Shown here: piece after piece, positions 1 through 26,149 of the stretch
How positions within the stretch are numbered: the first letter of the stretch is position 1
Layout: each line of letters opens with the position of its first letter
Virus record (IMG/VR): IMGVR_UViG_3300036719_000943
Coordinates: 1-26,149 of that record
Reading direction: 5' to 3' (one strand)
Length of the DNA: 26,149 nucleotides
DNA from: a virus
Translations under genes and position numbers: made by a program
The notes under the pieces: model-generated
The model's input: the letters and a program-made list of their open reading frames with translations, nothing else
Told to the model about the DNA's origin: nothing
Database searches by the model: none

Positions 1-270
1 GTCCCGGCTAATAAACTTCTCCAGAGGCCCCAGAAAGTCCCGCAGTTCTTGGAGGTCTTCGGGAGTGATTAGCGCGGGCCATTTCTTCAGGGGACAGGCT
101 TCGGCTTTTAGGGAGGCTTTGGCTGGAATGAAGCACCCGCACAACGTCCCGCCCTTGACCTTCTTACGCTTTAGGAGCGTTCCACAACTCCGCGTAGAGC
201 GGTTGTAGTGTTCGCACGACTTACAAACCTCCAGCCTTTCGGCCTTTTTCTGCTGGCTTACGAATAGCAT
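1..270 (-). CDS. Cys-rich (zinc-ribbon-like) small protein, truncated by window edge
   Basis: This frame starts at the only ATG available and stays open for 90 codons to the left edge of the window, so the C-terminus is missing. The visible part has paired cysteines (CKSC, later LCGC, then ACP) among basic residues. That arrangement suggests a small zinc-binding fold and recalls short Cys-rich proteins found near replication genes in Bacteroidota phages. It overlaps the sigma-like gene by 50 bases, more than most junctions here, so the true start could lie further downstream at a non-ATG codon. The function is unknown; a nucleic-acid-binding role is only a guess. Confidence 0.6.
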   Translation of the reverse strand, partial: MLFVSQQKKAERLEVCKSCEHYNRSTRSCGTLLKRKKVKGGTLCGCFIPAKASLKAEACPLKKWPALITPEDLQELRDFLGPLEKFISRD

Positions 271-712
271 CGGCTATCAGTTTCTTTGTTCTGTGTAGGG
301 ACTGGTAAAGGGTCGCGGGCTTAATGCCCGATTCTTCCGCAATTTCCGACAGTTTGTGCCCGTCGATATAGAGGCGGATAATCATTCGGTCGAACCACTG
401 GAGGCGGTCGATGTACAGTTCTATCTGCTCCAGCTTAACCGACCGCTCGAACCCCGGTTCTGCTACGGGTTCTTTGGGTGTCGGGGTATCCTGAAGCGTA
501 TACAACTGTTTAAACTTCCCTCTGGTGGCTTCGACGTACATAGCCGTACAGAAGTAGCCCATCGGCTTCTCCTTAAAACTCTTATCGATTACCCGGAGGT
601 AGGTATGTGAAACGAGGTCGGTAGGTTCCGTACAGAACCGCCCCGCTACTTTGAGGAGGTAACTGTAATTCGCCGTAACGAATTCATCCCACAATACCTT
701 CGAGTTTTCCAA
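221..712 (-). CDS. RNA polymerase sigma-70-like (ECF-type) regulator
   Basis: The protein has 163 residues. Residues about 30-65 (DLVSHTYLRVID, then MGYFCTAMY) resemble sigma region 2. Residues about 100-148 contain a region-4-like helix-turn-helix (DRMIIRLYIDGHKLSEIAEE, then SGIKPATLYQSLHRTK). The size and two-domain layout match ECF-type sigma factors or the sigma-like proteins encoded by Bacteroidota phages. It probably redirects host RNA polymerase or adapts it to phage promoters, but region 2 is weak and it could instead be a region-4-only regulator. It overlaps the NinG-like gene by 29 bases, so it is likely co-transcribed with the replication genes. Confidence 0.72.
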   Translation of the reverse strand: MENSKVLWDEFVTANYSYLLKVAGRFCTEPTDLVSHTYLRVIDKSFKEKPMGYFCTAMYVEATRGKFKQLYTLQDTPTPKEPVAEPGFERSVKLEQIELYIDRLQWFDRMIIRLYIDGHKLSEIAEESGIKPATLYQSLHRTKKLIADAIRKPAEKGRKAGGL

Positions 713-1082
713 CTTCGGATTTATATAGCCGTATCATTTGTTCGAGGTCGGCTACTGAATAACGCGCGGGCCTTTGGCTTTTGATTAGTATTTCTTCCGC
801 CGTTCCCTCCCCGTAGATACCGTCTATCTTCAGTCCGAACTCGAACTGTTTGCCTCCGTTCATGTTGCAGCGTTTGCACTGGAATTGGACGTTTACCGGG
901 TCCCACCTCGTAGCGAATTTGGCTCGCGTGATAAAGTGGCCCGCGTCTACTTCTTTCCAGTGTCTCCGAACTCCGCACGTAAAACACTCCGAATAGCCGT
1001 ATTCGTCGCATACCCGCAAACGGATATAACGGGAGAAGATTTGGTCAAGCGTCGCCACCAGTCGTGCCCGTGTTGTAGCCAT
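684..1082 (-). CDS. NinG-like recombination/HNH nuclease family protein
   Basis: The protein has 132 residues. It has a CxxC pair at Cys33/Cys36, the motif DAGHFITR around His49, and a second pair at Cys69/Cys72 in CKRCN, followed by a FGL segment and a helical tail. This metal-binding layout matches the NinG (Rap) family of lambdoid phages, which binds branched DNA during recombination and is related to HNH nucleases. It overlaps both neighbours and sits between a replication-type gene and the sigma-like gene, which fits an early DNA-metabolism operon. Family assignment is fairly secure; nuclease activity is inferred. Confidence 0.82.
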   Translation of the reverse strand: MATTRARLVATLDQIFSRYIRLRVCDEYGYSECFTCGVRRHWKEVDAGHFITRAKFATRWDPVNVQFQCKRCNMNGGKQFEFGLKIDGIYGEGTAEEILIKSQRPARYSVADLEQMIRLYKSEVGKLEGIVG

Positions 1083-1563
1083 TGCGTGCTTTATCGCGTG
1101 CGTGTATCTCCGCCCTTTGTTCGGGGGTCAATTTAGGCCGTCTTTGCATAATTTCGGCGAACGTAGGCGCAACCTCCGGGAGTGTCTTGAGGATGTCCCC
1201 AAACAAAGGAGAAAGGGGTTCCGTGGTTAGGGCCTCTTTGTAGTGCTTTTCGCGGAACTCGCAGGCCGTGTTCACGTCGTAGTCTCTCAAAGCCCCGCAG
1301 AGCGTCGGCGTATCGAGCCGCCCGTAAAGGTCTATTTTACCTCTTCGTATCTGGGTGAAGACGTGTACTACCTCTTCTATTTTCAGGGTCCGGAATTCGT
1401 CGATAATGTCTTCTACTGCGGTCAGTACATCCTCCTCACTGGAAAACGTGTTGTTTACTTTGACCGCTTGAGACAGTCGTACGATTTCGCGACCCAGAAA
1501 GGCCCGAAGCAGTTCCGGGCTTTCAGAGTTCGCCCGTGAAACGCTTGTGCCATTCCGGTGCAT
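1045..1563 (-). CDS. Conserved-type hypothetical protein of the replication module
   Basis: The open frame extends upstream to 1662, but I place the start at the ATG ending at 1563, which cuts the overlap with the upstream gene from 140 to 41 bases and gives 172 residues. The body is helical (SSEEDVLTAVEDIIDEFRTL, then KIEEVVHVFTQIRRGKIDLY) and ends in a basic tail with RRPKLTPEQRAEIHARDK. No catalytic motif is visible. Its place between the winged-helix replication protein and the NinG-like gene suggests a replication accessory role, for example helicase loading, but the sequence does not show this directly. Confidence 0.65.
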   Translation of the reverse strand: MHRNGTSVSRANSESPELLRAFLGREIVRLSQAVKVNNTFSSEEDVLTAVEDIIDEFRTLKIEEVVHVFTQIRRGKIDLYGRLDTPTLCGALRDYDVNTACEFREKHYKEALTTEPLSPLFGDILKTLPEVAPTFAEIMQRRPKLTPEQRAEIHARDKARNGYNTGTTGGDA

Positions 1564-2203
1564 TTCCTCCGGCCCGGCCTTTACCAGTTCCTGTATTCGA
1601 GGGATAGAGACCGCGCCACCCGTTTGCGATGGCTGTACCGATAATTGTTCGCGCTGTTTCATAGTCGCCGTTTGATATTTTTTGGAGGTGGTGTAACGCT
1701 ACCTGCTCCGACTGCAAAGTACGGAACGAAAATTTGAAGTGGGTCCGCTTGTATTCTTTCCACGAGGCCCAGAGTTCGACAAACTCCGAACCTTCGAAAG
1801 GCATCAAAATATCAGGCTTCCCTTTCTTAATATCTATACTAGTACTCTCTATTCTACTTACTAGTTTAGTATGTGTTCTTTTTTTTACAACTACTTGTTC
1901 TGATTTATACAACTTCTTGTTCTTTTGTATACAACTTCCATTCGGAACCTGTTCTGAAATATCAAGTTTCCGAGTCCTCCCGTAGCCGTCCCGGTCGAGG
2001 TATCCGGCCTCCAGAAGGTGTACTATCATTTTCCGAACCTGAATCTCCGAGCAGGTAAGACGTTCGGCGAAGTATTCGTTACTGGCGAAACACTCCTTTC
2101 CGGTATCTACGAATCCTGCGACCTCGGCCAAAAAAAGCCTCTCCAAGATAGAGAGGCCTTTTAAGGTCCATATACGCTCCGGAATCCAGCGTCCAGAGGT
2201 CAT
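1523..2203 (-). CDS. Winged-helix replication initiation/organiser protein
   Basis: The protein has 226 residues. The N-terminal 75 residues form a winged-helix domain: ILERLFLAEVAGF, then CFASNEYFAERLTCSEIQVR and MIVHLLEAGYLDRDGYGRTR. This matches the helix-turn-helix domain of phage replisome organisers. A polar linker follows, then a helical C-terminal segment (about 145-200: FVELWASWKEYKRTHFKFSF) and the tail PEWHKRF. Such proteins bind the phage origin and recruit helicase. The middle section (about 1800-1960) is notably AT-rich against its neighbours, the usual setting for an origin inside such a gene, but I found no clear iterons. The start overlaps the upstream stop as ATGA. Confidence 0.72.
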   Translation of the reverse strand: MTSGRWIPERIWTLKGLSILERLFLAEVAGFVDTGKECFASNEYFAERLTCSEIQVRKMIVHLLEAGYLDRDGYGRTRKLDISEQVPNGSCIQKNKKLYKSEQVVVKKRTHTKLVSRIESTSIDIKKGKPDILMPFEGSEFVELWASWKEYKRTHFKFSFRTLQSEQVALHHLQKISNGDYETARTIIGTAIANGWRGLYPSNTGTGKGRAGGNAPEWHKRFTGEL

Positions 2204-2424
2204 GAGTTCAAACGGGTTTCGGTGTCCGTCACGGCCTTAATAATGGCCTCAAACGGCGTTCCAGTGATAGAGTTCCATTCCCGTATGTACTTCAGGAAGT
2301 TCGCGGGCTTCTCATAACTCCAACTCCGGACCGCTTGTACGGTTACGCCAATGGCTTCCGCCGCGCCGCTTAGCGTCCTGTAATGAGTTAATAGCATCAA
2401 CTCTAGAGGGGTTCGTGGGTTCAT
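2200..2424 (-). CDS. Small helix-turn-helix DNA-binding protein
   Basis: This 74-residue protein has a compact helix-turn-helix: LSGAAEAIGVTVQAVRSW, residues about 18-36. This resembles Cro/MerR-type recognition helices. It ends in the ATGA overlap with the winged-helix replication gene, so the two are probably co-translated. It may act as a regulator or origin-binding accessory protein. Oddly, its first third overlaps the preceding open frame (2312-2569) by 113 bases in a different frame, far more than other junctions here. Confidence 0.65.
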   Translation of the reverse strand: MNPRTPLELMLLTHYRTLSGAAEAIGVTVQAVRSWSYEKPANFLKYIREWNSITGTPFEAIIKAVTDTETRLNS

Positions 2425-2569
2425 ATTGTTCGATGTATTTGAGGGCTTCTAATTTAGAGAAATTCCCTAGTTTCATAAGGCCCGATAAGTTGGCGAATAG
2501 GTTTTCTTCCCAATACATCCGTATATCGGTCGCCGTGTTTTTTGTCACTAAAGGTTTACTACGCGGCAT
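2312..2569 (-). CDS. Hypothetical protein with long overlap onto HTH gene
   Basis: This 85-residue frame starts in a TAATG overlap with the OB-fold-like gene, which supports translation. The first 48 residues look like ordinary protein (MYWEENLFANLSGLMKLGNF, then SKLEALKYIEQYE). The last 37, which overlap the helix-turn-helix gene, become rich in Arg, Ser, Asn and Gly, as expected for a shadow frame. The N-terminal half is therefore probably real and the C-terminus may be a recent extension. A +1 shift would join it to the helix-turn-helix frame, but I see no recognised shift signal. The function is unknown. Confidence 0.55.
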   Translation of the reverse strand: MPRSKPLVTKNTATDIRMYWEENLFANLSGLMKLGNFSKLEALKYIEQYEPTNPSRVDAINSLQDAKRRGGSHWRNRTSGPELEL

Positions 2570-2946
2570 TACATCTGCATGAGTTTATCCCGCAGAGTAA
2601 GGAGGTACTGGGCACGCTCCAAAAGACGTTCATCGCTGGGAAGGGATTCGCCGCCCGCGAAACCCAGCTGAATAGCTTGACCGATAGCCCACGACGCGTC
2701 AATACGGCGCTGAACATCGTCCGGCTTCGCGCCTCCAGGTTGCGGCCTTTGGAGTTTCCATTTTGTGAGACCCATAGGGTTCGGTTTGGCTTCTACGATT
2801 TCTACCGTGTCCCCGGCTTTCCACTGGTCCGGCTTCTTCGCGAGGACCTCCCCGGCGCGGTTGTCCTCGAGAATGATTTCCATCCGGTAAAGGAGTCCGT
2901 ACTGGCTTTCCCACGTTCCGTTCTGGGTTACTTGTGCAATTTTCAT
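2569..2946 (-). CDS. Putative OB-fold/ssDNA-binding-like protein
   Basis: The protein has 125 residues. Residues about 1-65 alternate short beta-strand-like stretches and turns (MKIAQVTQNGTWESQYGLLY, then AGDTVEIVEAKPNPMG, then TKWKLQRP), a pattern typical of a small OB-fold barrel. A helical C-terminus follows (RRIDASWAIGQAIQLG, then ERLLERAQYLLTLRDKLMQM). Small OB-fold proteins of this form occur in Bacteroidota phages beside replication genes and are candidate single-strand DNA-binding proteins. The fold is inferred from pattern only. Its start overlaps the preceding stop as ATGA. Confidence 0.55.
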   Translation of the reverse strand: MKIAQVTQNGTWESQYGLLYRMEIILEDNRAGEVLAKKPDQWKAGDTVEIVEAKPNPMGLTKWKLQRPQPGGAKPDDVQRRIDASWAIGQAIQLGFAGGESLPSDERLLERAQYLLTLRDKLMQM

Positions 2947-3107
2947 TTAACCGTGTTTTGGTGGTTTGATTCGATGTAATCGTTAAGGTCTCGAATGGCT
3001 TTTGCTAGGTTCAGCAAATGCCACTCGATTCCGTATTCGTCTTTATCTGCTAGTTTCCTGCGGTAGTACTGGTAGTACTCCCACACATCCGGCTTGAGTT
3101 CGCGCAT
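2943..3107 (-). CDS. Small hypothetical protein, 54 aa
   Basis: The start codon shares a base with the preceding stop (TAATG), and the stop overlaps the next start (ATGA), so it fits exactly between its neighbours. The product is charged and helical, with an aromatic cluster near the N-terminus (WEYYQYYRRK) and a leucine-rich helix (WHLLNLAKAIRDLNDYIE). There are no membrane segments or catalytic motifs. Coupling at both ends is the main evidence that it is real. The function is unknown. Confidence 0.7.
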   Translation of the reverse strand: MRELKPDVWEYYQYYRRKLADKDEYGIEWHLLNLAKAIRDLNDYIESNHQNTVK

Positions 3108-3346
3108 TAGTACCCTTTGTTGTCGATTACCCGCTCGCGAACCATATCGCGGAACTCCGCAGAACTGGTTACTACTTCCGTCACGTCTACCCGTGCACCC
3201 TTAAAGCACAGATACACCTTTTGAACGTCTACGCAGTCTCCAGCCCATGAGCCGTCTTCGTCGTCGGAGTAGGCCTCGTAGTGGCATTCGAACTCGAGGT
3301 GCTGAATTTGCGCGTCCTCGACCAGAATCAGAGTGTAGTCTTCCAT
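3107..3346 (-). CDS. Hypothetical acidic protein, first gene of left-arm operon
   Basis: I chose the ATG at 3346 (79 residues) over an upstream TTG because that TTG lies inside the -7 box of the promoter. The product is acidic, with a DDEDGSWAGD segment between predicted beta strands (YTLILVED, VQKVYLCFKGARVDVTEVV). It is the first gene behind a well-formed promoter and is coupled by TAATG to the next gene, so it leads the replication/regulation operon at the left of the window. The function is not recognisable. Confidence 0.75.
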   Translation of the reverse strand: MEDYTLILVEDAQIQHLEFECHYEAYSDDEDGSWAGDCVDVQKVYLCFKGARVDVTEVVTSSAEFRDMVRERVIDNKGY

Positions 3347-3352
3347 CGCTTT

Positions 3353-3362
3353 GTTTGTTTGA
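3353..3362 (-). repeat. TCAAACAAAC leader element, copy 1
   Basis: The ten-base element TCAAACAAAC lies between the promoter and the start codon at 3346. The identical element occurs in the same position behind the two other strong promoters of the window. Confidence 0.6.
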
Positions 3363-3367
3363 CCCGA

Positions 3368-3398
3368 CAAAGATAAGCGAAAGTTCTATACTTCCAAA
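3368..3398 (-). promoter_or_regulatory. Bacteroidota-type promoter for left-arm operon
   Basis: On the minus strand there is a -33 TTTG (3395-3398), a 19-base spacer and a -7 box TATCTTTG (3368-3375), matching the Bacteroidota consensus TTTG-N19..21-TAnnTTTG. It sits just after a hairpin terminator and about 22 bases before the ATG at 3346. It is expected to drive the small genes, the replication genes and possibly the sigma-like gene. Confidence 0.85.
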
Positions 3399-3431
3399 CT
3401 TCCCTGAATCTTTTTCTAACCTTCTGGGAAG

Positions 3432-3467
3432 AAAAAAGGGCCGCCCGACGTTTCGAGCAGCCCTTTA
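3432..3467 (-). terminator. Rho-independent terminator
   Basis: On the minus strand AAAGGGCTGC pairs with GCGGCCCTTT (one G-T pair) around a 12-base loop and is followed by TTTTTTC. It insulates the left-arm promoter from transcription arriving from the lysis genes. Confidence 0.8.
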
Positions 3468-3475
3468 CCAAATTA

Positions 3476-3485
3476 TCAAACAAAC
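3476..3485 (+). repeat. TCAAACAAAC element, inverted copy
   Basis: This is the fourth copy of the ten-base leader element, here on the plus strand between two terminators. An ATG follows 3 bases later but opens only 11 codons, and no plus-strand promoter matching TAnnTTTG is visible upstream. Confidence 0.45.
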
Positions 3486-3520
3486 GAATGCACGTTCCAC
3501 ACGTCCAGCGTTCGGGTCAA

Positions 3521-3558
3521 AGATAAAGGCCCCACCCCTTCGCTAAAGGGTGAGGCCT
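3521..3558 (-). terminator. Hairpin terminator downstream of lysis genes
   Basis: On the minus strand AGGCCTCACCCTT pairs with AAGGGGTGGGGCCT around a short loop and is followed by TTATCT. The tail is weaker than in the second terminator and overlaps a TATCTTTG sequence that is itself a good -7 box. It lies 15 bases past the stop of the last membrane protein, as expected for the end of the late operon. Confidence 0.65.
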
Positions 3559-3572
3559 ACACAAACCTGCTT

Positions 3573-3791
3573 CTATGAATCGCGACCCAAAGATATACAA
3601 AGGGGCACAATGGCAACCGCGCAAAGAACTACCGCAGGCCACGTGATACCGTGCTCGACAATATCGTAACAAGCGGTTGACGCGATTAGACCGCCCACGG
3701 TTCGCTTCGCAGACCATCGGGTGAGGTTTCCCTTGGTCTTGAAGATTTGGGTTAAATCTAGACCCCTTAAAATCGATAATAAGGGGTTCAC
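3573..3791 (-). CDS. Small membrane protein, holin candidate
   Basis: The open frame runs upstream to 3944, but that part lies over the preceding gene. I place the start at the GTG that overlaps the preceding stop (GTGA), giving 72 residues. Two hydrophobic stretches, TVGGLIASTACYDIV and ITWPAVVLCAVAIVPLCISL, suggest two membrane helices. The N-terminus is amphipathic and basic. With the preceding membrane protein and the amidase it forms a lysis cassette, so a holin or holin-partner role is likely from context. It is the last gene before a terminator. Confidence 0.65.
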   Translation of the reverse strand: MNPLLSILRGLDLTQIFKTKGNLTRWSAKRTVGGLIASTACYDIVEHGITWPAVVLCAVAIVPLCISLGRDS

Positions 3792-3946
3792 CGATTCCGT
3801 CCAAGAACTACCGCGTTCACGATTCGCTTTAGAAGGTCGAGAATTGTGTCGTCCTTCTTCGTTTCCGTCAACGCCGTAAACGTGCCCAAAAGCGTGATTA
3901 CCGCGAGAAGAATCTCGGTCCAGTTTTCTGCGAAAAAGTCCCACAT
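3788..3946 (-). CDS. Small membrane protein, holin candidate
   Basis: The ATG at 3946 lies 11 bases after the phosphoesterase stop and gives 52 residues; a longer frame to 4072 would run through the phosphoesterase gene. The layout is an N-terminal aromatic segment (MWDFFAENW), one hydrophobic helix (TEILLAVITLLGTFTALT) and a charged tail (ETKKDDTILDLLKRI). This small single-helix layout recurs beside phage lysis genes. It is coupled to the next membrane protein by GTGA, so the pair may act together, for example as holin and antiholin. Confidence 0.68.
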   Translation of the reverse strand: MWDFFAENWTEILLAVITLLGTFTALTETKKDDTILDLLKRIVNAVVLGRNR

Positions 3947-3957
3947 GTCAAAGGGTT

Positions 3958-4773
3958 TTAGTGTGCTTCTTGTATCCGGATATGATAACGCTCGGTCGGC
4001 GTTCTTTGCTTTTCGAAGTACATCCACCACCCACCCAGACGGGGTTGCGCGAATCCCTTCTCGACCTCCCACCCGGCGAACCTGTCGAGTATCTTGTAAC
4101 TCCCGAGTTTCAGGTGGTGTACCGTGTCCTCTCTTAAGTTCCCTTTCTCGTTAATCCGTTCTACCGAAATAGGCAGGTGCCACTTCTGGTGGGTATGGCC
4201 GCTAACGATAATATCCGCGTCCGGCCATTCCTTCTGGTCTATATCCGCGTTTAGCACTCCTTTTGAGCGGGGCGCGTTGCCTCCGTATCCGTGGTGGAAG
4301 TGCAGGTTAAAACGTTCCTGAAAGGTTCCCCTACTAACTCGAAGCATAATCCATCCCGAATACGGCCCCGGAGTTACCCCTCCAAGTCCTTGACAAAGCC
4401 GGTCAATAGGGGACGTGCTTAACCGCTTCTCGATATTCGTTTCGTGGTTACCCCGTCCGATAAAAACCAAGTTCTCCGCGTACGGCTTCAGGTATTCTAT
4501 ACTGTCTTCGATTACGGCGTCTAGGTAATTGATAGACTTGTATTCTGGTCGCAGGCCCGCGTAACTCCTTCGGGGGTCGTACATGCCTTGCATCAGGTCG
4601 AACCAGTCCCCGAATACGAGGACCTTCGCCCCTTTCTCCTTGGCTTCGTCTAGGTGTTTCGTTAGGAGTTCACGGTGGCACTTTACCGAGTCGAAATGAA
4701 CATCCGAAAGAAGGAGAAAATTATCCGAAGGGACAATATCCAGACCGAAGACCGTAGGAGAATAGTGCCTCAT
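3958..4773 (-). CDS. Calcineurin-like metallophosphoesterase
   Basis: The protein has 271 residues and all metal-binding signatures of the family in order: DVHFD (24-28), GDWFD (55-59), GNHE (108-111), HFHHG (158-162) and GHTH (192-195). It should therefore hydrolyse phosphoesters with a two-metal centre; the substrate is unknown. It starts in an ATGA overlap with the amidase stop and is followed by the two membrane proteins, so it is embedded in the lysis cassette. There is no signal peptide, so it should act in the cytoplasm. Possible roles include nucleic acid or nucleotide turnover or removal of a signalling phosphate late in infection. Confidence 0.9.
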   Translation of the reverse strand: MRHYSPTVFGLDIVPSDNFLLLSDVHFDSVKCHRELLTKHLDEAKEKGAKVLVFGDWFDLMQGMYDPRRSYAGLRPEYKSINYLDAVIEDSIEYLKPYAENLVFIGRGNHETNIEKRLSTSPIDRLCQGLGGVTPGPYSGWIMLRVSRGTFQERFNLHFHHGYGGNAPRSKGVLNADIDQKEWPDADIIVSGHTHQKWHLPISVERINEKGNLREDTVHHLKLGSYKILDRFAGWEVEKGFAQPRLGGWWMYFEKQRTPTERYHIRIQEAH

Positions 4774-5210
4774 TCGTCGGGGAGGGGTGCGTTTACGTCT
4801 AGCTTGAGGTCTGCGAACTTTTCTCCGACCTTAAACGAAGGGCATGCCTTCGCGTCTGTGAAGTCGTTATGCCCCCAAACCTCCATAGGGCCAAACCTAT
4901 TCCGCAAAGTCGCCACGAGGTCCCGGAACGTCTTTTCTTGTTTCGGGTTCATAGTGTCCTTTGGCTTTTTGTTTTCTACTCCCCCGACGTAACAGATACC
5001 GACGCTGGCGCGGTTGTACCCTAGTACGTGGCTTCCGATTTGCTGTAAAGGGCGGCCGTATTCCAGCTTACCCGAAAGCTTGATTACGAAGTGGTAGCCT
5101 ATGTCTTTCCACCCTTTTCCTTTGTGCCATTTCCGTATTTCTGCCGCCCCCACGTCCATAGAAACCGGAGTAGCAGAACAATGAAGAACGATATACTTGA
5201 GTTCACGCAT
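4770..5210 (-). CDS. N-acetylmuramoyl-L-alanine amidase (endolysin, T7-lysozyme-like)
   Basis: The 146-residue protein is an amidase_2 domain of almost exactly minimal size, like T7 lysozyme. Visible zinc ligands are His10 (VLHCSAT), His114 (VWGHNDF) and Cys123 (KACPSF). Tyr39 (IGYHFVI) and Lys121 correspond to the catalytic Tyr and Lys. It should cleave the bond between N-acetylmuramic acid and L-alanine in peptidoglycan at lysis. There is no separate cell-wall-binding domain and no signal peptide, so it would need a holin to reach the periplasm. It overlaps the XhlA-like gene by 8 bases. Confidence 0.93.
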   Translation of the reverse strand: MRELKYIVLHCSATPVSMDVGAAEIRKWHKGKGWKDIGYHFVIKLSGKLEYGRPLQQIGSHVLGYNRASVGICYVGGVENKKPKDTMNPKQEKTFRDLVATLRNRFGPMEVWGHNDFTDAKACPSFKVGEKFADLKLDVNAPLPDE

Positions 5211-5385
5211 TGAATAGGGATTTCAGATAGCCCGCTATAATAACTCCAACTCCCCCGATACTACCGAGCCACTTGAATTCAAGATTCTCGATTTTCTTCT
5301 CGTGTTTGTCTAGGGACTCTTTGTGGAAGTCGAGTTTGGTTTCTATCCGGGCTAGCCCCTCCCGTATTTCCTGAAGTGCGTCCAT
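5203..5385 (-). CDS. XhlA-like small coiled-coil membrane protein
   Basis: The protein has 60 residues. Residues about 1-38 are charged and heptad-like (IREGLARIETKLDFHKESLD, then KHEKKIENLEF), predicting a coiled coil. Residues about 40-58 (LGSIGGVGVIIAGYLKSLF) form one membrane helix at the C-terminus. This matches the haemolysin XhlA-type lysis proteins that accompany holins and amidases. An in-frame stop lies immediately upstream of the ATG, so the start is secure. It is immediately upstream of the amidase and overlaps it. Confidence 0.75.
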   Translation of the reverse strand: MDALQEIREGLARIETKLDFHKESLDKHEKKIENLEFKWLGSIGGVGVIIAGYLKSLFNA

Positions 5386-5430
5386 CTATCCACCGTTTTA
5401 GCTTTTCGATATTAGCGTTCCGGTCCTGCT

Positions 5431-5991
5431 TCATTTATTGATAGCGTAGGCGTACTCTGGAGTGATATTCGGGACGGTATACGTTCCAGAAATCGCGAGT
5501 CCAGACTGGTAGTACTTGAACGGCTGCGCACAAATACGATTCTGCAAGTTGGTAGAATACTCCGGGAAGAGGCTAGGGTTCTGGCAGAGGTACCGGTACA
5601 TCTGGTTCGTGTAGAAGTTGGCATTTTGCCTACAGCGTTCCAGTTCCCTGTGGTAGTCCGCTTGAGAAATAGCCGTGGTATTTTCTGAACTCCGGATAAC
5701 CAAACCTCCGTTGTCGATTTTCACGTAAAGGGTCGGAAGGAGTTCTACCATAGTCCACCACGCCGTAGCTTTTCGGACGTAGTTTTCTACGAGGGTGAGG
5801 TAATTGCCTGTCAGGGTCCCGCCGCTAATCTTCGTTCGCAGCGCGTCGTACAGGTCCGAACCCAGATAGATTTGAACGTTCTTATCCTGTGCGAGGATAG
5901 CCGCTTGCGTGATATAGTTTTCGTCCACCCCGCCGTTTAACTGGGTTACCCGCTTGAGGTAGTTCGGGTTGATAAAGAGTACTTCGGCCAT
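5431..5991 (-). CDS. Head-tail adaptor/connector-like protein
   Basis: The 186-residue protein is mainly helical: ENYITQAAILAQDKNVQIYL, then YLTLVENYVRKATAWWTMVE, then SQADYHRELERCRQNANFYT. The combination of an early GSDLYDAL segment, a central membrane-free amphipathic helix and a PSLFPEY motif is the pattern I recognise from the Bacteroidota-phage head-tail connector family (DUF6712-like). It begins in a TAATG overlap with the portal gene, the expected neighbour of an adaptor bound beneath the portal ring. Family recall is from memory. Confidence 0.7.
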   Translation of the reverse strand: MAEVLFINPNYLKRVTQLNGGVDENYITQAAILAQDKNVQIYLGSDLYDALRTKISGGTLTGNYLTLVENYVRKATAWWTMVELLPTLYVKIDNGGLVIRSSENTTAISQADYHRELERCRQNANFYTNQMYRYLCQNPSLFPEYSTNLQNRICAQPFKYYQSGLAISGTYTVPNITPEYAYAINK

Positions 5992-7643
5992 TATCGGGGA
6001 GTTGTGAATTTGCGGGGCTTCAGGAAACCTCTGTTCTTCATGTCGCGGGGGCGCTGGGCCACCTTGCGGTCATTTTCTTCTAGCGTGTTCTTCTTGCGTT
6101 CGTCCGGCGGGAGGGCCTGAATCAGACGCTTCGCCTCGTTGACAGAAACGAGGTCGTTATTACGCTTTAGGTACGTTTGGCGCATCCAGAAATGGCGACA
6201 GGAACCGCCCCCTTTGTATAACCAGATGTCGTACGTGTCGGCTCCGTTCGGTCCCCAGCCGGGGTTCACCGCTTGACTACCCGCCTGCATAATATCTTCT
6301 TTCCGGTAGACCTTCATGGCCTGAATCATACGCGTGCAGAAATCGCGGCTCCGTCCGTCTGCGAGGGTCGTAGGAGCATAGGCGTAACGTACCCGAACGA
6401 TTTCGTTATCCTGCGAACTCTTCGCTTGAGGGTTATTCCGGAGCGTACGCGCAAACGTCCAAAGCGCGTCGTACTCTTCTTCCCGGTCGTAGTCTACTTC
6501 TCGTTCGTCGATTAACTCCCAGTCGTCGCCCATCTGCTCCCCTAGTCCTTCGAGGTAGTCCGCTACCCCGTCGAGGTTGTGTTCTTCCGAAAGTTCTACC
6601 AAACTAGAATCCACTCCCGAAGCGTTTAGAAGCGTCTTAACGGCCTCTTCGATTACTTGTTGGTAGGGAGTTATTACCTGTTGCTCGAAAAGGTCCATAG
6701 AGGCCTCTAATTCGCTTCCGCCTCCTAGCTTGCCCGCGACCATAACCCCGAACATCTGCGGGTTCGTGACGCGGTGGCCTATCATAATCTTCGCGGTGGT
6801 TTCTTCCGAAAGGAACTGGTACTGCTTATCCGCGTCCGAAAGGGTAAACGCCTCGATAGTCGGGGCGCGGTCCGGCTCATCGGAAAAGGTCATCCAGAAC
6901 TTACCCGCGTTCTGTGCTCCGGCGGCCTGCCTTTCGATATCCCGACGGATTTCGCGGCGTTCCTCATCCGACGGAATACCGTTCTTAAAGTGGATTGCGA
7001 ACGAAGGGGAAAGGCCGTTCTTGATATTGTTTATGTGGAATACCGAAATCTCCTTCTCGAGTTCGATATAGTTAATGGCTCCGATATAGTCGGGCTTTGG
7101 GTAGTAGTAAGACCCTACCGAAAACGGCTTTACATAGAGAACCTGCGTCGGGTACTCGTTTTTTGTCTCTGGGTTAAAGCGGGCTATGGCCATAGGTTCC
7201 TGTCTGGAGTCGCTCCAGTCCCGCGAGTAGTAATACCACTGTACTACCTCTTCTTCGTCGCAGACCCCCGAACGTAAATTCTCAAACGGGAGGTGGCTAA
7301 TGTTCGCAATTACCGTTCGGTCTACGCTCCAGTTAACCTCGAGGGCGAAACCGTTCTGAATCTTCAGGTCGATAGCGCATTTCCGGAGTTCCGAATTCAG
7401 GTCCCACTGTGCCGCGAGCAGTTTCGCGTTCAGGTCCGCGGGCTCGAACCCCTCCCCGTAAATCATCATCCCGATAGTCGTGCATAACGCGTTATGCGTC
7501 GGGCTGCAATGGTAGAGGTCTACCAGATAGTTCGGGAATAGGTTATCGTCCCCGTACTTGACCCAGTCCCCCTTCGCGTGTTCGCGGTAGGACCTAGCTT
7601 CGTACGTCTTGAGTTGGACGTTTTCGATTTTATTCGTTGCCAT
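5991..7643 (-). CDS. Portal protein with Cys/His C-terminal domain
   Basis: The protein has 550 residues. Features expected of a portal include the entry segment (DNLFPNYLVDLYHCSPTHNA, then LCTTIGMMIYGEG), the SPSFAIHFKNGIPSDEERRE region and the stem/crown region RVTNPQMFGVMVAGKLGGGS. The portal would form the ring through which DNA is packaged. From about residue 470 an extra domain follows (YDIWLYKGGGSCRHFWMRQT) with conserved-looking Cys, His and Trp, then RPRDMKNRGF. I recall this motif at the ends of Bacteroidota-phage head maturation or MuF-like proteins, so it may be a fused accessory module. The gene lies about 15 kb downstream of the large terminase. Confidence 0.85.
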   Translation of the reverse strand: MATNKIENVQLKTYEARSYREHAKGDWVKYGDDNLFPNYLVDLYHCSPTHNALCTTIGMMIYGEGFEPADLNAKLLAAQWDLNSELRKCAIDLKIQNGFALEVNWSVDRTVIANISHLPFENLRSGVCDEEEVVQWYYYSRDWSDSRQEPMAIARFNPETKNEYPTQVLYVKPFSVGSYYYPKPDYIGAINYIELEKEISVFHINNIKNGLSPSFAIHFKNGIPSDEERREIRRDIERQAAGAQNAGKFWMTFSDEPDRAPTIEAFTLSDADKQYQFLSEETTAKIMIGHRVTNPQMFGVMVAGKLGGGSELEASMDLFEQQVITPYQQVIEEAVKTLLNASGVDSSLVELSEEHNLDGVADYLEGLGEQMGDDWELIDEREVDYDREEEYDALWTFARTLRNNPQAKSSQDNEIVRVRYAYAPTTLADGRSRDFCTRMIQAMKVYRKEDIMQAGSQAVNPGWGPNGADTYDIWLYKGGGSCRHFWMRQTYLKRNNDLVSVNEAKRLIQALPPDERKKNTLEENDRKVAQRPRDMKNRGFLKPRKFTTPR

Positions 7644-8028
7644 AGAAGAGTACGTTATCTTCGAGAGTGATAGTAGGGAGGCTTACGATAGCCGCCCCCG
7701 GAACGCGCAAGGTACCCTGCTCGATTAAAGCTACAACCGCCGCGTTATTTGGGTCTTTATTGGTACTTGAGTTCTGGGCATAAACGAAATAATCGTAATC
7801 CCCGGTCTCCGTCAAAAGGACGTTATTCGTGGTAGTCGCGTTTGTAGCTACCTGAATCTTCGTATACCTCGGATTGTCGTTAATCACGTAACCCACGAAA
7901 TAGAAATCTTCGAGGGTCATCCGGTGTACCAGCTTGAACAGGTAATGCGTGTACGTGTAATCCCGCCCCGCGTCCTGAAGCGTGAGGTAGATGTTCTGGT
8001 TACCGCTATTCGAGTTTAAGTACAACAT
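7630..8028 (-). CDS. Small virion-type protein (hypothetical structural)
   Basis: The protein has 132 residues and alternates beta strands and turns (QNIYLTLQDAGRDYTYTHYL, YFVGYVINDNPRYTKIQVAT, YDYFVYAQNSST) with a Thr/Asn-rich middle, resembling small beta-rich virion proteins. It overlaps the second glycosyltransferase by 23 bases and the portal gene by 14, so it is transcribed with the head genes. No catalytic residues or membrane segments are visible. It may decorate the head or tail; the exact role is unknown. Confidence 0.65.
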   Translation of the reverse strand: MLYLNSNSGNQNIYLTLQDAGRDYTYTHYLFKLVHRMTLEDFYFVGYVINDNPRYTKIQVATNATTTNNVLLTETGDYDYFVYAQNSSTNKDPNNAAVVALIEQGTLRVPGAAIVSLPTITLEDNVLFYGNE

Positions 8029-8692
8029 CTCGAGGGATTAGGTGTGCTTCGGGTACTACTTCGTCGAGGTCGTAGTTCTCGGGGCTGTACTTATAACGCG
8101 CAAAGGCACTAACATTTACGGAACTCTTTACATCTGCTACCGTAGGCGTTTGGCTCCAGAAGGGTTCTACCTTCGTTTTCTCCCAGACGCTCCGCCGGGA
8201 ACAGCCGTCTAGACCTACCTGCCTATCAGTCCACATAACCGGGACTGCATCTACCAAACGTCTAGCCATAAAGCGACCGGCCCCCGAAGCGTAACCCCGA
8301 AACAAAGTCCCTTCTCTGGTGTCCGCTCGGAACATGTAGATATTTCGAGACCCGGCGAACTCGTACTCTTTCATCAGTTCTACGATATGCGCGCCGCCTC
8401 CCGGGAGGATGAAATCGTCCGAACCTAACTGGAGCATAAAGTCCCACGAGAAATCCCGCATCCAGTCGAGTAACTCGTTATTCTTTGTTCCCAGTCGTTC
8501 GTTCGCGAACCACTTGTAGTTCCATCCGAATTCCTGTGCGAGTTGCTCGTGTTCGTCTTCTGAAACCGCGATATACGGAACCAGTTCGGCCCCGTTTTCT
8601 TGGAACTCCTTTTGGATTCTCTGAAGGCCTACGTAGCAGGCTCGCGTAAGTTCTACCCGCTTCCAGACGGGTATATGAAGGGCTATTTTCAT
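8006..8692 (-). CDS. Glycosyltransferase-like protein (GT-A type), second of pair
   Basis: The ATG at 8692 overlaps the preceding stop (ATGA) and gives 228 residues; the longer frame to 8833 runs over the preceding gene and begins with low-quality sequence. The N-terminus MKIALHIPVWKRVELTRACY is typical of GT-A enzymes. LQLGSDDFILPGG (about 90-102) supplies a DxD-like metal and nucleotide-sugar site. RYASGAGRF-like and SRRSVWEKT segments may line the acceptor site. It would transfer a sugar to a phage or host target. Sequence alone cannot name the sugar. Confidence 0.75.
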   Translation of the reverse strand: MKIALHIPVWKRVELTRACYVGLQRIQKEFQENGAELVPYIAVSEDEHEQLAQEFGWNYKWFANERLGTKNNELLDWMRDFSWDFMLQLGSDDFILPGGGAHIVELMKEYEFAGSRNIYMFRADTREGTLFRGYASGAGRFMARRLVDAVPVMWTDRQVGLDGCSRRSVWEKTKVEPFWSQTPTVADVKSSVNVSAFARYKYSPENYDLDEVVPEAHLIPRDVVLKLE

Positions 8693-9315
8693 GGGAAGTA
8701 AATACGGTATAGGCGTGGCCAGTTGTGGTGGTGTAGGTCCCAGATAGTCAACCCCTCCGGCGGGGGGATATAGCCGAAATAGTCGGCTTTGTGCGGGAGG
8801 GCGTAGGCCTTTACCTCGTTCTTCCGCATCCAAGAACCTACCAAAATATCAAGGCAGTTCCAGTCGTATTCGAGACCTTCGAGCAGGGCCGCGTAGATAG
8901 TCGCAGGATAGAACGAAACTCCGGTCCCCGGAACGTCTACCCGCTTCGTGTCTGGGTTCGCACGGAGGCAGTGCGCTACGGCCTTCGGTTCCTGTCCGTG
9001 TACCTCTTTGCCGTGGTGGGTGAGGATAGCATTCGGAAAGGCCCCCGAATAGTTCAAGAAATCTTCTACGTACGTAGGTGGGTATATCAGGTCGTCGTCG
9101 CACGAAATAAAGTCCCCCGGCACGTGTGCTAGCTTGGAGAAGTCCCCTCGGTTTGGTCCGTGTGTAACCGTTATCCAGTCCGTTTCTAAATCGAGCGGGA
9201 AAGATTCGTCCGCCCAGTAGATATACAACTGTCGTACCTGTCCCTTTAGGGAAAATATAGCCTCTTTGGAGGCGGGCCACCGTTCGGGAAGGCAGGCCAT
9301 GCCAGCGTTAACCAT
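8689..9315 (-). CDS. Glycosyltransferase-like protein (GT2-like), first of pair
   Basis: I place the start at the ATG at 9315 (208 residues), because the open frame upstream to 9360 runs through a terminator hairpin. The N-terminal half has GT-A features: RQLYIYWADES, then HVPGDFISCDDDLIYPPTYV with the aspartate-rich DxD motif at about residue 80. GTGVSFYPATIYAALLEGLE and DWNCLDILVGSW follow as likely acceptor-side segments. It directly follows the tail-tube-like gene and overlaps the second glycosyltransferase. The position suggests modification of virion proteins or of host surface glycans. Confidence 0.78.
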   Translation of the reverse strand: MVNAGMACLPERWPASKEAIFSLKGQVRQLYIYWADESFPLDLETDWITVTHGPNRGDFSKLAHVPGDFISCDDDLIYPPTYVEDFLNYSGAFPNAILTHHGKEVHGQEPKAVAHCLRANPDTKRVDVPGTGVSFYPATIYAALLEGLEYDWNCLDILVGSWMRKNEVKAYALPHKADYFGYIPPPEGLTIWDLHHHNWPRLYRIYFP

Positions 9316-9320
9316 ATAGC

Positions 9321-9347
9321 AAAGAAAAGGCCGGGAATACCCCGGCC
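9321..9347 (-). terminator. Rho-independent terminator after tail-tube gene
   Basis: On the minus strand GGCCGGG pairs with CCCGGCC around a five-base loop and is followed by TTTTCTTT. It separates the tail-tube-like gene from the glycosyltransferase pair. No strong promoter is visible after it, so the downstream genes probably depend on read-through. Confidence 0.8.
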
Positions 9348-9372
9348 CTATCCTAACCAAGAAAACAAACCT

Positions 9373-9894
9373 TTACGTCTCCGAAGTATAAGTAATATTC
9401 GTCACCGCGGTAAGGACCGGAGCGGGTGCCTTTTCTTCCGCCGTAAACGTCAACGTGTAGCCGTGCATATCGGCGGCCGCCGTTCCTACCGTAATGGTTC
9501 CTCCCGTAACGTCTACGCCGTTTAGGAGACCCATAACCAAGCGCTCTCCGTTTGCGGTTTCCACGATAACGCAAAGACGCGTCTTAATCAGGTCTGCAAT
9601 TTCGGCGTTAACGGCCGCTTCCATCTTCGGAATCGTGACCTCGAGAACTTGAGAATAGAAGACGTTCCCCGTTTCCATAGACGCGTTAATCGTCTGAACA
9701 AACGAAGCCGTGTTCTTCGTCAGCTGAAAAGAGTAGACGGTAATTGCCTCGGCCGCACCTGCGAGAGCACCCGCAGTAACCGTGCCCCAGTTGGAGCCGT
9801 CCGGGTCGAAGGTCTTAACCCAGAAGCGACGTACACCCCCGATAGCGTCTTTACAGGGGTATCCCCGTCCCGTGATTGTGATATTACAAGGCAT
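9373..9894 (-). CDS. Tail-tube-like structural protein
   Basis: The open frame begins at a TTG (9915) inside the terminator tail. I choose the ATG at 9894, giving 173 residues. The N-terminus (MPCNITITGRGYPCKDAIGG, then VRRFWVKTF) and the C-terminal beta segment (MGLLNGVDVTGGTITVGTAA, then HGYTLTFTAEEKAPAP) match a beta-rich family found in Bacteroidota siphophages that behaves like a tail-tube subunit. It lies between the major capsid and glycosyltransferase genes, flanked by terminators on both sides. It could instead be a head decoration protein. Confidence 0.65.
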   Translation of the reverse strand: MPCNITITGRGYPCKDAIGGVRRFWVKTFDPDGSNWGTVTAGALAGAAEAITVYSFQLTKNTASFVQTINASMETGNVFYSQVLEVTIPKMEAAVNAEIADLIKTRLCVIVETANGERLVMGLLNGVDVTGGTITVGTAAADMHGYTLTFTAEEKAPAPVLTAVTNITYTSET

Positions 9895-9908
9895 TGAATT
9901 TGGGATTA

Positions 9909-9941
9909 AAGACAAAAGGAAGGGGCTATTAGCCCCCTCCT
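9909..9941 (-). terminator. Rho-independent terminator after major capsid gene
   Basis: On the minus strand AAGGAGGGGGCT pairs with AGCCCCTTCCTT (one G-T pair) around AAT and is followed by TTGTCTTT. It is a 12-bp stem placed 16 bases past the capsid stop. Partial termination here would raise capsid mRNA over downstream genes, a common arrangement for abundant virion proteins. Confidence 0.85.
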
Positions 9942-9956
9942 TCTATCGGGTTGTTA

Positions 9957-10883
9957 TTACGTGGTCCGACGGAGCAGGCCGTACGAATCGTGGTCTACTA
10001 CCTGCGTGCCGAATGCGAACTTCATGATAACGCGGGTAACGTCGTCTCCCGTCACGCCCATGAGGTCGAGAACTGCCGCCTCGGTGAGGTCGGTCAGAAG
10101 GTTCGTTCCTGCGTACAGGTTCTCAACACGCGAAATCAAAAGCGTGTCATTCGGGAAACCGCCGGGGCAAACGACGGTGTGACCTGCGTACTTGTCGGCC
10201 ATACCTTCTGCGAGGTAAGGCAGGTTGTACGTAGCAGCCAAAGCGGAGTAGTACAAAGACTTCGACGCGCGGCTCATGTAGATAATGGCCGTAGTGTCGC
10301 CACGGAGAACCGGCGGGCAGTTCGTAGTGGTCAAAGACTCCAACTTCGAAAGGATATTCGCAGCAGACAGGGCAGCCGTTAAGTTTGCTTCGTAGGTCGG
10401 CGAAGCCAAAACCATTTGACGGAGCAGACCGTTGAACGCGGTGTAGGTAGCACCCGTCGCCGTACCGGCGTCGATGTTGTAATTACCCTGCCAGATGTTG
10501 AACTCGATAGATTCTGCGGCCTTCTTTGCGACGTACTGTGCCGCCGCTGCCTTCATGTCCGCCGGGGCCGGAGCAGCAGCACCAATCATTTGCTCAGACT
10601 CCCACGCCATATGGAGGTCTTTGTTACAGATTTGGTCGTTAATCTGGAGGTCCGTCAAAGACAGAGCAACGTCGGACAAAGCCAAAGCCGTACCCGTCGT
10701 AAACGTGCAAGTAGCGGCCTGAATTTGGCTACCGGAGAACTTCCGCAGTTGAGCACGTCCGCGGACGTTGTTCAGTACGGTGACATAGTTGTTTGCAATT
10801 GTGTCTGCTGCCAGAATTGCGGGGGCCACATAGGGAAGCGCCTGTTTCCCTACGTAGTTACTGGTGATTGAAGCATCTGCCAT
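9957..10883 (-). CDS. Major capsid protein
   Basis: The 308-residue protein has moderate charge and is rich in Ala and Thr. It has an N-terminal region rich in small residues, a central helical stretch (DLHMAWESEQMIGAAAPAPA, then QYVAKKAAESIEFNIWQGNY) that fits the spine helix of an HK97-type capsid, and a C-terminal segment (EAAVLDLMGVTGDDVTRVIM, then KFAFGTQVVDHDSYG) typical of Bacteroidota-phage capsids. Its order protease, scaffold, capsid, followed by a strong terminator, supports the call. No catalytic motif is present. It should form the icosahedral shell. Confidence 0.85.
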   Translation of the reverse strand: MADASITSNYVGKQALPYVAPAILAADTIANNYVTVLNNVRGRAQLRKFSGSQIQAATCTFTTGTALALSDVALSLTDLQINDQICNKDLHMAWESEQMIGAAAPAPADMKAAAAQYVAKKAAESIEFNIWQGNYNIDAGTATGATYTAFNGLLRQMVLASPTYEANLTAALSAANILSKLESLTTTNCPPVLRGDTTAIIYMSRASKSLYYSALAATYNLPYLAEGMADKYAGHTVVCPGGFPNDTLLISRVENLYAGTNLLTDLTEAAVLDLMGVTGDDVTRVIMKFAFGTQVVDHDSYGLLRRTT

Positions 10884-10885
10884 GA

Positions 10886-11437
10886 TTACTGCATAAAGTG
10901 GTTTTGAATGATTGCAACACGCTCCGCTACGGAGTGGTTAGAAAGGTTGAGGGGTTTTACCTCTTTTTGAACTGGGGCCTTACGGATTGCCGGGGTAGCC
11001 GTCTTTCCGAGTTTCTCGATTTGCGCGTCGCGCTCTGCGATAGCTTTAGAAACCTTCTTCAGTTCTTGATTCATCGACTTGATAGCCTCCGAAATCATGG
11101 ACTGGACTTCTTCGCGGGTAAGAACTTCGCTCATTTTCTCTTCTTCTTCTTTCGCCTCTTCTACCTCCTCGACTTCCGGGGCCATCCATTCTGCGATAGC
11201 GCCATCCGTTACGACGAACTTTGTTCCGTCCTCGAGGGTGTAGTCTCCGTCCGGGAGGGGGATTTGTTCCCCTTCGTCATTCACGACGAAAACGGGAACG
11301 CCGATAGCCCACTCTTCGGCTTCGGTTTGGATTTCCTGCCCTCCTTCGAGGATGGCAGTAGCCAGTGCGACCTTCTCCTCCGACAGCATAGCGCTGTACT
11401 TGGAAAACAAGGCCGCAACTCTTTGGTTAATGTTCAT
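10886..11437 (-). CDS. Capsid scaffold-like protein
   Basis: The 183-residue protein is highly acidic in the middle (EVEEVEEAKEEEEKMSEVL), with a helical, coiled-coil-prone section after it (VQSMISEAIKSMNQELKKVS, then KAIAERDAQIEKLGK) and a basic, partly hydrophobic tail. A small domain near residue 60 (GDYTLEDGTKFVVTDGAIAE) recurs in Bacteroidota-phage scaffolds. The gene lies between the prohead protease and the capsid gene, the classic scaffold position. It would guide procapsid assembly and then be degraded. Confidence 0.8.
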   Translation of the reverse strand: MNINQRVAALFSKYSAMLSEEKVALATAILEGGQEIQTEAEEWAIGVPVFVVNDEGEQIPLPDGDYTLEDGTKFVVTDGAIAEWMAPEVEEVEEAKEEEEKMSEVLTREEVQSMISEAIKSMNQELKKVSKAIAERDAQIEKLGKTATPAIRKAPVQKEVKPLNLSNHSVAERVAIIQNHFMQ

Positions 11438-11474
11438 TGAGTTATAGGGTTTAAGGGTTTAACTATTTGGAAGG

Positions 11475-12062
11475 TCATTTCTTGACAGAAGCCACTTCCG
11501 CGCGGACGTCCTCTAGAATCTCTTCGAGTTCTCCAAGGAACGAATCCGCCGATAAATCGACCTTCCGCGTGAACATCCCTTCGATACTGAAGCCTTTAAT
11601 TCGGTTCTCTTTGACCCATTCTTCCCAGATAGCATCGGAATCGATTTTCATGGAAACCATCCACGTTCCACGTGGAACATTCATACCGTACATACGGCTT
11701 TTGTCTTGTTCTCCTTCCACTATCCACGACTCAATAACCGTGGTTCCGTTTAAGGGAACTTCGTGCTCGAGGGTAGCGCGGTTCTGGTTTCCTGCCTTAA
11801 AATAGAGTTCCATCGCTTTGCGTACGGTCTCCTTCGAGAACCAGATATGGAACTCCTGTTCGTCTTTCCGCCGGTAAATCGGTTTGTCTGGAATCAGAGC
11901 AGGACCCATAACCACGCGCCGTTCTTTGTCGGTCGTTTGGAAGTTGTACTGGGTAGAAAGGGCGACCCAGTCCGCCTCGATAGCAGGTTCTGCCACCAAA
12001 GAAATTGCCTGAATGCCGTACGCGTCGGCCTGTTCGTCGATTACGAGTTCGAAAATTTCCAT
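11475..12062 (-). CDS. Prohead protease, XkdF-like serine protease
   Basis: The protein has 195 residues. The candidate catalytic residues are His100 in ATLEHE and Ser159 in KGFSIEGMF, the latter being the hallmark motif of the XkdF/S78-type prohead proteases. It would cleave the scaffold and capsid during maturation. The gene directly precedes the scaffold and capsid genes and shares a base with the tape-measure stop. Inside it, over residues 128-133, lies a near-perfect parS-like palindrome. Upstream residues 1-60 show the DAYGIQAISLVAEPAIE segment that also belongs to this family. Confidence 0.88.
   Translation of the reverse strand: MEIFELVIDEQADAYGIQAISLVAEPAIEADWVALSTQYNFQTTDKERRVVMGPALIPDKPIYRRKDEQEFHIWFSKETVRKAMELYFKAGNQNRATLEHEVPLNGTTVIESWIVEGEQDKSRMYGMNVPRGTWMVSMKIDSDAIWEEWVKENRIKGFSIEGMFTRKVDLSADSFLGELEEILEDVRAEVASVKK
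11664..11679. promoter_or_regulatory. parS-like palindrome inside prohead protease gene
   Basis: The 16-mer CGTTCCACGTGGAACA contains a perfect 14-base palindrome and matches TGTTCCACGTGGAACA, a known bacterial parS sequence, at 15 of 16 positions. It would therefore be a plausible binding site for a chromosomal-type ParB. It lies in coding sequence and encodes Val-Pro-Arg-Gly-Thr, so chance resemblance imposed by the protein sequence is possible. Confidence 0.5.
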
Positions 12063-13609
12063 TATCCTACTAGGCTAGCTTGTTCTTTTATCTTTTGGTT
12101 CGCTTGTTGAGCATTCGAGACGTCGGAAGCGAGTACGTAACTCTTGAACCCGCTCGTTTGGCTTCCGCGCATAAAGGAAAGGTCTATCTGCGGGGCTTGA
12201 GGGGCTGAACCTCCGCCCATCCCTCCGCCGCCTCCGCCCGCAAGGGTAGGCGTAGTCTCCGCCGGGGGCCATTTCTGCCTGCTAATTGTTGCAATTTGTG
12301 CAATACCCGTAGCCGCTACCGCTGCCGTCTGAAGGAGTCGCAGGATTGTAGACGGTTGCGTTTTGTCCGTGAGGGCCGTAGTGACACCTTCGGCGGTATT
12401 CATAATCGCAGAGGCCAAAGAAATAGCCTTCGAAATCTTAAAGTTCCGTTCGGCCCGCTTTTCGTCGCCCTTCGTAAACGCGTCGTTCAGAGCAGAAACG
12501 GCCTGAAGGGTCATATTCGCAAAATTCAGCGTACCCTGCGCCTTCTGGTTCTGAATCTTGATATAGTCGTGCAGGTAATTGTTATCCGATTCTCGGATTT
12601 CCTGCGTAGTTCCTATAATAGTTTTCTTGGAGTCGTTTGCGAACTGGCTCACGCTAGCCCTTCCTGCCTGAAGGCCCGCGTTTGTCTCTTGTAGGGTCTT
12701 CAGTTCTTCGGCTCGTGCTTCCCGTGCGACTTTGATGCGCTCTTCTTCGAGTGCGATAGCTTCGGCCTTCAGTCCGTTGACTTTATTCTGGAGTTCCGTT
12801 TGGAGCGTTAACGATTCCTGTTCGATTTCGTAGACCCGTACCCGCAACTCCGCTAAACGGTCTAAATCCTCCTCCGTGGCGTTCGTCGTGGCCTGCCTCT
12901 GCTGCTCGATTCGCAGTTCTTCGCGAGCGTTTCCGAGTCGCTGGTTTACGAGGTTCTTCTCGAGGTTCGCCGCCCGCCGTGCCGCGCTAATCCTTTCCTC
13001 TATACTGCGGTTTACGTCGTCCGAAACCATTTTCAAACGCTCGATTTCCGCCCGCTGTTTCGCCGTTTCTACGGTGAGTTCTCGGTTAGAAGCCCGTAAC
13101 CTCTGGGTGGCTCTCGTGAGTTCATCGATAACTGCTACCTCCTTCTTGATTTCCTCCCCGATACCTTTAACCGCGTTTGCCGCGTCCTCCGCCGCCCCTT
13201 GGAAATCCCCCTGAAAGAACTTAACTATAGCGCCTCCGATAGCTGCCACGCGGTCCAGAAGGACGTTGAACGTGGCTTTGAGCATATTAAGGCCCTGCTC
13301 TAACAACTTCGCCCCTTCCGCCGTCTGGGTAAAGTAGGCCGCGAGGGTTCCGACAGCCACCACGATAGCCCCGATTCCCGTAGAAATCAGAGCGACCTTG
13401 AGGAGGCCCATAGACCCGATTAAAGACCGCGCCCCAGCTACGCCCTGAACCAAACCGGAAGCCAGCCCACCCGTAAGCCGGTCGGCCCCTCCGAGGGCTT
13501 TCTTACTGGATTCGCCTAAATCGTCAAACGCCTTCTCCGCCGCTTCGAGGGCGTTATCTAGGTCGGACGTGTCGGCCTTAATATCTACTACTACCTCTTT
13601 TTTAGCCAT
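12062..13609 (-). CDS. Tape-measure-like tail protein, short
   Basis: The protein has 515 residues. The N-terminus (EVVVDIKADTSDLDNALEAA) is typical of tape measures. A hydrophobic stretch at about 70-95 (LLKVALISTGIGAIVVAVGT, then LAAYF) is the usual membrane-active segment. Residues about 150-330 are strongly heptad-like (RATQRLRASNRELTVETAKQ, then EELRIEQQRQATTNATEED), predicting a long coiled coil. A glycine-rich linker (AGGGGGGMGGGS) precedes the C-terminus. At about 1.5 angstrom per residue it would specify a tail of about 77 nm. It directly precedes the prohead protease gene, an unusual order. Confidence 0.75.
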   Translation of the reverse strand: MAKKEVVVDIKADTSDLDNALEAAEKAFDDLGESSKKALGGADRLTGGLASGLVQGVAGARSLIGSMGLLKVALISTGIGAIVVAVGTLAAYFTQTAEGAKLLEQGLNMLKATFNVLLDRVAAIGGAIVKFFQGDFQGAAEDAANAVKGIGEEIKKEVAVIDELTRATQRLRASNRELTVETAKQRAEIERLKMVSDDVNRSIEERISAARRAANLEKNLVNQRLGNAREELRIEQQRQATTNATEEDLDRLAELRVRVYEIEQESLTLQTELQNKVNGLKAEAIALEEERIKVAREARAEELKTLQETNAGLQAGRASVSQFANDSKKTIIGTTQEIRESDNNYLHDYIKIQNQKAQGTLNFANMTLQAVSALNDAFTKGDEKRAERNFKISKAISLASAIMNTAEGVTTALTDKTQPSTILRLLQTAAVAATGIAQIATISRQKWPPAETTPTLAGGGGGGMGGGSAPQAPQIDLSFMRGSQTSGFKSYVLASDVSNAQQANQKIKEQASLVG

Positions 13610-13790
13610 GGAATAGGCGGTATATCACGTATAACAAAAGGCCATACCAGCCGAAGAAAACCAGTGATGCCAGCACCACATCTAAAACCTTATGCCATAC
13701 AGGACGGCGCGGCCTCTTCAGAAGGTGCAGAGCATCGATAATATAACCGAAGTCCTTGCATCCTTTAACTCGAAACTCTTTCGGAGTCAT
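13602..13790 (-). CDS. Small membrane protein between hub and tape measure genes
   Basis: The 62-residue product has a basic first half (KGCKDFGYIIDALHLLKRPR, then RPVWHK) and one C-terminal membrane helix (VVLASLVFFGWYGLLLYVIY). The start overlaps the hub-like stop by 4 bases, and the stop lies 8 bases inside the tape-measure gene. In many siphophages this position holds a tail assembly chaperone, but the membrane helix argues against that here. The function is unknown. Confidence 0.6.
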   Translation of the reverse strand: MTPKEFRVKGCKDFGYIIDALHLLKRPRRPVWHKVLDVVLASLVFFGWYGLLLYVIYRLFHG

Positions 13791-15955
13791 GGCTGGTAAC
13801 AGTAGGAGGTGCCTGCGTCGTAGATAAAGCCGTAACGCTCGCAGCAGGTACGGGGTAATTGAAATACGTTAGTTCCCGAAGGGTTTTGAAATTCAATTCT
13901 TCCGGTTCGGCCATCTACCGGGATGTAATCGCAATCGCGGATATTTCCTAGAATCTTCAGAAGTTTCACCGTTACCGTTCCGTCCGTGGTGGGGTCGTAT
14001 CCCGATATTTCGAGTACCCTCCAGTACGTATCAAAGAGGTAGATTTTGTCGCTCCATTCGAACGTCGAAAGGTCGTAGGGTTCGAGGCGGAACGTAGCTG
14101 TAAGTATCCGCGCATCCGAAGAATACAGCTGGTTCGCGTATAGTTGCCAGTACTTGTTGTACAGGGTATCGTACGGGTTCGCGGTAATATCGAAGAACGG
14201 AAGTTCGATACCGAACATAAGGGAATCGTCCGGAACGTTTGCATCCTGTGTATTGTTGGACGTGTTGAACTGTCCAAAGAAAGGAATGTCGTTCGCTACC
14301 GCCGTTCCTGAATTGTCTACGAGGATACTCGTATCCAGTTGGCCGTTCCAGTACGCTAGTCGTGCCTTTACTTCGGGTAATGAAACGTCATCTTGCGCCT
14401 CCGAAGAAATCAGACGCAGGATATTCAGCGAAGTGTCTGGAACCAGCGACGTAACGAACGGAGCAAAGCCGGAGGTAATGATTTCTTCCCCTGTAGCGAA
14501 GTCGTTCGCCGGGTCAAGGATTTCGTGTTGTCCGTAAACGCGGGAGGTCGAGTTCTTAAATACCACGTTTACGAGGTCCTCCCCTTCGGAGTGGGTCCAT
14601 ACGTACCGCTTCTTCTGGATGTCCGAAGTCGGGGTAACGGTAATATCCATTCCGAGGTCTATCTTATTCGTCCAGTCCTTTTTGTCCCCAGTAGCCATAT
14701 AGTCGTTAAAGGGTTCTATATAGACTTTCTTCGGGTTGACTCGGTCGGGAATAAATACGAGGTTAAAGCACTTCTGAAGACCCATCAAAAAATCAATTTG
14801 CCGCATCTTTGGCATATTGCGCGCGGTGTCGAGCGTAGAAATAAACGGCGTTACGGAGGTTATGCGCCACGATGTTCCGCCAAGTCCTACGGTACTTCCA
14901 TTTGATAGGAACGTAATGTTACCCGCGCTAGTCTGAACCTGCACCTTCCATGTAGTTCCTGCAGTAAAGTTTCCTGAAAAGGTTGCGAAGGCATTTGGAC
15001 CTCCTAGCCCTGAAGAAATAGTATAATTGGTTGTTCCGTCCGTAAGTCGTAGCGTAGCCGTAGCCCCCGCCGTTCCATAGGTAACTTGGTAATAAAAAGA
15101 CATCGAATAGATTCCCGAGACGGGCACGGTCCATGTGGGGCTTGCAAAGTCCGCGCCCAAATCATAAAAGGGGTTCGTTTCTTGGAAGTTTACGTCGGTC
15201 CACGCAGTCGGAGCCGTCAAAGTCAGGTTTGAGGTTCTGCCTACCCAGAACTTCAAAGATTCGAGGTCTTCGGTAAACCGTAGGTTACGCCCTCCCCCGT
15301 GTAGCATCATATATAGGTCCGACTGTCCTGCTAGCCACGTAGACGCGTATTCGAATCCTGCCGTGTCGAAGATTTCTTTAACTACCTCCTCGACCCGGAT
15401 AAACGGGGTGAAGTCCGAAGGGTACATCTTCGAGGTGCCGGGGTTCGTGGTTCCGTTCCAGTTCTGAAACCTGTCAACCACTCCGTACCTCACGTCTCCC
15501 GAAAGGAGGGTCCCGCTCCAACTGCCCGTTATATTCGAATAGGTAAGTGAATGGTTAAAGGCCGATAAATTCAAATCCGATAAAAGCCCCTCCCCGACCG
15601 ATTTCGCAAGGTCCGCCGTCTCCCCAAAGAACGCCACCTCGACATCTACGAACTGCCCTCCCGTGATATACCAGCCCTTTACCTGAATATACCCCTGCAT
15701 AATCAGTACGCCGCCGTCCATCAGGCGGGCGGGTATCTTCTCTTTGAGGTCAAAGGCCGGAACCTGTGCGAGCGTGTAGGGTCCGAATACATCCTCGTTC
15801 TTCGGGGTCAGAGGAACGCGGAACGTCTGCGAGTATCCGGAGGTCGGTTTGTTGACTTGCGTAATATCCGTAAACCCGTACGTAAGGTTTACGGGTTCGA
15901 ACTCGTAAATCTCCAGTTCCTTCCACGTGGTCCGGTATGCGAGAATCGTTAGCAT
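13787..15955 (-). CDS. Tail hub / baseplate-like protein with inserted beta-sandwich domain
   Basis: The protein has 722 residues. The N-terminus (PVNLTYGFTDITQVNKPTSG, then YSQTFRVPLTPKNEDVFGPY) and the later segment FLMGLQKCFNLVFIPDRVNP, then KKVYIEPFNDYMATGDKKDW are typical of large tail hub proteins in Bacteroidota siphophages. Residues about 260-368 form a compact beta-rich insert (PTWTVPVSGIYSMSFYYQVT, then TATLRLTDGTTNYT) resembling a C1q or carbohydrate-binding sandwich. The C-terminus carries four cysteines (CDYIPVDG, then TCCERYGFIYDAGTSYC). It would sit at the tail tip and may contact the host glycan. Confidence 0.72.
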   Translation of the reverse strand: MLTILAYRTTWKELEIYEFEPVNLTYGFTDITQVNKPTSGYSQTFRVPLTPKNEDVFGPYTLAQVPAFDLKEKIPARLMDGGVLIMQGYIQVKGWYITGGQFVDVEVAFFGETADLAKSVGEGLLSDLNLSAFNHSLTYSNITGSWSGTLLSGDVRYGVVDRFQNWNGTTNPGTSKMYPSDFTPFIRVEEVVKEIFDTAGFEYASTWLAGQSDLYMMLHGGGRNLRFTEDLESLKFWVGRTSNLTLTAPTAWTDVNFQETNPFYDLGADFASPTWTVPVSGIYSMSFYYQVTYGTAGATATLRLTDGTTNYTISSGLGGPNAFATFSGNFTAGTTWKVQVQTSAGNITFLSNGSTVGLGGTSWRITSVTPFISTLDTARNMPKMRQIDFLMGLQKCFNLVFIPDRVNPKKVYIEPFNDYMATGDKKDWTNKIDLGMDITVTPTSDIQKKRYVWTHSEGEDLVNVVFKNSTSRVYGQHEILDPANDFATGEEIITSGFAPFVTSLVPDTSLNILRLISSEAQDDVSLPEVKARLAYWNGQLDTSILVDNSGTAVANDIPFFGQFNTSNNTQDANVPDDSLMFGIELPFFDITANPYDTLYNKYWQLYANQLYSSDARILTATFRLEPYDLSTFEWSDKIYLFDTYWRVLEISGYDPTTDGTVTVKLLKILGNIRDCDYIPVDGRTGRIEFQNPSGTNVFQLPRTCCERYGFIYDAGTSYCYQP

Positions 15956-17178
15956 CGGATAACTTGAGCGAGTTCTACGTTTAGGGCTAGCTGGGTCATG
16001 CGACCGTCTGCGGTAGTCTTATAGGTCGCTTGAGAGGTCGTAACAGTTACCGGATTCCATACCCCGTCTATTTTTGCGTACACCTTCCGCGAGCGGAGCA
16101 GGAACGGGAGAAGTTTAGAATCTGCGACGTTAAACAGGCCGTTTAGGATATACTGGAGTTTCGCGGTCTTCTGGTACGCCTCTACCTCCGGGTTAAAACT
16201 CTGGAAGGTATACGTAGCCGCGTCGTAATTGCCGAGGGCCTTGCGGTACGTCTTTTCTTCGGTCGTGATACTACGCCCCGGACGCCCTTCGAACTTGAGG
16301 TAGTCCCACCCTCCCCGCGAGTTCGCGAACGCTACCTGTACACCTTGGTCTTTGTAGTCTGTGCAGTCCCGAATGATAGACAGTACATTCCCTTTATGAA
16401 CGGAGGAGGCGTTTTGTGGGGTAATCGTGATTTGCTTCCACGCGGTAGCGGAGAAAATAGGACCTAGAACCTGTGCCGGATAAACACCAGCGTACACGAG
16501 AAATCCGTTTATTGGTGTAGTCGCGGACGGTACTTGCGCCCCGTTACCCGTCGTAAACTCTTTAATGATTATGGTAGGAGCACCAGTAGGCGGAATAAGC
16601 TGAAAAGAAAGCCGTGTAACATCGGTTACGGTGTCTTTGTTGATTAACGCGAAGAACCCTTCGTCGTCGTCCGCCGCCTCTATCGTAATCACGTTGTTTA
16701 CGGGTTCCCGGTCGGTAAGCCAAAACTTCTTCGTGTTGGCCGTTCCGTAGTAATCCGAGAACGAGGGATGCAGGCCACTAGAAACCTGCTCGTACCCGTC
16801 CATCACGTAGATAAACTTCGTGGCTTGTGCGAGCGCCTCCGTTCCCGTGTACTCCCCGATTTTTACCTCGTACTTGTTCATGTTCCCGTTACTACGGGTG
16901 TACGGGAGCGCGGAGTAATCGAAGAGCAGGGTAGAAGCGTTGTATACCTTTTCGTCTACCCGCGTCCGCCCCTGAATTACTCGGTTCAGGTCGAAATGCG
17001 CCCGGTTATTAGAATTCGGCTTGAGGTAGTATTTCCCTATCTCCGTCCCGTTCTCGAATACCTGCACGATAAACGCGAACGCGTCCGTAATCGTGAGGGA
17101 CGTTTGGAGCGTGTAGATTAGGGGTTGTCCCGCGGGCATCCACGTTTCGGACGGGTTAGACGTAAAAGACGCGGCCAT
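15949..17178 (-). CDS. Large tail structural protein (hypothetical)
   Basis: The protein has 409 residues and is beta-rich throughout (PLIYTLQTSLTITDAFAFIV, then FENGTEIGKYYLKPN) with a segment WDYLKFEGRPGRSITTEEKT, then YRKALGNYDAAT near the C-terminus. This pattern matches a family that recurs beside the hub in Bacteroidota siphophages, so it is probably a distal-tail or baseplate component. It overlaps the hub gene by 7 bases and starts immediately beside the stop of the completion protein. No enzyme motif is visible. Confidence 0.7.
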   Translation of the reverse strand: MAASFTSNPSETWMPAGQPLIYTLQTSLTITDAFAFIVQVFENGTEIGKYYLKPNSNNRAHFDLNRVIQGRTRVDEKVYNASTLLFDYSALPYTRSNGNMNKYEVKIGEYTGTEALAQATKFIYVMDGYEQVSSGLHPSFSDYYGTANTKKFWLTDREPVNNVITIEAADDDEGFFALINKDTVTDVTRLSFQLIPPTGAPTIIIKEFTTGNGAQVPSATTPINGFLVYAGVYPAQVLGPIFSATAWKQITITPQNASSVHKGNVLSIIRDCTDYKDQGVQVAFANSRGGWDYLKFEGRPGRSITTEEKTYRKALGNYDAATYTFQSFNPEVEAYQKTAKLQYILNGLFNVADSKLLPFLLRSRKVYAKIDGVWNPVTVTTSQATYKTTADGRMTQLALNVELAQVIRC

Positions 17179-17754
17179 TTATTTCGGTTTCAGAGTAACA
17201 GTTATCGGGCTGGCTTTGGCTACTAGCTTTTCCACGAAGGACTCCCCTACGGCCTGTGCGAGTTTGTCGCCCTTCCTGCGGATAGCCCATTCGAAGCCGC
17301 TAACGAAATAACGAACGCCGGGTATTCCCTTACGCTTGATACTTCGGGCTATCAGGAACGCGGCGGAGTTTAGTTTCGATTCTGTCTGCTTGATAAAGGC
17401 CCCCGTTTTGGGGTCGCGGAGGCGGACGGGTTTAACCTTCATCCACTCCCGTACCGCTTCGGTAGGTGGCTGTTTGGTTCGGTACGAGAACGGGGAGCCG
17501 TGGCGTACTTGGTTGCCATTTACCCCCCAGTGGACGTACGAAGCGTATTCGTTCGCTTTCCCTTTGGCGTATAGCTGAATTTCTTTAACTCCGGTCTTCC
17601 CGTAGCGGAACTTAAAAGCGAGGGACCTCTGGAGGGTACGCGTAGCTACTCCGTACCGGGGGTTCTTCCCAATTCGTTTGGTTCCTAGTTCGCGCTTCGA
17701 AGCGTTGATTACTTCGTTTGCAAACTCTATCCACGCTTTATCTGCTTCTTTCAT
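17179..17754 (-). CDS. HK97 gp10-like tail completion / neck protein
   Basis: The 191-residue basic protein carries TRTLQRSLAFKFRYGKTGVK, YASYVHWGVNGNQVRHGSPF, then SYRTKQPPTEAVREWMKVKP and ARSIKRKGIPGVRYF, the order and motifs of gp10-like completion proteins that join head and tail. It starts in an ATGA overlap with the small basic gene. It probably sits at the head-tail interface, although such proteins are usually encoded nearer the portal than here. Confidence 0.75.
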   Translation of the reverse strand: MKEADKAWIEFANEVINASKRELGTKRIGKNPRYGVATRTLQRSLAFKFRYGKTGVKEIQLYAKGKANEYASYVHWGVNGNQVRHGSPFSYRTKQPPTEAVREWMKVKPVRLRDPKTGAFIKQTESKLNSAAFLIARSIKRKGIPGVRYFVSGFEWAIRRKGDKLAQAVGESFVEKLVAKASPITVTLKPK

Positions 17755-17891
17755 CGGCCCTGTCCTCGGTAGGGTTTTTTCCAGTTCTTCCCTGCTTTGT
17801 GGGTTCCCTGCTTCTTCTTTGCGTGTACCCCCGGACGCGAAATGCTGCGTTCTATCCGGAGCGGTTGCGCCTGTGCTTTAGCCTTCGCCAT
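17751..17891 (-). CDS. Very small basic protein, 46 aa
   Basis: The product is strongly basic, with the tail VHAKKKQGTHKAGKNWKKPY, then RGQGR. I recall similar short peptides ending in a KKxYRGQGR-like motif from other Bacteroidota phages, which argues for a conserved gene rather than a chance frame. It overlaps the upstream gene by 14 bases and the next gene as ATGA. A nucleic-acid-binding or virion-assembly role fits the charge but is unproven. Confidence 0.7.
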   Translation of the reverse strand: MAKAKAQAQPLRIERSISRPGVHAKKKQGTHKAGKNWKKPYRGQGR

Positions 17892-18111
17892 ATTGTGGGA
17901 ATGGGTTGGGGTCGTTGTTTTGCCACTCGTCGGTCTTGCTCAATGCCGCGGCCTCGTCGCGGGTGAGCACGCCGGTCTTGTCGGCTGGTTCTTCTTTGTA
18001 CTCAAGCATAAACTCCGTGCCCGCAAGGTTCCACAGCAGGGTCTGCTTGAATAATGGCCACGGAACGCTTGGCAGTTCCGCAAGGGTGTAGAGGTGATAC
18101 CAGTAGGTCAT
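17878..18111 (-). CDS. Small hypothetical protein in adhesin cassette
   Basis: The protein has 77 residues. The N-terminus is aromatic and hydrophobic (MTYWYHLYTLAELPSVPWPL, then FKQTLLWN); the C-terminus is acidic (EYKEEPADKTGVLTRDEAAA). The start overlaps the LamG-gene stop by 4 bases. Its codon choice, like that of the LamG gene, looks different from neighbouring structural genes. It could be an adhesin chaperone or attachment-site component, but the sequence alone does not show a function. Confidence 0.6.
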   Translation of the reverse strand: MTYWYHLYTLAELPSVPWPLFKQTLLWNLAGTEFMLEYKEEPADKTGVLTRDEAAALSKTDEWQNNDPNPFPQYGEG

Positions 18112-18902
18112 AGCCCGTAGTTGGTCTTTGTGCTGTTGTAGTTGTTGCTCACTTCTGTCGCTGTCAGAGATTTCTTGTAGTGTAAAACCTCACCGAGCCG
18201 GATGTTGTTGAATCGGCCCAGTGTGCCGTTGATGTTAATAGCACCGAAGAACGGCTTGTGAAAGCTGTTCATGGCTGTCCAACTGCTTCCAGCCGCAAGC
18301 GTTTGCGCTTTCGTTGCTATCTCAACCCCGTCCTTGTAGATTTTATGTGTTCCTGTCGTCGTTGTAGTGTAGATAAACACATGCGTCAGATGTATCCACG
18401 TCCCCGTTGGTACCGTTTCGGCCTTCAAAATAAATTCCTCGTTAGTAGGTGGTCCATCATCATAAGCAGCATAAAAATAACCGTTTCCGTTACCTCCCGA
18501 AACACTGCTGTTTCTGTTGTCGATGTCGATAATCCTAACTCGTGCACCGCCAGTACTTCGCAAATCCGTAACCATAATTGCATCCAACCATGCCGGTGTT
18601 GTGACGTAGTAAATCCAAAAAGACCACGTATTGCCGGATGTAGTCAGGTCGAAGTGTGTGACGTCGCTGCTGCCAACCATGTAGTCGTTCACCCCGTCAA
18701 ACTCGAAATACCTGCGGCCTCCGCTCACGGTCCATGTCGGCCCTGTTATCGTTACGGAATAGGCACTATTTGACAGGTCCGTCCACGTGCCTCCGGAGCC
18801 GCTGTAGCTGTCGAGGTTGTACGCGTCGAGGTACAAACTCAACTTATCTGTGATTACAGGATAGACGCGCCGTGCGGCGCTTACTGCCTTGAGAAACATC
18901 AT
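18108..18902 (-). CDS. LamG/concanavalin-A-like lectin-domain protein (probable receptor binding)
   Basis: I choose the ATG at 18902, which overlaps the upstream stop, giving 264 residues; a start at 18932 would add ten residues inside that gene. From about residue 20 to the end it reads as a LamG-type jelly roll: LSLYLDAYNLDSYSGSGGTW, RRYFEFDGVNDYM, TSGNTWSFWIYYV, GTWIHLTHVFIY, THKIYKDGVEIATK and FNNIRLGEVLHYKKSLTATE. Such domains bind sugars. It follows the fibre-like protein, so it is probably a receptor-binding or tail decoration protein. Its codon use looks different from flanking genes, which suggests recent acquisition. Confidence 0.82.
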   Translation of the reverse strand: MMFLKAVSAARRVYPVITDKLSLYLDAYNLDSYSGSGGTWTDLSNSAYSVTITGPTWTVSGGRRYFEFDGVNDYMVGSSDVTHFDLTTSGNTWSFWIYYVTTPAWLDAIMVTDLRSTGGARVRIIDIDNRNSSVSGGNGNGYFYAAYDDGPPTNEEFILKAETVPTGTWIHLTHVFIYTTTTTGTHKIYKDGVEIATKAQTLAAGSSWTAMNSFHKPFFGAININGTLGRFNNIRLGEVLHYKKSLTATEVSNNYNSTKTNYGL

Positions 18903-20950
18903 ACCAGTGCGCGTTCTCCGGTTAAGGTCCACTCATTCTGTGCGGTTCGCTTTAACGCGATTACCGAATACCTCGCGAAGGTTTTGAGGGTCTCACTCGA
19001 AACCAGCGTTACCCCGCTTCCCGCCGCTATCGTGATTTGTCCGGTATTGGACTGCTCGAAATAGATTTCCGTGTCCGCTACCCACGTCACGGAAGACTGC
19101 GGAGGAACTGTTACCGTGGTAGCGACTGTATTCGTGTAACGCTTGTATTTGCCTGCATCTGCAAGAACGAGGGTATACGCCGTAGAACTGAAGTTCTCGA
19201 CTACGCTATAACTCGAACCCCCTCCGCCTCCGCTTGCAGATATTGTTACACTGTCCGTAGTCGCGTCCGTCGTTATCGTTATGTTCGTTCCTGCGAAGAG
19301 GGTAAGGGTGTCGGAAGCGGATTCTGCTTCTACGGTAGTTTGACCTGCTACGGCTATTCTAGAAAAAGCATTCCGCGTACTCCAAGAAAGCGTACCGGCC
19401 CCGTTCGTCTGGAGGACCTGTGCGCTGCTTCCATCTACCGGGAGGGTGTACGTCGTATCTCCCGTGAAAGAGGAAGGAGCACGTAACGCGATAAAATTTA
19501 TCGGAAAGTTCGGTTCTTGGAATTTGAGTAAAGCCGAAGAACCCGTGTTGCTAATTAAACGAACGTCGTCGTATAACGCTTGTACTCCGCTACCGAATGA
19601 AGCGGCAAAATATCCCGTGGTATTGTCTAGGATAGACAGACCCTCCCCGTTTAAGTCTATGGTTCGCGGTTCCGTTATTGTTACGTCGTTTGCATCCAGC
19701 GTCCTGCTCGTGAAGGTTATCGTATCGGTTCCTGCGTCCGTCGTAATCGTGGTTCCGTTTGCACCTACAAGCGTGGCGGTAGCCCGCGTATTATTCGCTA
19801 CAACGTTCGATTGTCCCGATACCGCAAACGTGCTAAACGCTGGCTCTTCGTTTCCGGGTGTCCACGTCCGTACGTATAGGCGTCCGGTATTTTGTTGTGA
19901 CCGTGTAACCGTTGCTACCGGGATAGCCGGAACGCCCGCCGTACTCGAGAGTTCTCCCGCCGTCCCGGAAGCGTATAGAATCGTTCCTATGGCGTAGGCG
20001 TTCGTATTGATTCCCCGAAGTTCCCCGTACGTACGTGCGTGTCCTGTGCCTCCGATTGCTAACTGTTTGTCCGCAAGTCCTACCAGATACATAGGGCTAT
20101 CTACATCCAAGTCGAACAGACCTACCGAAACTTTATCTCCGTGGCTGCCTATGGCCTTGAGTAGCTTTCCCTTTGCGATAACAGACCCTGAACCGTTAAA
20201 TACTGCCATATCGAGAGCGCGAGGCGCTCCGTTAATCCACTCCGCCGAAACTTCGTCGTAAATCAACGCGTCGTGGTCCAGAGGGTCCGTTATCGTGACG
20301 TCATCGAGGTCTTCCAAAGAACCTCCCGCCCCGCCTCCAGTCGTTAAGCTAACTACCCCGTTCCCTTCGTCCGTGAGGGTGCCGTTCGCTACTTTGATAG
20401 TATTTACCGAAAGGACATCCACGGTCCCGTCCTGAGTGAGCATCCGAAGAAGTCCCCTCCGTGCGTAGACGAACCCGCCCCCTTCAGGTTGTACCCCGTC
20501 TATAGGAGCGTCGCACGCGCTGCGGTCGTACGGGAGTTGGATACCCAGTTCCAGAAGTACCCCCGCGAGGACGTTCGACCCCGCTTCTTGCAGAGGGGTA
20601 ACCGTGGCGTTTACCACCTCGTAATCCTCCGAGAAGATGAAGATATTACCCCCGTTTGCGATGTCTGCGAGGATATCCTCCGCGCATTGTTCCGCGTCGC
20701 TTACTATTTCCTTTTGTCGCTCTGTCTTTGATTCGTAGTGGCTGGGGAGGTCGAAGATATATACCTCGAAGTCCAGCGTTTTCGTGGTGTCCTCGTACGT
20801 CGCCCCGGTATAGACCACGTGCATAAGCGGATACGAATCGAACTTCTGTAGGTCCACATCTTCCGGGGACCCAAACGAAAAGGACCGGATAAAGAAGTGG
20901 TTATCTGCGAAGTCTTCGAACCGCTTTATAATGGTGTTTAGAGTAATCAT
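18899..20950 (-). CDS. Fusion of small neck/terminator-like domain to fibre-like C-terminus
   Basis: The protein has 683 residues. The first 150 (KRFEDFADNHFFIRSFSFGS, then PLMHVVYTGATYEDTTKTLD, then GVLLELGIQLPYDRSACDAP) resemble a stand-alone small virion protein known to me from Bacteroidota phages and possibly a tail terminator. The rest is fibre-like: a repeat pair with GQxxVxA...TITTDA..D at about 367-411 and 526-570, a Gly-rich linker, and a C-terminal domain from about 578 (YTLVLADAGKYKRYTNTVAT, then GQITIAAGSGVTLV) typical of phage fibre ends. It likely carries a surface appendage. It ends in ATGA overlap with the LamG gene. Confidence 0.68.
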   Translation of the reverse strand: MITLNTIIKRFEDFADNHFFIRSFSFGSPEDVDLQKFDSYPLMHVVYTGATYEDTTKTLDFEVYIFDLPSHYESKTERQKEIVSDAEQCAEDILADIANGGNIFIFSEDYEVVNATVTPLQEAGSNVLAGVLLELGIQLPYDRSACDAPIDGVQPEGGGFVYARRGLLRMLTQDGTVDVLSVNTIKVANGTLTDEGNGVVSLTTGGGAGGSLEDLDDVTITDPLDHDALIYDEVSAEWINGAPRALDMAVFNGSGSVIAKGKLLKAIGSHGDKVSVGLFDLDVDSPMYLVGLADKQLAIGGTGHARTYGELRGINTNAYAIGTILYASGTAGELSSTAGVPAIPVATVTRSQQNTGRLYVRTWTPGNEEPAFSTFAVSGQSNVVANNTRATATLVGANGTTITTDAGTDTITFTSRTLDANDVTITEPRTIDLNGEGLSILDNTTGYFAASFGSGVQALYDDVRLISNTGSSALLKFQEPNFPINFIALRAPSSFTGDTTYTLPVDGSSAQVLQTNGAGTLSWSTRNAFSRIAVAGQTTVEAESASDTLTLFAGTNITITTDATTDSVTISASGGGGGSSYSVVENFSSTAYTLVLADAGKYKRYTNTVATTVTVPPQSSVTWVADTEIYFEQSNTGQITIAAGSGVTLVSSETLKTFARYSVIALKRTAQNEWTLTGERALV

Positions 20951-20981
20951 TACGGGGTGTTTTGGGCCTTAAAGGAGGATA

Positions 20982-21658
20982 TTACCGTCTTTGCTTTAAC
21001 TCGTGCGCAAGGTCTTTTAAGAACGCTAGGTGTTGGAGGGTGACGTTAATGGGTTTTTGCGTGACCTCTTCCATACGGAGGAAATCCTCTCCCGCCAACT
21101 GGTAGAGCGCCGGGTACCACTTCCATTTGTCTGCAAGTGCCGAACCGCCTCCTCCGCCTCCAGTAAAGACGCTTGCAAAGTCTGAAGCCGTACGATTCTT
21201 GTATTCCAAAAAAAAAGCAGGGCACCCGAAAAGAGGTCGGCGGGCATCTTCTTAAACGGCTCCGCGTCCTCTTTGGCGGTGTATGCCTTCAGCTTGTATT
21301 CTTTGCCTACATGGTACTTGAGGGGCCTATAGAGTACCGACATGATACGGTGCGCGTTTGCCCAGAAGTCCTCTTGATAGCTTTCGCAGTCTATCCATTC
21401 CCCCGTGGTGAATTCGTCCCAGTCTTTAATAAACCCGTACTTCTTCCCTTCGAGGGTTATGATAGGTTCGTGCCGCGCTACTTCGGGAATGTTGTTTACC
21501 CGGTGTAGGATTTCGTAGATGTCGCCCATCGGAATGGTGCGGGCTTCCTGTTCCGAAATATCACAAACGGCACAAACCTTTTGCAGGTCTGTCGACTTCG
21601 TGCAGAGGACCTGTAATTGACCGAGGGTTAGCTGGCTCCAGTTGGTAGGGTAACGCAT
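20982..21658 (-). CDS. Frameshifted protein, candidate tail assembly chaperone
   Basis: Two frames are joined by a likely -1 frameshift on a run of nine T at 21216-21208. Without the shift, the ATG at 21658 gives a 210-residue product ending at 21026. With it, 150 residues are followed by 75 from the -1 frame, ending at 20982 (225 aa). The last 60 unshifted residues are rich in Arg and Ser, like a shadow. The -1 frame is natural (DKWKWYPALYQLAGEDFLRM, then EEVTQKPINVTLQHLAFLKD). A frameshifted G/GT-type tail chaperone is one reading; a miscounted T run is another. A TAACTTTG box at 21689-21696 may be a weak promoter. Confidence 0.7.
21208..21217 (-). other. Slippery run CTTTTTTTTT for -1 frameshifting
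   Basis: In the zero frame the codons read CTT TTT TTT TGG, so a T TTT TTT heptamer sits in the classic X XXY YYZ register. A one-base backward slip continues as TTG GAA TAC in the second frame. Transcriptional slippage on nine T would have the same effect. Confidence 0.65.
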
Positions 21659-21702
21659 CGAGGAAATAACGGGAAGAAGTGATTTCCTCAAAGTTAGGGC
21701 AT

Positions 21703-21728
21703 AAAAAAAGGCCCCGAAGGGCCTTCTT
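21703..21728 (-). terminator. Rho-independent terminator
   Basis: On the minus strand AAGGCCC pairs with GGGCCTT around TTC(G) and is followed by seven T. It ends the transcript of the 58-residue gene just upstream. Confidence 0.88.
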
Positions 21729-21731
21729 GGT

Positions 21732-21908
21732 TTAGTTGCCTTTCAGCCACTTGTCTATGTTGGCCTGTGCCTCGTTCCACTTCTGAATGCAGAACTTTTG
21801 GGTGTAAGGGAATTTCTTTCGTGCCGCGGTTCCTGAAGTAGCGTAAACCGTAAGGAGGTCGTTCCACTTATTCTTTTCTGCGACGAGGGTTTCGAATTGT
21901 GCGCTCAT
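21732..21908 (-). CDS. Small hypothetical protein, 58 aa, single-gene unit
   Basis: The frame has its own promoter, leader element and terminator, so it is a one-gene transcript. The product is helical and basic, with four tryptophans (EKNKWNDLLTVYATSGTAAR, then KKFPYTQKFCIQKWNEAQAN, then IDKWLKGN). No motif is recognised. A gene this short with a dedicated transcription unit inside a late operon is a candidate for a highly expressed host-takeover or regulatory factor, but that is inference. Confidence 0.75.
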   Translation of the reverse strand: MSAQFETLVAEKNKWNDLLTVYATSGTAARKKFPYTQKFCIQKWNEAQANIDKWLKGN

Positions 21909-21918
21909 GTCTGTGTGT

Positions 21919-21928
21919 GTTTGTTTGA
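21919..21928 (-). repeat. TCAAACAAAC leader element, copy 2
   Basis: The same ten-base element as behind the other two promoters, here 10 bases before the ATG of the 58-residue gene. Confidence 0.6.
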
Positions 21929-21933
21929 CCCCA

Positions 21934-21964
21934 CAAACATACGGCTTTTTTCTTATCCTGCAAA
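21934..21964 (-). promoter_or_regulatory. Bacteroidota-type promoter for 58-aa gene
   Basis: On the minus strand TTTG (21961-21964), a 19-base spacer and TATGTTTG (21934-21941) match the Bacteroidota consensus. The spacer is AT-rich in the middle. The start codon lies 26 bases downstream of the box. Confidence 0.85.
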
Positions 21965-22008
21965 CTTTTCAAGGATTTTTTTTCATGCCCTGAATGAATA
22001 GGGGGAAA

Positions 22009-22031
22009 TAAAAAAGGCCCCGGAGGGCCTT
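22009..22031 (-). terminator. Rho-independent terminator
   Basis: On the minus strand AAGGCCC pairs with GGGCCTT around TCCG and is followed by a T run (TTTTTATTT). It ends the single-gene unit at 22040-22234. The stem is almost identical to the terminator at 21703-21728. Confidence 0.88.
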
Positions 22032-22039
22032 CGCTTCGT

Positions 22040-22234
22040 TTAGGCGATTGTGTACCGGTTTCCGTCTATTTCTGTGCGTCCGTTCACGTATTCCTGTACT
22101 CCGGTTTCGGTCAGAACTTTCGTCCACGTTCCGAATTTGTCCTTTGTTTGACCGATTACAATCATCCGAAAATCCGTGTTGAATGTGTCGTTGTAAAGAA
22201 CTGTCGTGTTCAAGGGGAGGTTTGAAAAGGTCAT
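22040..22234 (-). CDS. Small hypothetical protein, 64 aa, single-gene unit
   Basis: The ATG at 22234 is preferred because the earlier in-frame starts overlap the promoter. The 64-residue product is beta-rich (TTVLYNDTFNTDFRMIVIGQ, then KFGTWTKVLTETGVQEYVNG, then RTEIDGNRYTIA) with no membrane helix or enzyme motif. It has its own promoter and terminator and directly follows the large terminase gene. The function is unknown; the independent transcription unit suggests expression at a different time or level from the flanking genes. Confidence 0.75.
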   Translation of the reverse strand: MTFSNLPLNTTVLYNDTFNTDFRMIVIGQTKDKFGTWTKVLTETGVQEYVNGRTEIDGNRYTIA

Positions 22235-22241
22235 GTTTTCC

Positions 22242-22251
22242 GTTTGTTTGA
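22242..22251 (-). repeat. TCAAACAAAC leader element, copy 3
   Basis: Identical to the other leader copies, 7 bases before the ATG at 22234. Confidence 0.6.
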
Positions 22252-22256
22252 TGAAG

Positions 22257-22288
22257 CAAAGATAGGGCACCACTTCTAACCTTCCAAA
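22257..22288 (-). promoter_or_regulatory. Bacteroidota-type promoter for 64-aa gene
   Basis: On the minus strand TTTG (22285-22288), a 20-base spacer and TATCTTTG (22257-22264) match the consensus. The promoter begins 18 bases past the large-terminase stop, and no terminator hairpin lies between them, so read-through from the terminase gene is also possible. Confidence 0.85.
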
Positions 22289-22306
22289 CTTTTCCCTAAC
22301 TTTTTT

Positions 22307-23458
22307 TCATCCTATCCGGTACCTCCCGTAGTTCGGGTTACTCTGGTTGAACATAGCCGCATACCTCGCCGCGTCGATAGCGTGGTTAAACGCGTCTACC
22401 GGTTCGTTGAGGTTCTTCCCGTTTTTGTCCTCCTTCCACTTGTAGTTCCGTAGTTCCTTTATCAGGTTCAGCGAACGGGACGTAACGGCCAAAGGCTTCG
22501 AGTGGAAGAACTGAATTCCCGCACGTACGGAGTCGGGACCCTTCCGCGCTGGGTGTACGTTCATCCCGTACCCGTGTAGTTCGTCTATCGACTTCGGTTC
22601 GGCGCTGTCTGCGATAACGGTATTCTTCCCGACCTCCGATTCGAGCAGTTGGAATATCTGCCTATTCGAAAGGCCGTTCTGGTATAGTACCTCATCGAGC
22701 AGGAACGCCTCCCCGTCCGAGTAGACCGCTACGCACGCCGTCGGGTCGTTCGTGTATCCGAAATCCAGTCCGTAGGCTACCAGCTTAAAGCGTGGGTCTA
22801 TGGTTTCGGTTTGGCTCCAGTGGGTGAGGATGGTGCTTCGGGATTGTCCCCGCTCTCCGAGTCCGTAGATTCTCCAGTAGTTGGGGTCGGCCACTTGTAA
22901 CCGTTCAATCTCGGCAACGAGGGACGGTTCAAGGAAGGGGTTATCTCGGAACGTCGACTGAAAGAACGTGGCATCTTCTCGAGGTATTACGTGGTCGTAT
23001 ATCCAGTGGAATTCGTCGGAGGGGTTGTAGTCCAAAAGTACCTTACCCGTGGTTCGGATAAGCAACTGCCTGAAGTCTTCGAGGTTTAGTTCGTTCGCCT
23101 CGTTTATGAAAAGTACGTCTCGCTTGCGTCCGCGTATCTTCTGGGGCTGGTCAATACTGATAAATTCTATCAGGTTCCCCTCGAGGATATAGGTCGCGTC
23201 GCTCTTATTGTGGTTTACCTCTGTATAGATTCCTTCGCGCTTGAGTATCTCGAAGAAGTCCCGCATAACGGAAGCACGGAGGGCCGGGAAGGTCTTTCGG
23301 CAAATGGTGAGTACCGCCCCGCCGTTTGGGTTCCTGTAACAGAACTCGACCAGAGAAAGGAGGATAGAATACGTTTTGCCCGAACGGGTACCGCCCTGGT
23401 GTACCTGAATCCGGGTCTTACAGTTGCGTACGTCGTAGTACGTCTTCGCGAGTTTCAA
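22307..23458 (-). CDS. terL: Terminase large subunit (packaging ATPase/nuclease)
   Basis: The protein has 383 residues. Walker A is GGTRSGKT (22-29), Walker B is DVLFINEAN (about 114-122), and the coupling motif LLDYNPSDE follows at 141-149. The nuclease domain has candidate catalytic aspartates at Asp232 (YGLDFGYTND), Asp284 (VIADSAEPKS) and Asp362 (HAIDAARYA). It cleaves the concatemer and pumps DNA into the procapsid. It overlaps the small subunit by 4 bases. Family assignment is very secure. Confidence 0.96.
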   Translation of the reverse strand: MKLAKTYYDVRNCKTRIQVHQGGTRSGKTYSILLSLVEFCYRNPNGGAVLTICRKTFPALRASVMRDFFEILKREGIYTEVNHNKSDATYILEGNLIEFISIDQPQKIRGRKRDVLFINEANELNLEDFRQLLIRTTGKVLLDYNPSDEFHWIYDHVIPREDATFFQSTFRDNPFLEPSLVAEIERLQVADPNYWRIYGLGERGQSRSTILTHWSQTETIDPRFKLVAYGLDFGYTNDPTACVAVYSDGEAFLLDEVLYQNGLSNRQIFQLLESEVGKNTVIADSAEPKSIDELHGYGMNVHPARKGPDSVRAGIQFFHSKPLAVTSRSLNLIKELRNYKWKEDKNGKNLNEPVDAFNHAIDAARYAAMFNQSNPNYGRYRIG

Positions 23459-23796
23459 AGGCCTTCGCCGTTAAGCCATGAAAGGGGCGAGCGTTCCGTT
23501 ACCTCGATTTCCTGTCGCTCGATATATCCCCGCTTCTTTCCTTTGGTCTTCAGGTAAAAGATAGTCGCGGCGGGGTTCCCCTCTTTTACGAGTTTGTAGA
23601 GGTGCGATTCTGCAAAGTCGATTACGCTTTCTTGGATGGATTCTACCGCCGCTTTATAGGCGGGGTCTTCTTTAAGCCATTCGTAATGCTGGGTCCGTCC
23701 TACGTTCGCTTTCTTGGATGCAGTCGACACGATACCGAGAGACAATTCCAAAGCCTCCAGCATGGCCTTTTTCCGATGTTCGGTTTGTTCTCTCAT
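23455..23796 (-). CDS. terS: Terminase small subunit-like protein
   Basis: The 113-residue protein has a helix-turn-helix near the N-terminus (LGIVSTASKKANVGRTQHYE, then WLKEDPAYKAAVE) followed by VIDFAESHLYKLVKEGNPAA and TIFYLKTKGKKRGYIER. This is the pattern of phBC6A51-type small terminases, which bind packaging sites and present DNA to the large subunit. Its overlaps with the large subunit and with the ParB-like gene (4 bases each) support co-translation. Confidence 0.88.
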   Translation of the reverse strand: MREQTEHRKKAMLEALELSLGIVSTASKKANVGRTQHYEWLKEDPAYKAAVESIQESVIDFAESHLYKLVKEGNPAATIFYLKTKGKKRGYIERQEIEVTERSPLSWLNGEGL

Positions 23797-24341
23797 GCTT
23801 TGTTAACGAGTTCAGCCTTCTTTCCTGTGAAGTTCTCCCACGCTTGAATGACTACCGCTATTTGTGTGGTGTTTTCTGGTAGTGCGTGTTCCTTTACTTG
23901 GAGGGTGTGGTCTCCTAACTTCCACTTCTGGTCCTCCGTGTCCTTTTCGCGAACCTCGGTCTCTTCTTCAGGGGTCCACACATCGAGTCCCCAGTCCTCC
24001 AACTGGTTTGCGTCCCACTCATTCGCGAGGATATCCCAGTCCCATTCTCCGTACCCTACGTTATCCTTGATTATGAATTCTTCTTGCTGGGAATCGAGCC
24101 ACGAAACCACGTGAACGGGAACCTCCCGCAGTCCGGCTTCTTTGCAGGCCCGTAGACGCATATTTCCGCCCAATACAACCCCGTCCGGCGTGCAGACGAT
24201 AGGGCGTACCTCTAACATCTGCGGGAACGCTCTAATCGACTGAACGAGTTTCTGGAATTTGTCGTCTTTGATTACGCGGGGGTTCTTCGGGTTTGGCTTG
24301 AGGGTATCAAGTTTTGCCCGTTGTGGTCCAGTATTCTTCAT
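23793..24341 (-). CDS. ParB-domain protein with remnants of a lost methyltransferase domain
   Basis: The protein has 182 residues. The first 115 form a ParB/Srx-type domain: NPKNPRVI (18-25), then GGNMRLRACKEAGLREVPVH (58-77), the standard ParB core. In many phages this domain is fused to a DNA methyltransferase through a linker reading EDWGLDVW and WKLGDH. Both are present here (115-122, 140-145), and the extreme C-terminus (VVIQAWENFTGKKAELV) resembles the usual methyltransferase end, but the catalytic middle, including any (D/N)PP(Y/W) motif, is absent. It is therefore probably an internally deleted fusion. A nuclease or NTP-binding role remains possible. Confidence 0.82.
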   Translation of the reverse strand: MKNTGPQRAKLDTLKPNPKNPRVIKDDKFQKLVQSIRAFPQMLEVRPIVCTPDGVVLGGNMRLRACKEAGLREVPVHVVSWLDSQQEEFIIKDNVGYGEWDWDILANEWDANQLEDWGLDVWTPEEETEVREKDTEDQKWKLGDHTLQVKEHALPENTTQIAVVIQAWENFTGKKAELVNKA

Positions 24342-24543
24342 CGTGCCAAATTTCGCCCATTACGTCCCTCGCTATTACTTCGAGCCATGCACGGTCTACG
24401 GAATCGGCCGGACGGATTCTTTCCGTGTACTGGGTATCTTGGTGGTACGTAGGTCTCGGTACGTACGAATGAATCTTACCCTCCCGGGCGTACTTGAGTA
24501 TTTGCGCCGCTATCTGGTGGCGTTCTTCTTTCGTGTAACTCAT
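24307..24543 (-). CDS. Small hypothetical protein, 78 aa
   Basis: The product begins with a helical charged segment (MSYTKEERHQIAAQILKYAR) and later has DSVDRAWLEVIARDVMGEIW. No motif is recognised. It starts in an ATGA overlap with the 26-residue membrane peptide and ends 35 bases inside the ParB-like gene. It belongs to the accessory block upstream of terminase. The function is unknown. Confidence 0.65.
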   Translation of the reverse strand: MSYTKEERHQIAAQILKYAREGKIHSYVPRPTYHQDTQYTERIRPADSVDRAWLEVIARDVMGEIWHDEEYWTTTGKT

Positions 24544-24620
24544 TCTTCGAGTATTGCGATTATTACCATGCTCAAGGCCACGATAAGACAGAGGGCTAGG
24601 ATGTTGTTTAGGAATTCCAT
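24540..24620 (-). CDS. 26-residue single-pass membrane peptide
   Basis: A short frame fits precisely between its neighbours: its ATG shares a base with the upstream stop (TAATG) and its stop overlaps the next ATG (ATGA). The product is nearly all membrane helix, with FLNNILALCLIVALSMVIIA followed by ILEE. Coupling on both sides is the evidence for translation. It could be a regulatory or lysis-related peptide, but nothing identifies it. Confidence 0.65.
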   Translation of the reverse strand: MEFLNNILALCLIVALSMVIIAILEE

Positions 24621-24976
24621 TAGCCGCGGGCTAGTTCCTCTTTCATCCAGTCGTCGAAGAAGCCTTCGCGCCGTCCGAGGTTAATCCACTTGCGGAATCG
24701 GTCCTGCCTTCTGTTTTCGCGGTATCGTTCCTCGTATCCTGCTGGGACGGGGTAGAAGTCTCCCGCGTCGGACTGGTATACCATTCCTGAATCCATTAGC
24801 CGCGAAATAGCCGAGGTTAGGGTTTGGTGTGGGTAGGGCAAAAGGCCCAAATTACGAAAACACTCAAGGTTATAGCCGGGGCCGTTTTCAATGACCTTGT
24901 AAACATGGTAGACCTTCGGGAGGTCTTTACCGCTTTGTACCTGTTCGCGGTATGCGTTAAGGGATAATGTGCTCAT
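24620..24976 (-). CDS. Hypothetical protein with winged-helix-like middle
   Basis: The protein has 118 residues. Residues about 45-80 (PYPHQTLTSAISRLMDSGMV, then YQSDAGDFYPVPAG) look like a recognition helix followed by a beta wing, suggesting a DNA-binding winged-helix fold. The C-terminus is basic and aromatic (RRQDRFRKWINLGRREGFFD). It overlaps the upstream gene by 20 bases. A regulator of the downstream packaging genes is plausible, but family membership is unproven. Confidence 0.6.
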   Translation of the reverse strand: MSTLSLNAYREQVQSGKDLPKVYHVYKVIENGPGYNLECFRNLGLLPYPHQTLTSAISRLMDSGMVYQSDAGDFYPVPAGYEERYRENRRQDRFRKWINLGRREGFFDDWMKEELARG

Positions 24977-25277
24977 CGTTTGTTGGTGTTTGGGGTTTTG
25001 CGAGGTCTAATAATAAGCGGGTTATTTCTTCCGAATTCTTAAACCTATTTCGAGGCCAGTCGTGCCGTGCGGTTTCGTAGCCCTTTCGGTATGCCTCGTC
25101 GTGATTGTCTGCCTTTTCTTCCATTTCTAAAAATACTCTTTCAGGCACAATCACAGATTTATGTAAAGAGGATAATAGGTGTACAATTTCCTCCCATCCC
25201 GAATCTGTTATTTGTTTTTCCCTATGTAGCCACTCTAACTCGTGCTGAATGTCTTCGATTCCATATAAGTCTTTCAT
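24957..25277 (-). CDS. Hypothetical protein, 106 aa
   Basis: I choose the ATG at 25277; a GTG two codons earlier (25283) is also possible. The product is charged and helical (DIQHELEWLHREKQITDSGW, then EEIVHLLSSLHKSVIVPERV, then FLEMEEKADNHDEAYRKGYE). No domain is recognised. It follows the FlbD-like gene after 8 bases. The AT content over 25130-25220 is higher than that of its neighbours. Confidence 0.65.
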   Translation of the reverse strand: MKDLYGIEDIQHELEWLHREKQITDSGWEEIVHLLSSLHKSVIVPERVFLEMEEKADNHDEAYRKGYETARHDWPRNRFKNSEEITRLLLDLAKPQTPTNDEHIIP

Positions 25278-25285
25278 TTTCACGA

Positions 25286-25489
25286 TTATTCTCCGCGGCG
25301 GGCGATAGCCTCCGCGAGTGAATGAATGTCCTTCTTTACTACCAGTTTCGTTCCGTCGGTAAAGCAGAGTTTAGAACCCGTACTGCGTAGGGTGTGTTCT
25401 TCGAGTACGTGGGTAACGGTGTCAAGGTTGACGTACACCAGTCGCGCGTCTTTATGTCCGAGCAGTTCCAACAAAATGTAATTATTCAT
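25286..25489 (-). CDS. Small FlbD-like/beta-barrel protein
   Basis: The 67-residue sequence alternates beta strands (LLELLGHKDARLVYVNLDTV, then HVLEEHTLRSTGSKLCFTDG, then TKLVVKKDIHSLAEAIAR). The pattern VNLDTVxHV...FTDGTKLVVK...I resembles the FlbD-like swarming-motility family, a small SH3-type fold, and similar short proteins occur in Bacteroidota phages. The function in phage is unknown. It lies immediately downstream of the tRNA-like RNA. Confidence 0.55.
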   Translation of the reverse strand: MNNYILLELLGHKDARLVYVNLDTVTHVLEEHTLRSTGSKLCFTDGTKLVVKKDIHSLAEAIARRGE

Positions 25490-25512
25490 CTTTTCCTTGG
25501 TTAGGGGTTTAG

Positions 25513-25591
25513 TAGTCGGAGCGGAATCGAACCGCTACGGACATGGAGTCCGTTCCCGTAGGCTGCGCCGCGGCTTCCCCTACGCCGACTA
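25513..25591 (-). tRNA. tRNA-like RNA, atypical core; anticodon uncertain (possible CCA, Trp)
   Basis: On the minus strand TAGTCGG pairs with CCGACTA as a perfect 7-bp acceptor stem. AGCGG-TTCGATT-CCGCT is a perfect T-arm with the standard loop. ACGGA-CTCCATG-TCCGT forms an anticodon-like arm whose loop would present CCA. A D-like arm GTAGG...CCTAC has an oversized 16-base loop, and no variable loop remains between the anticodon-like arm and the T-arm. A C rather than A follows the acceptor and no CCA end is encoded. It may be a degraded tRNA, a tRNA mimic or a misfolded call; it fills the only gap in the right-hand block. Confidence 0.5.
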
Positions 25592-25597
25592 AATCGG

Positions 25598-25789
25598 TTA
25601 TCGCTTATTCGCGTAATAGGCCACGCGTACCTTTTCGCGAATCTGGTACTTGAAATCCTCGAGTATCCTTTCGAGGTCGCGTTCGAAGTTCATGTCTTCG
25701 TGCCATTCGTTGAACGAGTCCGGCCCCCGGTCGGGGATGCTGCTACTCTGGACCCGTGGCCCGTCGGCGGTGTAGTGGTTCTGTCTCAT
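25598..25789 (-). CDS. Small hypothetical protein, 63 aa
   Basis: The product has a disordered N-terminus rich in Ser, Pro and Arg (RQNHYTADGPRVQSSSIPDR) and a charged helix at the C-terminus (ERDLERILEDFKYQIREKVR). The ATG shares a base with the upstream stop (TAATG). It ends 6 bases before the tRNA-like RNA. No function is recognised. Confidence 0.6.
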   Translation of the reverse strand: MRQNHYTADGPRVQSSSIPDRGPDSFNEWHEDMNFERDLERILEDFKYQIREKVRVAYYANKR

Positions 25790-25950
25790 TAGTCGATGTC
25801 TTTTAATTCGGTTAGGACCTTCTTCGCTTTTTGCACGATTACGTAATCGATGCTGTTCATGTTGACTTCATCGATGAAGTCGAGGGCGGCGGCGTACTTC
25901 TTGTGGAGGTTCATGTACTGCCGCTCGAGGATTTTGTACTCGAGGCTCAT
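25789..25950 (-). CDS. Small hypothetical helical protein, 53 aa
   Basis: This frame starts in an ATGA overlap and ends in a TAATG overlap, so it is tightly coupled on both sides. The product is helical and charged (LEYKILERQYMNLHKKYAAA, then LDFIDEVNMNSIDYVIVQKA, then KKVLTELKDID), with a two-helix look. There is no membrane helix or known motif. The function is unknown. Confidence 0.68.
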   Translation of the reverse strand: MSLEYKILERQYMNLHKKYAAALDFIDEVNMNSIDYVIVQKAKKVLTELKDID

Positions 25951-26149
25951 TTCGTTTGTTGTTCGGTGTATGCGGCGGCGGCTTGAGTTCCGTAGGAATC
26001 TACCCAGACGAAAATCATATTTCCGTGCGGGTCTCGGAATTCGATTCCGAGTTTGTACCCTTCGAAGGGTGCAGCAAAAATTTCGGTGACGAAACCGCGG
26101 CTCTCGTAGTAGGCGGCGGCGGCTTTGCAGGTTTCGTAGGTCAGTGTCA
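25947..26149 (-). CDS. Hypothetical protein, N-terminus at or beyond window edge
   Basis: The frame is open to the right edge, where the first two visible bases (TG) would complete an ATG if the next base outside the window is A. The visible part encodes about 67 residues (ACKAAAA-like helix with YYESRGFVTEIFAAPFEGYK, then LGIEFRDPHGNMIFVWVDSY). FRDPHGNMI resembles the C-terminal strand motif of glyoxalase-fold proteins, but the protein is too short for a secure call. An 8-bp inverted repeat (26033-26051) lies inside the frame. It overlaps the next gene as ATGA. Confidence 0.6.
   Translation of the reverse strand, partial: TLTYETCKAAAAYYESRGFVTEIFAAPFEGYKLGIEFRDPHGNMIFVWVDSYGTQAAAAYTEQQTK

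Follow-up and report, generated by a model that had tools for sequence, protein, structure and literature searches.

A methyltransferase-free ParB-head protein encoded before terS in a phage with close relatives that carry fused or separate enzymes

The ParB-head gene and its surroundings

The window, that is, the whole 26,149-nucleotide stretch of viral DNA analysed here, contains on its minus strand an open reading frame (23793-24341) that translates into a 182-amino acid protein. The gene overlaps terS by four bases (23793-23796), and terL follows. A sequence-only reading had described the gene as a ParB-methyltransferase fusion that kept its frame and its coupling to terS and lost its catalytic core by in-frame deletion; the open frame and the coupling were borne out. 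The features of the locus are:

22307..23458, minus strand: terL (PF04466, E 1.7e-24; PF17288, E 3.5e-16)
23455..23796, minus strand: terS, its N-terminal part variable among close relatives (PHROG 309, E 2e-7; PHROG 4044, E 1e-5)
23793..24341, minus strand: ParB-head protein without a methyltransferase, 182 amino acids (translation; PF02195; same allele in at least 13 further contigs)
23804..23845, minus strand: methyltransferase-derived 3′ end WENFTGKKAELV, ~43 nt common to fusion alleles (DNA identity; hhalign)
23845..23965, minus strand: probable replaced segment of ~40 codons, without counterpart in the methyltransferase alleles examined (blastn, shuffle test, borders)
23967..24341, minus strand: constant head, codons 1-125, with predicted ParB_N fold and conserved GEWDWDILANEW/LEDWGLDVW (DNA identity; pLDDT; fold matches)
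24307..24543, minus strand: small ORF of unassigned function, upstream of the ParB gene and overlapping its start

Pfam analysis placed a ParB_N domain (PF02195) at residues 9-94 (E 1.3e-7; 32 bits against the curated cut-off of 26.3), in agreement with the ParB domain proposed earlier. The best PHROG match, to the DNA methyltransferase family phrog_498, covers residues 6-133 only (E 1.7e-27). The lack of a catalytic core was likewise confirmed, as the protein matched no methyltransferase family in Pfam and contains no DPPY/SPPY-type methyltransferase motif. Pfam searches also matched no helix-turn-helix (HTH) in the protein and no ParA-type partner among 34 ORFs of the window.

Close relatives and alleles

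A scan of viral contigs, in which 80 loci were kept of 215 relatives, and a second scan with the tail as query together placed the short allele in at least 13 other viral contigs from 12 datasets. Complete copies of 180-182 amino acids are present at L001-L008; those at L009, L016, L017 and L019 lack their 5′ end, and L083 came from the second scan. L082, which is the contig of L005, and L020, which stops before the tail, were not counted. Protein identity to the window is 97.8-100% over the matched part in the first 12 contigs and 96% over 56 tail residues in L083. Loci of the same phage group mostly share 88-97% DNA identity with the window over the longer aligned stretches, and five of them (L010-L014) encode fusions of 373-425 amino acids with SPPY or DPPY cores, ending in CDVIVKRWEDFTGKKAELVS. 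The presence of such fusions in near-identical phages confirms that the window carries a methyltransferase-free allele. At L015 the same head bears a different short tail and is followed by a gene that matches the Mom profile built in this work (E 8.3e-43), two of whose seeds, in L030 and L029, match the Pfam Mom family PF25680 with E 2.1e-41 and 3.4e-48, respectively.

The short allele is recurrent and, judging from its codon variation, apparently under purifying selection. When the window and the 13 copies are taken together, 35 synonymous and 6 non-synonymous codon variants fall in the head, and 10 and 5, respectively, in the tail; these are counts of distinct codons per site and not of events on a tree. 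A decaying, functionless relic of a fusion allele would be in keeping with the missing enzyme and with a full tail that peptide scans found only in this phage group; however, the frame is open in all 13 other contigs and non-synonymous variation is low in both head and tail, and this explanation seems very unlikely.

Cellular genomes contributed seven related loci at 25-40% identity, which match the head only (one extends to residue 133) and give no clue to the host or the tail. The nearest TerL proteins in isolated phages are those of Flavobacterium phages (40.7%), so that a Bacteroidota host is likely for the phage of the window.

Borders and origin of the middle segment

Nucleotides 1-375/376, the head, are 95.7-97.6% identical to the fusion alleles L010-L014, or 95.2-97.6% when the Mom-associated L015 is included. 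Base-by-base comparison with the fusions shows that identity collapses past nucleotide 375/376 and is regained only 42-43 nt from the stop codon; over the last ~43 nt it is 88.4-95.3% to the five fusion alleles. With the short allele L002 as the reference, 39-42 of the last 46 positions are identical in the fusions versus 19-20 of the preceding 46, and in L015 just 9 of the 46 final positions agree. These borders were taken from blastn and the base-by-base comparison and not from multi-locus identity columns; the columns of L010-L015 in the ParB tail and of L002 in terS were left out because they are distorted by long inserts.

Among the loci collected, blastn matches the 121-nt middle to short alleles only, the next matches being 13-15 nt long with E 0.31 or worse; the DNA of the segment was searched within the collected loci, with peptide scans in addition. 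The middle is thus foreign, and the gene does not consist of two methyltransferase ends with a gap between them. A frame-shifted methyltransferase remnant was considered as the source of the middle and rejected, as blastn, which is independent of frame, gave no such match among the loci collected. At the protein level, the 42-residue middle scored 39 against 22 methyltransferase-like proteins, a level attained by 37 of 200 shuffles. The motif WKLGDH, earlier read as a linker typical of fusions, was not confirmed as one.

The 3′ end behaves differently from the middle. In accord with the C-terminal tail recognised by the sequence-only reading, the final 19 residues align with methyltransferase ends (hhalign probability 96.2%, E 2.5e-9). 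Comparison of the tail with five other tail classes, the CxxC class being outside this comparison, gave hhalign probabilities of 0.1-0.7%. The tail-query scan added 63 further loci, and all 13 of those inspected by eye are methyltransferase ends.

The head and the final 19 residues common to the fusions are what an in-frame deletion within a ParB-methyltransferase gene would leave, with the specificity or docking module then reused as a packaging-site recogniser or a methylase decoy. Yet the middle 121 nt occurs in none of the fusion alleles collected, though its flanks are 88-98% identical to theirs, and the linker match is at shuffle level. Where a clean gap against the fusions had been anticipated an unrelated segment of ~40 codons instead occupies the position of the core and is sharply delimited at either end. 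Because of this foreign segment, the in-frame deletion in its simple form was rejected on the loci collected, and reuse of a deleted fusion is considered quite unlikely. Most of the tail is probably an unrelated segment that was swapped in, as the distribution of DNA identity suggests.

terS alleles and recombination

Variation continues into terS. The N-terminal part of TerS is 62-85% identical to that of the window in 12 of the 14 relatives compared, with identity recovering beyond it, and the variable block spans about 23670-23821. By eye, the variable part looks helix-turn-helix-like and the remaining TerS is nearly constant. Five TerS start alleles were distinguished by eye among L001-L019, L083 and the window, with L009 carrying the allele of the window; the terS identity column of L002 is unreliable because of an inserted TerS-like ORF. 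The short ParB allele is combined with TerS allele D in L006 and L083 and with allele E in L007, L008, L016 and L019, and the methyltransferase allele with D in L010, L011 and L013 and with E in L012 and L014. TerS of L014 begins as E and becomes D-like further along. The presence of all four combinations indicates that exchange between the ParB tail and terS has happened, and exchange at the gene end can explain the shared end without a functional reason.

An ORF between ParB and terS (L002:1872-2390, also in L003, L004 and L017) combines a TerS-like start with a MUG113/T5orf172 domain, which we take to be of the GIY-YIG type. This ORF is possibly a homing nuclease that drives exchange at terS.

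Frequency of enzyme-free ParB proteins before terS

A search with TerL as bait gave at least 600 candidates, of which 80 loci were kept, and the upstream region was classified with profiles built from the loci, so that the enzyme classes are those covered by these profiles. Short ParB followed by terS is the arrangement at 37 of the 80 loci. Included in the 37 are L002 and L004, with an HTH/GIY-YIG ORF between ParB and terS, L161, with a methyltransferase-like ORF upstream, and L174, with 1.3 kb of unclassified sequence between terS and terL. A fused methyltransferase is present at 13 loci, short ParB with Mom at nine and short ParB with Tet_JBP at four. The remainder comprises loci with a methyltransferase ORF between terS and terL (two), unclassified ORFs (two), a methyltransferase end only (four), a contig too short (seven) and no ParB head (two). 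The 13 loci with TerL at 98-100% divide into five short, two fused, one partial methyltransferase and five too short. At L212 (3291-4001, by Pfam) and L218 (by the profile built here only), a separate methyltransferase ORF lies in the terS/terL interval, and the ParB protein is short and CxxC-tailed.

Methyltransferase-free ParB proteins before terS are common. Homologues of similar length that carry no methyltransferase speak against the deletion origin put forward by the sequence-only reading, whereas its prediction that the end of the protein aligns to methyltransferase ends holds for the final 19 residues.

Tail type and partner enzyme

The relation between tail and partner was counted in 154 distinct head or fused proteins after 47 duplicates were dropped. 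Fused methyltransferases account for 79 of these, many of them from the tail-end scan. Two tail types are each accompanied by Mom (6/6 and 6/6) and one by TAGT (4/4); another is found with TAGT/Tet_JBP in three of four cases, the fourth being unclassified, and a single similar tail with Tet_JBP. CxxC tails are directly followed by terS in 30 of 33 cases (one Mom, two unclassified), the 30 including L212 and L218, where a methyltransferase comes after terS. Window-type tails have terS next in all nine distinct cases, as does one further type in four of four, with an unclassified ORF between at L187. The eight tails outside the classes are associated with TGT-like (two), PAPS (two), TAGT, Mom and Tet_JBP genes (one each) and an unclassified gene. 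Pfam searches on representatives support Mom in L029, L030, L049 and phage phiEf11, TAGT in L043, L064 and L074, Tet_JBP in L043 and PAPS reductase in L050. Tail type thus tends to follow the neighbouring enzyme in these sequences; since the classes were set after the tails had been viewed and several counted loci also seeded the enzyme profiles, the relation is a pattern and not a test.

Isolated phages provide two related arrangements. In Enterococcus phage phiEf11, Mom (E 1.8e-45) comes after a ParB-like protein of 173 residues, whose 21.1 bits fall short of the ParB_N cut-off. In Bacteroides phage BS-TP3, a 196-residue ParB is followed by another protein in which ParB_N is combined with a methyltransferase domain, and terS comes after that.

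Modification enzymes in the window genome

Matches from several relatives reach both ends of the window and leave them ~250 bases apart (470 in L001), which makes the window a near-complete genome of ~26.5 kb. In 34 of its ORFs there is no methyltransferase, Mom, TAGT, Tet_JBP, TGT-like or PAPS-reductase gene by Pfam, and the enzyme profiles built here found no modification-enzyme gene in six-frame ORFs of at least 40 amino acids. PF01555 is present in the record of L013 and was not found in those of L157 (27.9 kb), L001 (a 10.8-kb fragment) and L005 (a 13.2-kb fragment). Two overlapping ORFs of the window (8006-8833 and 8689-9360) look glycosyltransferase-like by eye; neither matched Pfam or PHROG, and tblastn against the phage collection gave no match for the second.

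The short protein might serve a modification enzyme that comes in trans from the host or from another phage in the same cell, an arrangement for which the separate ParB and enzyme genes of phiEf11 and BS-TP3 offer a parallel. The near-complete genome without a modification enzyme and the consistent position of window-type tails before terS argue against such a partnership, which appears unlikely.

Predicted fold and comparison with known proteins

The predicted model has block-mean pLDDT values of 75-95 for residues 1-90 and 33-59 from residue 121. Foldseek matched the modelled head to a ParB-nucleotide structure with E 6e-7 and, more weakly, to sulfiredoxin (E 7.6e-4); the ParB proteins matched were solved with CTP analogues or CDP (7bnr, 7bm8, 6sdk). 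The head is thus predicted to adopt the ParB/sulfiredoxin fold. The GERR motif of ParB aligns with GGNMR in the 182-residue protein, and G58-R62 is invariant in 33 aligned sequences with many tail types, which indicates that enzyme-free alleles retain this portion of the head. DNA contact by the protein is assumed, because no DNA-binding HTH was matched in it.

The protein shares its head, its last ~43 nt and its place before terS with ParB-methyltransferase fusions (PHROG 498; ParB_N + N6_N4_Mtase), and differs in having ~40 foreign codons instead of the core. Short phage ParB-like proteins (PHROG 620 and 17622, some of them next to a Mom, TAGT or Tet_JBP gene) have the same head and gene order and a similar length; in contrast, the window tail belongs to none of the CxxC, Mom-linked and TAGT-linked kinds. 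The N-terminal nucleotide-binding fold is, by the model, common to chromosomal ParB/Noc CTPases, whose HTH and ParA partner were not found for the window protein.

No prior report of ParB heads with exchangeable modification partners was recognised by title among the matches listed, which lie mostly outside subscription literature. The ParB link may have been published before, in a NAR paper of 2013 on the TET/JBP and TAGT systems. DNA nicking by the prophage ParB-methyltransferase BCE_0392 is reported, with a suggested function in replication or packaging (PMC3459991, PMC5512222). A Psychrobacter phage with a ParB gene near terS is described in PMC10434257, and CRISPR spacers that target a ParB gene in PMC7761591; the passages found in PMC13190303 contain nothing on the ParB/terS locus.

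Proposed explanation: an enzyme-free allele at a recombining locus

In similar phages, a near-constant head is joined to different methyltransferase cores, to a short tail with a separate Mom gene, or, as in the window, to a segment of ~40 codons that runs out into the final ~14 codons of the methyltransferase allele. The explanation we favour, with somewhat better than even confidence, is that the gene represents an allele without an enzyme at a recombining ParB-tail/terS locus of phages, at which the head acts without an enzyme and the tails serve as adaptors. Short-ParB loci that have a methyltransferase close by (L161, L212 and L218) count against it. A middle cassette would be exchanged between homologous flanks, the head on the left and the gene end plus terS on the right, and such exchange would make the methyltransferase-like end mainly a recombination seam. 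The head would have a job of its own for which the enzyme is not needed, probably nucleotide-dependent binding or nicking of phage DNA near packaging. The tails, whose fold is modelled at low confidence, may be partner-specific adaptors, and the window allele would do its work with no modification enzyme, together with the terminase or alongside it.

A more far-reaching version is offered tentatively, and may well prove incorrect: a common packaging-linked ParB head whose adaptor is swapped with or without an enzyme (methyltransferase, Mom, TAGT/Tet_JBP or others), of which the window allele would be a dedicated enzyme-free form that acts with the terminase on phage DNA, the DNA-binding domain of the adjacent terS being reshuffled at the same hotspot.

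A ParB-methyltransferase from a phage is readily taken for a modification enzyme to which an accessory domain is attached. In the present, otherwise very similar phages it is the accessory domain that stays constant and the enzyme that can be exchanged. Close phages in which a single locus holds a methyltransferase, or a Mom-type enzyme, or neither amount to a natural experiment in which the head's own role is testable. The more interesting result is the pattern, seen across the family, in which tail type and modification enzyme go together.

Other ParB-head genes in the collection

ParB heads with other tails precede PAPS-reductase genes or, by eye, tRNA-guanine-transglycosylase-like genes at L039, L050 (by Pfam), L018 and L048; in the last two, the TGT-like genes matched nothing in Pfam. 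Many enzyme-free ParB heads among L157-L223 end in a short CxxC motif (CETCGK, CKHCxKMIP), which is perhaps half of a zinc site.
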